NCBI RefSeq assembly: GCF_041080835.1
Contig: NZ_CP129683.1
Location: 682,001 to 746,000 of the forward strand
Direction of reading: 5' to 3'
Source of the DNA: Bifidobacterium sp. WK012_4_13
Lineage (GTDB): Bacteria > Actinomycetota > Actinomycetes > Actinomycetales > Bifidobacteriaceae
Length of the DNA stretch: 64,000 bases
The notes beneath the pieces were generated by a model that saw nothing but the letters and a program-made list of their open reading frames with translations, ran no database searches and was not told the origin of the DNA. The position numbers were made by a program, and so were the translations under genes. Shown piece by piece: positions 1 through 64,000 of this stretch (the first letter of the stretch is position 1; the number at the start of each line of letters is the position of its first letter).

Positions 1-690
1 TTCACCAAGGATGTGAAGAAGGCCGGGCTTTCCTCCGACTACACGGTGTCATCCGCAGACGTCGAGGAATATGAATCGAGTCTGCTGCCCTTGAACAATC
101 TCGCCAAGTTCGCGCTCACCCTGCTTCTTGTCGTCCTGGCCGTCGGAGGCGTCGTGCTGATAGTGCTGAGCCTGTTCAATGTCCGCGAGCGCAAATACGA
201 GGTTGGCGTACTGACCGCAATGGGCGTGAAGAAGGCGAAGGTCGCGACTCAATTCGCCATCGAGCTTCTCATCGTCACCATGATCGGACTCGGCGTCGGA
301 GCCGTCGCAGGAGCTGCGACATCGGTGCCCGTCTCCAATCAGCTGCTTGCAAGCCAGGTTTCGCAGCAGGAATCGCAGGCATCGACCCAGGAGGCGCAGT
401 TCGGTCGCGGAGCCAACGTCGGCGGTTCAGGCACCTCGACGAGTGGAACGTCCGGTTCATCCTCTGGCACGACCACAGGCAAGACGGCCGCCGCGCCGAC
501 GCAGGGAACGGGCAATCCGTTCAGCACCAAGGCAGTGAGCTACGTGTCATCCATCAACACATCGGTCAGCCTGTCGATGGTCGGGCAGCTTCTGCTGATC
601 GGATTGGGTCTGACACTCATATCCGCCTTGGTCGGGGTCATATTCGTCATGAGATATGAACCTCTCCAGATTCTTGCAGACCGATCGTGA
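1..690 (+). CDS. FtsX/MacB-type ABC transporter permease, C-terminal part (5' end outside window)
   Basis: The reading frame is open from the first base, so the gene starts upstream and only about 229 C-terminal residues are seen. They show one membrane segment (about residues 35-60, rich in L/V), the short motif RERKYEVGVLTAMG that is typical of the FtsX/MacB permease domain, a second membrane segment (about 83-107), a roughly 75-residue Gln/Ser/Gly/Thr-rich extracytoplasmic loop, and a last segment before the cytoplasmic end MRYEPLQILADRS. The family moves lipids, peptides or drugs using an ATPase partner; that partner lies 134 bases downstream on the same strand. The low-complexity loop is unusual but common in actinobacterial members. 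The substrate cannot be told from sequence. Confidence 0.85.
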   Translation, partial: FTKDVKKAGLSSDYTVSSADVEEYESSLLPLNNLAKFALTLLLVVLAVGGVVLIVLSLFNVRERKYEVGVLTAMGVKKAKVATQFAIELLIVTMIGLGVGAVAGAATSVPVSNQLLASQVSQQESQASTQEAQFGRGANVGGSGTSTSGTSGSSSGTTTGKTAAAPTQGTGNPFSTKAVSYVSSINTSVSLSMVGQLLLIGLGLTLISALVGVIFVMRYEPLQILADRS

Positions 691-824
691 CACTTCGGGT
701 GCCTCGGCACCCACCGGCAACATTCCCAATGAGAAGTGCATCTCACCACAGGGCTGGCAATGCCAGACGGTGCATTTCAATGCGCACATGCAATTCGCGC
801 ATCTCGATTGTGTAAGGAAATACA

Positions 825-1667
825 ATGAACGATACAAAACAGATCGATGGGCAAACCCAATCATCGCCCAGCAATTCCGCCGCTGACGCAAAGGATGCCT
901 CGCCACAGGACGACATCAACAGCGAGGTCGCCTCAAGAAGCGCCGACGATGGGTCAGCCAAGGTACCGGCGATCCTTGAATTGTCCGATGTCTCATACGC
1001 CTACAAGCGGGGTGGAAAGAAAGTGCTGCACAATCTTTCCCACGCATTCAGGCCCGGCGTGGTGTATGCGATCACCGGACCCTCCGGTGCGGGAAAGACG
1101 ACGCTTCTGTCGCTGATCTCGGGGCTCACCTCCCCTTCGGAGGGAAAGGTCATCTATCAGGGAAAGGACCTCGCCAAGCAGGATCGCTATGACTTCAGAA
1201 GCCACGACATCGGAGTGATCTTCCAGAGCTTCAATCTCCTCCCCGCACTCACGGTCACCGAGAACATAGTGCTCTCGATGGATGCATCGGGCAAGAAGTT
1301 CGATAGGCCAAAGAAGGATATAGCCCTGGAACTGCTGGAGGAGGTGCATCTGCCCGATGAATACGCGAATGAGCGCATCCTCCATCTCTCTGGCGGCGAG
1401 CAGCAGCGAGTCGCAATCGCCCGAGCGCTGAGCTACGATCCGAAGATCATCGTCGCCGACGAACCAACCGGCAATCTGGATCTGGGCACCCAGCGAGACA
1501 TCATGGACATCTTCGCCAAGCTGGCCCACGATCATAGCAAATGTGTGATTATCGTCACGCACAGTCCGGAAGTCGCCCAGGAGTCGGATGAGGTCTTCCA
1601 GCTCGCTCCGCTGCGCCGACGGAGGCCCACGAAGACCGTTCAACCGGTCGCCGCTCGCCGTCGCTGA
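825..1667 (+). CDS. ABC transporter ATP-binding protein (LolD/MacB class)
   Basis: This 280-residue ATPase has Walker A GPSGAGKTT (about residue 85), signature LSGGEQQR (about 189), Walker B IIVADEP (about 205) and the switch histidine in VTHSPE. The Q-loop/EN region (FQSFNLLPALTVTEN) is the form seen in LolD/MacB/FtsE-type ATPases that work with FtsX-fold permeases, which fits the permease just upstream. The start has AAGGAA nine bases before the ATG. Two features differ from the minimal family form: a 45-residue hydrophilic, acidic N-terminal extension, and a short Arg-rich tail (PLRRRRPTKT..). The pair probably forms an efflux or envelope-stress exporter; the substrate is unknown. Confidence 0.9.
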   Translation: MNDTKQIDGQTQSSPSNSAADAKDASPQDDINSEVASRSADDGSAKVPAILELSDVSYAYKRGGKKVLHNLSHAFRPGVVYAITGPSGAGKTTLLSLISGLTSPSEGKVIYQGKDLAKQDRYDFRSHDIGVIFQSFNLLPALTVTENIVLSMDASGKKFDRPKKDIALELLEEVHLPDEYANERILHLSGGEQQRVAIARALSYDPKIIVADEPTGNLDLGTQRDIMDIFAKLAHDHSKCVIIVTHSPEVAQESDEVFQLAPLRRRRPTKTVQPVAARRR

Positions 1668-1814
1668 ACGGTTTCGGATGCATGCAGGACTGGTGGAATT
1701 ATCACTCAGCGCGAACACCGACAATTGGGAAAGCGCTGATTTTCCACTAGTCTTGGGTGCTAAGACCGGGGCTATGGTCTGGAGCAACACGAAACGAATA
1801 AATCACATCACGTG

Positions 1815-1842
1815 GTTTCTGGGGAAGTGTTCCCGAAACCCA
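1815..1842 (+). promoter_or_regulatory. Hairpin in the 5' leader of the superoxide dismutase gene
   Basis: GGTTTC-TGGGGAA-GTG-TTCCC-GAAACC forms a stem-loop that ends about six bases before the ribosome binding site AAAGAGGAGGG. There is no T run, so it is unlikely to be a terminator. It may stabilise the mRNA or control translation; this is inferred from structure only. Confidence 0.45.
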
Positions 1843-1860
1843 GTCAAAGAGGAGGGCTTT

Positions 1861-2481
1861 ATGCCAATCTATACTTTGCCGGATTTACCTTACGACTATT
1901 CGGCACTGGAGCCGTACATATCCGGAAAGATCATGGAACTTCATCATGACAAGCATCACAAGGCCTACGTCGACGGCGCCAACACCGCCTTGGAGAAGAT
2001 TCACGACGCTGCCGATTCCGGAGACGTGGCAACCTCGAACCTTCTTGAGAAGAACCTCGCATTCAACCTTGCAGGCCATAAGAATCACACCATCTTCTGG
2101 AAGAACATGGCTCCATCGGACGGTCAGGAGCCACAGGGTGAACTCAAGGCCGCCATCGAAGATCAGTTTGGATCCTTCGAGGGTTTCAAGACCTATTTCA
2201 CCTCGATGACTGCCGGCATCCAGGGTTCGGGCTGGGCCGTGCTCGCATGGGACACTCTCGGCGAACGACTGATAACGCTGCAACTCTTCGATCACCAGGG
2301 CAACCTTCCTGTGACCGTGTTCCCACTGCTGCTTCTCGATCTGTGGGAGCATGCGTATTACCTTGACTATCTCAATGTCCGTGCCGACTACGTCAAGGCC
2401 TGGTGGAACATCATCAACTGGGAAGACGCCACCAAGAGGTTCGACGAAGTGCGCAACATCAACACGACGCTTGCAAAGTAG
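1861..2481 (+). CDS. sodA: Superoxide dismutase (Fe/Mn family)
   Basis: The 206-residue protein converts superoxide to O2 and H2O2 in the cytoplasm. It has the whole Fe/Mn-SOD pattern: MPIYTLPDLPYDYSALEP start, HHDKHHKAYVDGAN helix, GHKNHTIFWKNM, GSGWAVLAWD, and the metal-binding DLWEHAYYLDYLN. The second-shell site reads FDHQGNLP, with His where most Mn enzymes have Gln; actinobacterial enzymes of this kind can use Fe or Mn, so I do not assign the metal. The frame is open further upstream, but the ATG at 1861 follows a strong AGAGGAGGG at the right distance and matches the family N-terminus. Many bifidobacteria lack SOD, so its presence suggests an oxygen-exposed niche. Confidence 0.96.
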   Translation: MPIYTLPDLPYDYSALEPYISGKIMELHHDKHHKAYVDGANTALEKIHDAADSGDVATSNLLEKNLAFNLAGHKNHTIFWKNMAPSDGQEPQGELKAAIEDQFGSFEGFKTYFTSMTAGIQGSGWAVLAWDTLGERLITLQLFDHQGNLPVTVFPLLLLDLWEHAYYLDYLNVRADYVKAWWNIINWEDATKRFDEVRNINTTLAK

Positions 2482-2530
2482 CATCTGCCTGGATGGGCTG
2501 CCAGCATGACGGCCAATCCCAGCTTTCGAA

Positions 2531-2574
2531 GCAATTCGCCTCGGTCCGAGAAATCTTGGACCGAGGCGAATTGC
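2531..2574. terminator. Strong hairpin between convergent sod and adh genes
   Basis: A perfect 17-bp inverted repeat (GCAATTCGCCTCGGTCC and its complement) with a 10-base loop. It lies in the gap between the two convergent genes and ends a few bases from the adh stop codon. No long T tract follows on either strand, so transcription termination is likely but not certain. Confidence 0.6.
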
Positions 2575-2578
2575 CTGT

Positions 2579-3637
2579 CTAACCGATGAATACGACGGGC
2601 TTTATCAGATCCTGCGGCTTATCCTTCATCAGTCTGACGGCTTCCTCGACATGATCGAATCCTTCGAAACGATGCGTGATCATCAGGGACGGGTCGACTC
2701 TCCCATGAACGATGAGGCTTGCCAGACGCTCCATCCGCAATCTGCCCCCTGGCATCAGCCCGCCATGAATCGTCTTGTGCCCCATGCCGACGCCCCATTC
2801 CAGACGCGGTATCCTCACGCTGTCACCACTGCCAAGATAGTTGACATTCCCGATGGCTCCGCCAGGCTTGAGCATCCGTATCGCCTCGGCGAAGGTGTCC
2901 ACGTCACCTCCCGCGATCAGCACGCGGTCGACTCCATCGCCGTCAGTCATGTCGAGCACCTGCTCGGCTATGGGCCCATCCTTGTAGCTGACGATGTCGG
3001 TCGCCCCATATTCCCTGGCCACTTCGACGCAGATCGGTCGAGAGCCGACGCCAATCACGCGCGACGCTCCGCGAAGCACGGCGCCACGAACGCACATCAG
3101 GCCAACGGGACCGATGCCAATGACGCACACTGATTCGCCGAATGTGACCTTCGCCATCTCAGAGGCATGGAATCCGGTCGGCATCATGTCAGAGAGCATG
3201 CAGCCGGTCTCTGGGCTGATTTCCTGGGGAAGCAGTGCGAGATTCGCATCAGCATCGTTGATGTGGATCTTCTCGGCGAACACGCCATCCTTGCTGTTCG
3301 AGAATTTCCATCCGCCCAGCATGCCACCGGAATGGACGGGATATCCGCGCTGAGCTTCCCTAGACCCCCAATCCGGGGTGATCGCAGGCATTATCACGAC
3401 ATCTCCCGGCACGAAGTCCTCTACCAGATCTCCGACTTCTATTACCTCTCCGACGCCTTCATGACCCAGGACGAGGTCATGCCGCTCACCCAGGGCGCCT
3501 TCCCACACCGTATGCACATCAGAAGTGCACGGAGCAAGCGCCACCGGTCTGCATAGGGCATCAAGCGGGCCGCAGACCGGGTCCTGCTTCTCGACCCATC
3601 CCGTCTCGTTCAGACCGAGCATTGCATAAGCTTTCAT
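2579..3637 (-). CDS. adh: NADP-type zinc-dependent secondary alcohol dehydrogenase
   Basis: This 352-residue medium-chain dehydrogenase closely resembles the NADP-dependent secondary alcohol dehydrogenases of Thermoanaerobacter and Clostridium beijerinckii along its full length (recalled family pattern, not a search). Visible residues: zinc ligands Cys37 (APCTSD) and His59 (GHEGVGEV), the LSDMMPTGFH segment carrying the third ligand, the Rossmann motif GIGPVGLM, and GSR at about 198-200, which binds the 2'-phosphate of NADP. It interconverts secondary alcohols and ketones. I chose the ATG at 3637, not the in-frame codon five earlier, because AAAGGA sits eight bases before it. It has its own promoter region and no obvious operon partner. 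Confidence 0.93.
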   Translation of the reverse strand: MKAYAMLGLNETGWVEKQDPVCGPLDALCRPVALAPCTSDVHTVWEGALGERHDLVLGHEGVGEVIEVGDLVEDFVPGDVVIMPAITPDWGSREAQRGYPVHSGGMLGGWKFSNSKDGVFAEKIHINDADANLALLPQEISPETGCMLSDMMPTGFHASEMAKVTFGESVCVIGIGPVGLMCVRGAVLRGASRVIGVGSRPICVEVAREYGATDIVSYKDGPIAEQVLDMTDGDGVDRVLIAGGDVDTFAEAIRMLKPGGAIGNVNYLGSGDSVRIPRLEWGVGMGHKTIHGGLMPGGRLRMERLASLIVHGRVDPSLMITHRFEGFDHVEEAVRLMKDKPQDLIKPVVFIG

Positions 3638-3760
3638 GAGGATTCCTTTCAAACGATGGTCGTCATTGACCTGGTTCCGCCAGAAAAGGCGGCAAGGACA
3701 CCCTCAATCGTAACAAATGTACGGATGGACCATTGTTATACGGCATGAATTCTTTTCAAC

Positions 3761-6655
3761 TCAGTTACCACCTAGGAAGACGTAGCTTCCCGCAAGAGCC
3801 GCCAAGGTCAGGGCCAGCGCCGGAATCGCGACGCACATGGCAATGAACAGCGCATCTCTCGACCTCAATCTGGAAACCCTGGCGTGGCTTCTGGGAAGCG
3901 TGCTTCCGAACCCCCTGGTCTCCATTGCGGTTGCGAGCATCGTCGATCTGCGAATCGACAGGACGAGCAGCGCAAATGCCTGTGGGAAGAATGCGGCAAC
4001 GGCATTCTCGTCGCCCAGACCTCGTGAGCGCCGCGAGGACGTCAATGCGGCCCAATCGTCCTGCAGCACACTGAACAGACGGATGCCGGCAAGCCCGCCA
4101 TACACGAATCTGTCAGGCAGATGCAGGATCTGGGTGAATGCATCCGCCAAGTCCGTGGCATCAATGCCGAACACCATGATTATCGCTGGAATTCCAATCG
4201 CAAGTATGCGTATGGCCGTCGCCACGGCAAGCGTTGCCGAGCGGTCGGTAATGTGGATCAGCCCCCATTGCCACCAACTATCCCCACCCACCTTGCCATA
4301 GAGCAGCACGGCAAGCGCAGCTCCCGGAGCGCCGAGGAATATCGGCCATGAATATTTCAGTATGCGCCAAGGCGACAGACCTGCGGCGAGGAAAAACACC
4401 AGCTCAAGCCCCAGTGCCGAGCTCGCCGACACCCAGTCAAGGCTCAGCAGCAGCGGAATCGTGAGAACCATCGCACCGATCAGACGTATGGCAGGATTCA
4501 AGGATGCGATGAAACGCGAATGGCTCGACTGCCGTGGAGCTTCCCTGCGGTCCTGCGCGTCGCTTACGGGAATCACATCATCCAGAGACTGCCGGGCCTT
4601 TGACCGGTGCGCCCGCCGCTCCCCTGCCACTTGCCCGCCTTGCCGAGGGTCCTGTTCCGCTTGCGTTCCCCGTTCATTCTTCTCTTCCGGCACGGGCAAC
4701 GCACCGTGCATCTGGCGCTGTGCCTGCCATATCTTTTCGGCGTGCGATGAGGCGGGTATCAGCTCGACCACCCGAGCGCCCAAGGCCGTCACCATATCCC
4801 GGTCATGTGTCACGACGATCACGCAGACACCATCGGATCGCAATGCGTCGATGTAGCGGACGATCTGCATCCAGGTGCGTCTGTCCTGTCCGAATGTAGG
4901 CTCGTCGAGCAGCAGGACCCTTGGCGCGGCCGCCAGGGCTGATGCGACCGTCAGTCTGCGTTTCTCGCCACCGGAAAGCGTGTATGGATTCGCCTTGGCA
5001 TATTGCAGAAGAGCGAACCTTGCCAGCAGTCTGCGTCCGATCTCCTCGGCCTTCGCCGGTTCATAGCCGATCTTCAACGGTGCAAGCATGACTTCATCGA
5101 GGACGGTCCCCTTGGCGAACTGGTGCTCGGGATTCTGGAACACATAGGATATCCGGGATGCAAGGTCGGTCGACTTCCATGCAAAGGGATCATCGCTCTT
5201 CAGTCCGCCGACAAGCTCGGGCGTGGCCTTCACCGCCCCGTCGACGGGCTTGAGAAGACCTGCAAGAGTCATGGACAGCGTGGACTTCCCCACGCCGTTC
5301 GCTCCAACGAGCGCGGTTATCTGACCTTTCGCAAATGCAAGGTCGATATGGCTGGCGATCGCCTGCCCATTCCTGCCTACCGATAGGTCCTCGGTCGAAA
5401 GAATGGTCGTCCCGGTGCCGATGCGAGCGGATTCATCGGACTCGCCTTGCGTGTGCATCCGATGAATCTCGTCTGACGCCTTCCGAAATCGCTTCGGCAT
5501 CCATATGCCCAGCTCCTCGAAGTCCAGCGTCTCATCGCCGAACACTTCCTCGGGAGTGCCGTCAGCGACGACGACCGTGCGGCGAAAGCCCTTTCTCGAA
5601 ATCTCATCGCCCTGAGAATCATGCTCCAAAGAATCATCATGCTCAGAACCCTCTCGTTCCAATCCCAGCACGATGACTCTGTCGATCATGTCTATCCAAG
5701 GTTCGGCACGATGCTCGACAAGCACCATCGTCGAATGCTGCGCATGGACGACCTTGCGAACCGCGGCGACTATCTGCTCGACCCCGTCAGGGTCGAGATT
5801 CGCAGTCGGCTCGTCGAGCAGCAGAACCTCCGGCCGCATCGCGATCGCACCGGCCAAGGCAAGTCGCTGCATCTGCCCGCCGCTCAGATGCATCGTCGAG
5901 CGGTGCAGCTGCACGTCATCGAGGCCGACTTCATGGAGGCACTGCCTGACGCGCTGCCATATCTGCGCCCTGGGAACGTTCATGTTCTCTGGACCGAACG
6001 CAACATTGTCACCGAGTCTCTGGAATATCGCCTGAGCATCAGGGTCCTGCAGCACAAGCCCCACCCGGCCCAGTGCATCCGAGACTGGCTGACCTCCGAC
6101 AAGGATCGCCCCTTCGGTCGTGCCCCCGTCACTGTCGACGAGCTGAGTCGCGTCCTGTCCGGCCTGCCGGTGCCCGGCCTGCCCCTTGAGCCTGCTGCTG
6201 CCTTGGCGCAGCTCTGTCGCACGATCGCCTGACTCAGACATGGGTGCCGCAGAGTCACGAACGGCATCCCCTTCCGAATTCGAATCGACATCCGAATTCA
6301 TGGGCTTCACCGGAGAGGTCTCGACGGCATCGACCCCGAGGAGTCCCGCAGCGCCTTCGAGAATCGTTGACTTACCAATTCCAGAAGCACCCAGCAGCAG
6401 CACACGTTCCCCTGCGTGAATCTCAAGGTTCAAGTTGCGCACGGAAAAGTTCCTGCGCGAGGCATGACGATATCCCCAGTTGCGAAAGCTCAGAGGGGCT
6501 GCGACTCCTGCCCGGACATCGCCTGCCGCGGCATACGAGTGCCCGCTGGCTGGCTGTCCCGCGTCGGAACGCGGTGAAGCGGCGCGGTCTGCCGTCTGAT
6601 TCCGGTCAGTGCCGCCGTCCGTTTGATGAGACCTTGCTTGCATGTGAATCGCCAC
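3761..6655 (-). CDS. ykoD: Fused ECF transporter ATPase-ATPase-permease (YkoD+YkoC) for thiamine precursor
   Basis: A 964-residue fusion that joins both ATPases and the transmembrane coupling subunit of an energy-coupling-factor transporter. Domain 1 (about 55-370) has Walker A LLGASGIGKST, signature LSGGQMQRLALAG and Walker B VLLLDEPTANLD. Domain 2 (about 415-640) has LVGANGVGKST, LSGGEKRRL and LLLDEPTFGQD. Residues about 710-964 are a CbiQ/YkoC-like membrane domain ending at SYVFLGGN. Domain 1 carries an insert of about 80 hydrophilic residues between Walker A and the Q loop (rich in S, D, G and Q). With the YkoE-type S component just upstream and a TPP riboswitch ahead, the imported compound should be hydroxymethylpyrimidine or thiamine. 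The exact start is uncertain: a GTG at 6655 or an ATG four codons later. Confidence 0.92.
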   Translation of the reverse strand: MAIHMQARSHQTDGGTDRNQTADRAASPRSDAGQPASGHSYAAAGDVRAGVAAPLSFRNWGYRHASRRNFSVRNLNLEIHAGERVLLLGASGIGKSTILEGAAGLLGVDAVETSPVKPMNSDVDSNSEGDAVRDSAAPMSESGDRATELRQGSSRLKGQAGHRQAGQDATQLVDSDGGTTEGAILVGGQPVSDALGRVGLVLQDPDAQAIFQRLGDNVAFGPENMNVPRAQIWQRVRQCLHEVGLDDVQLHRSTMHLSGGQMQRLALAGAIAMRPEVLLLDEPTANLDPDGVEQIVAAVRKVVHAQHSTMVLVEHRAEPWIDMIDRVIVLGLEREGSEHDDSLEHDSQGDEISRKGFRRTVVVADGTPEEVFGDETLDFEELGIWMPKRFRKASDEIHRMHTQGESDESARIGTGTTILSTEDLSVGRNGQAIASHIDLAFAKGQITALVGANGVGKSTLSMTLAGLLKPVDGAVKATPELVGGLKSDDPFAWKSTDLASRISYVFQNPEHQFAKGTVLDEVMLAPLKIGYEPAKAEEIGRRLLARFALLQYAKANPYTLSGGEKRRLTVASALAAAPRVLLLDEPTFGQDRRTWMQIVRYIDALRSDGVCVIVVTHDRDMVTALGARVVELIPASSHAEKIWQAQRQMHGALPVPEEKNERGTQAEQDPRQGGQVAGERRAHRSKARQSLDDVIPVSDAQDRREAPRQSSHSRFIASLNPAIRLIGAMVLTIPLLLSLDWVSASSALGLELVFFLAAGLSPWRILKYSWPIFLGAPGAALAVLLYGKVGGDSWWQWGLIHITDRSATLAVATAIRILAIGIPAIIMVFGIDATDLADAFTQILHLPDRFVYGGLAGIRLFSVLQDDWAALTSSRRSRGLGDENAVAAFFPQAFALLVLSIRRSTMLATAMETRGFGSTLPRSHARVSRLRSRDALFIAMCVAIPALALTLAALAGSYVFLGGN

Positions 6656-6700
6656 TGCTTCTCTCGTCGTGAATGTTATGGAATGTGTCGGTGCAGCCGT

Positions 6701-7321
6701 TCAGGCAGTCATGCCACGAACGTCACGGCCCGATGCAAAGCGGTCCAGCGCACCGGTCCGTGCGATGGCGATGTAGAGATTCCACATCAGAACTCCTGCT
6801 ACGACGACCCCTGAGATGATGGTGGTGAGCAGGTTGATGAAGCCGTAGGATCCACCCCAGTCGATGGCCTGGAGATTCGTGAAGAAGGTGTATCCCCAGC
6901 ATCCGATGCCTGCAAGAAGCCCAGACAGTGCGCTCACTGCGAGGTTCCAACTGCGATACATGAAGATGAGGAATGCGATTTCAGCCATGGCACCCTGCAC
7001 CAGACCGATGTAGAGGGTCGATATGCCCCAAGCGTTGCCGAGGATCGCCTCGAGGACGGCGGCGACCACTTCGGCATAGACCGCGGCGCCAGGCTTGCGA
7101 ACGATGATTGCGGCCAAAGGACCTGCAAAGAGCCACAGACCATTCAGAAGACCTGAAAGCCCTGGGATGACGCTCTCCATTGGTGTGCCAATGACGTTCC
7201 ACAGCAGTGCAGCAGCCCAGAAAATCAGTGAACTGACCACGCCGATGACGGATGCGACCGCTATGTCAACCACGCGCCAGCGCAGGGATGGGTGTGAGGT
7301 CTTCTGTATTGCCGATGTCAT
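6701..7321 (-). CDS. ykoE: ECF transporter S component, YkoE family (HMP/thiamine)
   Basis: A 206-residue integral membrane protein with five or six hydrophobic segments and the YkoE pattern (SVIGVVSSLIFWAAALLW, GLLNGLWLFAGPLAA, EAILGNAWG, FINLLTTIISG). S components bind the vitamin and pass it to the ATPase/permease module, here the fused gene 45 bases downstream. The substrate is read from the TPP riboswitch in front of the gene plus the family. I chose the ATG at 7321 because the mature family begins near MTSAIQ and an AAGG lies ahead; the frame is open another 19 codons into the riboswitch expression platform. Confidence 0.9.
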   Translation of the reverse strand: MTSAIQKTSHPSLRWRVVDIAVASVIGVVSSLIFWAAALLWNVIGTPMESVIPGLSGLLNGLWLFAGPLAAIIVRKPGAAVYAEVVAAVLEAILGNAWGISTLYIGLVQGAMAEIAFLIFMYRSWNLAVSALSGLLAGIGCWGYTFFTNLQAIDWGGSYGFINLLTTIISGVVVAGVLMWNLYIAIARTGALDRFASGRDVRGMTA

Positions 7322-7375
7322 GATATGTGCCTTAATCTCTCTCGTATGCATCTCTGATGTGCATATCCCGAAAGG

Positions 7376-7480
7376 CACGGGAAAGATGGACTTCCGTGCG
7401 CCGGCATTACCCGGTATACGTTCGTTCGGTCGAGGCTTCGCCTCATCTCAGCCATCCACTGTTCTGGACAGCCCCCGTGT
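7376..7480 (-). promoter_or_regulatory. TPP riboswitch (THI element)
   Basis: Read on the minus strand, the conserved blocks are in order: GGGGGCTG, GGCTGAGA, a short hairpin (GAGGCGAAGCCTC), GACC..AAC, GGGTAATGCCGGCG and ACGGAA. The closing stem P1 can form between CACGGG (at about 7479) and CCCGTG (at about 7376). Just downstream TCCCG-TGCCTTT-CGGGA can pair instead, competing with P1, so it is a plausible expression platform acting between the aptamer and the ykoE start. By known biology, TPP binding turns the gene off. Confidence 0.93.
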
Positions 7481-7715
7481 CTGAAAACGATAATAACCTA
7501 TCCCCTGACCAAGCTCGTATCCCTTCATGGCCGCAAGGCTGAACGGCCGAAAGGCCACATGAACTCATGAATGCATGAGCGCATGTCTGGACGGTAGCGC
7601 GGCAGTGCGGCTGCATGGATGCATAACCCATTATCATCTCAATGACCGATTACCATCTCATCATTTCTCAGCACATGACCAGTTGTGGGCACATGCCGTC
7701 CCTTCGCAGTCGGGT

Positions 7716-7827
7716 TTGCGAGTTTTTGGCACTTGCCGAAGTATCAAAGCCCCAGAAGCCGCATACCTGCGACCGGATCAGGCCGAAAATCGGGGTTTGT
7801 ACTTTGGCAAGTGCCAAAAACTTGCAA
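7716..7827. repeat. Hairpin repeat, copy A1
   Basis: About 112 bp with 28-bp terminal inverted repeats (TTGC[GA]AGTTTTTGGCACTTGCC..AAGTA, two mismatches). Each arm holds a near-perfect nested palindrome TTGGCA-CT-TGCCAA. The interior (AAGTATCAAA-GCC..GCGACCGG-ATCA-GGCC..AAATC) matches copy A2 at 9836-9944 when that copy is reverse-complemented, and shares its layout with copies B1 and B2. It contains no ORF. It lies in a 400-base gap that otherwise holds only the riboswitch promoter region. Confidence 0.85.
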
Positions 7828-7897
7828 GCGCCGCGTGAGAACTCGTCCAGAGCGGTCTGGAGCAGACTTGAAACGGTTTAGAGCGGTCTGGAACGGT

Positions 7898-9728
7898 CTA
7901 GAGCAGGGTGATTCGGGCGTGGCCGTCGCCCGCGTTGCCGGTCATCTGGGAGCCGTCGCTCTTGCTCCAGTCGGGCATGGACTCGTTTCCGGCCTTCATC
8001 GCATAGCTGGTGAACCGGTATTCCCGTCCATCGATGACCTGCGTGGCACGGTCGGCGGGAGAGTCGGTCGCAGGGCGGTGCGTCCTGGGATTGCCGGCGT
8101 TCGCGGCCGAAGTGTCCGACAGCGCGACCGCACCCGGATAGCCCGAGATGAACGAGGAACCACCGGCACCCCCCACAAGACGTGAATCACCTACCTGTCC
8201 ACCGCAGCCACCTCCGTACCATCCTGCACCGCCACCATAATATCCGCCCGTCCCGCCGACACCAAAACCCCCAGTCCATGCGACTGTGGCATTTGATCCC
8301 ACCCCGCCCGATGTCTGGCTTCCACCCTGGCTTCGATTCGCAGCAGAGATGTTCTGCTGGCTCGGTATGTTGGTGGTCGTCGATCCCATCAAGCCAGTGA
8401 GTCCACCGCCATCGCCAGCATTGATGTGAGAACTCCCGTATGTCGAAATGCCACCGCCACTCCCAGCAACCATGATTCTCGAATTCAATCCCAAAGCATC
8501 GTCCCAGTTGCCTCCTAGCATTCTGAAATCCGTGGCACCGCCACCACCACTGTTGCCTCCATTGAACCCATTAGCAGGGCCGCCGACGTATACGAAAACT
8601 TCCATGCCCTTGCGAAGGAACACGTTCCCAACCGTGTAGGCACCGACGGAAATTCTTGCTCCGCTGGAATATCCCTTCGCTCCCCATGCTTCGAGTTGGT
8701 AGACGCCGTCGACGGGCGCGGTGAACGCCTGCACGCTGCCGGTCATGGCGTAGTCCCATCGCAGGACGCTGTCATCGTAGCCATCGTGATACGGTTCGAT
8801 GTCGATCGCACTCCAATCCGGTGCGGCGACGTTGCGGTACTGGACCGCCTCGGCCGCATAGGCGAACCCATAGCGCGCACCCTGCCACTCATTGTCATCG
8901 AACACCACCCCGTCCACGCTCACCAACCCGGGGTTGAAGTAGACGCCATAGCGCACCCGCGCCTGCGAGGGACAGTCAGCCCCGCCGCACGCCTCGACCT
9001 CCGCGTCCTGCGCCGTCGGATCGGCCGACAGCACCCCATCCAGACTCGACGCGCGCAGCTGCACCGTGGACGGATCCCCATCATTGGCCGCATCGCCCTC
9101 AGGCACCACCTCGAAGCCGACGCGACTCATGCCCGGCACGTCACCCTTGCATGACACGTCCGCATCCGACACCATCGCCGTGGCCTGCGTGAACTTGGCA
9201 GGACCGCCGTCCGACTCCTCGTCCAGCTGCCACACGCACAGCTTCGGCGAATAGAACCCCACCACATCCGCAGGCACGGCAGACGCCATCCGCACCGTCA
9301 CCGTCAGCAGCGTGCGATACCACACCGACTTCGCGCCAGCGTTGCCCACATCGAACGACACCTCCAGCGAATCCCCCGGATTGAAGTCCTCCAGCACGCC
9401 ATCGGCGTCGATGCTGCCATCGTGCTTCACATAATTCGTCGTCTTGTTTTCAGCGAAGATCAGCCTGCCATCCGGGTCACCTTCCGAATAGTGCGTCAGC
9501 GAGAACCCATCCTCCTTCAACTCCGTCACCCCGGCCGTCGACGACTGGCCACCACCCAGCCAGTCAGAGAAAAACGACGACACAAACCCCATCAGCAGCA
9601 ACAGCAGCAGCACACCCAACGCCACCACCAGCCAAGAGAAGCCCCCCCCCCCGCTCTGTTCTACGCGACAATCTACGAACCATCTGCTCCACCTCGCCCA
9701 CCTCGTCCATGCCAGCCATGCCGTCCAT
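7898..9728 (-). CDS. Glycine-rich surface protein, probably phase-variable (frame broken by an 11-G tract)
   Basis: The uninterrupted frame covers 7898-9628 (576 residues from an internal GTG). It begins inside a membrane anchor (LVVALGVLLLLLLMGF), then an extracytoplasmic region of about 270 residues with Cys pairs, and a C-terminal glycine-rich domain from about residue 300 (FTAPVDGVYQLEAWGAKG start, GGGGATDF, GGSSFISG) of the ALK-like Gly_rich type. Upstream, ATG codons at 9728, 9719, 9710 and 9683 (the last after GGTGGAG) all lie in another frame and are joined to the body only if the G tract at 9642-9652 has 10 or 13 bases instead of 11. In that frame the N-terminus gains a basic stretch (VRRLSRRTER) before the anchor, as expected for inside-positive topology. 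So the gene is drawn from the first ATG but is out of frame in this copy. Confidence 0.75.
9642..9652 (-). repeat. Homopolymeric G11 tract (contingency locus)
   Basis: Eleven C on the plus strand, i.e. eleven G on the coding strand, just inside the N-terminal coding region of the glycine-rich protein. Translation across the tract on the plus strand (GCC CCC CCC CCC GCT) confirms eleven. Loss of one base or gain of two restores a continuous frame from the upstream ATGs. Confidence 0.85.
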
Positions 9729-9780
9729 GCCAGTCAGAAATCATGATCGATGGCAATATCACGACCTACGCATCTATTCA

Positions 9781-9818
9781 TACAATGAGTACAACATAAT
9801 ACACAATGTCTCATTGTA
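9781..9818. promoter_or_regulatory. Inverted repeat upstream of the glycine-rich protein gene, possible operator/promoter
   Basis: TACAATGAG at 9781 is repeated as its complement CTCATTGTA ending at 9818, with a further ACAATG inside. On the minus strand TTGTGT and TATGAA are 18 bases apart and overlap this dyad, so it may be an operator over the promoter. Inferred from sequence only. Confidence 0.4.
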
Positions 9819-9835
9819 CAGGAGTGCCCGAGCTA

Positions 9836-9944
9836 TCAAGTTTTTGGCACTTGACTGAGTAGAAACGCAGATTTGGGGCTTGATTCCGTCGCCGTTTCAT
9901 GGCTTTTGAGGGTTTGATACTTTGGCAAGTGCCAAAAACTTACA
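9836..9944. repeat. Hairpin repeat, copy A2 (inverted relative to A1)
   Basis: About 109 bp with arms AAGTTTTTGGCACTTG.. and CAAGTGCCAAAAACTT. Its reverse complement aligns along its length with A1, including AAGTATCAAA, AAGCC, GCGAC-GG and ATCA-GCC. The right arm is a perfect TTGGCA-CT-TGCCAA palindrome; the left arm has decayed after CACTTG. The rest of the gap up to the M20 peptidase gene (to 10067) shows nothing further. Confidence 0.85.
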
Positions 9945-10067
9945 AACCGACATTAGATATCCGCCATTGGCGTGGCGTTGATGCCTGTCACAGGCAGACG
10001 CCCGCCAAAGACACAATTGCAATATTGAGGCATGGCGATGGTCTGGCCATGCATCGCAGATATGACG

Positions 10068-11435
10068 CTATCTCGCCAAGGCGTTCATGAGCAGTGCCTC
10101 TGCGACGACATTCCTGCGAAGTCCATATAGTGAAATCGATTCATTCGGACTATGGGCATTGGACTGCGGATCCTCGGGTCCGGTAACCAGGACCTGGGCT
10201 TGCGGGAACAGCTTCTGCAGTTCGGGTATGAACGGAATCGAACCGCCCTCGCCCTTGTTTATGGGTTCGACTCCGAAGGCTTCCTGCATCGCCTTCTGCG
10301 CATCCTGAACGGCTTCGCTGTCAGGATCCATCGCCCACCCCATGCCATTTTCCAAAGGCTTGACCTCGACGACTGCGCCGAAGGGGGCGCTTTTCTTCAG
10401 AAATGCCGCCAAAGCCTGCTGCGCCTCTTCAGGGCGCTGCGAAGGTGCGGTACGCAGGGAAAGACGGAAGGTGGCCGAGTCGGCGAGTACGTTGAACGAA
10501 CCCTCTACCGGATGCGCGTCGAATCCAATGACCGAGACGCTTGGCTTGGTCCACAGCCTCGAAGCCAGGGAATCCGAGCCGGTCAACCTCCATGAAGGCA
10601 GGATCGCCGCGTCGCGGCGCAAGGTCTCCTCGTCTATGTCGCGCTGAAGCCCTCCTACCGGCTCCTGGCTTTTCAGACCGGGAACCTTCAACGAGCCATC
10701 ATCGTCATACATGCTCGAGATCAGCATCGCAGCAACCGTATTCGCATCCAGAACCGGCCCGCCGAACTGTCCCGAATGCACAGGATGCCCAAGCACTCGC
10801 ACAGTCACATCGACGGTGGTATTGCCTCGCAACGAGGTGGTCAGGCTGGGAATCCTATCAGACCAATTGCCCGAATCGGCAACGATTATCACATCCGATT
10901 CGAAGGCTTCCCGATGTGCGGTAATGAAGGGTATGAAGCTCGGCGAGCCCATCTCCTCCTCACCCTCGAAGAAGACCTTGACATTCACTCCCAAATCCTC
11001 GCCCAGGGCAAGCAGGCTGCCCGCGTGAATGGCAATTCCGCCGCCATCATCAGCCGCTCCTCGACCATAGAGGCGGTCTGCCTCGACGGTCGCCGTGAAT
11101 GGTTCGGTCTTCCAGACCGAGGCATCAGGCACAGGCTGCACGTCATGATGGGCATATAGCAGGATGGTGGGAGCATTCTCGTCGACGATCCTTGAACCGA
11201 CCACCTCATATGCTCCGGGCGTTCCGTCAGGATTGGTCGACTGAACGACCTTCGTGTCCACTCCAAGTCCGCGCAGCTCTTCTGCAACGAATTCAGCGGA
11301 CTTGCGCATGTGGTCACCGGTGATTCCCTTGGCGGAAACCGCAGCCAAAGCGACCTTTCGCGAAAGCAGCTCCACTATCGCATCCCAATGCCGATCGACG
11401 CGAGACTTGATTTCATCCACTGTGATATCGGTCAT
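10068..11435 (-). CDS. M20 family metallopeptidase (dipeptidase)
   Basis: A 455-residue cytoplasmic peptidase of the M20 clan. Metal-site motifs are visible: YAHHDVQPVP (first His/Asp), GRGAADDGGG (bridging Asp), and FEGEEEMGSPS (catalytic and metal-binding Glu). A dimerisation (lid) domain occupies about 190-310. Family members with this layout (CNDP/PepV/ArgE-like) cleave dipeptides with an unblocked N-terminus. The ATG at 11435 follows GGGGGAAATGAGTC. It is divergent from the DUF3043 gene, with a 75-base shared promoter gap. Confidence 0.93.
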   Translation of the reverse strand: MTDITVDEIKSRVDRHWDAIVELLSRKVALAAVSAKGITGDHMRKSAEFVAEELRGLGVDTKVVQSTNPDGTPGAYEVVGSRIVDENAPTILLYAHHDVQPVPDASVWKTEPFTATVEADRLYGRGAADDGGGIAIHAGSLLALGEDLGVNVKVFFEGEEEMGSPSFIPFITAHREAFESDVIIVADSGNWSDRIPSLTTSLRGNTTVDVTVRVLGHPVHSGQFGGPVLDANTVAAMLISSMYDDDGSLKVPGLKSQEPVGGLQRDIDEETLRRDAAILPSWRLTGSDSLASRLWTKPSVSVIGFDAHPVEGSFNVLADSATFRLSLRTAPSQRPEEAQQALAAFLKKSAPFGAVVEVKPLENGMGWAMDPDSEAVQDAQKAMQEAFGVEPINKGEGGSIPFIPELQKLFPQAQVLVTGPEDPQSNAHSPNESISLYGLRRNVVAEALLMNALAR

Positions 11436-11510
11436 GACTCATTTCCCCCACTCGCACAATCGGCCATATGCAACGCCTCACGCGTCTATACGTCACCGTA
11501 ACCTGTTCGC

Positions 11511-12122
11511 ATGACATGGAACCCATTCAAGCGTAAGAATGACGCGGATAACACGACACAGGTGAGCATTGATTCCGACATCGAGGCAGAGGGCAAAGGC
11601 CGCCCGACACCCAAGCGAAAGCAGGCAGAGGCTCAGAATCTACACCCGATAGTCCCCAAGGACAGGAAGGCAAGCAGGAAGGTGGAGCGCGAAAAGCTCC
11701 GGGTTCGTCAAGACGCGGAATATGACGCGATGCGCAATGGAGACATCAACCACATGCCTAAGGCAGAACGGCTGGCATCCCGCGTGTATGTGCGCGATTA
11801 TGTCGACGCCCGTTGGAATGTCGCCGAATTCTTCGTTCCAGTCGCATTCGTGATTCTTATCGTTTCCTTCCTCATCTCCTCGCTGTACCCCGCACTTTCA
11901 GTGCCGCTCCTGATCATGATGTATGTCTACCTGATCGCCTCGATCATCGACATAGCGATCATGTGGCGCGGTCTCAAGCGCAAGCTCGTCGCAAAATTCG
12001 GCGAGCAGGCAGTCGGTCGCGGATCGCGCACCGCGACCTACGCATGGTCACGATGCCTGCAGATGCGGCGTTGGCGCATGCCCCGTCCACGTGCGAAGAA
12101 GCGCGGCGACTGGCCAAAATAA
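11511..12122 (+). CDS. DUF3043 family membrane protein
   Basis: 203 residues, matching the actinobacterial DUF3043 layout: a basic N-terminal half with RPTPKRKQAEAQ and VREKLRVRQDAEYDAMRNGD-like helices, the conserved VRDYVDARWNVAEFF, two hydrophobic helices (about 105-125 and 128-150), then a basic cytoplasmic tail. The function is not known in any organism I can name. It is widely kept next to lpd/glnA in Actinobacteria, as here. The start has no strong ribosome binding site, which suggests a leaderless or short-leader mRNA. Confidence 0.85.
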   Translation: MTWNPFKRKNDADNTTQVSIDSDIEAEGKGRPTPKRKQAEAQNLHPIVPKDRKASRKVEREKLRVRQDAEYDAMRNGDINHMPKAERLASRVYVRDYVDARWNVAEFFVPVAFVILIVSFLISSLYPALSVPLLIMMYVYLIASIIDIAIMWRGLKRKLVAKFGEQAVGRGSRTATYAWSRCLQMRRWRMPRPRAKKRGDWPK

Positions 12123-12397
12123 GGTCGGTCGAAGCAAGTGCATGAATCAGGGAGCCGATGCATGGCATGGCTCATTGGTTCCAACGCCCACCGCGAAGCG
12201 AAGATACCAGACATATGAGGCTTCCTTCATTCACGGTGGGCGTATTCTTTCGATTTCGAGTATGAACGTATCTATACGCACCGTGACCACGCAAGGTACA
12301 TGACCCACGCTCTGGCACGGAGCCACCGTCCGCAGCGTTGCACCATCGCACCGTAGCACGGCAGCACCGCTATCCATCTACCTGGAGGTTGTAAGAG

Positions 12398-13897
12398 ATG
12401 ACTGATTCTCAGCACACGCAAGATTCGAGGAACTCGTTTGACCTTGTCGTCATAGGGTCTGGGCCAGGAGGCTACACCGCTGCCCTTCGCGCTGCCGAAC
12501 TGGACAGAAGCGTGGCCATCGTGGAGAAGGACGATGTCGTCGGCGGAGTCTGCCTCAACCGAGGATGCATTCCGACCAAGGCGTTGATAACGGCAGTTCA
12601 CGACATCGAAACCGCCGAGCATGCCCAGTCGGTCGGGGTCAACCTGGAATTCCATGGCATAGACTACGGCGCGCTGATGAAGCATAAGCGCCATATGGTC
12701 CACACGATGACGGAAGGTCTTTCCGCCCTTCTCTCGCATCGCAAGGTGAGCGTGATACATGGCGTGGCAAGCATAGCGAAGGACCATAGCGTCAAGGTCG
12801 ACGATGGGGATTCAGAGCGCACCCTGACCGCGCACGACATAGTCATAGCCACGGGTTCCATGCCCCGCGGCTTCGCAGACGAGCCGTTCTCGCACTCCGT
12901 GATCGACTCCGACAGGGCGCTTGCCCTGGATACCTTCCCTACCAGCGCGGTCATCATCGGCTCCGGTGCAGTCGCCTTGGAATTCGCAAGTCTTTGGAAC
13001 ACGGCAGGCACGAAGGTCACCCTGCTTGCCCGTCACGACCGCGTCCTGTCGCATTGGAGCCGCAGGGCGGGAGTGACGCTGACCAGGGAGCTCAAGCGCA
13101 GTGGCATCAATGTGATCACCCATGCCAACACGACTGCCATTGACAGTGGCGAGAATCTAGGCGTGACCGTTCACTATGACCAGGTCGACCACAACGCCCA
13201 GGATAGCGACGGCGGCAATAACGGCAATGGCGAGAAGGCCTCCTCCCAGCATCAGGTCAGCGCCGATGTGGCGCTTGTCGCCATCGGCCGAACCCCATCG
13301 ACCGGCGCGCAATGGTTCAAGGACGCAGGAATCGACCTTGACGAGCATGGTCTCGTCGCAACCGACGAATTGGGCAGGACGAGCGCCGATCACATCTGGG
13401 CGGTCGGTGACATCACCGCAGGGCATCAGATGGCGCACCGCGCATTCGAACAGGGCATGACCGTCGCAGAGGCCATTGCCGGTCTCAAGCCCGAGCCAGT
13501 GGACAACGACACCATCCCCTCGGTCGTCTTCAGCTCCCCCGAAGCCGCCAGCGTAGGTCTGACACTTGAGCAGGCCGAATCACGCGAGGAACTCAACGAC
13601 GTGAAGGAGACCGCATTCCCACTGCTCTCGAACGCACGAGTGCAGATGACCGGGCAGAACGGCTCGCTGTCAGTCGTCACAGGCTGCGACAGTGCCAATG
13701 CTGACACGCCCATAGTTCTGGGAGTCCATATGGTAGGCCCCTGCGCGACGGAACTGATTGCACAGGCGGAGCAGATGGTCGGCAACAGGACACCGCTGAG
13801 CAAGGCCGCACGCCTGATTCATCCACATCCGACCATAAGCGAGACCATCGGAGAAGCCTTGCTCAAGGCAGATGGAAGACCCCTGAATTCCCGGTGA
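12398..13897 (+). CDS. lpdA: Dihydrolipoamide dehydrogenase
   Basis: A 499-residue FAD-dependent oxidoreductase that reoxidises dihydrolipoyl groups with NAD+. FAD motif VVIGSGPGGYTAA (about 18), redox-active pair in GGVCLNRGCIPTK (about Cys49/Cys54), NAD-binding VIIGSGAVALEFA (about 186), second FAD motif AVGDIT (about 347), and the C-terminal catalytic HPHPTISE. An 18-residue Gly/Asn/Asp-rich insert around 265-282 is unusual. TGGAGG lies upstream of the ATG. No 2-oxo acid dehydrogenase E1/E2 gene is nearby, so the partner complex is not shown by context. Confidence 0.95.
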   Translation: MTDSQHTQDSRNSFDLVVIGSGPGGYTAALRAAELDRSVAIVEKDDVVGGVCLNRGCIPTKALITAVHDIETAEHAQSVGVNLEFHGIDYGALMKHKRHMVHTMTEGLSALLSHRKVSVIHGVASIAKDHSVKVDDGDSERTLTAHDIVIATGSMPRGFADEPFSHSVIDSDRALALDTFPTSAVIIGSGAVALEFASLWNTAGTKVTLLARHDRVLSHWSRRAGVTLTRELKRSGINVITHANTTAIDSGENLGVTVHYDQVDHNAQDSDGGNNGNGEKASSQHQVSADVALVAIGRTPSTGAQWFKDAGIDLDEHGLVATDELGRTSADHIWAVGDITAGHQMAHRAFEQGMTVAEAIAGLKPEPVDNDTIPSVVFSSPEAASVGLTLEQAESREELNDVKETAFPLLSNARVQMTGQNGSLSVVTGCDSANADTPIVLGVHMVGPCATELIAQAEQMVGNRTPLSKAARLIHPHPTISETIGEALLKADGRPLNSR

Positions 13898-14100
13898 GAC
13901 GAGAGGCGACGGTATGTGCGACGCACCCTCTGCCATGAATTGGGCATGACAGGAGCGGGATGCATGCGTGATCCGAATCTGTCAGGAACCGCTAGTCAGG
14001 TTTCTTGATAGACTGTCTTGGCAGAGATTCACATGCGGGGTTCGCGTGCCAGAACGCGCATCACCCGTGAATGAGGGGCCAAATCGAACGAGGGATGGTT

Positions 14101-14841
14101 ATGGCAGACAAGACTGAGAAGACGAGCGCGAAGAAGTCCGGAAAGAAGAAGGACAGCACGATCTCCCAGATCATACAGATCTATAGGTTCACAGCCAAGG
14201 ACGACCGTGCGCTCCCCTGGTTCCTGGCCGGGGCGCTGATAGCTCCGATCGCGCTGGCCGTCATCATCGTGCTCATTTTCCATATGGGCATCATCTCGGC
14301 CATCATGACGGTCGTCACCGGCATCATGCTGGGAATCCTGCTGGCAACCATCACGCTGACCCGTCGCTCGGACAAGGTCGGCTACAAGCGGATGGAGTCT
14401 CGAACCGGGGCCACAGGTGCGGTGCTGAACCGCATCACCAGAGGCGGATTCAACTTCCCTCAGGATCCTGTCTGGATAGACATGAAGACCAAGGATGCTG
14501 TCTGGCGCGGCTCTGGCAGAACAGGCGTATATCTGGTCGGCGAGGGCGACTACGGGCATGTCATGAGGGCGCTCGACCGCGAAGAGTCCAAGATCAAGAG
14601 AATCACGCGCGGGTCGGACATTCCGATATACAAGATAAGCGTCGGCCATGGAGAGAAGCAGGTCCCACTCAAGCAGCTGCAGCGCACGGTGATGCGCAAG
14701 AAGGTCAAGCTGACCAAGCTGGAGCTAGGCGTGCTCAACGAGCGGCTCACCACCTTGCAGCAGAAGTCATCGCTTGGCGTTCCCAAGGGAATAGACCCGA
14801 CGAAGGTGAGAGTCAACCGTCGTGCGATGCGCGGCCGGTGA
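14101..14841 (+). CDS. DUF4191 family membrane protein
   Basis: 246 residues with a Lys-rich N-terminus, two adjacent membrane helices (about 38-60 and 62-85) and a basic cytoplasmic C-terminal region, as in the actinobacterial DUF4191 family that usually sits just before glnA. Conserved stretches seen: IYRFTAKDDRALPW, GAVLNRITRGGF and PVWIDMKTKDAVWRG. The function is unknown. The frame is open from 14071, but GAGGG at 14090 favours the ATG at 14101. A hairpin terminator follows, so it is transcribed apart from glnA. Confidence 0.88.
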   Translation: MADKTEKTSAKKSGKKKDSTISQIIQIYRFTAKDDRALPWFLAGALIAPIALAVIIVLIFHMGIISAIMTVVTGIMLGILLATITLTRRSDKVGYKRMESRTGATGAVLNRITRGGFNFPQDPVWIDMKTKDAVWRGSGRTGVYLVGEGDYGHVMRALDREESKIKRITRGSDIPIYKISVGHGEKQVPLKQLQRTVMRKKVKLTKLELGVLNERLTTLQQKSSLGVPKGIDPTKVRVNRRAMRGR

Positions 14842-14967
14842 GGATCGTTCAGCATATCCATTTCTGAACGTCCATCTCTGCAGGTCCATTACTGCAGGTC
14901 CATCGGAATTCATACCTCAGCATTGAGATGACAGCGCACGCAGGCGTGGCAACATGTGAATCACAGA

Positions 14968-15008
14968 GGCGGTTTCGGCAAGTCCTATCTTGTCGAAGCC
15001 GCTTTTCT
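14968..15008 (+). terminator. Rho-independent terminator after the DUF4191 gene
   Basis: GGCGGTTTCGGCAAG-TCCTAT-CTTGTCGAAGCCGC followed by TTTTCT: a 14-bp stem with one mismatch and a short T run, about 125 bases after the stop codon and ahead of glnA. Confidence 0.75.
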
Positions 15009-15125
15009 CAAGCTATTGCACCCTGAAACACCCATACGAAACATCCTCGTAACGTAGGGGTCACGTTTGGGAAACCCTTGCTTCTAGACTTGAGTACTGT
15101 ACGTTCTCATGAAAGGAGCAGTTCA

Positions 15126-16562
15126 TTGAGTGAACTGAAGACAAAGGCCGATTGCGAGGCTCTGATTAACAAAGAGGGTGTTGAGTACGTTTCCGTGCGC
15201 TTCACCGATCTGATCGGCATCCAGCAGCATTTCACTGTGCCGGCACAGGACTTCCTGAACGATGCGTTCACCGATGGAATGCCATTCGATGGTTCCTCGG
15301 TGCAAGGCTTCCAGGCCATCAATGAATCGGACATGAAGCTCGTTCCAGATCCAACGACGGCTTTCATCGATCCATTCCGCAAGCACAAGACTCTCGACGT
15401 GGCCTTCTCCATCGTCGACCCGGTCACCGATGAGCCATATTCTCGCGATCCGCGTCAGGTTGCCGCCAAGGCTGAGGCATTCCTCAAGTCAACCGGCATC
15501 GCAGACACGGCATCATTCGCTCCTGAGGCAGAATTCTTCATCTTCGACAAGGTCCGCTTCGAGAACAGCATGAACCGCTCATTCTACGAGGTGGATTCCA
15601 TCGAAGCTCCTTGGAACTCCGGAACCGACATCGAAGATGACGGCACCCCGAACATCGGATTCAAGAACCGCGTGAAGCGCGGCTACTTCCCTGTTCCTCC
15701 AACGGATCACAACCAGGATCTTCGCGATGACATGGTTGCCAACCTGCAGAAGGTCGGTCTGATTCTCGAGCGCTCCCATCATGAGGTCGCCGGTGCAGGT
15801 CAGCAGGAGATCAACTATCGCTTCAACACCCTCCAGCACGCTGGCGATGACTTGATGAAATACAAGTATGTCGTTCATGAAACCGCCGCCCTTGCAGGTA
15901 AGGCAGCGACCTTCATGCCGAAGCCCATGGCAGGAGACAACGGAACCGGCATGCACTGCCACCAGTCCCTGTGGAAAGACGGCAAGCCGCTCTTCTACGA
16001 TGAGCTTGGCTACGGCGGTCTCTCCGACATCGCCCGTTGGTATGTCGGCGGTCTGATCAAGCACGCCGCGACGGTGCTCGCCTTCACGAATCCTTCGATG
16101 AATTCCTATCACCGCTTGGTTCCCGGCTACGAAGCCCCAGTCAACTTGGTCTATTCGGCCCGTAACCGTTCCGCCGCGATTCGTATTCCTCTCGCAGGAA
16201 CCTCACCGGCTGCAAAGCGCATCGAGTTCCGCGCACCAGATCCAAGCTCGAACCCGTTCCTCGCCTTCTCCGCACAGCTGATGGCAGGACTCGACGGCAT
16301 TCTCAACCACATCGAGCCACCGGATCCTGTCGACAAGGATCTCTATGAGCTTCCTCCCGAAGAGCATGCCAAGATCGCTCAGGTTCCAGGATCGCTCGAA
16401 GAGGCATTGCACGCTTTGGAAGAGGATCATGACTTCCTGCAGGCCGGCGACGTCTTCACCGACGATCTGATCCAGACCTGGCTCGACATGAAGAAGGGCG
16501 AACTTGACTTGGCTCGCCTTGCTCCGACGCCACTCGAGTACGAGCTCTACTTCCAGATCTGA
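15126..16562 (+). CDS. glnA: Glutamine synthetase type I
   Basis: A 478-residue GSI enzyme (ammonia + glutamate + ATP to glutamine). Landmarks are [23 protein letters not shown]-type PEAEFFIFD, the substrate loop [11 protein letters not shown], the [16 protein letters not shown] arginine/active-site segment, [14 protein letters not shown], and a tyrosine in [11 protein letters not shown] where GSI-beta enzymes are adenylylated. I set the start at the TTG at 15126: AAAGGAG lies eight bases ahead and the protein then begins [10 protein letters not shown] as the family does. The 16 codons upstream in frame overlap the probable promoter region. Adenylylation control is inferred from the family. 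Confidence 0.97.
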
Positions 16563-16595
16563 GCCCTATGTAGCTGATTGCTTCCGTTACAGAAG

Positions 16596-16633
16596 AGTCG
16601 CCTCACCACTGCGGTGGTGGGGCGATTTTTTTG
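16596..16633 (+). terminator. Rho-independent terminator of glnA
   Basis: CGCCTCACCAC-TGC-GGTGGTGGGGCG, followed by ATTTTTTTGG: an 11-bp GC-rich stem with a strong T tract 34 bases after the glnA stop. Confidence 0.93.
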
Positions 16634-16953
16634 GTTTTGTGGGCACTTTTGCGTCAATGCTTATCATCAGCATTATGACGTGTGATATTCGGCATACATG
16701 TCGCCACAAATGGTTCCATGTTGATGCCATCTTTTCAGAATGCTCCAAGCTGTCGGAATTACCGACACGTTCACATTGAAGGTAGGAGCAGATCAACCTC
16801 GCCGTGTGCTCGTCTCAAATGTTCTGATACCATAGGGTTTGACAGTTCTGGACTCCCGACATGCCAAGGAATCCATATCGAAAGGGATAATTCATTGCTT
16901 TCTCGTTGACTTCAATTACACAGCATTATTTTTCTATGCAACTTGGAGCAACC
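16634..16953 (+). promoter_or_regulatory. Leader region of the ABC-F gene
   Basis: About 320 bases without a gene. It has lower GC than its surroundings, a small hairpin (CTGTCGG-AATTA-CCGACA-like at about 16751), and a nine-codon frame MPRNPYRKG at 16861-16890. ARE-type ABC-F genes are often controlled by leader-peptide attenuation, so a leader of this size is worth noting, but no terminator/antiterminator pair could be drawn with confidence. Confidence 0.3.
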
Positions 16954-18621
16954 ATGAAACAATTATCCGTACTTTCCTTGAACCATATTTCCTTCGCCTA
17001 TCCTGACTCCCCCGAAGCCGTGTTTTCGGATGTTTCCGTGACCTTTCCACTCGGCTGGACGGCGGTCGTCGGCGACAATGGCATCGGGAAAACGACGCTT
17101 ATGCGCATCGCAATCGGTCAGACGACGGCAAGCGAGGGCACAGTGGTGCCCGACCCGAAGCGAGCGATATGCGGCTATTGCCCGCAGAGAAGCGATAGCG
17201 CACCAGCGAACCTCGATGACTTCGCCAACGATTGGTCAGCCGAGACGATGGGAATTCGGCGCGCACTCAACATCGAAGACGACTGGCCCTGGCGTTTCGA
17301 CACCCTTTCCGGTGGCGAACGGAAACGTTTGCAGCTTGCGTGCGCACTTGCCATACGCCCCGACATACTGATTTTCGACGAACCCAGCAACCATGTGGAT
17401 TCACGGACTCGTACCGCCATCGCCGCGGCCATGCGTGCCTTCGGTGGCATCGGCATCCTTGTCTCGCATGACGTCGACCTGATCGATGCGACCGTCTCGC
17501 AGTGCGTGTTCCTGCAACGGCAGCATGTCGGGGGCGTCAATCGCACGATTGCCGTCACACGCAATGGCAATTACACCCAGGCCCAGCGTCAGCTCTCGAG
17601 TGAATCGATGCGATCGCAGCAGGATCTCACGCAGGCTCGTGGTGAGATTCAGCGGCTCAAGCGTGAACAGACCCAAAGGAATCAGCATCTTCAACATATC
17701 GAGAAGATGAAAGATGGCCGTCACATCGATCGAAAGGATCATGATGCCCTCAATGCCCACAAGTTTGCGAAAAGCAGCGGCATGGATCTCAAGGCCTCTC
17801 GACTGACAGTGAACATGGCCAGCAGGGTCAAGCAGGCCGAACTCGCGGCATCGGCCATCGTCACCGCAAGCAAGCGCTATGACGGTGACATATGGTTCGA
17901 CAGCGAACCAAGTCACCGCCGAGAGCTCGTGCGCGTCGAGGCAGGTTTGATTCCCTTTGACCCGACGGTCGACAGACACGTTGATGGAGACTGCGACAGT
18001 CAGATTCTTGAGAGTCCTGTTGCTGGCGTGATCGTTCCGACCTTGAGCATCGGGCCACTGGATCATATCGGGATCAGCGGTGACAATGGAACTGGCAAGA
18101 CGAGCTTGTTCCGACATATCGAATCATTGCTCGATTCTTCGATAGACGCCGACACCGGTCTGCTCGCTCCTCAGACGCAAGCTCATGAGCAGGGGCGATC
18201 TCAGGAGAGGAAACTGCGCGTGCTGGTTATCGAACAGGAAGTGCGTAAATCTCAGATCGCTGCGACCTTTGATACAGTCGATGAACTGGGAAAGGAAGAA
18301 TATTCGCAACTGTTCAGCTCGTTGGCGCAGCTTAACGCCGACCCCGAGCGTATTCTCGGCGAACGCTCCCCCTCCGCGGGCGAAGCGCGAAAATTGCAAC
18401 TCTGCCTCGGTGCGCTGCGTCATCCGCACCTCATCATGATGGATGAGCCAACCAACCACTTGGATCTGCATTCGACTGAATCGCTCGCTCGTGTGCTCAA
18501 GGCATTTGTGGGTGCAGTCGTCGTCATCTCGCACAATGAGCATTTGCTGAGACAGATTACCGGCATTCGATGGCAGACCGAGCGAAAATCCCCGATTCAC
18601 ACCACGCTCACCATCGAATAA
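16954..18621 (+). CDS. ABC-F family ATPase (ribosome-associated, possible antibiotic resistance)
   Basis: 555 residues with two ABC domains and no membrane segment. Domain 1: VVGDNGIGKTT, LSGGERKRLQLA, ILIFDEPSNHVD. Domain 2: ISGDNGTGKTS, SPSAGEARKLQL (a degenerate signature lacking LSGG), LIMMDEPTNHLD. The linker between them (about 200-300) is charged and helical (QQDLTQARGEIQRLKREQTQ). ABC-F proteins act on the ribosomal E site; some rescue ribosomes from macrolides, lincosamides or pleuromutilins. Resistance versus housekeeping translation factor cannot be told from sequence alone. CTTGGAG seven bases before the ATG at 16954 sets the start over the open frame upstream. The gene ends directly against hairpin repeat B1. 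Confidence 0.88.
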   Translation: MKQLSVLSLNHISFAYPDSPEAVFSDVSVTFPLGWTAVVGDNGIGKTTLMRIAIGQTTASEGTVVPDPKRAICGYCPQRSDSAPANLDDFANDWSAETMGIRRALNIEDDWPWRFDTLSGGERKRLQLACALAIRPDILIFDEPSNHVDSRTRTAIAAAMRAFGGIGILVSHDVDLIDATVSQCVFLQRQHVGGVNRTIAVTRNGNYTQAQRQLSSESMRSQQDLTQARGEIQRLKREQTQRNQHLQHIEKMKDGRHIDRKDHDALNAHKFAKSSGMDLKASRLTVNMASRVKQAELAASAIVTASKRYDGDIWFDSEPSHRRELVRVEAGLIPFDPTVDRHVDGDCDSQILESPVAGVIVPTLSIGPLDHIGISGDNGTGKTSLFRHIESLLDSSIDADTGLLAPQTQAHEQGRSQERKLRVLVIEQEVRKSQIAATFDTVDELGKEEYSQLFSSLAQLNADPERILGERSPSAGEARKLQLCLGALRHPHLIMMDEPTNHLDLHSTESLARVLKAFVGAVVVISHNEHLLRQITGIRWQTERKSPIHTTLTIE

Positions 18622-18622
18622 C

Positions 18623-18736
18623 CGAGTTTTGCGGCAATTCCAGTGTATACAAGCCCAAAATTGGCTTTACTGCGTAGCAATGAAGCGGCAAACAGGGCAT
18701 CTATACTCTGGAATTGCCGCAAAACTCGGAATCTCG
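18623..18736. repeat. Hairpin repeat, copy B1
   Basis: About 114 bp filling the gap between the convergent ABC-F and ligA genes. Terminal inverted repeats of about 25 bp (GAGTTTTGCGGCAATTCCAG..GTAT, one mismatch) enclose a core containing TTGGCTTTACTGCGTAGCAAT. Arm spacing AGTTTT-N11-..GTAT is the same as in the A copies. It may serve as a two-way terminator here. Confidence 0.85.
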
Positions 18737-18749
18737 TCGCCAAACCGGT

Positions 18750-21440
<2,691 letters not shown>

Positions 21441-24400
21441 TCACGCATTCAGCGAGCGCAGGAACTGAACCTGCACCACATCGACGCCATCGTTGTCATC
21501 ATCGTTCATTCTGGCAGCCGCCACGGAGAGCGTGCGAGCCGGAACGAACATGCCTTCGTCGACGCAGACGCGCGCGGCCTTGCGAACGATTGACGATATG
21601 TCGGTGTGAGGCCAGATCGGCAGATCATGTGCTGCAAGCAGCTGCTGCGCCTCGTCTATGCTCTGGGGAACCGGAATGCACTGCGACTGCGCACGGGCAA
21701 GCAGCTCTTCGAGCTCACCCTGCAGGGTCGCTATCTTGCCTGGGCTTATATGGTCGCTCATCATGTAGGCGGCAGCTGCCACGTCGAATTCGTCACGCAT
21801 CCATTCCGCGTAGGCGAACCGGTAGTATGCGAAGGCGGCATCGTCTCTGTCCAGCGCGACCCGCAAGGCGTTCAGGGTCGCTGCCCGGGCAGAATCCCAA
21901 TCCTCGTTTCTCGCCAGCTGCACGGCTAGCTTGAGATGGGACAGCGGATATGCCGGAGCATACGCGACCATCGCGTTGAGATGCGGTAGCGCGGCCGTCG
22001 CTCCCTTGACCTGTGCCAGAATGTCTGCCAGTTCCATATGCGCGTAGAAGAGATTGTCGGGAATGAGCACCGTCGATTCGTTCGGAAGCGCAAAGAGACG
22101 GTTGTATACGACACGCTCCGCATAGGAGTTGAAATACCGCGGAATGCCGTCGTTATCAGCGAATTGTGCATCCAGCTTGGCAACCGCGCTCTCGACCAGT
22201 TCGATTGCCTTGTCGACCTGCCCGGAGAAGAGCATGTCCCGCCCCTTCAGACGCTGTGCATCGAGCTCATGTGCAAGGGCAAAGGCGAAGTCCGGCGTAT
22301 CGACGGAGTCGATCAGGGCCTTGGTCGCCTGCGGAGCAAGCTGCGTAAGCTCTGGATCGTTGATCTGGTTGACGAGACGCATGGCCTGGCGTGCCTTGTC
22401 CACCGTTGGAATCGTCGTGTCGCCCGATATGCGATGGAACTCGTTCACGGCATTCTGCAGCAGATCCTCACGCTGGATGGACAAACCGGAGGCGTGTTGC
22501 GCTCCAAGAATTCGTGCGACCGAGGGCGAAAGCTTGGTATCGGCGAATTCCGGCTCTTCCTGTGCCCCGCGTGGGGAGAAGCGATCGTCGCGCAGATCGA
22601 AGTCCGCGTTGACTGGATTGAGTCCGCCGGCGCCATCGACATCCATGACCGCACCGAACTCCTTATAGAACGCCTTCGGCTTCGACAAGCCGTCGCGTCG
22701 CAGACGCGTGATGAAGGCATCACGATCGAATGTGACCGTCACCATGTTGCGCACCGTTGGATTCTTGCGCAGAATGTTCAACGGGTCGGACGCATCTCCA
22801 TCCTGCCCTGCCGCACCGTGCGATTGGTCCTCCTGTAACGAGTCCTCCTGCAACGAGTCCTCGCTGATCGATTCGCCATCTGAGGAAGCATGCGGCGCTT
22901 CGTGCGAGCCATCGTCTGAATCCTCGTCCACTCCATTCCCGACTCCATCATTGGCATGATCTGCGGATTGCTGCTCGTCATCGCCTGCATCGCTCTCCTG
23001 ACCGCCCTGGTTGTCTGCGAAGCGAGGGTTGGAGAAGCTCATTTCGTCGAAGTCGACATCCTGCATCATGCTTTGAAAAGTCTGGTTGATGGATTCGTCG
23101 GATTCGGGATTGTCGTTGATGCCACGGCGAGGGCTGCCCTGCGTCGGGTCACCATGAATGTCACCATCCTTGGGATCGGCCTTCGAACCGGAGGACTGCA
23201 CCGAGCCATTCCTCATGCTTTCAAAGGCCGTCAGGGCCTGGTTCATCAGTTCCGCTATCGCAGAGTCCTGCTCTGCAACGGCTTCCTCCAACCCTATGGA
23301 ATCGATGTGAAGCGAAACCCGCCGAACATGGCTATCCGCTCCGAACGCTATGGCCGCCATCATGATCCCGACTCGCATGTTATAGTCGGCACTCATCGAG
23401 GATCTTTCGGAATCGCCGATTTCGACCCAGCCCTGCTGTGTCTCGTCGAACCGACTCGAAGGCATCATCGCCTGCCCTGCGGTGGTGAATCCCAGCGCGA
23501 CATCGCCACCCTTGAGATTGGATCTGAGCTCAACGTCGAAGCGATACGGAAGATGGAGCTCTCTGAGCATCGTGGACACAGCCTGTCGATAGACCCACTC
23601 CGAACCATGGGCATCCTCTGTGTTCAGCACATCACGCTGGCTGCGAGCGCGAGCTGCGGGATCGGGATATGCATCCCAGATGCGGGTGGCCACGCCTCGA
23701 GACACTTGCTCGATATGCGAGGCTGCGCCCATTGCATCGTCATGGACCGGGTCGAATCCTGCCGGAGGATAATCGTTCATCTGCAGAGCCGACAGAGCGG
23801 GATTGAGCAGAAGGGCATAATCGATCTGGGCGGCCTGGGCTCTTGTCACCGTATCTTCCGTAGGCAGGACACCCATACGCGCATTTCTTTCCAGCCATGC
23901 ACTCACTGAGGAGAATCTGTTCAGATTGCCCTCTATCTTCAGCGACCGCAAGGCGGGTCCGAACGCCAGACCAGAATCCCAGGAGAAGAAATAGCACCCC
24001 GAATATGAGGAGGTGAACAGATGCAGAGGTTCGGCGCCATGAACCGCCTCAAGGCCCCCGACCGGATCGAGAGCCCCTGCCTCTCTCATGATGTCGGCAA
24101 AGTGATCTTCGAGTCCTGAAGCCCTCAGTCCCTTGGCGCGGGCCTCGATGGTATCCCTTACGGCTCGTCGTATTGCGCCTATCGGCGCCTCGCGATTGAG
24201 CCTTCTGAAGATGTTTCCCGATCCGAAGCCGATCAGGAATCCATCGAGCTGTGGGAGCATGTATGTGGTGAAGAATCCGATGGCAAGCGCATCCCGATAT
24301 TCAAGGTCGAAACGCATGTCATGCGGCAGATGGGGCCGCAATTGCTCCAGCGTGTATCGGTTGCCGCTTTTCAGCCACGATGCGAGCCAGGTCATTCGGC

Positions 24401-25007
24401 CTGTCTGATCGCGTCCCACCATGCCTCCCTGCACTGCATGCACCGGACTTGGCTCCGCGCCCTCGGGCTCTCCGAAACGGGGGCCAAGCGGCAGAGTGAC
24501 GTCACCCTCCTTGCTGAACATGAAGCTTGCATCAAGGCCGTGCGTGTCCATGTCGATGTCCGAGCCGAGGAACACGCGACCCTTGTCGTCCGCAAGGGCC
24601 ACCTGGGCGAAGTGGCTGTCGTCCGGGAAGACTCCGAGCGAAAAGGCCTTTCCCCTCATGGATGGAAACTGCACCCATCCAATCGAGAGCCCACCCGGTA
24701 TACCGCCCATCGCAGGCAGAATTCGCCGTTTGACCCAGGGATCGATAAGCTGCGAGCTCTTGAGCAATTCCGCCATCATGCGATTCTGCTCCGGATCGTC
24801 GCGCTGCCGTCCGTCATCGGCCTCATTGGCGCCTTCGCCATTGCGCCCGGCAACGAAATCTCCTATGCGGGCCTGCAACCGTGCGACGCCTTCCGGAATG
24901 GACAGACCATGCAACGATGTGCGCAATTCCTGCTGCATCAATCGCATGCTGCGCCGGTACTGAGCAAAGTCAAAGAAATGATTGATGTTAAAGGGCATGC
25001 TGACCAT
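21441..25007 (-). CDS. Large TPR-containing protein of unknown function
   Basis: About 1188 residues, soluble, with no signal peptide. The N-terminal 600 residues show no family I recognise but contain several Gly/aromatic stretches (GGIPGGLSIGWVQFPS, GFLIGFGSGNIF, SSYSGCYFFSWDSGLAFG). A 130-residue acidic, repetitive hinge follows (about 650-780; SLQEDSLQED duplication), then a segment with FDRDAFITRLRRDGLS and a C-terminal set of TPR-like helices (LAHELDAQRLKGRDMLFSGQ.., YAHMELADILAQVKG, LSHLKLAVQLARNEDW, AFAYYRFAYAEWMRDE). I recognise no catalytic motif. The frame opens at 25067, but the ATG at 25007 with GAAAGA ahead, or 24998, is the likelier start. It lies between ligA and the sugar-acid island, all on the minus strand. 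Confidence 0.7.
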   Translation of the reverse strand: MVSMPFNINHFFDFAQYRRSMRLMQQELRTSLHGLSIPEGVARLQARIGDFVAGRNGEGANEADDGRQRDDPEQNRMMAELLKSSQLIDPWVKRRILPAMGGIPGGLSIGWVQFPSMRGKAFSLGVFPDDSHFAQVALADDKGRVFLGSDIDMDTHGLDASFMFSKEGDVTLPLGPRFGEPEGAEPSPVHAVQGGMVGRDQTGRMTWLASWLKSGNRYTLEQLRPHLPHDMRFDLEYRDALAIGFFTTYMLPQLDGFLIGFGSGNIFRRLNREAPIGAIRRAVRDTIEARAKGLRASGLEDHFADIMREAGALDPVGGLEAVHGAEPLHLFTSSYSGCYFFSWDSGLAFGPALRSLKIEGNLNRFSSVSAWLERNARMGVLPTEDTVTRAQAAQIDYALLLNPALSALQMNDYPPAGFDPVHDDAMGAASHIEQVSRGVATRIWDAYPDPAARARSQRDVLNTEDAHGSEWVYRQAVSTMLRELHLPYRFDVELRSNLKGGDVALGFTTAGQAMMPSSRFDETQQGWVEIGDSERSSMSADYNMRVGIMMAAIAFGADSHVRRVSLHIDSIGLEEAVAEQDSAIAELMNQALTAFESMRNGSVQSSGSKADPKDGDIHGDPTQGSPRRGINDNPESDESINQTFQSMMQDVDFDEMSFSNPRFADNQGGQESDAGDDEQQSADHANDGVGNGVDEDSDDGSHEAPHASSDGESISEDSLQEDSLQEDQSHGAAGQDGDASDPLNILRKNPTVRNMVTVTFDRDAFITRLRRDGLSKPKAFYKEFGAVMDVDGAGGLNPVNADFDLRDDRFSPRGAQEEPEFADTKLSPSVARILGAQHASGLSIQREDLLQNAVNEFHRISGDTTIPTVDKARQAMRLVNQINDPELTQLAPQATKALIDSVDTPDFAFALAHELDAQRLKGRDMLFSGQVDKAIELVESAVAKLDAQFADNDGIPRYFNSYAERVVYNRLFALPNESTVLIPDNLFYAHMELADILAQVKGATAALPHLNAMVAYAPAYPLSHLKLAVQLARNEDWDSARAATLNALRVALDRDDAAFAYYRFAYAEWMRDEFDVAAAAYMMSDHISPGKIATLQGELEELLARAQSQCIPVPQSIDEAQQLLAAHDLPIWPHTDISSIVRKAARVCVDEGMFVPARTLSVAAARMNDDDNDGVDVVQVQFLRSLNA

Positions 25008-25097
25008 TCTTTCAATCCAACGCGACATGAAGCCCGTAGAAAAAGATGGTTCATCGCATATCCGCATGCCCCCGCCATCAGCACCATGCTCAGATTC

Positions 25098-26222
25098 TCA
25101 TAGCCATGACTCTGTCGTCCCCTTTGATATCCTTGCCAACACAATGCCTCTTCTGTGCCATGTATAGCTGAGCAGCAGTTCTCCCGCCGCCGAAAGCACC
25201 ATGGTCGGATATGAGAATTCACGCAATCCGTTCGTCACGATGCCCCGGTCGCTGGCTTGCAGCATCGAGCTTGGGCGTTGGCCCGTCTCAATCCCTACCT
25301 TTGGGACGCGTGATCCTGCAGGCATGGCGGGAATGTCTTCTCCATCCTCGACGACCTCTCGCTGATCCCAGGAAACGCCGCCGTCAGAGGATACGGAGAT
25401 GACCAGTGGACATCGCGAACCCCATGATTGGCTTCCAGGATTATGGGCGATCGCGACTTTCGATCCCCACTCATCCAAGGAGACAGCGCAGAAACCGGAA
25501 TTATTCTGTGGCAGCCCCACGGGCTGCGCCTCGCACCAGTTCAAGCCGCCATCCTTCGATACGGTCCTGTAGGCGCAGCCCTCAGTGCTCCTGCACAGTG
25601 CCACGAGCTCTTCAGCCGTGCCCGGGCCATTGCGCGACGACCACAGGGTGGGCTGAATTATTCCGCTTCCACGAAGCGATTCGTGATTGATCGGAACAGT
25701 GGTCAAACTCCATGTTCGCCCTCTGTCTGCGCTGATATCGAATCTGCAGTCCCAGACCGGCTCGTCATCTTCCGACTCGATCGAGTTCGGTGCCACCCAC
25801 AAGCCATCTCCTGTCAGCAGAGGCGGATTCTTGACCGGCCCCCTTCCTCCGCCATCATCGCCGGGAACCAGCTCGCGTTCAGCACTCCATGTCATTCCAT
25901 CATCGTCGCTGGTGATGTACCAGGTCTTCCAGTGAGAAATTCGGGGTCCGTTTTTTGCAAACAGCCATAATCTGCCATCAGGCCCATAGGAGAGCACGGG
26001 ATTCCACCATGCCCCTGCATGCCCATGCAGCAGCCTCCGCGGGGTTTGCCAGTCCCCCGCAAGATGCCCGCGGGTGAACCAGATGGCATTGTCATCCGAG
26101 CCTTCGCGAGTGCCGGCAAACCAGGCAACCGATATCGCACCGCTTGCACTGGCCTGTGCAAGCGTAGATCCGTGGCACTGCTTCCATTGCTCGCCATTGC
26201 CTGAGATAATCCAGCGCTCCAT
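25098..26222 (-). CDS. BNR-repeat (sialidase-fold) protein, cytoplasmic
   Basis: 374 residues with Asp-box-like repeats of the six-bladed sialidase propeller: SDDDGMTWS, SADRGRTWS, SKDGGLNWCE and SSDGGVSWDQ, plus an N-terminal AWFAGTREGSDD and a C-terminal FSYPTMVLSAAGELLLSYTWHRRGI that are typical of the BNR_2 family. There is no signal peptide, so it would act on an imported compound and not on host glycans. The reaction is not known; hydrolysis or isomerisation of a sialic-acid-like or uronic-type substrate is an inference from the neighbours. The start at 26222 follows the stop of the symporter gene by 13 bases with AGGGA between; the frame itself is open 15 codons further, overlapping that gene. 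Confidence 0.8.
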   Translation of the reverse strand: MERWIISGNGEQWKQCHGSTLAQASASGAISVAWFAGTREGSDDNAIWFTRGHLAGDWQTPRRLLHGHAGAWWNPVLSYGPDGRLWLFAKNGPRISHWKTWYITSDDDGMTWSAERELVPGDDGGGRGPVKNPPLLTGDGLWVAPNSIESEDDEPVWDCRFDISADRGRTWSLTTVPINHESLRGSGIIQPTLWSSRNGPGTAEELVALCRSTEGCAYRTVSKDGGLNWCEAQPVGLPQNNSGFCAVSLDEWGSKVAIAHNPGSQSWGSRCPLVISVSSDGGVSWDQREVVEDGEDIPAMPAGSRVPKVGIETGQRPSSMLQASDRGIVTNGLREFSYPTMVLSAAGELLLSYTWHRRGIVLARISKGTTESWL

Positions 26223-26235
26223 GGTCCCTGGCCCG

Positions 26236-27690
26236 TCAGTCGTGCGTCTTTGCCGCTGAAAGGTCATTGTGGTACGTCTCCGGAGTGAGCCATAGCGAAA
26301 CCGCTGTGAATACTGCGCCGAGCATCACATAGATGGCGACATAATACCAGTGCGAACCATCGGAACCTGCGAGCGCCGTGGCTATGAACGGTGTCAGGCC
26401 ACCGGAAAGGATCGACGCGACTTCACGACCCGTCGCGGCTCCCGAATACCGCCTGTCAACCGGGAACAGCTCGGCGAAGAACGAGGGCTGAACCGCGTTG
26501 ATGGCATTGTGTCCCAGATTCAGCACCACCACATATGCGATGACGATCAATATGAACGACTTGCTCTGCAGCGCGATGAAGAATGGGAACGCAGTGAGGA
26601 AGACGATGATCGTTCCAATCAGATACACCGGGCGTCTGCCGATGCGGTCCGACAAAGCCGCATAGAGCCCGTGGGCAGGAAATGCCAGCACTGACATAAT
26701 GAGAATGGCCCAATTCAGCTCCTCCTTCGCAATCCCAAGATGCTGCGGACCATATGACAGTGCGAAGGTGCACAGCAGGAAGTAAGGGAGCGATTCGGCG
26801 AATCTCAGACCCACTATGCGAATCAGGTCTCTCCAATCCTCGACAAAGACCCTGTAGAGGGGTCCGTGGGTCTTCTCAGCGACTTTGGCCGCAGGTCGGA
26901 CATCGCCCTCCACTGCCTGCGATTCTAGTGCCTGCGTGGATTCCTCGAAATTCTCGACTGTGAGCGAACGATTTCGTCCAGTTCGTTCAGTCGCCGCCTT
27001 CGCATGGGTGAATACCGGACTTTCCTCCAGCGAGCGACGCATCCACAGCCCGAGGAGCATGACGATCGCGGAGAGCCAGAACGGCACGCGCCATCCCCAG
27101 CTCAGCATCTGATCCTTCGGCAGCGTATAGACCCAGGCAAACAGGATGGTGATGATGATCTGCGATGAGAATCCCCCGGTATTTGGCCAAGCCGCCCAGA
27201 ATCCTCGATGCTTCGACGGAGCGGATTCGAGAACGATGATCATCGAGCCTCCCCATTCGCCTCCAACCGCAAAACCCTGCACAAGCCGCAGTACGATCAG
27301 AAGCAATGGAGCGAACAGCCCGATGGATTCGACGGATGGGATGCATCCGACGGCGAAGGTTGCGATCCCCATGATCATCAGCGTCATGATAAGCGTCGAT
27401 TTCCGACCTGCCTTGTCTCCCCTGTGCCCGAAGAACATTCCCCCAAGAGGCCGTGCGAAGAAGCCAACGGCAAATGTCGCGAACGCCGACAGTGTGGCCA
27501 CGAAGGTGCTGTCATGCGCGAAAAAGACTGTCGGGAATGCGATTGCAGAAGCAGTCCCATACACAAGATAGTCGTAATACTCGAGGGTGTTGCCGATGAA
27601 GCTCGAAATCACGACTTTCGATAGATATTTTCTTCTTTGACCGCTCAGCTTCTGACTTGAACCGCTGGCGTCGATTGTTCCCTGGCTCAT
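26236..27690 (-). CDS. MFS metabolite:H+ symporter (MHS family)
   Basis: 484 residues with about twelve membrane helices. The family pattern is clear: SFIGNTLEYYDYLVYG, FAVGFFARPLGGMFFGHRGDKAGRKS (loop 2-3 signature) and RLVQGFAVGGEWGGS. MHS carriers (ShiA, KgtP, ProP relatives) import organic acids, zwitterions and sialic-type acids with protons. An extra hydrophilic stretch of about 45 residues lies in the central cytoplasmic loop. The AAGGAGG ahead of the ATG at 27690 decides the start. It is the second gene of the nanA-type operon, so the probable cargo is the acid sugar used by that operon. Confidence 0.88.
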   Translation of the reverse strand: MSQGTIDASGSSQKLSGQRRKYLSKVVISSFIGNTLEYYDYLVYGTASAIAFPTVFFAHDSTFVATLSAFATFAVGFFARPLGGMFFGHRGDKAGRKSTLIMTLMIMGIATFAVGCIPSVESIGLFAPLLLIVLRLVQGFAVGGEWGGSMIIVLESAPSKHRGFWAAWPNTGGFSSQIIITILFAWVYTLPKDQMLSWGWRVPFWLSAIVMLLGLWMRRSLEESPVFTHAKAATERTGRNRSLTVENFEESTQALESQAVEGDVRPAAKVAEKTHGPLYRVFVEDWRDLIRIVGLRFAESLPYFLLCTFALSYGPQHLGIAKEELNWAILIMSVLAFPAHGLYAALSDRIGRRPVYLIGTIIVFLTAFPFFIALQSKSFILIVIAYVVVLNLGHNAINAVQPSFFAELFPVDRRYSGAATGREVASILSGGLTPFIATALAGSDGSHWYYVAIYVMLGAVFTAVSLWLTPETYHNDLSAAKTHD

Positions 27691-27781
27691 AGATCCTCCT
27701 TGACCTGTGGCACAACGAATTGACTTTACCAATAATGGATGCAATGAATCCCGCGACGGGGAAGAAATGCGATGACGAATC

Positions 27782-28645
27782 TCATTCGGAAATATGGGCG
27801 GATGCGAGAAGCTCCCTGATCTTCGCCTGCATCTGCGAATCAGGCTCGTCGATCGGCATGCGACAATTGCCGACGTTCACTCCAAGAACGGCAAGCGCAT
27901 ATTTGAGACGGCTGATGCTCGGTCCCAAGACGGAGACAAGCTCCTCGATCTGTCCCTGAGATTGAGCGATTCTGCTGTCATCGTCACTCTCATACGCCTT
28001 TCGCAGCTCAGCCCACGACATGGGAGCCACTCCAGAGACGCCAGAGACCGTTCCCAATCCACCGACCGCGAGGATGTGGGGAACGTCGGCATCGTTGCCG
28101 GACCACAGCTTCAGTTGCGGCGCAGCTTGACGATACTCCTCAAGTCGCGTCGACGCCGCACCGGAGAGCTTCACGCCATCGAGGCCTAATTCCTGCAATT
28201 GCGCGAGTGTCTCAGCCGCCACGTCCGTGCATGCCACATCCGGGAAGACATAGGCATAGAGCTCTCCCTCGATGCAATCGCGAAGGGCCTGATAGTAACC
28301 GACGACACCGTGCTGAGAGGCGGTGAGATAGTAAGGCGTTATTGCGGCGAAGCGTCTCGCTCCAAGATCCATCGCAGCCTGTGCGTATGCCTTGGACTGC
28401 ATCACGGACGGCGCTCCAACGTGGGCGATGGTCCGGTCTGGGCCAAATACTTCCAGCGCAATCCGTATGAGCGTCCTTCGCTCCTCGAAGCTCAGCGAAG
28501 GAAATTCCGCAGTGGTGCCGACGGCAAGAACGCCATCCGAATATGGCTCTACCCTTTCAAGGAAGGCTCGGTTCATTCCTTCGTCGAGTTGTCCATCGGG
28601 CCCGAATGCAGCTATCGCCGCAGTGATGATCTCTGGCTTTCGCAT
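27782..28645 (-). CDS. Dihydrodipicolinate synthase / N-acetylneuraminate lyase family aldolase
   Basis: A 287-residue TIM-barrel Schiff-base aldolase. It shows GVLAVGTTAEFPSLSFEER (the GTTGE phosphate/carboxylate loop, here GTTAE), the catalytic tyrosine in ITPYYL, and the Schiff-base lysine in GVKLSG. GVKLSG differs from the GIKDS of true DapA and points to a sugar-acid aldolase or lyase. The first gene of a minus-strand operon (aldolase, symporter, BNR protein); AAAGGAG eight bases ahead fixes the ATG at 28645. Its promoter faces the DUF4862 gene across a 167-base gap with a perfect palindrome. The exact substrate is unknown. Confidence 0.88.
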   Translation of the reverse strand: MRKPEIITAAIAAFGPDGQLDEGMNRAFLERVEPYSDGVLAVGTTAEFPSLSFEERRTLIRIALEVFGPDRTIAHVGAPSVMQSKAYAQAAMDLGARRFAAITPYYLTASQHGVVGYYQALRDCIEGELYAYVFPDVACTDVAAETLAQLQELGLDGVKLSGAASTRLEEYRQAAPQLKLWSGNDADVPHILAVGGLGTVSGVSGVAPMSWAELRKAYESDDDSRIAQSQGQIEELVSVLGPSISRLKYALAVLGVNVGNCRMPIDEPDSQMQAKIRELLASAHISE

Positions 28646-28812
28646 GAGTTCCACTCCTTTGTGTGAATTGCGAAACAGTATTTTAGTTAACCATTGACTG
28701 TCAACTGTTAACAGTTGATAATATAATCAATTATCCAGCAGTTATCAAGTTGGATCGCCATCGCTTTCAGCAACGCATGGCAAAGATACAAGCTTCAAGG
28801 AAGAATCTGTAT
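28646..28812. promoter_or_regulatory. Divergent promoter with an 18-bp operator palindrome
   Basis: TCAACTG-TTAA-CAGTTGA at 28701-28718 is a perfect palindrome in AT-rich DNA between the divergent aldolase and DUF4862 genes. On the minus strand TTGACA overlaps its edge and AATACT lies 16 bases on, giving a likely promoter for the aldolase operon. On the plus strand TATAAT at 28722-28727 sits just beside it. A dimeric GntR/FCD regulator bound there would cover both promoters. The regulator gene is close by, so autologous control is a reasonable inference. Confidence 0.7.
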
Positions 28813-29880
28813 ATGAATATTAATGCCGCCGACTTTGAGCAACCACAAGGAAATCACGAAGATGACCAGCCGATGCCAAGAATCATAGGTGCCTACGCCT
28901 TGGAAAGCGGGGATGCGGCACAGAGAAGGCGCCTCATCACGTCCATTCTCGACCACGGCCTCGGCACAGGATTCGAAGTTCCGATACTGTCGCATGACTT
29001 CGCGCAGGAGCAGGAATGGTTCTGGAATCTCATGCCGACAGCTTCGTCCCATGTGCTGACGATGGTGACCCGCACGATGGAAGAGCTGTCGAATGATCCC
29101 CGATACGGATTGGCTTCGGAGGACCCTCGGGGAAGGAATCGAGCGATTTCGGAGCTTGAGAAGGTCCAAGGGCTGGTGCAAGACATGAATGCCGGTGGCG
29201 GCCCGCATGTCGGCGCGATTGAGATACAAAGCGCTCCTCAGGCGAGTGATCCCGCAACGGCCTGCGCGCACTTCTTGCAGTCGCTCAAGGAACTTGCATC
29301 CTGGGACTGGCACGGCGCCTCTCTCTGCGTGGAGCATTGCGATGCGCTGGTCCCATGGCACGCTCCGGCAAAGGGATTCCTGTCATTGCACGACGAAATC
29401 GACATCGTGCGGAAAATCCGGTCGATGCATGTGTCCACCCGCGTCGGCATCACCCTCAACTGGGGTCGAAGCGCCATCGAATTGCGAGATGCAGACGCAG
29501 TGCAACAGCATATCCGGCAATGCCTATCCACCGACACGCTCCTGGGACTCATGTATTCAGGAACGAGCCCCGTCGCCTCTGAATTCGGACCGGCGTGGTC
29601 CGATGCGCATTGTCCGATGAGATGCCCACCGCACGACCCAGATGGGGAGTCCACTTCCCTGCTGAGCGATGAGGCAATCCATGCTTCAAGGATCCTGGCA
29701 GGTCGGGCGCCTGCGTACGAGGGAATCAAGGTATCGATGCGTCCCCTTGAATCCTCGGTCTCGTCCAAGATCGCCACAATCCAACGGTGTGCATCCGCAC
29801 TCGACCTTGCCTGGGAAGACCTCCGCGACGCCAGGAACCAGAGACGCGAACTAGAGGCGCAAACCAGCGGCTCGAACTAG
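28813..29880 (+). CDS. DUF4862 family protein
   Basis: A 355-residue soluble protein that I recognise as DUF4862 (PIIGAYAL-type start near MPRIIGAYALES, then GFEVPILSHDF, HVLTMVTRTMEEL, LCVEHCDAL, GITLNWGRSAIELRD). The family is common in Actinobacteria beside DapA/NanA-like aldolases, GntR regulators and BNR proteins, as it is here; its activity has not been described to my knowledge. Spacing of short beta strands and HCD, NWGRSAIE motifs would suit a TIM-barrel isomerase/epimerase, which is inference only. AAGGAAG seven bases upstream favours the ATG at 28813 over the earlier TTG at 28750. It overlaps the convergent gntR gene by four bases. Confidence 0.8.
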   Translation: MNINAADFEQPQGNHEDDQPMPRIIGAYALESGDAAQRRRLITSILDHGLGTGFEVPILSHDFAQEQEWFWNLMPTASSHVLTMVTRTMEELSNDPRYGLASEDPRGRNRAISELEKVQGLVQDMNAGGGPHVGAIEIQSAPQASDPATACAHFLQSLKELASWDWHGASLCVEHCDALVPWHAPAKGFLSLHDEIDIVRKIRSMHVSTRVGITLNWGRSAIELRDADAVQQHIRQCLSTDTLLGLMYSGTSPVASEFGPAWSDAHCPMRCPPHDPDGESTSLLSDEAIHASRILAGRAPAYEGIKVSMRPLESSVSSKIATIQRCASALDLAWEDLRDARNQRRELEAQTSGSN

Positions 29881-30536
29881 CGGCTCGAACTTTGCAACGC
29901 ACGAATCATCCTGTTCAGCGAACCCTCGAGATGGCGATTGATCAAGGACTTCACATCGACGTTCTCGCCGGACTTCAGTGACTCAAGAATCGCGACATGG
30001 TCGTCGAACGATGGTGTCAGATCGGAGTCCTGCGCATTGGTGACCTGAAGCATGACTGAGAATATCGGCATGATCGTCGACCAGAACCCGATGATGCGAG
30101 CATTGTGGGAGCATAGAATAAGGGCGTCGTGAAAATTAAGATCCTCCAACGCATATTGGTTGAGATCACCGGATTCCAAGGCCTTGTGCATGCCCTCTAT
30201 CGACTGCTCCATCCCAGTCCAGTCCGTGGTATCGAGATGAGAGATCACGTGGCTGACGGCCGACTCCTCGAAGAGCACACGCACCTCATAGATGTCCCAG
30301 ACATCTTTTTCCGAGACGCCGCGAACCACGCACCCCTGACGCTTCTTTTCCAGAAGGCCTTCGCTCAGGAGACGCGCGAACGCGTCTCTGACGGGACCAC
30401 GGCTGACATCGTAGCGCTCTGCGATCTCACCTTCGACGATTCTTGACCCCTGAGGAATTTCGCCATGAATGATCTGATTCCTAAGCAAGGTGACGATCTG
30501 ATCGCCCAGTAGCTGCGTTCGTACAGGCCTTCCCAT
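29877..30536 (-). CDS. GntR-family transcriptional regulator, FCD (FadR) type
   Basis: 219 residues: an N-terminal winged helix (about 10-75) with IVEGEIAERYDVSRGPVRDAFARLLSEGLLE, the standard GntR recognition region, and a C-terminal all-helical FCD ligand domain whose metal-site histidines are suggested by DLNFHDALILCSHN and the late LINRHLEG. FCD regulators sense organic or sugar acids. It most likely represses the aldolase/DUF4862 operons through the palindrome at 28701-28718. GAGGGAAC just before the ATG at 30536 is better placed than any site for the ATG four codons earlier. Confidence 0.9.
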   Translation of the reverse strand: MGRPVRTQLLGDQIVTLLRNQIIHGEIPQGSRIVEGEIAERYDVSRGPVRDAFARLLSEGLLEKKRQGCVVRGVSEKDVWDIYEVRVLFEESAVSHVISHLDTTDWTGMEQSIEGMHKALESGDLNQYALEDLNFHDALILCSHNARIIGFWSTIMPIFSVMLQVTNAQDSDLTPSFDDHVAILESLKSGENVDVKSLINRHLEGSLNRMIRALQSSSR

Positions 30537-30548
30537 AAGTTCCCTCAT

Positions 30549-31113
30549 CCCTTTCAGTCCGCAAATGCCGTCTTCCGCCAGAAACCTACCATCTCATGGA
30601 AATGCCCGGCGAATGCCCAATGACATGCCGAATGACATATTCAGCGACAAGCTCTCCCATCCAGCTTCATTCAATGAAACCATACATCCATTACCACCGC
30701 CCGCATCCGCTCCATGGCGTGGACTTGCACCGGGTCCCATTCCAGGGGATTGCGTCATCCGTACGCCATCCATGCGCCATCCATTGTGACATCCCTTGTG
30801 ATATCCATGCGCCATCATGGACAGGTGAATGCCACATCGATGCCAGGCATGCATCGGGTATGCATCGGGTATGCAACCCCTGTGCATGTTCACATTGATT
30901 CACATTAGAATCGATTCTGGATATGTTTCGACACGCAAGCCGTCTCATCAAGACATCGCATAGCGAACATGGCATCCATACGTCCTGGATCATGCCATCT
31001 CATCGAGGCGGATGCCCAGAGCCGGCTGTCAGACGGCGGACGCCATGCCGATGGTTCGATTCGTCTCTGCCAGGGCATGAACCACACAAAGGTAAGGGTG
31101 GAACAATATAGTT
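30549..31113. other. Intergenic region with short direct repeats
   Basis: 565 bases with no credible gene. It is rich in CATGC/GCCAT words: ATCCATGCGCCATC occurs twice (about 30766 and 30805), GCATCGGGTAT is directly repeated at about 30857-30880, and AGAATCGATTCT at about 30907 is a perfect 12-bp palindrome. Small frames here in both directions are made of these words and have no ribosome binding sites. The promoter of the membrane protein gene at 31114 must lie in it. Confidence 0.55.
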
Positions 31114-33453
31114 ATGGGGATGGCACCAATACCGAATTCTGGGACGAAGCGCGTTCAATGGCATCGGTTCGCGCTGCGTGCCGGCGCAATCGTGGTGGCA
31201 TTGGCGGCGCTGGTGGCGCTTATCGAACTTTTCGCCTTCAACATGGGGTTCTGGCAGACGCTTTCGAACAAACCAGAGACGGTCTCACTGGGGCAGACCT
31301 CCCAGGCGGATTCCACCGGCGACGAGTCCAGCGACGCGGCTCAATCCGCACCCCATGCTGTCTCTGATCGGACAGCCCTCGCTCTGGGATCGGGACTTCG
31401 ATATTCCACGGCGGACGGCACCATTCACGTCACCGATGCAACACGCTCATATATCGACATAACGCTCGACAGCGTCAATGTCTCGTATGTGAAGCTGAAC
31501 TTGACCGCCCAGCAGAGCGAATCAGCAAATTCCAGCAACTTCACCGTGAGGGTCGATTCCCTATCTTCGAAGGCCGCCACATCGGCCAAGAGCACCGAAG
31601 GATGGAAGGTTTCCGGGACACACACCTTGAACGCGTCTGTTCCAAGGAGCCTGATCATGCGCGTGCCAGCCACTGCCACGCACACGGACGCTCTCAGGAT
31701 ATGGATTCAGGAACCCACCGGGACAAGCATCCATATCGGCTCCGTCACGATCAATCCACGAATAGGACTGTCCATCAACCCAATTCGTGTCATGCTCATG
31801 CTTGCCATCTGCGCTGCGACGATTGCACTGCTCCCCCGCTCACGACTATGGTCCGTGCCGCTCGACACCACGCGCAACGCGCAACGCTGGGCAATCCGAA
31901 TAGCCATTGCGGCGATTGCGATAGTAGGCGCCTGCTCGACCATCTCCTCCATCGCGACCTATCAGTTCGAACAATTCCATAATCCGGGCGGATACACCTA
32001 TGACTACAACCAATACGCCCATCTTGCCGACGCGCTCCTTCATGGTCGACCGTGGCTTGACCTCGAGGTTCCCAAGGCATTCGCACATGCTGCGAACCCA
32101 TACGATGTCGCGGTCCGAGAGCAGCTGCTGAATCATGGCGTGACCCCGATATATTGGGACTATGCTTTCTATGACGGCCATTGGTACTCATACTTTGGCG
32201 TAATCCCAGCCGTTCTTCTATACATGCCCTATCAGGCGGCAACGTCGCTGTGGACGACGGGGGGGCTCATGCTTCCGACGCCTGCGGCCATGAGCATCCT
32301 CACCGCGCTCGCCATGATTTTTGCCATGCTTCTGGTGATACGAATATTGAAGCGCTACTTTTCCGGAATCTCGGTCGGGGCAACGCTCATCTGCATCATC
32401 GTGATGCTGTGTGCAAGCAACATGCCGTATCTTTCCAGCTCGGGAATGTTCTACACCATACCCTTCGCATCCTCGCTGGTCTTCACGTTCATGGGACTTT
32501 GGCTATGGCTCGGAAGTCGAAAGTCAGGCAACGAGCGGCACACCGCGGACCCAGCCGTGGATGCATCCGCCTTGGCATCGACCGATCCATCAGCCACATC
32601 GCTTCAGAATCGGCTTTCCTATCCACATATCATCGCCGGGTCGTTCTGCATGGCGGCGAATCTGGGATGCCGGCCGACTTTCATCCTCGCGGCACTGCTT
32701 GCCGTCCCGATCTTCGGAGGAGACGCGATGCGTTTCCTGCGAGCACGCCGCAGACGGCTCCTGGCCAAGACGATCGCCGCTGGAACCGTGCCCGCAGCCA
32801 TCGTGTTCATTCCATTGCTTGCCTACAATTACTGGCGTTTCGGCAGCCTCACCGATTTTGGCAACGACTATCAGATCACCGTCACCAATATGACGCAATA
32901 CAAGGCGCCGCTTTCAACAATATTGCCGATAATCGGCTATTTCTTCGGACTGCCACCCAACTTCACCAATCACTTCCCATGGGTTGACTACGCGGCAGTG
33001 CCTCTCGATTCATGGCAATATGCAGAACCTGCGCTGTCAGGTCTTTTCTTCATCGCACCGGTGCTGCTTCTTATGCTTGCGCTTCCATTCCTGTCCAGAC
33101 GTCTGCATTCTCGAAGGCTTCTGTGGCTGGCCGTCTGCATGTTCGGGCTGGGAATCGCGCTGCTGCTCTTCGATGCATACAAGGCGGGATTCGCGTGGCG
33201 ATACATGCTCGACTTCTCTTGGCTGTTCTCCCTGGTGACGATCATATGCACCGCAGAGATGCTTGCACCTTCATCGCCATTGGTCGAGTCACGGCAGCTC
33301 TCGCACCGATCCATTCGTTTCAGACTCGTTCAGCATGCCGTGATCGTTCTCACAGCGCTGACCATAGTCATGAATGTGCTCGGCATCCTGCTGCTTTGGG
33401 AACGCAACGACCCTGCTCTGTCGCTGTCCATCGCCCAGTGGTTCATCCTCTAG
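31114..33453 (+). CDS. Polytopic membrane protein, possible GT-C glycosyltransferase
   Basis: 779 residues. One N-terminal helix (about 22-46), a Ser/Thr-rich extracytoplasmic domain of about 180 residues with beta-like pattern, then about eleven more helices. The segment NPGGYTYDYNQYAHLADALLHGRPWLD after the third helix, followed by a Tyr/Trp-rich loop (YWDYAFYDGHWYSYFG), is the type of acidic/aromatic first loop seen in membrane-bound glycosyltransferases that use lipid-linked sugars (GT39/GT-C). I cannot name the family with certainty. A cytoplasmic His/Ala/Ser-rich insert lies at about 470-505. It could act in cell-envelope polysaccharide assembly, in line with a GT2 gene 3 kb away. Confidence 0.65.
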   Translation: MGMAPIPNSGTKRVQWHRFALRAGAIVVALAALVALIELFAFNMGFWQTLSNKPETVSLGQTSQADSTGDESSDAAQSAPHAVSDRTALALGSGLRYSTADGTIHVTDATRSYIDITLDSVNVSYVKLNLTAQQSESANSSNFTVRVDSLSSKAATSAKSTEGWKVSGTHTLNASVPRSLIMRVPATATHTDALRIWIQEPTGTSIHIGSVTINPRIGLSINPIRVMLMLAICAATIALLPRSRLWSVPLDTTRNAQRWAIRIAIAAIAIVGACSTISSIATYQFEQFHNPGGYTYDYNQYAHLADALLHGRPWLDLEVPKAFAHAANPYDVAVREQLLNHGVTPIYWDYAFYDGHWYSYFGVIPAVLLYMPYQAATSLWTTGGLMLPTPAAMSILTALAMIFAMLLVIRILKRYFSGISVGATLICIIVMLCASNMPYLSSSGMFYTIPFASSLVFTFMGLWLWLGSRKSGNERHTADPAVDASALASTDPSATSLQNRLSYPHIIAGSFCMAANLGCRPTFILAALLAVPIFGGDAMRFLRARRRRLLAKTIAAGTVPAAIVFIPLLAYNYWRFGSLTDFGNDYQITVTNMTQYKAPLSTILPIIGYFFGLPPNFTNHFPWVDYAAVPLDSWQYAEPALSGLFFIAPVLLLMLALPFLSRRLHSRRLLWLAVCMFGLGIALLLFDAYKAGFAWRYMLDFSWLFSLVTIICTAEMLAPSSPLVESRQLSHRSIRFRLVQHAVIVLTALTIVMNVLGILLLWERNDPALSLSIAQWFIL

Positions 33454-33511
33454 GTCGCTGCCACTCAGCTTTTGGGCACTGCCGTCAGTGTCTCAGGTGT
33501 GACGGGAAATC

Positions 33512-34138
33512 CTAGCGCTCACGAACTCGCTTCGGCATCTGCATCGCATCGCTGTCATCTATGCCTCGAATCACCTTGCACGGGACTCCCGCGGCGAAGC
33601 TGTTGGCTGGAATGTCATGCGTGACGACAGAGCCCGCACCGATGACGCTTCCCTCGCCGATGGTGACGCCTCCGGTGACCGTCACGTTCGTTGCAAGCCA
33701 GCAATTGTCCTCGATGGTGATGGGAGCTCCATATTCATAGTCGAATTCATCTCCATCCGCGCTCTCTCGTATGTTGCGGTCCTGCCATCGCAGGGGATGA
33801 ACCGGGGTCACCACCGAAACGTGCGGGCCGAACATCACGTTGTCGCCGATGTGCACCGGGCAGACATCAAGGATCGTGAGATCGAAGTTGGCATAGAATC
33901 GTTTGCCGATCGTGATGAAATCACCGTAGTCGACATAGATCGGACCGGCAACATAGCCTGAACCGGCCATATGCGGCAGCAACTCTGCGATGAGGTCGGC
34001 CCGCTCCTTCGTATCGGACTCGGGAGTCCTGCTGTATCGTTCGCACAGCGCATGCGCTCGATCCCGCATCTGTGACAGATGCGGGTCTGCGGCATTGTAG
34101 AGTTCCCCGGCAATCATGAATTCAAGCTCAGTGGTCAT
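33512..34138 (-). CDS. maa: Maltose/galactoside O-acetyltransferase (hexapeptide-repeat)
   Basis: 208 residues. N-terminal Maa domain (MTTELEFMIAGELYNAADPHLSQMRDRAHALC) followed by left-handed beta-helix hexapeptide repeats: NVTVTGGVTIGEGSVIGAGSVVTHDIPANSFAAGVPCKVIRGI. The catalytic His lies in VVTPVHPLRW. The enzyme transfers acetyl from acetyl-CoA to the 6-hydroxyl of sugars such as maltose or galactosides. AAAGGGAAAACGAT precedes the ATG. It is a single gene, next to the aminotransferase on the same strand with an 82-base gap. Confidence 0.92.
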   Translation of the reverse strand: MTTELEFMIAGELYNAADPHLSQMRDRAHALCERYSRTPESDTKERADLIAELLPHMAGSGYVAGPIYVDYGDFITIGKRFYANFDLTILDVCPVHIGDNVMFGPHVSVVTPVHPLRWQDRNIRESADGDEFDYEYGAPITIEDNCWLATNVTVTGGVTIGEGSVIGAGSVVTHDIPANSFAAGVPCKVIRGIDDSDAMQMPKRVRER

Positions 34139-34220
34139 ATCGTTTTCCCTTTCCTAAGTGCCATTCGATGGATGGCGGCGGTTCGATGGTGAGGTCGTGT
34201 CCGACCGTGTCTGCCGGAGC

Positions 34221-35486
34221 CTATGCGTCCAGCAGCTCGTCAATCTGTGACAGCACTGCCCTTACCTGCCGCTCAAAGACAGATGGCTGCGGCAGCAGGG
34301 AGATGGCCAGCACTCCGTTGAAGGGCATGTCGAAGTAGTATCCAGGCTGGGCGCTCAGACAGTGCTCATGCAGGAGAGAGAGCACCAGCAGATCCTCATC
34401 GATGACCGATGGCAATCTCAGCAGCACATTCCAGCCAGCCTGCGCTGGAAGGACATCCGCGACTCCGCTTGGATTCTCGGCGACGATTTCCAGCAGCCGA
34501 GCGTAGTTGTCTCTCGTCCGCTCCCTGACCTTGTCCAACTGCGTATCGGCCTGCTTCATGAGCTGTGGGATCTCACGCGCGATGATATCGCTCATCGGCA
34601 GATAGTCGTCGGCTATGGTGTCAAGTCGGGCACATGCCTCATTCGTCTCGCTCTGCGGTCCTGAGACGCGGATCCAGCCGACCTTGGCGTGAGACGCCGC
34701 CAGCAGCTTCGAAAAACCGTCCAGCGCGAAGGTCAGAACCCGCGATTCTCCTGCGAAGCGTCGTCCCGTCTGACTTGCCTGACCTTGCTGACCTTGCTGA
34801 TCTGGCTGATCTGAATGGCCTGGATAGCCATGGCTCCGGGCATCATCGGCATCGTCCTGCTGCAAGGAATATTCGAAGAAGACCTCATCTGCGATGATTG
34901 CCAGATCATATGCCTCGCATATGCCGACAAGCCGTTCCCTCTCCCAACCCTGAACGTATGAAGCTGTCGGATTGTTTGGGTTGATGACGACTATCGCGCG
35001 AATGCGCCGCGAAACATCCTGCTTCAGCATCTCCTCGATCGCCGCGATGTCGATCGTCCATGAACCATCGAAACGCAGCGGGTAGCTTATGGACTGCACG
35101 CATTCGAGCCGTGCGATCGAATCGACCAGCGGATACCCCGGCTTTGGCACCAGAATCGCCTCGTTCGCGTCGCAGAGCAGTTTCATGAGCCATGAATATG
35201 CCTGAGATGTGGAACTGAGCACATAGAGCCCATCCAAGCAGCTGCCTGAGGAGCCGTCGCCCGTGCCCTCATGACGTGAGATGAAGGAGGCTATGGCCTC
35301 CCGAGCCTCAAGCGGACCTCGCGGATCGGCATGGTAGGGTCCCGGCAGGATTTCCGGCGCGAGACCATGAATCGTCGGATTCGCATCGTTGAGCTTCGAG
35401 AAGCGCTTTCCCTTACCGCGCTCCTCCTGCTCCTCACGGGCGATCGGATTCAACGAACCATATTCCACACGAGAAGAGAAATGCAT
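34221..35486 (-). CDS. PLP-dependent aminotransferase class I/II
   Basis: 421 residues of the AAT-I fold. Seen: SSTSQAYSWLMKLL (phosphate-contact region), VVINPNNPTASYV (the NPNNPTG loop), IADEVFFEY (Asp/Tyr ring contacts), and the PLP lysine in FALDGFSKLLAASHAKVGW. The C-terminal arginine region is PGYYFDMPFNGVLAISLLP. Between the DEVF segment and the lysine is a 40-residue low-complexity insert (GHSDQPDQQGQQGQASQTG) encoded by short tandem repeats. The amino-acid substrate cannot be told; MalY/AlaT/HisC relatives share these motifs. The frame opens at 35516; the ATG at 35486 follows GGGGGAT at a long spacing, so the start is tentative. Confidence 0.87.
   Translation of the reverse strand: MHFSSRVEYGSLNPIAREEQEERGKGKRFSKLNDANPTIHGLAPEILPGPYHADPRGPLEAREAIASFISRHEGTGDGSSGSCLDGLYVLSSTSQAYSWLMKLLCDANEAILVPKPGYPLVDSIARLECVQSISYPLRFDGSWTIDIAAIEEMLKQDVSRRIRAIVVINPNNPTASYVQGWERERLVGICEAYDLAIIADEVFFEYSLQQDDADDARSHGYPGHSDQPDQQGQQGQASQTGRRFAGESRVLTFALDGFSKLLAASHAKVGWIRVSGPQSETNEACARLDTIADDYLPMSDIIAREIPQLMKQADTQLDKVRERTRDNYARLLEIVAENPSGVADVLPAQAGWNVLLRLPSVIDEDLLVLSLLHEHCLSAQPGYYFDMPFNGVLAISLLPQPSVFERQVRAVLSQIDELLDA
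34771..34825. repeat. Short tandem repeats inside the aminotransferase gene
   Basis: TGACCTTGC and near-copies (CTGACTTGC, CTGACCTTG, CTGATCTGG, CTGATCTGA) run five times in a row. They encode the Gln/Asp/Pro-rich insert of the aminotransferase. Copy-number change in steps of nine bases would alter only loop length. Confidence 0.6.
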
Positions 35487-35644
35487 GCTTGCGACTATCC
35501 CCCAAATGCTCGACACTCACATATTCCGCATTGCAGTCTCACAGAACGGCGCATGCGGTGCAAACCCGAGAACGACATCCTTGCAGGCCCCTTCGCCGAT
35601 AACCAGGACAGATAACCCGCACAGACAGCCTGCACCAACAGTAA

Positions 35645-35685
35645 GGCGTGTGCCCATGCCAAAACCGTCAACATGAACACACGCC
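35645..35685 (-). terminator. Possible terminator after ppgK
   Basis: GGCGTGTG and its complement CACACGCC enclose a 25-base loop, 13 bases beyond the ppgK stop. There is no T tract, so this is a weak call. Confidence 0.35.
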
Positions 35686-35697
35686 CGAAGGCCGCAA

Positions 35698-36459
35698 TCA
35701 GTCCTGATGGATCAGTGCGTGATAGGCGGCACCGACGATGCCCGCCTGATTGCGCAGCGTGGCTGGAACGATTGGCGTCTCAATCTCGATCAGAGGGATG
35801 AAGCGGTCGCTCATGCGGCTCACGCCACCGCCGACGACGAAGAGATCGGGATTGAAATAGGTTTCCAGCATGTGATAATACTTCGTCAGACGCTTTGCCC
35901 ACTTCTTGTAGCCAAGGTTCTGGTTTTCACGAACTGATGCGGCGGCATAATGCTCGGCATCGTCGCCCTTGAGCGTCAGATGCCCGAGCTCGCTGTTCGG
36001 TATCAGCACCCCGTCATAGATCATCGCCGATCCGATTCCGGTGCCGAGGGTGGTTGCAATGACGAATCCCTTCTCACCCTTCGCCGCACCGAACTGGACT
36101 TCCGCAAGGCCTGCGGCATCGGCGTCGTTGACGACATCGACGTTTCGCCCGACCGACTCGCTGAATGCCTGCTGCACGTCGACGCCAAGCCAGGACTTGT
36201 CGAGGTTTGCCATGAAGTTAAGCGCCTTGCCGGGGCGAATCGGCGCTGGGAACGCGATGCCGACAGGCATGCTGTCTGGGACTTCGAAGCGGTCGAGCAT
36301 TTCCTTGACGACCTTGCCCACCGCATCGGGAGTCGAGACTTCTGGAGTCAGAATCTTTTGACGTGGCTCGGCGATATCTCCGAGCTTCATGTCGACAGGG
36401 GCTCCCTTGATCCCAGATCCGCCAATATCTATGCCAAAGGCCTGCGCCGTCTCAATCAT
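35698..36459 (-). CDS. ppgK: Polyphosphate glucokinase (ROK family)
   Basis: 253 residues, the usual size for PpgK. ATP/polyphosphate loop FGIDIGGSGIKGAPVD at residues 8-23, catalytic Asp in VVNDADAAGLAE, phosphate loop TTLGTGIGSAMIYDG, then NSELGHL. It phosphorylates glucose to glucose-6-phosphate with polyphosphate (or ATP) and feeds the bifid shunt. The ORF is open 27 codons upstream, but AAGGAG eight bases before the ATG at 36459 fixes the start. Monocistronic, with about 165 bases of promoter region shared with nothing. Confidence 0.94.
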   Translation of the reverse strand: MIETAQAFGIDIGGSGIKGAPVDMKLGDIAEPRQKILTPEVSTPDAVGKVVKEMLDRFEVPDSMPVGIAFPAPIRPGKALNFMANLDKSWLGVDVQQAFSESVGRNVDVVNDADAAGLAEVQFGAAKGEKGFVIATTLGTGIGSAMIYDGVLIPNSELGHLTLKGDDAEHYAAASVRENQNLGYKKWAKRLTKYYHMLETYFNPDLFVVGGGVSRMSDRFIPLIEIETPIVPATLRNQAGIVGAAYHALIHQD

Positions 36460-36700
36460 CTTCGATCTCCTTGTATCAAACGTGCCCTCAGCGCAACCGC
36501 CATCACTGCAATTCGCGCTGCCTGCTGTTCCATTAAGCATTCAAGCTATGCAAACGATAGCATTCATCAATCGTTCCAATCACCTGATGGCCATAACTGT
36601 AACGAGCCGTAAAGACAGGCAGGACGTGCCACTCGCAGCGACACGTCAAGATCGGAACTGAAGGAAAGCAAACGTTTTCATATCAATCCAATGCAACTGC

Positions 36701-37684
36701 CTATTTCAACGGAGGCATCGGCTTCCACGATGGATCATGAAGCAAGGCTCGCGATTCCCACCAGCCGCCGACAAGCGCACGGATGCCTGTCATGAGATGG
36801 CTGCGATCGACCGCTATCAGCCTTATCATTTCCTTTGCAAACGTCGCCAGCGTCCCCAAGGAGAACATCAGTGGACGATAGTCGCCATGCTGCATGAAAT
36901 AGCGAGCCATGAAAGCCCTGTTCCGCATGATGTAGTGACGGTTCATGTCCGACGTCGAATTGAGCTGACGCACGCCCGCGATGTCCCAGTTGGAAATTTC
37001 ACGGGTACGCCTCATCACCATGTCAGGAATGACTATCGGCGTGGTGACCTTGCTTGCCAGATATCCATACAGGGTATCGTCCCAATAGATGAAGAATCGC
37101 GGATCGGGAAAACCGATTTTCTCGACGACGCCTCGAGATATCAATCCCCCCTCGAAGCACATCGTGTTCATGACCTTGTAGCCGGCGTATCCGAATCCAG
37201 CAGGGGCGATCGGATCGGGAATTCCCAGAGACACGAGGAAATGATACTGCCAATAGAATGGACCCCCATCGTAGTCGAGACGGGAACCCTGAATCACCTC
37301 GTGAGAGCCAGACCATCGTTCAAGACGGTCAAGCCCTTCGGGCAGCACCGCAACGTCGTCATCCATCACCCAGAACCACTGTGCTCCAAGCTCATATGCC
37401 TTGCGAACGCCCGCCGAGAAACCACCGGAACCACCAGCATTGTGATCCATCGGCACATATGCCACGCGGGAGTCATTGCCGCTGGCATCTGGAATCGTCT
37501 TTCCCCACTGACGCGTCACATCCTCACTGAACTGCTCGACCATGCGTGCGGTCTCGGGAGAGTGCTCATTATCGACGACGACGATGCGCCAGGGTGCCTG
37601 CGTCAGACCTTTGATGGACTCGAACAGCACCCCCAAAAGTTGTTGACGCTTGAACGTGACTACAACCATTGCAACTTTTTCCAT
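36701..37684 (-). CDS. Family 2 glycosyltransferase (galactofuranosyl/rhamnosyl-transferase-like)
   Basis: 327 residues with a GT-A fold start (VAMVVVTFKRQQLLGVLFESI), IVVVDNEH, GGSGGFSAGVRKAYELG and the metal-binding triple Asp in WFWVMDDDVAVLPE. Order and spacing resemble GlfT-type galactofuranosyltransferases and related rhamnosyltransferases; the sugar cannot be assigned. Residues about 165-200 (GYKVMNTMCFEGGLISR, FPDPRFFIYWDDT) form the acceptor side. It lies downstream of a terminator hairpin that closes the large minus-strand operon, so it is probably transcribed separately. The ribosome binding site is weak. Confidence 0.88.
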   Translation of the reverse strand: MEKVAMVVVTFKRQQLLGVLFESIKGLTQAPWRIVVVDNEHSPETARMVEQFSEDVTRQWGKTIPDASGNDSRVAYVPMDHNAGGSGGFSAGVRKAYELGAQWFWVMDDDVAVLPEGLDRLERWSGSHEVIQGSRLDYDGGPFYWQYHFLVSLGIPDPIAPAGFGYAGYKVMNTMCFEGGLISRGVVEKIGFPDPRFFIYWDDTLYGYLASKVTTPIVIPDMVMRRTREISNWDIAGVRQLNSTSDMNRHYIMRNRAFMARYFMQHGDYRPLMFSLGTLATFAKEMIRLIAVDRSHLMTGIRALVGGWWESRALLHDPSWKPMPPLK

Positions 37685-37735
37685 GGTTTCTATTCTTGCA
37701 CTAGCGACGCGACAACTCAAAGAAGGGCATCAAAA

Positions 37736-37770
37736 TGGCGCTGCGAAGAGCTTTCGCCTTCGCAGCGCCA
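37736..37770 (-). terminator. Terminator hairpin closing the ATP-grasp/SpoIIE operon and micro-ORF
   Basis: On the minus strand TGGCGCTGCGAA-GGCGAAAGCTC-TTCGCAGCGCCA, a perfect 12-bp stem, is followed by TTTTGATG. It lies 86 bases beyond the 24-codon ORF and 52 bases before the glycosyltransferase start. Confidence 0.8.
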
Positions 37771-37855
37771 ACCATATTCGTCTTGCTCACTTCACACATT
37801 CCCGATTCAAAGGAAATGACGACCTGAAATCATCATTGCCACATCGTGGAGTGGT

Positions 37856-37930
37856 TCACAGCGGCAACCTCGGAATCGGAGGAATGCCAGTGACTGCGTG
37901 AGAAGCATGGACGTCAATTCTCAGTGCCAT
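37856..37930 (-). CDS. 24-residue peptide ORF at the end of the ATP-grasp operon (candidate precursor or signal)
   Basis: ATG at 37930 preceded by AAAGGAG-ACATC, one of the best ribosome binding sites in this operon, opens a frame for MALRIDVHASHAVTGIPPI followed by PRLPL and a TGA stop. An in-frame ATG five codons earlier overlaps that site. The C-terminal third is Pro/Ile/Leu-rich (GIPPIPRLPL). A hairpin (CATCAAC-TTCCAT-GTTGATG, 37951-37970) and a TATAAT hexamer (37984-37989) lie upstream, and a terminator lies downstream, so it could form its own small transcript as well as the operon's end. No homolog comes to mind. Coding is supported only by the ribosome binding site and context. Confidence 0.45.
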   Translation of the reverse strand: MALRIDVHASHAVTGIPPIPRLPL

Positions 37931-37984
37931 GATGTCTCCTTTCATATTTTCATCAACATGGAAGTTGATGACACCACACAGACA

Positions 37985-38509
37985 TTATACACTATGTATG
38001 CATTGCAATCGCCTGCCGGAACTCTTTTCGACATAGACGACGTTGCCGCTCCCGACCCGCTCATAGATCATCACATCCATCATCCGCTGAATCAGGAATA
38101 TTCCCAGCCCTCCGACTGGGCGATCCTCCGGTTTGGCATTGATATCGACCGGTCTGCGCGACGTCGGGTCGAACGCTTTGCCATGGTCATGGAACCACAG
38201 TGCATAACGTAGCCCATGTTCAAGTTCCGCGCATTGTATCGTGACCGTGCAATCATGATCGCCACCCTCGTCGTTTGCACCCTGCGCATATGTGCAGTCA
38301 GGACGCCGCGAATCGGCACCACGATAGGCGTAGAGCGCAATGTTGACGAAGATCTCCTCGACGCAGAGCAGCAGCGATGCGGCGACTTCCTGCGGACAGC
38401 CGACATCGTCAAGAAACTCCCTCACGAACATCGTCGCGTCGGACAGTCGGGCATGGTCCGCAGGGAATATGCGCTCAGAACCCATGGGAAAGTCTTCGAA
38501 GACTGGCAT
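37985..38509 (-). CDS. RsbW/SpoIIAB-like anti-sigma regulatory kinase (HATPase)
   Basis: 174 residues of the GHKL ATPase fold used by anti-sigma serine kinases: N-box SLLLCVEEIFVNIALYAY, G1 WFHDHGKAFDP (DxGxxFDP form), and G2 RPVGGLGIFLIQRMMDVMIYER. By family it binds or phosphorylates the STAS protein encoded just upstream, and holds a sigma factor or other target when free. No sigma factor gene is present in the window, so the target is unknown. It starts eight bases after the STAS stop. An alternative ATG lies eight codons in. Confidence 0.88.
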   Translation of the reverse strand: MPVFEDFPMGSERIFPADHARLSDATMFVREFLDDVGCPQEVAASLLLCVEEIFVNIALYAYRGADSRRPDCTYAQGANDEGGDHDCTVTIQCAELEHGLRYALWFHDHGKAFDPTSRRPVDINAKPEDRPVGGLGIFLIQRMMDVMIYERVGSGNVVYVEKSSGRRLQCIHSV

Positions 38510-38516
38510 GTCCGTC

Positions 38517-38825
38517 TCATTCGATGCTGAGAAAATCAGAGAACCCGACCATCTCGATGATGTTGAGCACATCGGCGTTGAGATTGCGTAACGACAGGCT
38601 GGCATCCAGACCCTTCGTCTTCTTGTAGGCCAGCAGCAGGACTCGCAATCCTGCACTGCTGATGTATTCCAGATTCGTGCAGTCAAACACCATGTCCCTG
38701 CCCTCTTGGAATTCGGACTGCATGCTTTCCTCGAAGGCGGGGCTCGTATTGGTGTCCAATCTACCATTGAGGTTTACGACAAGCCTTCGCCCCTCGGCGA
38801 TATGGGTTGAGTTGAAGTCATTCAT
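38517..38825 (-). CDS. STAS-domain anti-anti-sigma factor (SpoIIAA/RsbV-like)
   Basis: 102 residues, one STAS domain. VVNLNGRLDTNTSPAFEESM and DCTNLEYISSAGLRVLLLAYK match the family, with the phosphorylatable serine in the ISSAGLR loop. The phosphorylated form is the expected substrate of the SpoIIE-type phosphatase whose gene overlaps its start by eight bases, and the unphosphorylated form would capture the downstream HATPase protein. AAGGAGAAATGC precedes the ATG. Confidence 0.92.
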   Translation of the reverse strand: MNDFNSTHIAEGRRLVVNLNGRLDTNTSPAFEESMQSEFQEGRDMVFDCTNLEYISSAGLRVLLLAYKKTKGLDASLSLRNLNADVLNIIEMVGFSDFLSIE

Positions 38826-41217
38826 GCATTTCTCCTTGGTTTGTGTGTGTACTGATTCGTCTTGCCTGTCTCATTGAGTTCAGATCGCCGTCGCTTTCCC
38901 CATGCACGGGCGGAGTCGTGCTGGAAGTCATGCTCGAAGTCATGACCGAAGGAATGACCGAAGTCATGTCGGTCTGCTTGCGTTCACCCAATCTGCGCGC
39001 GTCCTCCGCACAGGAGGCATCGCATGCCACGAACTGAAGTGCCAGGACTGTCAGGTCATCGGTCTGCTCTGCCGAACCGGCGAACGCAAAGACCTGGCTC
39101 TTCAACTCAGGCAGCAGCCTCTCGAACTGCGACTGGGGCACGTTTGAAACCGCGTGAATCAGCCGCTCCTCCCCGAACAGCTCATGCCTCTCATTGGCCA
39201 TCTCCGTCACGCCATCGGTATACAGCAAGATCTCATCGCCACGGCTGAGCGATGTCACCAGCTCCCTGTATCTGATTCCCTCCAATCCAGCCAGAACCAT
39301 GCCCGGAAGCATCGGAAGCAGTTCGAATCCTGCATCCGATCGGCGAATCAGAGGAGGGGTGTGTCCTGCGTTGGCGTATCGGAAGCGCCCAGTCGAGATG
39401 GTGAGATATCCGATGAAGACCGTGACGAACATTGAGGCGGAATTGCTTTCGCACAGCAGCTTATTCGCAGAGCTCAGCGCCTCCCCCGGACCCATGCCGC
39501 CCATGGCATTATGCTTGATCACCGTCTTCGATATGGCCATGAACAGGGCCGCAGGCACGCCTTTCCCAGAGACATCGGCCATGATCACCACAAGCGTGTC
39601 ATCATCGATCAGAAAGAAGTCATAGAAATCGCCGCCCACTTCCTTCGCAGCCTGCATTGACGCAACGAGTCGGAATTCGTGCCGCTCCGGGAACGGAGAC
39701 GACGCCTGAGGCAGCATGGCGTTCTGGATGCGCGTCGCAATCGAGAGCTCCGCACCTATCCGTTCACGCTCAGCCGTGACTTTGTTCAGATTCCGAATAT
39801 GCTCCTTCAGCTCACGTGACATGGAGCTGACCGAGGCGCCCAGATCCTCGATCTCGTCGCTGGTGTCGATCGCAATGACCGTATCGAGATTCCCAGATGC
39901 AATCTCACTGACTCTTTGCCGCAGGAGCGTGATCGGAGCGGTCAGTGCGTGTGCGAATCGTCTGGAGAGCAGAGCGACAAGAACGATGATCGTGAATGCG
40001 GCCACGACAAGGGCAGCCACCATGACACTGATGGCTTGGGTTATCGCATGGTGGGCCTGCGTCTGCATGGCCTCGATGGAGCGTTCACCCAAGCGAATGG
40101 GCTCCATGACTTTCTCGACAGATTGCACGACAGCCAAGTTCCAATCGAGGTTCTCGAGCGGAGCGAATGCGACGTATACGTCCTCCCCATCGAGCGCGAC
40201 CTGTCTGACTCCTTGCTTGTCATCCATCATGGCCTCTGCAAGCTCCCTCAGCTTCGAATCAGAGGATTCAGCCAGATTTCCAGGCTTCTCAGCATTCCCG
40301 GCTTCGCCGTCCAACGGCGTATCGGATGAGCCGACCTCGGAGTCCTCGTCGATCAGCGCGCCTTGGGAATTGAGCAGGAAGATAGACGTGTTCTCCGTCA
40401 ACTCGGCGATGCCTGAGATATCACTGAAACGGGAGAGCTTCAGATCAATGGCACCGACGCCATCCAGACTTCCATCCTTCGCATAGAAGGGAACCGAGCA
40501 TGTTATGACGAAGCCCCTGCCAGCCGTGTCCTCGTATATCTCGCTCCATGCCAAGTCTTCTGCCTCGACGGCGGCCCTGTACCATGGTCGCTGCTTCGCA
40601 TTCAGACTACCGCTGGCATGCAGGCCGGAATCCGAATCGGCAATGATCGTGGAACCTGACTCAAGGGAAACGTACGCAGACAGTACGTCCGGGCCGTTCT
40701 GTGCGATTGCGAGCATGATCGAGCCAAGGTTGCCGAAACGTGCCGAATCCCTCCGAGCTTCTTCGATGCTTGTTCGATCATCATGCAGCAGCTGCATCAC
40801 CAGTCTCCCATCATTGCTCGATTCGGGCGGCTCGACGGGAAACTGTGGATAGACTTCTGGATATCGCAGAATCCTTTCAGATTCGTCGACCAGCATGTAC
40901 GCGAAGTAATCGATGAGATAGATGTGCTCGTCGAGCAGCGATGCCTTTGCACGGGCTTCCTGGCTCAATTCGTCGAGCGCCTGTTTTTCAAGGGATTTCC
41001 TGCTTCCCTCGGACATCTGGCCTGTCAGATTGGTGCTGATCCTGGACATGGAGGCGCGCAGAAGAAACAGCCCCGAAACCGAGATGATCGCTGTGGCCAG
41101 AACCGCTATCAGCGTTATCCGTAGCGCAAGCCGAAACACCTTCGCTTCGATGCCACGCCGGAGTCGAACAGCGTAGGCAGCGAGGCTGAAGCGCTTCCTG
41201 ATGTCTCTCCCCGTCAT
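38818..41217 (-). CDS. Membrane-bound SpoIIE/RsbU-type PP2C phosphatase with sensor domain
   Basis: 799 residues. An N-terminal membrane helix (about 29-52), a large extracytoplasmic sensor region (about 53-385, Cache-like by size), a second helix (about 390-412), a HAMP linker (ITLLRQRVSEIASGNLDT), a coiled coil (about 450-490) and the SpoIIE domain with RIQNAMLP, VGGDFYDFF, MADVSGKGVPAALFM, LLYTDGVTEM and QTDDLTVLAL, which carry the metal-binding aspartates. By family it dephosphorylates the STAS protein in response to an outside cue. The extracytoplasmic sensor could read the compound exported by the operon, which is inference. A Ser/Thr/Met-rich tail of 60 residues follows the catalytic domain. 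Confidence 0.92.
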   Translation of the reverse strand: MTGRDIRKRFSLAAYAVRLRRGIEAKVFRLALRITLIAVLATAIISVSGLFLLRASMSRISTNLTGQMSEGSRKSLEKQALDELSQEARAKASLLDEHIYLIDYFAYMLVDESERILRYPEVYPQFPVEPPESSNDGRLVMQLLHDDRTSIEEARRDSARFGNLGSIMLAIAQNGPDVLSAYVSLESGSTIIADSDSGLHASGSLNAKQRPWYRAAVEAEDLAWSEIYEDTAGRGFVITCSVPFYAKDGSLDGVGAIDLKLSRFSDISGIAELTENTSIFLLNSQGALIDEDSEVGSSDTPLDGEAGNAEKPGNLAESSDSKLRELAEAMMDDKQGVRQVALDGEDVYVAFAPLENLDWNLAVVQSVEKVMEPIRLGERSIEAMQTQAHHAITQAISVMVAALVVAAFTIIVLVALLSRRFAHALTAPITLLRQRVSEIASGNLDTVIAIDTSDEIEDLGASVSSMSRELKEHIRNLNKVTAERERIGAELSIATRIQNAMLPQASSPFPERHEFRLVASMQAAKEVGGDFYDFFLIDDDTLVVIMADVSGKGVPAALFMAISKTVIKHNAMGGMGPGEALSSANKLLCESNSASMFVTVFIGYLTISTGRFRYANAGHTPPLIRRSDAGFELLPMLPGMVLAGLEGIRYRELVTSLSRGDEILLYTDGVTEMANERHELFGEERLIHAVSNVPQSQFERLLPELKSQVFAFAGSAEQTDDLTVLALQFVACDASCAEDARRLGERKQTDMTSVIPSVMTSSMTSSTTPPVHGESDGDLNSMRQARRISTHTNQGEMHE

Positions 41218-41270
41218 GTTTCACGTCACCTCGGCAATCGTCGTCGCGCGAGCAATCATTTCGAAGATGG

Positions 41271-42965
41271 TCATTCAGCATCGACAAGAGCGAAGAAGAA
41301 TCGCTCCTTGCCCGGAGTGTCAATGACCCGAACAGGCTTGAGCTGGTTCTCCGATGTGCCACGCAGCACCATCAGATCGCGATACAGATAGTAGGTCTCC
41401 TGCTGCACGAAGCGTATGTCCATCGCACCGAGCACGCCATCCCTGACCTTGCTGCCGAAGGATGGGTTCGCCACCGACAGCTTGCCTTCGATCAGACTGC
41501 GATACTCTGCGTGCCTTTCAATATCCACATGCCTGTCGGCTTCCATGAACAGCACGTACCGCCCAGGCGTCGCATCGATGTCGGCGTAGATGCTGTAGTC
41601 GGCGATGGCATGCCCGCTCGCCTTCTCGAACTCGCCCACCGTCCATGCGATGCTTGCCTCATTGGTCTTCTCTCCCGCGATGCTCACCATCTGCTTCTTC
41701 CTATAGACGAAGCAGACCTTGGGCGTCTGACCGGCATATCCCGTCACCCGCAGCACGTCACCGATTCGATAGCGATAGAAACCGGATAGGTTGGTAAGAA
41801 CGATCTCATAGTCCCTGCCCACCTCCAGCTCGTCCAGATTCAACGTTTCCGTAGGACTGTCTTCGTCGGCAGGAATGAATTCATAGAATCCGCTCTCGGG
41901 CAGCAGCATATATTCCGCACGCTCCATCTCAGTGGCGACGGCCATCAACGATTCCGAAGCGGCATAGGTGCCAAGGTAGAAGGGAATTGAGCCCGTGTAC
42001 CTTCGCATCTTCTCGGTGTAGGCCTGGAATCCGCCACCCCCGATTGCGCCCACATATTCGAGATGTGGCCATATGCGAGGAACGATCGCTTCGTCAAAGC
42101 CACGCTCGAATTCACGCCGCAGCGATTCCGCCCTCGCCGGATCGGGTTCCAGACTTGTCTGCAATTCCTTGCGCAATGCATCAGGCATGCTTATCGAAGG
42201 ATTGACCACGCCAGCCGCAATGTCTCTGACCAGCATCTCCCAGTTGACTTCGAGATAGTGCATCAGATCGACCAACGCGGTCATGAAGGGCGCGTTCATG
42301 GCGGCAAGCCCCTCCTCCTTGAGACCGAAGAACAGCCGCAGGTATTTCATGTTGATGTTGCCCGGAGGCGGGAAGAACACCGAGGAAGGGACCACACTTA
42401 TGTAGTCGAGCAGCGGCTTGAGCTTGCCATAGACTGCGGACGACACCGCACCGCGGCTTGTGCCGTCTTCGACCGTGTCATCATGCGCCACCGCTGCGAT
42501 CAGTATTCTGCCGCCATGAACAGGCCGTTGCTGGGTCTGCGTCACATGGTTGAAGGGGACGGTCGAGGACACATGACCTGCAAAGCGTTCATATATTCCC
42601 ATCGTCTCCTCTGACACGGGTATGTTCTTGGGATTGTCGACGCTTCCGGAAGTCACGGCATAGCGAACGATCGGATAGCTGGTTATCAGGTTCCTTTCAC
42701 CCTTGACCATCCGTTCGATATAGGGCGCATAATCGTCATATGTGGACAGCGGAACCTTCGATTTGAACTCCTCGACCGAATGAATGTCGCCGAAGCCAAG
42801 GCTCTTGCCATATTCCGTGTCTGCATTGTCGCGGATCACGCGCATCAGCAACGCTTCGCTCACCGACTTGGCCTGTTCTGAGCGTTCGGAGAGCTCCTTC
42901 AATGCGGCGTTGCCGCTGCTGAGAATGTTCTGGTTCACTTCCTGCAGGATTTGTGCGATGTCCAT
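41271..42965 (-). CDS. GH3 family acyl-adenylating amide synthetase-like protein
   Basis: 564 residues matching the GH3 auxin-responsive family over its length: DNADTEYGKSLGFGDIHSVEEFKSKVPLSTYDDYAPYIERM, the ATP motif region RYAVTSGSVDNPKNIPVS, an SSVFFPPPGNI loop, the YAASES motif, LPESGFYEFIP, YRYRIGDVLRVTGY and KTNEA near the second ATP contact. Plant GH3 enzymes adenylate a carboxylic acid and join it to an amino acid; bacterial members are uncharacterised for the most part. Here it follows two ATP-grasp ligases and two exporter genes in one operon, so it may supply the acyl or amide step of a small molecule. AAAGGGAACTCAT precedes the ATG. Confidence 0.85.
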   Translation of the reverse strand: MDIAQILQEVNQNILSSGNAALKELSERSEQAKSVSEALLMRVIRDNADTEYGKSLGFGDIHSVEEFKSKVPLSTYDDYAPYIERMVKGERNLITSYPIVRYAVTSGSVDNPKNIPVSEETMGIYERFAGHVSSTVPFNHVTQTQQRPVHGGRILIAAVAHDDTVEDGTSRGAVSSAVYGKLKPLLDYISVVPSSVFFPPPGNINMKYLRLFFGLKEEGLAAMNAPFMTALVDLMHYLEVNWEMLVRDIAAGVVNPSISMPDALRKELQTSLEPDPARAESLRREFERGFDEAIVPRIWPHLEYVGAIGGGGFQAYTEKMRRYTGSIPFYLGTYAASESLMAVATEMERAEYMLLPESGFYEFIPADEDSPTETLNLDELEVGRDYEIVLTNLSGFYRYRIGDVLRVTGYAGQTPKVCFVYRKKQMVSIAGEKTNEASIAWTVGEFEKASGHAIADYSIYADIDATPGRYVLFMEADRHVDIERHAEYRSLIEGKLSVANPSFGSKVRDGVLGAMDIRFVQQETYYLYRDLMVLRGTSENQLKPVRVIDTPGKERFFFALVDAE

Positions 42966-43009
42966 ATGAGTTCCCTTTCCTTGAGGCCGTCTTGCGGGCC
43001 GGACCTGTT

Positions 43010-44770
43010 TCATTGGTCTGCGTGATCGAATTGCGAGGCATACAGGGCTGCATAGGTGCCATTCCTGGCAAGAAGTTCTTCATGGCTGCCCTGCTCGACA
43101 ATGTGCCCACGCTCCATGACCAGGATGATGTCAGCTCCCCGGATGGTGGAGAGCCTGTGTGCGATGACGAAGCTGGTTCTGCCTTCTCTCAGGGAATCGA
43201 TGGCACTCTGTATGAGCGCCTCCGTGCGAGTGTCGACGGAACTTGTGGCCTCGTCCAGAATCAGGATGTTCGATTGAGGCAGGAAGGCCCTGGCAATGGT
43301 CAGCAGCTGCTTCTCCCCTGCCGAGACCACGGTGCCTTCGTTGGTTATCTCCGTGCCGAAGCCCAGGGGAAGCGTGTCCACAAAGTCATCGACGAATGCC
43401 GCCTTGCAGGCTCTCACGAAGCGCACATGCGAGACATCGGCGATCTGCGGCGCCCCATAGCTGATGTTGTCTCGAATCGTCCCCTGACGCAGCCAAGTGT
43501 CTTGCAGCACCATCGAGATGTTGCGACGCAGCGCGTGCCTGGTCAGATCGTGAATCTCGATTGCATCGTCGAACACGATCTCCCCTGAATTCACCTCATA
43601 GAACCGTTCGATAAGGTTCACCAGCGTCGTTTTTCCGGCGCCCGTGCTCCCAACGATCGCAACTGTCTGGCCCGCCTCGACCTTGAGATTGAGATGTTCT
43701 ATCAACGGCTTGTCAGGCACGTAGCTGAAGGAGACGTCCCTGAATTCGACGCTGCCGGAAAGACTGCGCTCACGCATGGCATGGGTCGAGTCCGGATGTT
43801 CCTCCTCGGCATCGAGCAGTTCGAACACACGCCTGAGCGATGCGTTCCCCGATTGGATGGCGCTCGTCATCTGGGCGAGCGAGGTGAAGGGCTGACTGAA
43901 CTGCCGCGCATACTGGATAAAGGCCTGGACATCGCCGATGCTCATGGTTCCGCTGACGACGCGCATGGCTCCTACCAGCGCGACGATAACATAGTTCAGG
44001 TTCGTCAGGAATCTCGAGCAAGGCTGAATCAGATTGGAAAAGCCCAGCGCCTTGAACGATGCCCTGTAGAGATCGGCATTGTGTTCCTCGAAACGCTCCT
44101 CGAAACGAGATTCCAGGCCAAAGCTCTTGATGACCGTCTGCCCGTTGAAGCTCTCTTCGACAAGTGAGTTCACGATTCCTGTCACGTCCCACTGCCGGCG
44201 GAACTGAGGAGCGGAAATCGAGGTGATGCAGTGAACCAGGAATGCGGACAGAGGGATCAGCACCACAGTGACCAGGGCGAGATGCCACGAAAGGGTGACC
44301 ATCATCGCCAGTATGCCGACCAGCATCAGAAGATAGTAGAGAAGGTCCCCACCTGTCTGGTTCAGCATCAGCACGACGTTGTTGATGTCATTCGTCGTGC
44401 GGCTCAAGATGTCGCCCAGACTCTTCGAATCGTAGTAGTTCAATGGCAGTTTCCAGATCTTGGTTTCGATCCTGTTGCGAAGCTCATAGGCGATGTCGCT
44501 CACCATCCTTGTCGAAAGCCATCCCGCGATCCATTTCGAAAGGAACTGAACGCCATAGATGCCAAGGGCGAAGACAAGCCACAGCATGAACGGGGACCAT
44601 TGGATGCCATCGCGGCGCAGACCGTCGACCAGAACATCCGTGGCCCGGCTCAGCACGATCGGGCCGAACGCGACTCCAAGTCCCGATACGATCAGGCAGA
44701 CCACCATAAGCATGCTTCGCGTTCTGTCGGCAAAGAACATGCGAATCAGACGAGACATCGATGCTGGCAA
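43010..44770 (-). CDS. ABC exporter half-transporter B (TMD-NBD)
   Basis: 586 residues: a six-helix exporter domain (about 15-310) and an ATPase domain (about 335-580). Walker A VGSTGAGKTT, Q-loop MVLQDTWLRQGT, Walker B NILILDEATSSVD, switch His IAHRLSTI. The signature is VSAGEKQLLTIAR in place of LSGGQ. Paired with the gene immediately upstream (one base between stop and start region), it should form a heterodimeric exporter of the lipid/drug/peptide type. A TTG start at 44770 fits AAGGAG six bases ahead; the ATG four codons later is too far from that site. Confidence 0.92.
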   Translation of the reverse strand: MPASMSRLIRMFFADRTRSMLMVVCLIVSGLGVAFGPIVLSRATDVLVDGLRRDGIQWSPFMLWLVFALGIYGVQFLSKWIAGWLSTRMVSDIAYELRNRIETKIWKLPLNYYDSKSLGDILSRTTNDINNVVLMLNQTGGDLLYYLLMLVGILAMMVTLSWHLALVTVVLIPLSAFLVHCITSISAPQFRRQWDVTGIVNSLVEESFNGQTVIKSFGLESRFEERFEEHNADLYRASFKALGFSNLIQPCSRFLTNLNYVIVALVGAMRVVSGTMSIGDVQAFIQYARQFSQPFTSLAQMTSAIQSGNASLRRVFELLDAEEEHPDSTHAMRERSLSGSVEFRDVSFSYVPDKPLIEHLNLKVEAGQTVAIVGSTGAGKTTLVNLIERFYEVNSGEIVFDDAIEIHDLTRHALRRNISMVLQDTWLRQGTIRDNISYGAPQIADVSHVRFVRACKAAFVDDFVDTLPLGFGTEITNEGTVVSAGEKQLLTIARAFLPQSNILILDEATSSVDTRTEALIQSAIDSLREGRTSFVIAHRLSTIRGADIILVMERGHIVEQGSHEELLARNGTYAALYASQFDHADQ

Positions 44771-44771
44771 T

Positions 44772-46565
44772 CTAGGCTCCTTGCTTCGCTAAGGGAATGG
44801 ACGAAGACGATGGAGACGCACGATGCCGAAACTCTTCTCGGGGCTGCGACGCGACGATCTGCTGATAGACGTCGCAGTGCTTCAGCAGTTGCTCGTGAGT
44901 TCCCATATCCGCGACTTCACCGTTGTCCATGACGATGATCTGGTCGGCATGCATGATGGAGGCGACCCGCTGGGCGACGATGATCACTGCGGCCTCGTCG
45001 GCGACCTCGCTCAGACCTTCACGAACCCTCCGGTCGGTCGCATAGTCCAAGGCTGAAAACGAATCGTCAAAGACATATATCGCTGGGTCATGGACGATGG
45101 CTCGCGCTATCGCCAGCCGCTGTCTCTGGCCGCCAGAGAAGTTCGACCCACCCTGGGCGACCCTGATGTCCAATCCCGCCTTGTCCTCGGCGATGAAGCG
45201 TTCGGCATCCGCAATCCTCAATGCCTTCCACATGTCTTGCTCGCTTGCCATGGGATTGGCATAGAGAAGATTGCTCCTCAGGGATCCAGAGAACAGGAAC
45301 GCCTTCTGAGGGACGAAACCGCATGCCCGGTGAATGTCAGCGGCATCGAGTTCCTTGATGTCGTGCCCACCCAGCCGTATGGTTCCGGTGGTGGGATCGG
45401 TCAGCCTTGGAATGAGGCTGACCAAGGTGCTCTTGCCACATCCGGTCGAACCAATGATGGCGGTCGTGCTTCCTGGCCGCACGGTGAAGCTTATGTCCTT
45501 CAGCACCGGTGCGACGGAAGGGTCATCAGGCGCATATGAGAAGGAGACATGGTCAAACTCGACCATCCCCATCCCTTGTCCCGATGCCAGATGCACGGGC
45601 TTTCGGGGCTGCCTGACGTGGCTTTCTACCCGCATCACCTCGGCGAATCGTTCGGCCGACACATCTGCCTGAGGAAGCATGATGAAGACCAGGGACGCGA
45701 GCAGCACAGCGGTCAGAATGAATGACATATAGGTGATGAAGGCGATGATTTTGCCGATCGGAAGTCCGTGGGTCTCGGCCAGGAAGCCACCGAACCATAG
45801 AATCGCAACGGTCGTCGCATTGACGATGAACATGAACAATGGAGCCAGCAACGTGGTCAGTCTGCCGATGTGGACGCTCAGATCCAACAGTCTTTGGTTG
45901 ATTCCCGAGAATTGCCGCTGCTCATGGCCTTCCTTGACGAAAGCCTTCACGACGCGGACGCCGCTGATCTGATCGCGCAACGCACCGTTGACGTCGTCGG
46001 CGCCCTTCTGCTGCTCGCGGTAGAGGGGAACGAGCCTTGCGATGAAGATGACGGAGATGCCGATGAGCATCGGCAGCACGGCGAGGATGACGAAGGAGAG
46101 CCGAATATCCTGCAGGCAGGCCATCAGCACGCCGCCGACGAACATGATCGGAGCGTTGATGATGACGGTAAAGAGGAAGGTGAGGAATTCCACAATCTGC
46201 TGAACGTCACCTGTTGATCTGGAAATCAGTGTAGGAGCACCGAAGACAGTCATCTCTCGGTGGGAGAAGCTCATGATGTGCGCAAAGACGCGGCCGCGCA
46301 GCTCTCTCCCCACTGACAGCGCCACCTTCGTGCCAAGTATGCTTGCTGCGACCAAGCTTACGAACTGCAGGACGCTCAGCACGATCATGATTTCGAATCG
46401 CTGATAGATGTAGCCTGTGTCCGCATTCAAGACCCCGACATCGATGATCGAGGCATTGATCGTCGGCAGATAGAGGGAGAGCAATGCCTGGGCTATCTGA
46501 AGAGCAAGAATGCAGACCGTCTCCTTCGCATGGGAGCGAAGGAGAGATTTGAGCAGAACGAGCAT
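44772..46565 (-). CDS. ABC exporter half-transporter A (TMD-NBD)
   Basis: 597 residues with six membrane helices (about 15-300) and an ATPase domain (about 335-575): Walker A IGSTGCGKST, signature FSGGQRQRLAIAR, Walker B IYVFDDSFSALDYATD, in which the catalytic Glu is replaced by Asp or Ser (DDS), and a Gln in the switch position (VAQRVASI). So this half carries a degenerate catalytic site, as in heterodimeric exporters with one active site. Ten bases after the upstream ATP-grasp stop, with AAGG ahead. The pair most likely exports the product of the operon; resistance function is possible. Confidence 0.92.
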   Translation of the reverse strand: MLVLLKSLLRSHAKETVCILALQIAQALLSLYLPTINASIIDVGVLNADTGYIYQRFEIMIVLSVLQFVSLVAASILGTKVALSVGRELRGRVFAHIMSFSHREMTVFGAPTLISRSTGDVQQIVEFLTFLFTVIINAPIMFVGGVLMACLQDIRLSFVILAVLPMLIGISVIFIARLVPLYREQQKGADDVNGALRDQISGVRVVKAFVKEGHEQRQFSGINQRLLDLSVHIGRLTTLLAPLFMFIVNATTVAILWFGGFLAETHGLPIGKIIAFITYMSFILTAVLLASLVFIMLPQADVSAERFAEVMRVESHVRQPRKPVHLASGQGMGMVEFDHVSFSYAPDDPSVAPVLKDISFTVRPGSTTAIIGSTGCGKSTLVSLIPRLTDPTTGTIRLGGHDIKELDAADIHRACGFVPQKAFLFSGSLRSNLLYANPMASEQDMWKALRIADAERFIAEDKAGLDIRVAQGGSNFSGGQRQRLAIARAIVHDPAIYVFDDSFSALDYATDRRVREGLSEVADEAAVIIVAQRVASIMHADQIIVMDNGEVADMGTHEQLLKHCDVYQQIVASQPREEFRHRASPSSSSIPLAKQGA

Positions 46566-46575
46566 GGGCGCCTTG

Positions 46576-47535
46576 TCAGTCAAGTTGATGGCTGTCATTC
46601 TCGAAGAAATCAGAATCAAGTGCAGACATGTCTGTCAAGGAGCTCTGCAGATCATCGTAAATGCCAGGCGATCGTGATGCCTCGAAACCTTCGATGGCTG
46701 CATTCAGCGCCTGAAGCATGTATGCAGGATACATGCCCGGGAATGCGTTGACCTCCGCAAGAACGAACCCTTCGGTCCCGAACATCAGGTCCAGCCCTAT
46801 AAGAGGAAGGTCAAAGAGTGAGGCGACCCGTGCACACAGCGCCTGCGTCTCCTGATCGATCGGATATTTCAGCAATTCGCCTCCGACGTGCACATTGGAG
46901 CGGAACTCCTGTGGGTCACTCGCCTTTCTCATCGTCGAATAGAGGTATTCGCCATTGAGCAGCACGACCCGCACATCCCTACCGCGCGACGTCGCGATGT
47001 ATTCCTGCGCGATGTAGGTCTGGCCATATGCAGCCTGAGCGATGAAGGCATCGAATTCTTCCTCCGACTTGATGAGGGTCACGCCCTCTCCTCCGAAGCC
47101 ATAGTTGGGCTTCACGACGAAGGGATATCCGAAATGCTGTTCAATCGCGGACTTATCGGGTTTGTCAAAGAACACGAATGAGTCCGGCACGGGTATTCCA
47201 TTCGCCTTCAGCAGCTGATAGGTGTCGACCTTGCTTCTCGCGACCTCGACCTCACGCATGTTCACGATGCTCGGAATTCCAGCGCGAACGAGCAGCTTCT
47301 CAAGGGAGGCTGTCTCCGTGTTGCTGATCATCGGCCAGAAGACATCGGGACGTTCGATGGGCTTGCCCTGATAGAACAATTGAATGTTCTTTCCGTCACC
47401 GATGCCGACCGTAACCTGCTCTGGATAGATAGTCGTCGCCTTGTCGCGCAACTCCTGAGGAAACATATCCTGATATGTCGTGAACACGTCGTCGAATCCA
47501 GAAATCAGGGCCCAGACCTTCAAGTTCTCGGACAT
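46576..47535 (-). CDS. ATP-grasp ligase (RimK/LysX-like)
   Basis: 319 residues. N-terminal pre-ATP-grasp domain, then FPFVVKPN-type YPFVVKPNYGFGGEGVTLI (ATP lysine and Gly-rich loop), YIAQEYI, the RimK-type GRDVRVVLLNGEYLYSTMRKA, and the metal site LIGLDLMFG..LAEVNAFPG. Such enzymes activate a carboxylate as acyl-phosphate and form an amide or peptide bond. RimK/LysX relatives add amino acids to a protein or carrier side chain or terminus. Neighbours suggest a biosynthetic role. Three bases separate it from the upstream ATP-grasp gene. Confidence 0.9.
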   Translation of the reverse strand: MSENLKVWALISGFDDVFTTYQDMFPQELRDKATTIYPEQVTVGIGDGKNIQLFYQGKPIERPDVFWPMISNTETASLEKLLVRAGIPSIVNMREVEVARSKVDTYQLLKANGIPVPDSFVFFDKPDKSAIEQHFGYPFVVKPNYGFGGEGVTLIKSEEEFDAFIAQAAYGQTYIAQEYIATSRGRDVRVVLLNGEYLYSTMRKASDPQEFRSNVHVGGELLKYPIDQETQALCARVASLFDLPLIGLDLMFGTEGFVLAEVNAFPGMYPAYMLQALNAAIEGFEASRSPGIYDDLQSSLTDMSALDSDFFENDSHQLD

Positions 47536-47538
47536 GGC

Positions 47539-48876
47539 TCAGCCCTCGGCAAGGATTCGGGCGTCATGGACGATTTTTTCAGTGAAGACCTCTGGATATC
47601 GCTCGCGAAGCCCAGTCAACTCCTTGAGAAGCTCCGCGGTCGACGCGAATCCTCCCAGAACGAATCCACTGTTCTCGAATACGATATTTGCCACTGTGGA
47701 TTTGACATTCGATATCTCGATGACATGGTCGAGGTCATTGAGTTCACGCAACACGTCGTCGCTTGGTGTGGGAACTCTGAAGGTCAGCGTATAGCGAAGA
47801 TTCTCAGGCTCCGAATAGTCGACGGGGCTGCCCAGAGCGGATTCCATGTAGACATCAAGCGGGGTTCGTTCCTCTGCTGCGGCGGCAGTGCTCGTAAGTC
47901 CGGACATCCTCGGATTGATCTCGATGACATACCACTTGCCGTCCCTGAATGCCAGGTCAATTTCTGCAGATCCTCCGAATTCCAAGGTTTCAGCCAATCT
48001 GCGCAACGATTCCTGAAGCTGCCTGACATTATATTGCTCCGCGAGAACCGGACCGAACTTCATGCCGACCACCGGATCCACGATGCCTTCGTCATTCAGA
48101 GCCAGCCTGAATGGTGGCAGCACATGGTAGCTTCCCTTCACCCCATGAATCTCGGTTCCAAACTGCTCGCCTTTGATGAGTTCCTCGACAAGGACATCAC
48201 TGCCTCGATTGCTTGCGCTGAGCAGATCCCATGCTTCCTCCGGCGTTTCCACAATCTGGATGCCTATCGAAGCCACTCCCACAGTGTCCTTGACGATGAC
48301 TGGATAGTGCAGATTCTCAACACGATATTGGATATAGTGCTTGTACACGTTGCTTTCTATCCCCGGCACCCTGGTCTCGGCCCAGAACAGATCGTTGTGG
48401 ATGTACACAGCCTTGGCAACGCCGAATCCCAATTCCCTAAGCACGAGATGTGTACGCCACTTGTCAAACGTCGCGATGGAAGTGAAGATGTTATGCGCAA
48501 CGGTCTTGATTCCATGCTCCTGCAATATCTCCGCAATGATCGCATCCTCGAGCGAATTCCAATCAAGAGGTATCTCCGGGCTGGAAACCGCAACGGCTAC
48601 GGCGGGTGCCAGATCGACTATGACCTGCGCGAAATCGGCGGGAACGAGCGCCTCATCAATGAGCACACATTGGATTCCTGACGGTTCGATGACTGTGCCA
48701 TCCGTGTCCTTTTCAAGGAGCATGTATCCAGACGACCTCGTCACGAAGACAATCTCATGCTGAGGATATTGCTCAGCCAGTGCCTTCCACATGTCACTCT
48801 TGGACGGATAGTAGGTCTGCACTATCTCCCTGTCATCGTAGATGCCCGAATACGTCTGATACATAACTATTCTCAT
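47539..48876 (-). CDS. ATP-grasp ligase (carbamoyl-phosphate-synthase/D-Ala ligase-like fold)
   Basis: 445 residues. First gene of the operon. Residues 1-150 form a Rossmann-like domain (MRIVMYQTYSGIYDDRE, FVTRSSGYMLLE, SPEIPLDWNSLEDAIIAEIL). The ATP-grasp core has TFDKWRTHLVLRELGF, YPVIVKDTVGVASIGI, VLVEELIKGEQFGTEI, and metal-binding EIDLAF..YVIEINPRMSG. The INPRMSG form is common in amino-acid ligases of the L-amino-acid ligase/DUF1297-like groups that make dipeptides. A 90-residue C-terminal domain with FENSGFVLGGFASTAELL resembles the lid of those ligases. The product is unknown. Confidence 0.9.
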   Translation of the reverse strand: MRIVMYQTYSGIYDDREIVQTYYPSKSDMWKALAEQYPQHEIVFVTRSSGYMLLEKDTDGTVIEPSGIQCVLIDEALVPADFAQVIVDLAPAVAVAVSSPEIPLDWNSLEDAIIAEILQEHGIKTVAHNIFTSIATFDKWRTHLVLRELGFGVAKAVYIHNDLFWAETRVPGIESNVYKHYIQYRVENLHYPVIVKDTVGVASIGIQIVETPEEAWDLLSASNRGSDVLVEELIKGEQFGTEIHGVKGSYHVLPPFRLALNDEGIVDPVVGMKFGPVLAEQYNVRQLQESLRRLAETLEFGGSAEIDLAFRDGKWYVIEINPRMSGLTSTAAAAEERTPLDVYMESALGSPVDYSEPENLRYTLTFRVPTPSDDVLRELNDLDHVIEISNVKSTVANIVFENSGFVLGGFASTAELLKELTGLRERYPEVFTEKIVHDARILAEG

Positions 48877-48935
48877 GTGGAATCCTTGCTGTTTCGTGGT
48901 CGTTCATGCCAGGGGATCGATTGCAGGCAGAGCGC

Positions 48936-48964
48936 CTCGCATGTCCTCGACGCACATGCGAGAG
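48936..48964 (-). promoter_or_regulatory. Hairpin in the leader of the ATP-grasp operon
   Basis: CTCGCATGT and ACATGCGAG form a perfect 9-bp stem with an 11-base loop, 60 bases before the first gene. No T run follows. It could be an operator or RNA control element. The remaining leader to 49095 shows no gene or clear promoter hexamers. Confidence 0.35.
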
Positions 48965-49095
48965 CCTTTCAAAGCATGCCTTCCTATCGCTCACGTTGAA
49001 ATAAGACCTTAGCATATCATTTACGACAATGCGTATGCATTTCATTCTCAGTTAACCTCGCTTTGTACTCACTGAGAATGACTGTGGTACATTAG

Positions 49096-49252
49096 GTCTC
49101 GTCAGTTTCAGGGTTTGGTGAAATTCCTTACTGGCGGTAACGACAGCGTCGATGTCATAACGACGTGCATGCGAAGCCCGCGACCCGCGCAAGCGGCTGA
49201 TTCGGTGAGAATCCGAGGCCAACGGTTACAGTCCGGATGGAAGAAACGAGGC
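49096..49252 (+). promoter_or_regulatory. FMN riboswitch (RFN element)
   Basis: Conserved blocks in order: CAGGGTTTGGTGAAATTCC, TTACTGGCGGTAA, GCCCGCGACCCGC, GCGGCTGATTCGGTGAGAATCCGAGGCC, AACGGTTACAGTCCGGATGGAAGAA. The closing stem P1 pairs GTCTCGT (49096-49102) with ACGAGGC (49246-49252), and that 3' strand contains the ribosome binding site GAGG of the next gene, six bases before its ATG. FMN binding would close P1 and hide the site, so control is probably at translation with no separate expression platform. Confidence 0.95.
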
Positions 49253-49257
49253 TCTAT

Positions 49258-49866
49258 ATGAGCATGCCTACGCGCGGTACCGATTCACAGCACAGTACCA
49301 ATTCACCGCACAGCGTGGATCCACATTCGACCAAGGGCGACGGCGAAGGCCGTTGGTCGACCCGACGCATAGCGATATATGCGTTGTTCGTCGCGCTTGC
49401 AATCGTCGCAAGCTTCATAGAATTCCCCATATTCCCAGCCGCACCCTATCTCAAATATGATCCGTCTGGCATAGTTTCCTTGATAGCAGGCTTCGCCTTC
49501 GGTCCCATGGCGGCCGTTCTGGTAAGCATTCTCTCGTGGATTCCCCATATGTTCGCAGATCCCTTGGGCAGCATCATGGCCATCGCCGTTGCCTTGGGTT
49601 TGAGCGTTCCTGCCTCCCTGCTCTATCGGCGATTCCACTCCCGCATCGGTGCGCTGTACGGTATTCTGCTTGGATCCGTGTGCGCGCTGGCAATAGCCCT
49701 TCTTGGCAACCTCGTGATCACCCCACTGTATGCGAACATCTCGGTGAGTCAGGTAGTTGCGATGATTCTGCCAATCCTTCTGCCGTTCAACCTTCTCAAG
49801 CTCGTCATCCATGGAACTGTGACCTTCATCATCTACAAGCCGGTTTCCATGCTCGTGAAACGGTGA
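49258..49866 (+). CDS. ribU: Riboflavin ECF transporter S component
   Basis: 202 residues: a 40-residue polar N-terminus, then about five or six helices with the RibU pattern (RRIAIYALFVALAIVASFIEFPIFPAAPYLKYDPSGIVSLIAGFAFGP, ILSWIPHMF, GNLVITPLYANI). It binds riboflavin and works with the fused ATPase/permease encoded seven bases downstream. The FMN riboswitch directly ahead confirms the substrate. I chose the ATG at 49258, since the earlier in-frame ATG lies inside the riboswitch. Confidence 0.95.
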   Translation: MSMPTRGTDSQHSTNSPHSVDPHSTKGDGEGRWSTRRIAIYALFVALAIVASFIEFPIFPAAPYLKYDPSGIVSLIAGFAFGPMAAVLVSILSWIPHMFADPLGSIMAIAVALGLSVPASLLYRRFHSRIGALYGILLGSVCALAIALLGNLVITPLYANISVSQVVAMILPILLPFNLLKLVIHGTVTFIIYKPVSMLVKR

Positions 49867-49873
49867 GTCTCGC

Positions 49874-52369
49874 ATGAACCATACAGGCATCCACACAATC
49901 TCAGCCGACACTGCGGCCTCTGAACCAGACTCTGGCCCAGCGACCGAGCATGGTCATGGCTGGGATTCGACCGGCAACGCCCCATCCGCCCGCAGAGCTT
50001 CGAACGTTCATCTCGACGACGTGAGATTCAGCTATGACCGCGGCAGATCATGGGCCTTGGATGGAGTGACCCTAGACATCCATTCCGGTGAATATATATG
50101 CATACTCGGTGCGAATGGCTCGGGAAAGAGCACACTTGGTCGAATCATCGCTGGATTCGTGAGCCCGGATTCGGGCGAGGTCAGCCTTATGGGCGAAAGC
50201 GTCTTCACCGAAGGCCATGCCAGGGAACGGGAGTATCGGCAGGCCCGCCACAGTATCGGCATGGTGTTTCAGAATCCCGAGGACCAGATCGTCACCACGG
50301 TCGTTCAGGATGATGTGGCATTCGGTGCCGAAAATCTCGGCATTCCTCATGAAGAGATCGTCTCCCGCGTCCATTGGGCTCTTGAGCAGGTCGACATGCT
50401 CGACTATGCCCTCGCCGACCCCTCACGGCTTTCCGGCGGCCAGCAGCAGCGTGTTGCGATAGCCGGAGCCTTGGCCATGCACCCCGGCATGCTTGTGCTG
50501 GACGAACCGGTCGCCATGCTCGATGACGCTGGGCGTCGGGAGGTATCAGGGATCATCGACCGACTTCGTAACGAGAGGACAACCGTCATCAACATCACGC
50601 ATATGTTTGACGAGGCTCGCAGTGCGGACCGTCTGATCGTGCTCGACCATGGCACCGTTGCATATGATGGCAAGCCGTCGAGATTCCTCAATGATGCGAA
50701 TCTCCTGAAGGCCCATGGCCTCGAGGACGCCGACGTCACCGATGTGACGATGAATGAGCTGAACTTCCAACACAGCGTTCGCGACGATGTTGACTCGGAC
50801 GTGCAGACCCTTGCGGTCAGGCATGTGACGTTCACCTTCAGCGATGCCCATAGGGAAGCGTTGAAGGATGTCAGTTTCAGCGCCAGGCAGGGCGAAATAG
50901 TAGCGATAGTGGGAAGAAACGGCTCTGGAAAATCGACTCTGGCACGCCTTGTATGCGCTCTTGCCAAGCCCCAGCATGGTTCGATAGAGGTCAATGGCAT
51001 CGACGCGCTTGGCGCAAAGGGGAAGCGTGGCAAGGCTCTGCGCAAGGAGTTCAGGGCCAAGGTCGGCTATGTCATGCAGCATCCCGAACGCCAGCTTTTC
51101 GCAGATACCGTCGCTGCCGATGTCTCATACGGCCCGCGCAATCTGGGATGCTCCCCTGAGCAGACGCTGGATCGAGTCAATGAGACCTTGGAATTCCTGG
51201 GCATATCGGATTGCTCGGAACGCTCGCCTTTCGCACTTTCCGGCGGGCAGCAACGGCTGGCTGCGATCGCCGGTGTGATTGCTTCGAAGCCGAGCGTATT
51301 GGTCCTGGACGAACCGACGGCAGGACTGGATGCTCGCGCCCGCTCACGCATGTATACGCTGATCGCCCAGCTCAAGGCGCAGGGCACGACCATCGTCATG
51401 ACGACGCATTCGCATGATGAGGCAGCCTTGCTCTCCGACAAGGTGGCTTTGCTGCATCATGGCAGGCTTATGGCTTTCGGAAGACCCGAAGAGACGCTCG
51501 CCATGTACGACGAAATAACCGACAGGGCCTTGAGCAAGCATGGGCATCATGCGAATGCCGACGTGCGATTCGACCCGTCCGAACGCTCCCCTATTGCCCG
51601 CAAGTCCTCATTCATGCATCAGCTGGATCCACGCGTCAAGATGGTTTCCGCCTTGGTGATGATGTTCACCGCCTTCGCCATTCATAGCGCAACGCAGCTC
51701 GCCTTGGCAGCCGCGGTCGTCTTTGGGATTGTGGGGCTCTCAAGGCTCGGCATTCGCCATGTGCTGCACACCGTGCGATTGCTGCTCGCCATGCTGACGG
51801 TCATGGGCATTCTGAATCTTCTGGTTACCCGAAGTGGCACCGTGCTGCTGCATTGGGGCGTTCTGATGATCACCGATGCCGGCATAGTGTCCGCGATTCT
51901 ATACACATGCCGCTTTGCCCTGGTCATCATGCTCGGCGCTGTGGTCATGCAGACGACGACGCCGACCGAAATGACCGATTCCATGGAATCGCTGCTGTCT
52001 CCCTTGAAGCGCTGGGGATTCCATGTGCAGGAGCTCGCCCTGGTCATGTCGCTTGCGCTAAGGTTCATACCGACCCTGACGCGCGAAGCTCGGCAGATCG
52101 TGGATGCTCAGGCGGCGCGCGGCGGCAGCGTCGAAACAGGTGGTCCCATCCAGCGAGTGAAGGCGCTGGCTGCCATCGTTGTGCCTGTATTCGCAGGAGC
52201 CTTGCGTCACGCGGACAATGTGAGTCTTGCCCTTGATGCTCGTTGCTATGAGGGCGGATCGGGACGCACTCACTTCCGTATGCTCACGACCCGCAGGAAA
52301 GACTACTGCTTCCTCGCCGGATCGGTGTTCTATATTGCACTGCTCCTGGCATTTCCGACGATTTTCTGA
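49874..52369 (+). CDS. ecfAAT: Fused ECF transporter ATPase-ATPase-permease (EcfA-EcfA-EcfT)
   Basis: 831 residues combining both ECF ATPases and the T component. Domain 1 (about 40-270): LGANGSGKST, Q-loop FQNPEDQIVT, LSGGQQQRVAIAG, LVLDEPVAMLD. Domain 2 (about 310-540): VGRNGSGKST, MQHPERQLFADTV, LSGGQQRLAAIAG, LVLDEPTAGLD. Residues about 570-831 are the EcfT membrane domain with the ARGG-containing coupling helix (VDAQAARGGSVETG). It is the same architecture as the thiamine gene at 3761-6655, a different paralogue. It energises RibU and perhaps other S components encoded elsewhere. Confidence 0.93.
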   Translation: MNHTGIHTISADTAASEPDSGPATEHGHGWDSTGNAPSARRASNVHLDDVRFSYDRGRSWALDGVTLDIHSGEYICILGANGSGKSTLGRIIAGFVSPDSGEVSLMGESVFTEGHAREREYRQARHSIGMVFQNPEDQIVTTVVQDDVAFGAENLGIPHEEIVSRVHWALEQVDMLDYALADPSRLSGGQQQRVAIAGALAMHPGMLVLDEPVAMLDDAGRREVSGIIDRLRNERTTVINITHMFDEARSADRLIVLDHGTVAYDGKPSRFLNDANLLKAHGLEDADVTDVTMNELNFQHSVRDDVDSDVQTLAVRHVTFTFSDAHREALKDVSFSARQGEIVAIVGRNGSGKSTLARLVCALAKPQHGSIEVNGIDALGAKGKRGKALRKEFRAKVGYVMQHPERQLFADTVAADVSYGPRNLGCSPEQTLDRVNETLEFLGISDCSERSPFALSGGQQRLAAIAGVIASKPSVLVLDEPTAGLDARARSRMYTLIAQLKAQGTTIVMTTHSHDEAALLSDKVALLHHGRLMAFGRPEETLAMYDEITDRALSKHGHHANADVRFDPSERSPIARKSSFMHQLDPRVKMVSALVMMFTAFAIHSATQLALAAAVVFGIVGLSRLGIRHVLHTVRLLLAMLTVMGILNLLVTRSGTVLLHWGVLMITDAGIVSAILYTCRFALVIMLGAVVMQTTTPTEMTDSMESLLSPLKRWGFHVQELALVMSLALRFIPTLTREARQIVDAQAARGGSVETGGPIQRVKALAAIVVPVFAGALRHADNVSLALDARCYEGGSGRTHFRMLTTRRKDYCFLAGSVFYIALLLAFPTIF

Positions 52370-52391
52370 CCGACCGTTTCAACAATTATCG

Positions 52392-52513
52392 CGAGATTCG
52401 GAGTTTTGCGGCAATTGCGAAGTATAAAGGCAGAAAATCGTTGAAATTGCGACGGCAGAAAGCCAAAAATTGAGTCTTATACTCCACAATTGCCGCAAAA
52501 CTCGGAATCTCGC
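52392..52513. repeat. Hairpin repeat, copy B2
   Basis: 122 bp with 27-bp terminal inverted repeats (GCGAGATTC[GC]GAGTTTTGCGGCAATTG, one mismatch), in the gap between convergent ecfAAT and clpC genes. The interior GCGACGGCAGAAAGCC..AAAATTGAGTCTTATACT aligns with the interior of the reverse complement of A2 (GCGACGGAATCAAGCC..AAAT), linking the A and B forms as one family. Confidence 0.87.
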
Positions 52514-52526
52514 TAGTCCATAACAA

Positions 52527-52562
52527 AATTGTCCGCTCACTTTGAAAAGTGAGCGGACAATT
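52527..52562. terminator. Bidirectional terminator between ecfAAT and clpC
   Basis: AATTGTCCGCTCACTT and its complement form a perfect 16-bp stem with a 4-base loop. On the minus strand it is followed by TTGTTATGG after an AATTTT run, so it is suited to end clpC. Confidence 0.88.
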
Positions 52563-52587
52563 CAGCGTCTGAGAAGAATTTCAGACC

Positions 52588-55173
52588 TTAATCATTCGAG
52601 TTTTCCACATCGGATGACGAAGCATCTGCATCTGATCCACTATCCGTTGGTGACGCACTCGCACCGACTAGCTCTGGCTTGCTGTCATCCCCGTCGGGAG
52701 TGAACGGCTCTCCCTTGAATGTGAACTCACCGAGAATGCCCTCGCCAGAAGCATCGACATGGACGTTCTCATTGTCCCCGAGCTGGCCCATGAGAATCTT
52801 CTCGGATATGGCATCCTCGATGTCGCGCTGAATCACCCTGCGCAGCGGACGAGCTCCGAGCAGTGGGTCGAAGCCCTTCTGCGCGAGCAGATCCTTTGCC
52901 GCATCGGTAAGTTCAAGCGACATATGACGTTCGAAAAGACGATCGTTGAGCTGATGGATATCGAGGTCGACGATCTCGCGCACCTGCTGCTCGTTAAGCT
53001 GGCGGAACACGATGATGTCGTCGAGACGGTTCAGGAACTCAGGACGGAACTGCTGCTTGAGTTCGCCGGAGACCTGATCCTTCATGCGCTGATAGGTCGT
53101 ATCGGAACCGCCACCGAGATTGAATCCGGTGTTGGCCGCCTTGGCGATGTCGCGAGTTCCCAGGTTGGTAGTCAGAATGATGATCGTATTCTTGAAATCG
53201 ACCTTGCGACCCTGACCATCGGTCAGATGACCGTCGTCAAGCACCTGAAGAAGCGTGTTGAAGATGTCGGGGTGAGCCTTTTCGATCTCGTCGAAGAGCA
53301 CGACCGAGAATGGCTTGCGACGCACCTTTTCGGTGAGTTCGCCACCCTCCTCATAACCGACATACCCCGGAGGAGCACCGAAGAGACGCGAAGCCGCATA
53401 CTTCTCGGAGAACTCCGACATATCGACGCGAATCAGGGCGTCCTCGTCATCAAAGAGGAACTGCGCCAGTGTCTTGGCGAGCTCTGTCTTTCCAACGCCG
53501 GTCGGGCCGGCAAAGATGAACGATCCCGCAGGACGGCGCGGATCCTTCAGACCAACACGCGTGCGTCGAATCGAGCGGGACAATGCCGAGACGGCCTCGT
53601 CCTGACCGATGATGCGCTTATGCAGCTCCTTCTCCATGTTGAGCAGCTTCTTGGATTCCGCCTGCGTGAGCTTGAAGACAGGAATGCCAGTGCTCGACGA
53701 GATGACCTCGGCGATGACATCCTCGTCGACGACCATGCGGACATCGGATTCGCCTTCGCGCCAGGCCTGTTCCTTCTCCTTGCGCTCGGCCTCGACCTTC
53801 TCCTGCTTGTCGCGCAGGTCGGCCGCCTTCTCGAAGTCCTGGTCTTTGATGGCCTGGTCCTTCTCCTGATTGAGCTTGGCGACCTTCTCGTCAAGCTGAC
53901 GAAGCTCAGGCGGCGCGGTCAGGCGCTTGATGCGCAGACGCGCCCCGGCCTCGTCGATCAGGTCGATGGCCTTGTCAGGAAGATTGCGATCCTGAATGTA
54001 TCTCGAGGAAAGTTCGGCGGCAGACTGCAGGGCACCATCCGTAATCGTGACATGGTGATGGTTCTCGTAGCGGTCACGAAGTCCCTTCAATATTTCGATG
54101 GTCTCCGCGATTGTCGGTTCCGGAACCTGAATCGGCTGGAAACGACGCTCAAGAGCGGCATCCTTCTCGATGTATTTGCGGTATTCGTCGGTTGTGGTGG
54201 CACCGATGGTCTGCAGCTCGCCACGTGCCAGCAACGGCTTCAGCATGTCGGAGGCGCCCAAGGCACCATCCGCGGAACCTGCTCCGACGATGGTGTGAAT
54301 CTCGTCGATGAAGAGCACGATGTCGCCGCGCGTCTTGATTTCCTTCAAGACCTTCTTCAAGCGTTCCTCAAAATCGCCACGATAGCGAGATCCCGCAACC
54401 ATCGAACCAAGGTCCAGTGAATAGATCTGCTTGTCCTTCAGCGTCTCAGGAACGTCTCCGTCCTTGATTTTCTGAGCCAGACCTTCGACCACAGCCGTCT
54501 TGCCGACACCAGGTTCGCCGATCAGCACTGGATTGTTCTTGGTGCGCCGCGAAAGCACGACCATGACGCGCTCGATCTCCTTGCTGCGTCCGATAACCGG
54601 ATCAAGCTTGCCATCGACAGCCTCCTGTGTGAGGTTTCTGCCGAATTGATCGAGTATGGCAGAACCGGTCTGACCCTGCTTGCCCTGGACGCCACCGGCA
54701 TTGGCCAGATCGCCCTTGGGTGTTTCCTTGGAGTCGTGGCTGCCACGAATCATATCGATGGTGCTTGTACGAAGATCCCCGAGGTCAACGCCCATCTTGA
54801 TCAGCACCTGTGTGCCCACTCCTTCGCCCTCATGAATGAGGCCAAGGAGAATGTGCTCCGTGCCGATATAGCTGTGCCCGAGCTGCAGAGCTTCTCGCAG
54901 ACTCATCTCCAAGACCTGCCGTGCGTGAGGGGTGAAGGGAATGTGGCCATTTGGCGCGGCATTCCCCTTGCCGATCATCTCTTCGACTTGCTTGCGGGTA
55001 GCTTCAAGTTCGACACCCTTCGCTGCGAGCGCCTTGGCCGCAACCCCTTCACCTTCACGAATCAACCCAAGCAATAGGTGTTCCGTACCGATGTAATTGT
55101 GTTGAAGGGCTCGAGCCTCTTCCTGCGCCAGCACTATAACGCGCCGCGCACGGTCGGTAAACCGTTCGAACAT
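52588..55173 (-). CDS. clpC: ATP-dependent Clp protease ATPase subunit ClpC
   Basis: 861 residues of a class I AAA+ unfoldase. It begins [20 protein letters not shown] with two ClpN repeats (about 5-145), D1 ATPase with [13 protein letters not shown] and [15 protein letters not shown], a UVR motif in the middle domain ([17 protein letters not shown]), D2 with [15 protein letters not shown] and [10 protein letters not shown], and an acidic Ser/Asp-rich tail of about 50 residues. It unfolds substrates for ClpP. GGAAGGAC sets the ATG at 55173 over the open frame upstream. Divergent from the Usp gene; TTGCG-N7-CGCAA at 55247-55263 in the shared gap may be a regulator site. Confidence 0.96.
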
Positions 55174-55335
55174 GCTTGTCCTTCCCTTGATGACTGTATG
55201 TAACTCTACAGATTTGCGCTGACGTTTATTTCCAGGCACTTATTGATTGCGCTATCAACGCAAATCGAGGATATGCTTGGAGAGAATGCAACGCATGGAA
55301 CGAAGATCTCAGAACACAATCGTTGGGAGGAACTC

Positions 55336-56451
55336 ATGGCTCAGGAACAGGTATCGGACCAAGATTCTTTTGCATCAGACCAGGCGGGAGACATCGTTGT
55401 CGGACTCGATGGATCCCATGAATCTTTTGTGGCACTGCGGTGGGCATTGGCCGAGGCGAGTGCCTCAGGTCAGAACGTCAACGCCGTATTTGGATGGACC
55501 CCATCGTGGAATGCCGGTGCGGAGCCAAAGACCGACGAGCAATGGGACAGACTCCGTCAGACGCTAACCGACACCCTGAACGACTGGGTCGATGACGCCA
55601 TACCGGATTTCAACATGAATCCCGAAAGACTGACGCTCACATCAGTGCAGGCGTCCGGTCCGGCCGCGCTGCTTGAAATAGGCGTGAATGCGCAGCAGAT
55701 CGTCATAGGAAGGCGCAACATAGGTCCCTTGACGCGATGGTTCCTGGGTTCGACATCCGCTCCATTGATCGAAGATGCAAAGGTGCCGGTGACACTGGTC
55801 CACATTCCACCGCATGACTCGGCTTCGGTGAGTGCAAGCATCGCAGATGCCTTGAGCGACGCACGCGAAGATCCGCGTAAGTCCGCATCATCCAAGCCTG
55901 GACGCCTTCTCGATAACCGTGACGGCGCTCGACCCGATGGCCACTTCGATGACGGTGCGATGAAGGAGAACGATGCCAGCGCTGACCGCGATGGGACAGC
56001 AACGGTGGAGGAGGAAGACGAGATACAGAACAGGGCTCCACTTGTCGTAGGCGTGGATGGTTCTGAAAACTCTCTGAAGGCCTTGAAGTTTGCCGTGCAT
56101 GAAGCCGACGTGCATGGCCTTGACCTTCATGTGGTGATGTGCTGGCAGATCAAGGATCTCGGAACGATCGAAGGATACGAGAATGCCGTCGCGCCGATAG
56201 GCGTCGGTCAGCGAAGGGCGGAGGACATGTTGCGTGCGATCCTCTCAAAGGTCGATGTTCCCGATGGCGTGACCGTGCGCACGCACGCTTTCCATACCAC
56301 GGCAGTCAAGGGCATGAGCGATGCTGCGAAATACGCTGGCTGGATGGTCGTCGGATCGCGAGGGTTGACGGGGATGAACGCACGCTTCCTAGGCTCGGTG
56401 AGCAGGCAGCTTCTCAATCTTTCGGAATGCACCGTAACCATAGTCCATTGA
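55336..56451 (+). CDS. Tandem universal stress protein
   Basis: 371 residues with two UspA domains (about 18-155 and 232-371) joined by a 75-residue charged linker. Domain 2 has the full ATP motif G-2x-G-9x-GS (VVGSRGLTGMNARFLGS). In domain 1 the second glycine is Asn (IGRRNIGPLTRWFLGS), so nucleotide binding there may be weaker. Each domain starts with the VVGLDGS / VVGVDGS strand. GGGAGGAACTC precedes the ATG at 55336, which fixes the start. Role: a stress-linked ATP-binding protein of unclear action. Confidence 0.93.
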   Translation: MAQEQVSDQDSFASDQAGDIVVGLDGSHESFVALRWALAEASASGQNVNAVFGWTPSWNAGAEPKTDEQWDRLRQTLTDTLNDWVDDAIPDFNMNPERLTLTSVQASGPAALLEIGVNAQQIVIGRRNIGPLTRWFLGSTSAPLIEDAKVPVTLVHIPPHDSASVSASIADALSDAREDPRKSASSKPGRLLDNRDGARPDGHFDDGAMKENDASADRDGTATVEEEDEIQNRAPLVVGVDGSENSLKALKFAVHEADVHGLDLHVVMCWQIKDLGTIEGYENAVAPIGVGQRRAEDMLRAILSKVDVPDGVTVRTHAFHTTAVKGMSDAAKYAGWMVVGSRGLTGMNARFLGSVSRQLLNLSECTVTIVH

Positions 56452-56530
56452 AGCCTGCACGCGACGCATGCTGGGCGGCGTCAGGGAATTCAGGGAATGA
56501 AGATGGCCCAATCTCCCAGTGCTGAGCCGC

Positions 56531-56579
56531 CGGTGATTGCATGGCATGCAAGCCACCCCGCATGCCTTGCAATCACCGC
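56531..56579. other. Long imperfect hairpin in an intergenic gap
   Basis: GGTGATTGCATGGCATGC-AAGCCACCCC-GCATGCCTTGCAATCACC gives a 17-pair stem with one mismatch and a 9-10 base loop, between the convergent Usp and DUF3027 genes. No T tract on either strand. The rest of the 245-base gap holds two copies of TTGGTGCGCGTT and no gene. Confidence 0.6.
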
Positions 56580-56696
56580 ACAAATCGCGTTATGACACAG
56601 AATTCATATGCCAGACATCACGCAAACATCAAGAGTGCGCCCAGCCCCTTGGTGCGCGTTTGCTTTTGATGCGTGCTGCCTTTTGGTGCGCGTTCT

Positions 56697-57767
56697 TTAT
56701 TCCTCAGATTCGTCCTGATCTGAGCCATGCTGATCTGAACCGTCCTCCGACTGCAGCCTTTCGATCATTTCGATCTCCGGTCGTTCATCCCTTGGTCCCT
56801 GCTTCACGATGTCAATGTGCAGATCGTCGAAGGCAGGCTCTGACTGGACCCACAGACGGTTCATCTCCGGTGGGGTTATGTCGGAATGCTCTCCACAGCC
56901 ATGGTCAAGCGACACGACACGACCATCGTCGGGACTCCAACGATTCGCGCAAACGCCAAACATGGTTCCCAGTTCACCGCTCAGTGGGATGTAGAAGCCG
57001 CATTCATCACAAGTGTGCCCTTCAGCGGTCTTCGTCGACAGTGATTTCGGACCGCCCTGGCCCGCATACCAGCGTTTCGCAGCCTCAGAGCGCCCCAGAG
57101 GACTGAGCACTGTACGACGTGCAAGATGAAGCTCTTCGACGGCATCGCGAAGATCTTCCTCCGAATCCGCCTGCTGTGTCACCCCACTCGGCGAATCATC
57201 TCGAGTGGAACCCTCGGTTACTGGCTGTTCTTCCTCGTTCTCGGCATGCTCGGCATCCGCCTCGGCTGGAGTGGGCCTCTCACCGCCGCCCGCTTCGCTC
57301 TGAGCATCGGTCTTCTCATGCTGTTCACCGGCACCATCCTCATCTGGGACATGCTTGGAATCGGCATGCTCGGAATCAAGATGCTCGACTCTCCGGAAAC
57401 CATCCTCGAGCCGTGAGTCGCCATCCTCCGTTCCCATGACGTCAGTCACGGAAAGATCCTCCGGAAGAAGCCTCTCCTTCCATGGGACCCATTTCGGTGG
57501 CAGCAACGCTCCCTCGGCAGGAATCAGCGACGACTCGTCAACGGTCCAGCGATGCGCCTCGACATCGTGATACAGCGTGACCGACCACTGCCAGCTCTCA
57601 TAGCCGGGTATGTTGGCCTTGAAACGATAGTCGGTCACGCCATCGCCGGCATCCCTCGAGGTGACGAACTCTCCGACCTCGCCCTCTTGCGATGCCTCCT
57701 GAAGTGCGGTGTTGCGCGCCAACTCTTCGGGATCAATCTCCGAAAACTTCTCTCGATCCTCAGTCAT
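56697..57767 (-). CDS. DUF3027 family protein
   Basis: 356 residues. N-terminal segment (ELARNTALQEASQEGEVGEFVTSRDAGDGVTDYRFKANIPGYESWQWSVTL) and C-terminal segment (RWYAGQGGPKS, HTCDECGFYIPLSGELGTMFGVCANRWSPDDGRVVSLDHGCGEHS) match the actinobacterial DUF3027 family, with a CxxC..C..C set that could bind zinc. Between them is a 110-residue Glu/Asp/His-rich low-complexity insert. The function is unknown; the family is usually beside a cold-shock protein gene, as here (48 bases from it). Confidence 0.9.
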   Translation of the reverse strand: MTEDREKFSEIDPEELARNTALQEASQEGEVGEFVTSRDAGDGVTDYRFKANIPGYESWQWSVTLYHDVEAHRWTVDESSLIPAEGALLPPKWVPWKERLLPEDLSVTDVMGTEDGDSRLEDGFRRVEHLDSEHADSKHVPDEDGAGEQHEKTDAQSEAGGGERPTPAEADAEHAENEEEQPVTEGSTRDDSPSGVTQQADSEEDLRDAVEELHLARRTVLSPLGRSEAAKRWYAGQGGPKSLSTKTAEGHTCDECGFYIPLSGELGTMFGVCANRWSPDDGRVVSLDHGCGEHSDITPPEMNRLWVQSEPAFDDLHIDIVKQGPRDERPEIEMIERLQSEDGSDQHGSDQDESEE

Positions 57768-57815
57768 GCGATGCCATATCCTCGTATCTCTACATACGGA
57801 AGCGCATTCGCGCCT

Positions 57816-58205
57816 CTAGTCTTGAACGTCAAAATTATCAGCCACTGCACGAAGCAGCGTCGCGAGTTTCTTGGACTCCGCAGACGAGGGGTAATGATGT
57901 CTGCGCAAGCCATTCCCTGCAGAATCAAGCAACTTGATGAGGTCCTCGACTATTGCCGCCATATCGTCTGCCTTTGGCCTGGTCGCCTTGACGACCGATG
58001 GTGCGGGACCAACCAAGCTGACATCCAACGCCTGAGGTCCCTTTCTACCTTCCGCAACGGAAAACTCGACCTTTGCGCCCTTCCGAAGGGTTTTCACGCC
58101 CGCGGGCAGCGCGAGTGCAGGCAGGAACACATCCTTGCCTTCATCGCTTGTGATGAAACCAAAGCCTCTGGTCGCATCGAACCACCGCACTCTTCCGCTG
58201 GGCAT
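57816..58205 (-). CDS. Cold-shock-domain protein with C-terminal extension
   Basis: 129 residues. Residues 1-66 are a cold-shock domain: MPSGRVRWFDATRGFGFITSD with the RNP1-like GFGFI motif, and DVFLPALALP in place of the usual DVFVHFSA, a clear departure in RNP2. The C-terminal 60 residues are helical and unrelated to CspA. It probably binds single-stranded nucleic acid; RNA chaperone action is inferred. GAGGTGGATT precedes the ATG at 58205. DUF3027 lies immediately downstream on the same strand. Confidence 0.88.
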   Translation of the reverse strand: MPSGRVRWFDATRGFGFITSDEGKDVFLPALALPAGVKTLRKGAKVEFSVAEGRKGPQALDVSLVGPAPSVVKATRPKADDMAAIVEDLIKLLDSAGNGLRRHHYPSSAESKKLATLLRAVADNFDVQD

Positions 58206-58342
58206 AATCCACCTCTTCGAATCCAGGAACACAGCAATGTGTGTTTTGTCACATCGAACACCCAGTCTACCGCAAAGATGGCTCAGCCCTGTCGAGTTCA
58301 GACTCTGAGCTTGATTTGCAGCAGATTCCAATCCTCCACCAC

Positions 58343-60400
58343 CTAGCTTCGCGATGGCACCCGCGTGTTGCTGCCGGTGGACGTGCCAGCCTCGTCAGAT
58401 GCCTGGGATTGATCTGGCTGCAGCGGCTGCGGCGTCCCGCCAGGCTGCGGAGAGGCGGCATGCAATGCGTCATGCATGCTCGTGGCCTCGCTGCTGCCCT
58501 TCTTCTCTGACCTCTTCCCCTTATTCCCTGTGTTCTCTGACTTCTTCTGATAGCTTGCGATTTCCGCAACCGGGAGAACGATGGTGAATGTCAGCCCTCC
58601 GCCATCGCTTTCCGTCGCACAGATCAGCCCCTTGTGAGCCTTGACGATGGACTGTGCGATCGCCAAGCCCAGGCCCGTCCCACCCTTCTCTCTCGCTCGA
58701 GAGGGATCGGCGGTATAGAATCTCTCGAACAGCTGCTGACGTGACTCAGGAGGGACTCCTGGACCATGGTCGATGAACTGCATGACAGCATAGTAATTGC
58801 CGATATGAGTGGTCTCTCCAACCTCGACCGCCTCTATGAACTTGGTGAACGAGGCGTTGTTCGAGGGCAATGATGAGAGCTCGCTCGGGTTGATGGATGC
58901 CGGAAGCACGTTCATCGCTATCTGCACGGCCGAATCGCCAGGTGTGTATCGATGTATGTTTCCCACGATGTTGGTAACAACCTGGCGGATTCTCGAAGGA
59001 TCCCCCTTCAGATGGACCTGAGGAATCCCGGCTTCCCTGAATTGGAAGCCCAAGGTCTGAAGCGGATTCAGCATGGGGGCCACGAAGCTGGCCTTTCTCG
59101 ACTTTGAGGCCTTCTTGGATGGCTCGTCGGCCTGAATCGATTGCGCGGCCGGCGGCGCAGCAATCGCCGATTTGCGCAGATCTATGATGCCACGTTGAAT
59201 CCTGCGCCCCGGATCGAGCGCATGCAGGTCCTCCGATGCGTCGTTGACCAGGGTCGTCAGGTCGATCTCATGGTTCATCTCGATGCCGCGCCCCTCGTCG
59301 AGACGCGCCAGAGACAGCAGATCCTCAACCAGAACCGCCATTCGCGTGCTCGACGACTCAATATGCTCTATTGACTTGTCGGCCCTTTCCAACGCACCAG
59401 GATAGTCACGCTGCATCTTATAGAGTTCCGCATACCCATGAATCGCCGCCAATGGCGTTCGCAACTCATGGCTTGCATCCGAGACGAAACGTTTCATCTT
59501 ATCGGTCGTCTCGGTCTGTTCGTGGAAGCTCTGCTCTATTCGCGCAAGCATCGAATTCAGCGATGCGGAAAGCGAGCCGACTTCGGTCGTTTCAGGAACC
59601 GGCGGAATTCGTTGGGACAAATCCCCCTGCGCTATCTTCGCCGCCGTCTTTTCAATCCGCTTCAAGGGTGTGAGGGTCGAATTCACTATGAACAGTGCAA
59701 GGGCAGCACCCATCAGTACCATTGATGATCCGAAAATTATGCAGTACCTCGTCAGAGTCTGCATGGTGTCGATCTGATCGCTGAGCGAGAGCCCAATGAA
59801 CAGGACTCCACTCGTGTCGGCCTGTCCCTGCGCGCCCTGCACCTCCCATTTCAGCGCAAGGACTCGCCAGGGAGCCTTGGCTATGTTGGTCGCCGACGCA
59901 TCGATATCCCCTGTGACGCTCGAATAGCTCACATTGGCAGTCGTTGTGAATGGCACCGAGATCTGAACGTTGCCCATCGTCCCGGAGGCAGGAAGATTGG
60001 GGGTCGAAACCACGCCGGATGGCAGGCTAGGAGTCAGCGGGGTGGTCATGATGTTGCTTTTGGCATCACGAATCTGCAGAAAATAGTCCGTCGGCCCAAG
60101 GGCTGACTTGGCTCCGTCATCCTGACTGAGCTGACGAATGTTGTTGAACACCAGTGAAGCCTGACGGTTCAGCTGGGTGTCCGTCTTCTTCAGCAAATAA
60201 CCGCCAACCATCTGGCGAATCGCCACCGTGATGCCAAAAGTCCCGATTATCAGCACCACTATCATGCTCGCGACGAGCTTCGTGCTCAACGGTATCGAAT
60301 CGACGCTGTGCACGAATGAATGCGAAAACCTTGAAAAGGCATTCCTGACCCGCGAGCGCAACGATCGCTTCGGAACTTTCTCCCCAACGCGCTTGTTCAT
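58343..60400 (-). CDS. Two-component sensor histidine kinase
   Basis: 685 residues. Membrane helices at about 42-66 and 222-244 enclose a 155-residue extracytoplasmic sensor domain. Then HAMP (about 245-300), HisKA with phospho-accepting His in SDASHELRTPLAAIHG (about 323), and HATPase with N-box TNIVGNIHRYTP, DHGPGVPPE and GGTGLGLAIAQS. A Lys/Ser/Pro-rich cytoplasmic tail of about 75 residues extends past the ATPase. An insert of about 35 basic residues (KKASKSRKASF) sits between HisKA and HATPase. Its ATG overlaps the stop of the response regulator gene, so the pair is translationally coupled. The signal is unknown; the layout is like MprB/TcrY of Actinobacteria. Confidence 0.94.
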   Translation of the reverse strand: MNKRVGEKVPKRSLRSRVRNAFSRFSHSFVHSVDSIPLSTKLVASMIVVLIIGTFGITVAIRQMVGGYLLKKTDTQLNRQASLVFNNIRQLSQDDGAKSALGPTDYFLQIRDAKSNIMTTPLTPSLPSGVVSTPNLPASGTMGNVQISVPFTTTANVSYSSVTGDIDASATNIAKAPWRVLALKWEVQGAQGQADTSGVLFIGLSLSDQIDTMQTLTRYCIIFGSSMVLMGAALALFIVNSTLTPLKRIEKTAAKIAQGDLSQRIPPVPETTEVGSLSASLNSMLARIEQSFHEQTETTDKMKRFVSDASHELRTPLAAIHGYAELYKMQRDYPGALERADKSIEHIESSSTRMAVLVEDLLSLARLDEGRGIEMNHEIDLTTLVNDASEDLHALDPGRRIQRGIIDLRKSAIAAPPAAQSIQADEPSKKASKSRKASFVAPMLNPLQTLGFQFREAGIPQVHLKGDPSRIRQVVTNIVGNIHRYTPGDSAVQIAMNVLPASINPSELSSLPSNNASFTKFIEAVEVGETTHIGNYYAVMQFIDHGPGVPPESRQQLFERFYTADPSRAREKGGTGLGLAIAQSIVKAHKGLICATESDGGGLTFTIVLPVAEIASYQKKSENTGNKGKRSEKKGSSEATSMHDALHAASPQPGGTPQPLQPDQSQASDEAGTSTGSNTRVPSRS

Positions 60401-61143
60401 TATGATTCCGAGTTGCTCTTTGGTTCGCGAATCATGTATCCGATTCCACGCTTGGTCTGAATCAGCGCATCTACCTTATGGGTTTCGCCGTTGTCGTCCA
60501 CCAGCTCGATGCCGTCTACCTTCTTTCGGAGATAGGAGATGTAGGATTCGACGATCGCCGCATCGCCACCCCAGTCATATTGCCAAACATGATCGAGAAT
60601 CTGAGCCTTGCTCAGCACGCGCCCCTCGTTATCCATGAGATATCGCAGCAGCTTGTATTCGGTGGGGCTGAGGTCTATCGCCTGCCCGGCACGCGACACG
60701 TCATGGGAGTCTTCGTTGATTTCGAGGTCGCCGACCTTGATGATCGGATCGTCCTCGACCTGTTCGCGCGTTCTGCGCAGGATCGCCCGGATGCGCGCGA
60801 CCACCTCTTCGAGACTGAATGGCTTGGTGACATAGTCGTCACCTCCCACGGTAAGGCCCATCACCTTGTCCTGAGTATCGTCACGTGCGGTGAGGAAGAG
60901 CACAGGCGCCTCTATGCCCTCCTGACGGATGCGTCGCGTAACGGTAAAACCGTCTATGTCAGGCAGCATCACATCAAGCACGATCAGGTCAGGCTGGGTC
61001 TTTTCGATGACCTCGATGGCTTCAGAGCCCGAAGCCGCAGTCTCGACCTCAAATCCGGCAAAGTGGAGGGACGCTACGAGAAGATCCCTGATGGAAGGTT
61101 CATCATCAACAACCACGATTGTGGCTTCTATTGGCTTGCTCAT
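60400..61143 (-). CDS. OmpR-family response regulator
   Basis: 247 residues. Receiver domain (about 9-122) with acidic pair in VVVDDEPSIRD, phospho-acceptor Asp in LIVLDVMLPDIDG (about 57), FLTARDD and YVTKPFSLEEV; winged-helix DNA-binding domain (about 145-240) with LSPTEYKLLRYLMDNEGRVLSKAQILDHVW and VESYISYLRKKVD. Partner of the histidine kinase gene that overlaps its stop codon. Confidence 0.95.
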   Translation of the reverse strand: MSKPIEATIVVVDDEPSIRDLLVASLHFAGFEVETAASGSEAIEVIEKTQPDLIVLDVMLPDIDGFTVTRRIRQEGIEAPVLFLTARDDTQDKVMGLTVGGDDYVTKPFSLEEVVARIRAILRRTREQVEDDPIIKVGDLEINEDSHDVSRAGQAIDLSPTEYKLLRYLMDNEGRVLSKAQILDHVWQYDWGGDAAIVESYISYLRKKVDGIELVDDNGETHKVDALIQTKRGIGYMIREPKSNSES

Positions 61144-61158
61144 GGTTATAGCCTGACT

Positions 61159-62097
61159 CTAAAGGCTGGAGGTTGGCTGAGAACTTTCTGTATTATTCGT
61201 GCCATCGTGCCCACTCTCGCTTTCAGCGGAATTTCCACCATGCCGCGCATGACGGCTCTTCGACGATCGTCGGAAGGACATTCCGGCATTCTTGCGCTCT
61301 CCCCGGTGAGTGTGCCTATGGGAGTTCGAACCCTTACCTGCGGCTCTTCTGCGGACGACTGTCACGACGATCGCAAGAATCGCAAGAATCGCCAGGACCG
61401 CAGCGAAAATACCGACACCTATCCATACCGTGGATGTGTTGGTGGATGTTTTCTTCTCCTGCACAATCGCATTCATCATGTCTTTGGCTGACGCCCCCCA
61501 GTCGGGGGTGCTTTTTGAAACGATTGGATTGAGGGCAGCCTTGGAAAGGTCATCGACGGTGGACTGCTTTCTGAGCCATTCATCGGAATTCGAGGACACC
61601 GCGACAACCAGGTTGCCATCCTGCGATGCCACGGCGAGCATCACCGTATTTGGCTCCGGATCCAATGATTCCAACAGTTCACTGGTCCATTTGTTGGGAT
61701 TCTTGCTGTCATCGAAGTTTGCCAGATACAGGAGTCTCACCGACACGCCCGTCTCTTTCTTCGTCTGCGCGATCGCATCGCTTACCGACGAGAGATCCCC
61801 CCCGAGAAGGTTCTGGGTGTCGGTTATCGAATCGCTGACCGTCGCCTCCGAGGAAGAGCTCGACGCAGTGGAGCCCGATGTAGTGGAGCCCGATGAACTT
61901 GGAGAGGCGCTCGTGGTGGCAGCCTGCGCCATTCCATTGCCAAGTGCGGCGCCATAGATGAGGTAGGCGGCGCAGAGAACGATCGTGACCACTGCTGCGA
62001 GAATGACTTCAAGCGTCCTGCTCTGCGCATCCTTCGGACCGTGTCGTCGGCTGCCACATTCGACCACATTGCTGGCATCGCTTACGGTTGCTTTCAT
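61159..62097 (-). CDS. TPM-domain membrane protein
   Basis: 312 residues. A membrane anchor/signal region (about 28-55), a Ser/Thr-rich stretch, a TPM domain (about 85-215; KKETGVSVRLLYLANF and LAVASQDGNLVVAVSSNSDEWL), a second membrane helix (about 240-265) and an Arg/His/Ser-rich cytoplasmic tail. TPM domains occur in envelope or photosystem repair proteins; the function here is unknown. Several Met codons are possible starts; ATG at 62097 follows GGAGG by eleven bases and GGGG by three. It is divergent from the WXG100 gene. Confidence 0.82.
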   Translation of the reverse strand: MKATVSDASNVVECGSRRHGPKDAQSRTLEVILAAVVTIVLCAAYLIYGAALGNGMAQAATTSASPSSSGSTTSGSTASSSSSEATVSDSITDTQNLLGGDLSSVSDAIAQTKKETGVSVRLLYLANFDDSKNPNKWTSELLESLDPEPNTVMLAVASQDGNLVVAVSSNSDEWLRKQSTVDDLSKAALNPIVSKSTPDWGASAKDMMNAIVQEKKTSTNTSTVWIGVGIFAAVLAILAILAIVVTVVRRRAAGKGSNSHRHTHRGERKNAGMSFRRSSKSRHARHGGNSAESESGHDGTNNTESSQPTSSL

Positions 62098-62177
62098 GAT
62101 CCCCATATCCTCCACCATAGCGGCTGGAATATTTTTCCCCGTGCATTTATCCATTACCCTATGCGAAAGGAATTCCG

Positions 62178-62465
62178 ATGCCAAATTATCAGGTCGACTC
62201 GGAGCGAATTCGTTCCTCCAGTGCCGCGGTCTCTTCTTCAATAGCAACGATTCGCGATGCGGTTTCAGGCATGTATGCCAACATCAGCAACCTTCAGGGG
62301 GTCTGGACCGGGAGCGCAGCATCTCAGTTCAATGCCGTCGCAGACCAGTGGAGAAGTACTCAGCAGCAGGTCGAGGTATCTCTGGAGGCTATCCAAAACG
62401 CACTTGCCAGGGCTTCGACGCTATATGAGGATGCGGAGGTGCAGGCTTCACGGCTGTTCATGTGA
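62178..62465 (+). CDS. WXG100 family protein (ESAT-6-like), orphan
   Basis: 95 residues forming a helix-turn-helix hairpin with the central motif WTGSAASQF (W-x-G) at about 42-50, and a C-terminal helix ending SRLFM. AAAGGAATTCCG lies ahead of the ATG. Proteins of this family are secreted by type VII systems, whose EccC/EssC ATPase must be encoded elsewhere as none is in the window. It stands alone between the TPM-domain gene and groEL. Another reading is that it is a retained cytoplasmic four-helix protein. Confidence 0.9.
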   Translation: MPNYQVDSERIRSSSAAVSSSIATIRDAVSGMYANISNLQGVWTGSAASQFNAVADQWRSTQQQVEVSLEAIQNALARASTLYEDAEVQASRLFM

Positions 62466-62690
62466 TCTTCTGGGTGTTCTGCGTGCGCGTCAAGCCGCTG
62501 GATTGCCATGCGTCCTCGAAGCTTGCAGGAGTCTGTGGGAACCGCTCCGTTCCCATGGTCAGGCTCTTGCCTTACGTGCGAACGCATCGGTCCAAGACCA
62601 CGGCCTGACAGTCGCCTTCGCTGCATCTTTTCAAGTCGATGTGACAGCCAATATTCACATGAATCTGCATTCGGATGAAAGAGATAGAGA

Positions 62691-62725
62691 AAGGGCGGAG
62701 AGTCTCAAACTCTCCGCCCTTTTTC
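62691..62725. terminator. Bidirectional terminator between WXG100 and groEL genes
   Basis: AAGGGCGGAGAGT-CTCAA-ACTCTCCGCCCTT followed by TTTTC on the plus strand, and with an A/T-rich flank for the minus strand. The 225 bases between the WXG100 stop and this hairpin hold no gene I can support, and the 80 bases after it repeat TTCATGAAC about four times. Confidence 0.9.
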
Positions 62726-62808
62726 ATGAACCTTGTTTCATGAACGCTGTTTTATGAACGATTCATGTCATGAATGTTCACGCCATGTGGCCTGAACCGA
62801 TAATCGGC

Positions 62809-64000
62809 TCAGTAGCCCATGTCAGGAGCGCCGCCCTGTGCCTGCGGTGCCGGTGGTTCCGGCTTGGTTGCGACGACCGCTTCAGTCGTCAGGAACAGGC
62901 CTGCGATTGAAGCCGCATTCTGCAGTGCAGAGCGGGTCACCTTCACAGGATCGGCGACACCTGCTGCAAGCAGGTCTTCGTAATCGTTCGTGGATGCATT
63001 GAATCCTTCACCATCAGGCAGCGAACGAACCTTGTCGATCACCACAGCGCCTGACAGACCGGAATTCTCTGCAATCTGCTTGATTGGAGCCTCGATTGCC
63101 CGGAAGACAATCGCTGCACCCGTGGCCTCGTCGCCCTCGAGCTTCACATCCTGCTCGGCCTTGGCAGCTGCCTGAATGAGTGCAACGCCACCGCCAGGAA
63201 GCAACCCTTCCTCGATGGCTGCCTTTGCATTGCGCACAGCATCCTCGATGCGGTGCTTGCGTTCCTTGGCCTCGACCTCAGTTGCCGCACCGACCTTGAT
63301 GACTGCAACGCCACCTGCGAGCTTTGCAAGACGCTCCTGCAGCTTCTCACGGTCATAGTCGGAATCCGTGTTGTCGATCTCGCTGCGAATCTGCGAGACG
63401 CGGGCAGCAACCTCATCCTTTGAGCCGCCGCCGGAAACGATGGTGGTCTCATCCTTGGAGACGATGACCTTCTTGGCCGTTCCCAGAACGCTCATATCGA
63501 TGGAATCGAGCTTCAGACCCAACTCGTCGGACACGACCTGCGCGCCCGTGAGAATGGCCATGTCCTGCAGCATCGCCTTGCGACGGTCGCCAAAGCCAGG
63601 AGCCTTGACTGCGCAGGAGTTGAACGTTCCACGGATCTTGTTGAGAATCAACGTTGGCAGAGCCTCTCCGTCAACATCCTCGGCGATGATCAGCAATGGC
63701 TTGCCGGACTTCATCACGAGCTCTGCGATGTGCACGACATCCTGCTGGCTCGAAAGCTTTCCGGAAGTGAGCAGAATGTATGGGTCTTCGAGCACTGCGG
63801 TCTGCTCGTCAGCATTGGTGACGAAGTATGGCGCAATATATCCCTTGTCGAAGCGCATGCCCTCGGTGAAATCAAGATCGAGACCGAAGCGGTTGTTGTC
63901 CTCGACGGTGACGACGCCGTCCATGCCAACCTTGTCCAAGGCCTCGGCGATCTTCTCGCCAACCTCTGGATCTGCAGCGGAAATCGTTGCGGTGGCCGCG
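62809..64000 (-). CDS. groEL: 60 kDa chaperonin GroEL, C-terminal part (N-terminus beyond window)
   Basis: The last 397 residues of GroEL. It runs off the right edge in frame ([20 protein letters not shown]). Apical domain [16 protein letters not shown], the [15 protein letters not shown] strand, intermediate domain [15 protein letters not shown], and the equatorial ATP region [15 protein letters not shown] with the hinge aspartate in [13 protein letters not shown]. It ends with a Pro/Gly-rich tail [13 protein letters not shown] and lacks the (GGM)n repeat of E. coli. No groES is adjacent, so this is probably the separately encoded actinobacterial groEL. Confidence 0.97.

What the first reader, a model, noticed from the sequence alone, without database searches (positions are those of the whole stretch)
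37856..48876. Uncharacterised operon: two ATP-grasp ligases, heterodimeric ABC exporter, GH3 acyl-adenylating enzyme, SpoIIE/STAS/RsbW partner switch and a micro-ORF
Eight genes on one strand with gaps of 53 bases or less (several overlap or are 1-13 bases apart) combine two amide-forming ATP-grasp enzymes, a second carboxylate-activating family (GH3), and an exporter pair in which one half has a degenerate ATPase site. That set is the minimum for making and exporting a small peptide- or amide-type compound. The same run carries a membrane-anchored SpoIIE phosphatase with a large outside sensor domain and its STAS and HATPase partners, which suggests sensing of the product or its target. I know of no described pathway with this combination; no NRPS, PKS or known RiPP enzyme is present.
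Basis: partly seen in the sequence, partly recalled or inferred. Interest (0 to 1): 0.86.

Follow-up and report, generated by a model that had tools for sequence, protein, structure and literature searches.

The report
Mobile amide-making operon with built-in sensor
A bifidobacterium carries an operon, apparently shared by transfer with Clostridia, that looks built to join small acids and amino acids into an exported compound without the usual large enzymes, together with its own amino-acid-like sensor; the product is unknown.

Summary
In detail: one strand carries two ATP-grasp ligases, a heterodimeric ABC exporter, a GH3 acyl-acid amido synthetase, a dCache-HAMP-SpoIIE phosphatase, a STAS protein and an RsbW-like ATPase, tightly packed and closed by a terminator. 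The unit exists beyond this genome. ABC1-ABC2-graspA-graspB-GH3 are neighbours, in another order, in four near-identical clostridial genomes. Two further clostridial contigs appear, by matching contig length, to hold graspA, GH3 and SpoIIE together. In its own family only this genome of 189 has the graspA orthologue, so horizontal transfer is likely. Clostridial SpoIIE orthologues carry the complete published amino-acid-binding dCache motif; the window has 6 of 7 residues. Best reading: an NRPS-independent amide-ligase pathway, working like those for dapdiamide or E-64 but with GH3 as adenylating ligase, whose small acyl-peptide product is exported by the ABC pair and tuned by an extracytoplasmic amino-acid-like signal. 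Chemistry, export and signalling are inferred. The 24-codon micro-ORF shows no conservation and is not supported as a precursor. Ten literature searches listed no paper on this combination. Verdict: new variant of a known kind.

The parts
47539..48876 (-). graspA, 445-aa ATP-grasp ligase (superfamily of D-Ala-D-Ala ligase, L-amino acid ligase, PurK)
   Evidence: Pfam Dala_Dala_lig_C 44 bits; 38-row alignment with invariant K196, E231, E232, E319, N321; AF2 model mean pLDDT 92.8
46576..47535 (-). graspB, 319-aa RimK/LysX-like ATP-grasp ligase
   Evidence: Pfam RimK 96.1 bits; TIGR00768 129.4 bits against cut-off 143.4; nearest solved chains are called probable alpha-L-glutamate ligases
44772..46619 (-). 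ABC1, exporter half with degenerate Walker B (FDD) and H-loop (Q); TTG start, inner ATG possible
   Evidence: Pfam ABC_membrane and ABC_tran; 53.5-54.8% identity to clostridial cluster ABC1
43010..44770 (-). ABC2, partner exporter half with degenerate signature (SAGEK) and canonical Walker B
   Evidence: 59.2-60.9% to clostridial cluster ABC2 against at most 54% among the matches listed for other genomes of its family
41271..43013 (-). GH3 acyl-acid amido synthetase, 580 aa; inner ATG at 42965 gives a 564-aa form
   Evidence: GH3, GH3_M and GH3_C over cut-off; plant GH3 structures matched at 168.5-214.4 bits; conserved motif residues in 21 rows
41221..41274 (-). 17-codon ORF overlapping the GH3 stop by 4 nt and ending 3 nt before SpoIIE; possible translational coupling
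   Evidence: not tested further
38818..41217 (-). dCache-HAMP-SpoIIE membrane phosphatase, 799 aa
   Evidence: Pfam SpoIIE 151.9, dCache_1 56.4, HAMP 41.5 bits; phosphatase Asp residues kept
38517..38825 (-). STAS anti-anti-sigma-type protein, 102 aa
   Evidence: Pfam STAS 62.8 bits; TIGR00377 69 bits, over its cut-off
37985..38509 (-). RsbW-like HATPase_c_2 protein, 174 aa
   Evidence: Pfam HATPase_c_2 73.6 bits; RsbW models only weakly, 23.3 bits against 145
37856..37930 (-). 24-codon micro-ORF with strong Shine-Dalgarno; role unsupported
37736..37770 (-). terminator-like hairpin closing the operon

Best explanation
A horizontally transferred, clostridial-type, NRPS-independent biosynthetic operon. 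GH3 adenylates a carboxylic acid and joins it to an amino acid. The two ATP-grasp ligases, which by family activate carboxylates as acyl phosphates, add further amino-acid or amine units, giving a small acyl-peptide or pseudopeptide. The heterodimeric ABC1/ABC2 exporter moves it out. The dCache-HAMP-SpoIIE phosphatase reads an amino acid or amino-acid-like compound outside the cell and dephosphorylates the STAS protein, which captures or releases the RsbW-like ATPase; the end target is unknown, since no sigma factor is encoded in the operon. Shown here: gene content, conserved ligase and phosphatase residues, recurrence of the unit in Clostridia, near-complete sensor motif. Inferred: substrates, order of steps, export, direction of signalling and of gene transfer.
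For: Domains. Core ABC1-ABC2-graspA-graspB-GH3 as neighbours in L079-L082, in another order. Arrangements in L002, L070, L071 with L007, and L083 that mix graspA with the exporter pair, GH3, STAS or SpoIIE. graspA, GH3 and SpoIIE homologues share contig lengths 17,835 and 11,465; a third pair, graspA and GH3 only, shares 97,738. Window GH3 falls in a supported 24-row clade (99/96) with the first two of these and with the L080 GH3s. SpoIIE in 1 of 27 genus genomes, the own one. dCache motif 6 of 7 in the window, 7 of 7 in P0163-P0168. Model of graspA resembles PurK, L-amino acid ligase BL00235 and PylC. The ATP-grasp plus adenylating-ligase logic is established in E-64 and dapdiamide (PMC12568646, abstract and section 'Main' read).
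Against: No product, transcript or enzyme assay. graspA structure matches are near-tied among carboxylating and ligating enzymes, so amide ligation by graspA is not shown. 5 of 14 genomes with a graspA-family gene show none of the partners nearby, two of them with partial genes. The core cluster in L079-L082 lacks the partner switch, and those four genomes are 95-97.5% identical in graspA, so they count as one observation. Other cluster-linked GH3s (L070, L071, P0097) and L063 fall outside the window's clade. The window's sensor lacks the first aromatic of the amino-acid motif; single mismatches in the related amine motif weakened or abolished binding (PMC10104139, passages). Five SpoIIE proteins of more distant loci (two in L065, one each in L063, L070, L083) lack the R-x-W-aromatic string altogether.
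Confidence: 0.58

Rival explanations
1. Aminolipid pathway: GH3 makes an N-acyl amino acid lipid, as OlsH makes lyso-ornithine lipid, the ATP-grasps add head-group residues, and ABC1/ABC2 flip the lipid. The operon remodels the membrane rather than secreting a free compound.
For: The only NCBIfam match of the GH3 at E 0.001 is OlsH (106.8 bits); ABC2 scores best against the MsbA lipid flippase model (429.9 bits, below cut-off 602); OlsH makes lyso-ornithine lipid from ornithine and fatty acid, and its authors suggest homologues use other amino acids (PMC12493201, passages).
Against: The OlsH cut-off of 620 bits is not met. No alpha/beta-hydrolase (OlsI-like) domain in the eight genes. 188 models match ABC2, so exporter family scores do not tell lipid from drug or peptide substrates.
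Confidence: 0.22
2. Envelope tailoring: the ligases modify a cell-wall or teichoic-acid precursor and the exporter moves it.
For: graspA's best Pfam match is Dala_Dala_lig_C. A GT2 gene lies just downstream; PGA_cap genes occur in L063 and L071 and a GT2 gene in L071.
Against: D-Ala-D-Ala ligase models are far below cut-off. A terminator-like hairpin separates the GT2 gene from the operon. The core clostridial cluster L079-L082 shows no recognised envelope gene inside it (by homology to the window's genes and reading of ORFs only).
Confidence: 0.1
3. RiPP pathway: the 24-codon micro-ORF is a precursor modified by the RimK-like graspB.
For: Strong Shine-Dalgarno before the micro-ORF; 6 such small ATG ORFs on both strands of the 64-kb window.
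Against: No relative in 15 loci (score 37 against 37-45 for 15 shuffles) and none in 26 other genus genomes at DNA level, though none of those genomes holds the operon. The core ligases occur without it in the loci read.
Confidence: 0.03

Closest known systems
Dapdiamide (DdaF/DdaG), E-64 (Cp1B/Cp1D) and cystargolide (CysC/CysD) pathways
   Same: Stand-alone amide-forming enzymes, in the first two an ATP-grasp ligase plus an adenylating amide synthetase, no NRPS (PMC12568646, section 'Main')
   Different: Here the adenylating enzyme is GH3, there are two ATP-grasps, no precursor-making enzyme was recognised, and a sensor-phosphatase partner switch sits in the operon; homology of graspA or graspB to those enzymes was not tested
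OlsH lyso-ornithine lipid synthetase (bacterial GH3)
   Same: GH3 family; amide synthesis from acid, amino acid and ATP (PMC12493201, passages)
   Different: 106.8 bits against a cut-off of 620; different genomic setting
Plant GH3 acyl-acid amido synthetases (JAR1, GH3.12, GH3.8)
   Same: Match over nearly the full length
   Different: Distant sequence; acyl substrate of the window's enzyme unknown
RsbU/RsbV/RsbW and SpoIIE-type partner switches
   Same: Phosphatase, STAS and HATPase in a row
   Different: No sigma factor in the operon; the own genome has 2 Sigma70_r2 matches, both elsewhere. Clostridial relatives L002, L070, L071, L083 fuse STAS to an APH-type kinase domain
Heterodimeric ABC exporters (TM287/288 3qf4, and 9iqe/8wcw)
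   Same: Paired halves, one degenerate ATPase site
   Different: ABC2 is closer to clostridial cluster transporters (59.2-60.9%) than to the listed matches in other genomes of its family (at most 54%)

Membership tests
NRPS-independent ATP-grasp / amide-synthetase pathways | Stand-alone ATP-grasp ligase with conserved catalytic-type residues | tested here: met
   graspA alignment (which residues are catalytic is recalled); graspB family match
NRPS-independent ATP-grasp / amide-synthetase pathways | Adenylating amide bond synthetase of the DdaG type | tested here: inconclusive
   The adenylating enzyme has GH3 domains and no AMP-binding (PF00501) match; DdaG itself was not compared. It may work alike but looks like another family
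NRPS-independent ATP-grasp / amide-synthetase pathways | Amide product formed by the enzymes | not testable with these tools
   needs enzyme assays
GH3 acyl-acid amido synthetases | GH3 N, middle and C domains over cut-off, motif residues kept | tested here: met
OlsH lyso-ornithine lipid synthetase | NF052613 curated cut-off of 620 bits | tested here: not met
   106.8 bits
D-alanine-D-alanine ligases | NCBIfam Ddl cut-offs | tested here: not met
   PRK01372.1 51.7 of 243, TIGR01205 49.9 of 245.65, archaeal Ddl-like NF053643 66.1 of 500 bits
RimK-family alpha-L-glutamate ligases | TIGR00768 cut-off of 143.4 bits | tested here: not met
   129.4 bits, just below
dCache_1AA amino-acid sensors | Residues of the published motif (PctA Y121, R126, W128, Y129, Y144, D173 from the passages seen; D146 recalled) | tested here: not met
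   window has L at the Y121 position, the other six kept; P0163-P0168 have all seven
Partner-switching regulators | Phosphatase, STAS and HATPase encoded together | tested here: met
Partner-switching regulators | Cognate sigma factor in the operon | tested here: not met
   2 Sigma70_r2 matches in the genome, both elsewhere
RiPP clusters | Precursor peptide conserved with the modifying enzymes | tested here: not met

The most novel reading that the evidence does not exclude
An undescribed family of GH3 plus double ATP-grasp pathways, spread between Clostridia and Bifidobacterium, makes and exports small acyl-peptide signals or effectors in animal guts, and each full operon reads amino acids (or its own amino-acid-like product) outside the cell through a dCache phosphatase that gates output by a sigma-free partner switch.
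Probability: 0.3. Interest if true: 0.82.

Novelty: new variant of a known kind. Interest (0 to 1): 0.62.

Why it matters
Bifidobacteria are generally thought poor in specialised metabolism (recalled). A compact, modular and apparently mobile operon for making an exported amide would give them a route to a new small molecule, and GH3 enzymes would gain a role in peptide-like natural products. The sensor motif gives a direct test: titrate the dCache domain with amino acids. Related gene sets in Lachnospiraceae sit beside NRPS genes, so they may point to several unseen compounds.

Tried and rejected
Micro-ORF as precursor: no support. D-Ala-D-Ala ligase and OlsH identity: below curated cut-offs. 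Wide presence in the own family: not found in the held genomes, though a 92%-identical graspA cluster named Bifidobacterium sp. exists in the protein collection. The 88 other family genomes that ring match at 29.4 bits or less and were taken as other ATP-grasp enzymes. A divergent GH3 in L083 (497-aa neighbour of graspA): no similarity to the GH3 profile. Species naming through the second contig against plasmids: only a 1% match (first 20,000 of 42,795 bases were given). GH3 on plasmids: only distant hits, 10 records of 72,556. The graspA model was compared only with the 1000 chains that Foldseek ranked; 50 rows were shown and BL00235 was the only dipeptide-type ligase I recognised there, which excludes nothing. 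Foreign base composition: GC and third-position GC of the operon genes are near those of the neighbours, graspA and STAS a little lower in GC, so composition gives no clear transfer signal. Locus L012 (25% identity over 135 residues) was dropped from the neighbourhood count. Of 41 graspA hits 37 went into the alignment (P0011, P0036, P0040, P0041 left out); of 32 SpoIIE hits 13 plus the window; of 120 listed GH3 hits 16 into and 39 into the tree.

Literature: ten full-text searches. I saw listings, some capped (20 of 90 papers, 10 of 20), and no listed title pointed to this combination. Most subscription papers are not held. Opened: PMC12493201 (passages), PMC10104139 and PMC11245519 (passages), PMC12568646 (abstract, outline and section 'Main').
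Full report
Observation. They are packed with gaps from -44 to +44 bases; a 24-codon ORF follows 54 bases after the last gene, and a 14-pair terminator-like hairpin at 37770-37736 closes the run before a glycosyltransferase gene. A 17-codon ORF bridges GH3 and SpoIIE, overlapping the GH3 stop by 4 bases. A consensus scan found no promoter upstream of the first gene. On the other side an FMN riboswitch (49100-49252, + strand) precedes divergent ORFs that look like an ECF-type transporter by eye.

Exporter. ABC1 and ABC2 look like the usual heterodimer with one degenerate ATPase site, read directly from the sequence; a solved relative of ABC1 shares its features. The pair therefore probably travelled with the cluster.

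Distribution. In 189 genomes of its family only the own genome holds a graspA orthologue; 88 others ring only weakly, at 29.4 bits or less. In 296 class-level genomes, drawn from a larger group, only the own one holds a close GH3; two others match at 26-28% identity. SpoIIE occurs in 1 of 27 genus genomes, the own one. The protein collection holds 41 graspA homologues: P0001 (92%, Bifidobacterium sp.) and 40 at 35-52% identity, of which the four with an organism name come from Clostridiales, Firmicutes, Eubacterium and Treponema records.

How rare the family is. With the graspA profile, 5 of 391 genomes of the class of G484 and 2 of 299 of its family match at E 1e-50, G484 itself counted in both. 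With the window GH3, 6 of 299 of that family match at E 1e-130; none of the 7 stretches read around those GH3 genes shows graspA.

Neighbourhoods. I read the surroundings of graspA-family genes in 14 other genomes. An ABC1/ABC2-like pair lies on the same stretch or contig in 8 of 14, GH3 (alone or fused to a GT2 domain) in 7 of 14, graspB in 5 of 14, STAS in 4 of 14, and SpoIIE in 2 of 14 plus one partial match in G488. None of these partners was seen in 5 of 14 (G485, G489, G490, G491, G492); in G491 and G492 the gene is partial. The four core-cluster genomes are 95-97.5% identical in graspA and count as one event; in one of them (L079) the GH3 is cut by the contig end. The core order there is ABC1-ABC2-graspA-graspB-GH3, different from the window, so conservation of content has outlived order. 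L002 keeps graspA-graspB-ABC1-ABC2 in the window's order, with its GH3 elsewhere in the genome.

Full operon in Clostridia. Homologues of graspA (P0009, P0003), GH3 (P0045, P0044) and SpoIIE (P0165, P0166) have the same longest-contig lengths, 17,835 and 11,465 bases. P0007 and P0097 likewise share 97,738. I infer that they share contigs; I could not fetch them. In a 48-row tree the window GH3 sits inside a supported clade of 24 rows (99/96) with P0044, P0045 and the L080 GH3s; P0097, L063, L065, L070 and L071 fall outside it. Together with the absence from relatives this points to transfer between Clostridia and this lineage; the direction is inferred. Base composition gives no clear extra signal.

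Wider family. In Blautia (L070, L006), Pseudobutyrivibrio (L071, L007) and other genomes (L002, L063, L083) related parts occur with NRPS modules, glycosyltransferase and PGA_cap proteins, a GT2-GH3 fusion, a phosphopantetheinyl transferase and a STAS-APH kinase fusion, not all in each. The window's operon is a version without carrier proteins.

Sensor. Alignment to PctA and to 13 SpoIIE homologues places the residues of the published amino-acid motif (PMC10104139 and PMC11245519, passages; D146 recalled). The window has L, R, W, Y, Y, D, D; P0163-P0168, 6 of 13 homologues and including the two that seem cluster-linked, have all seven. So the ancestral sensor of this close group was probably an amino-acid receptor, and the window's copy may bind a changed ligand or bind less well. 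Against a general rule, five SpoIIE proteins in more distant loci lack the R-x-W-aromatic string, and those of L070 and L083 show no dCache domain. The five phosphatase aspartates are kept in 14 of 14 rows. The genome has two Sigma70_r2 matches, neither in the operon, and clostridial relatives link STAS to a kinase domain, so the switch may act on something other than a sigma factor. This last step is inference.

Micro-ORF. It has a strong Shine-Dalgarno, one of 6 such small ORFs on both strands of the window. No DNA relative was found in 26 other genus genomes, and its best match in 15 clostridial loci (37) is no better than 15 shuffles (37-45). I do not count it as part of the pathway.

Known systems. 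The chemical logic matches NRPS-independent pathways with an ATP-grasp ligase and an adenylating amide synthetase, such as E-64 and dapdiamide (PMC12568646: abstract and section 'Main' read). GH3 in that role, two ATP-grasps, and a sensor-phosphatase partner switch in one operon did not appear in the listings of ten full-text searches. OlsH shows that a bacterial GH3 makes an amide of ornithine with fatty acids (PMC12493201, passages), which keeps the aminolipid rival alive.

Verdict. The operon is real, its core recurs as a unit in Clostridia, it was probably transferred across phyla, and it is undescribed as far as I could search. Its function as a maker and exporter of a small amide is the most likely reading (0.58), with an aminolipid pathway as the main rival (0.22).

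Noticed in passing
window 41221-41274 (-): 17-codon ORF that overlaps the GH3 stop by 4 nt and ends 3 nt before SpoIIE; looks like a translational relay.
   Followed up: no
window 49042-49081: 11-bp perfect inverted repeat TCATTCTCAGT / ACTGAGAATGA with an 18-nt spacer between the operon start and the divergent FMN riboswitch; possible operator.
   Followed up: no
L070 5693-19615, L071 7319-19901, L007 1-14165, L083 4408-17906: Clostridial gene clusters with graspA, paired ABC exporters, SpoIIE and STAS-APH kinase fusions, in L070, L071 and L007 also NRPS modules and nearby a GT2-GH3 fusion; seemingly an uncharacterised cluster family.
   Followed up: partly
L065 3098-10180: Two SpoIIE proteins (one fused to HATPase_c_2), STAS and GH3 in a row without the ligases or exporter.
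   Followed up: partly
L063 9058-19001: SpoIIE-like gene, a second GH3, PGA_cap, ABC1, ABC2 and GH3 on one strand with no graspA in the stretch.
   Followed up: partly
L081 2-4597: NRPS ending in a reductase-type domain (C-A-T-NAD_binding_4) a few kilobases from the core cluster, on the other strand.
   Followed up: no
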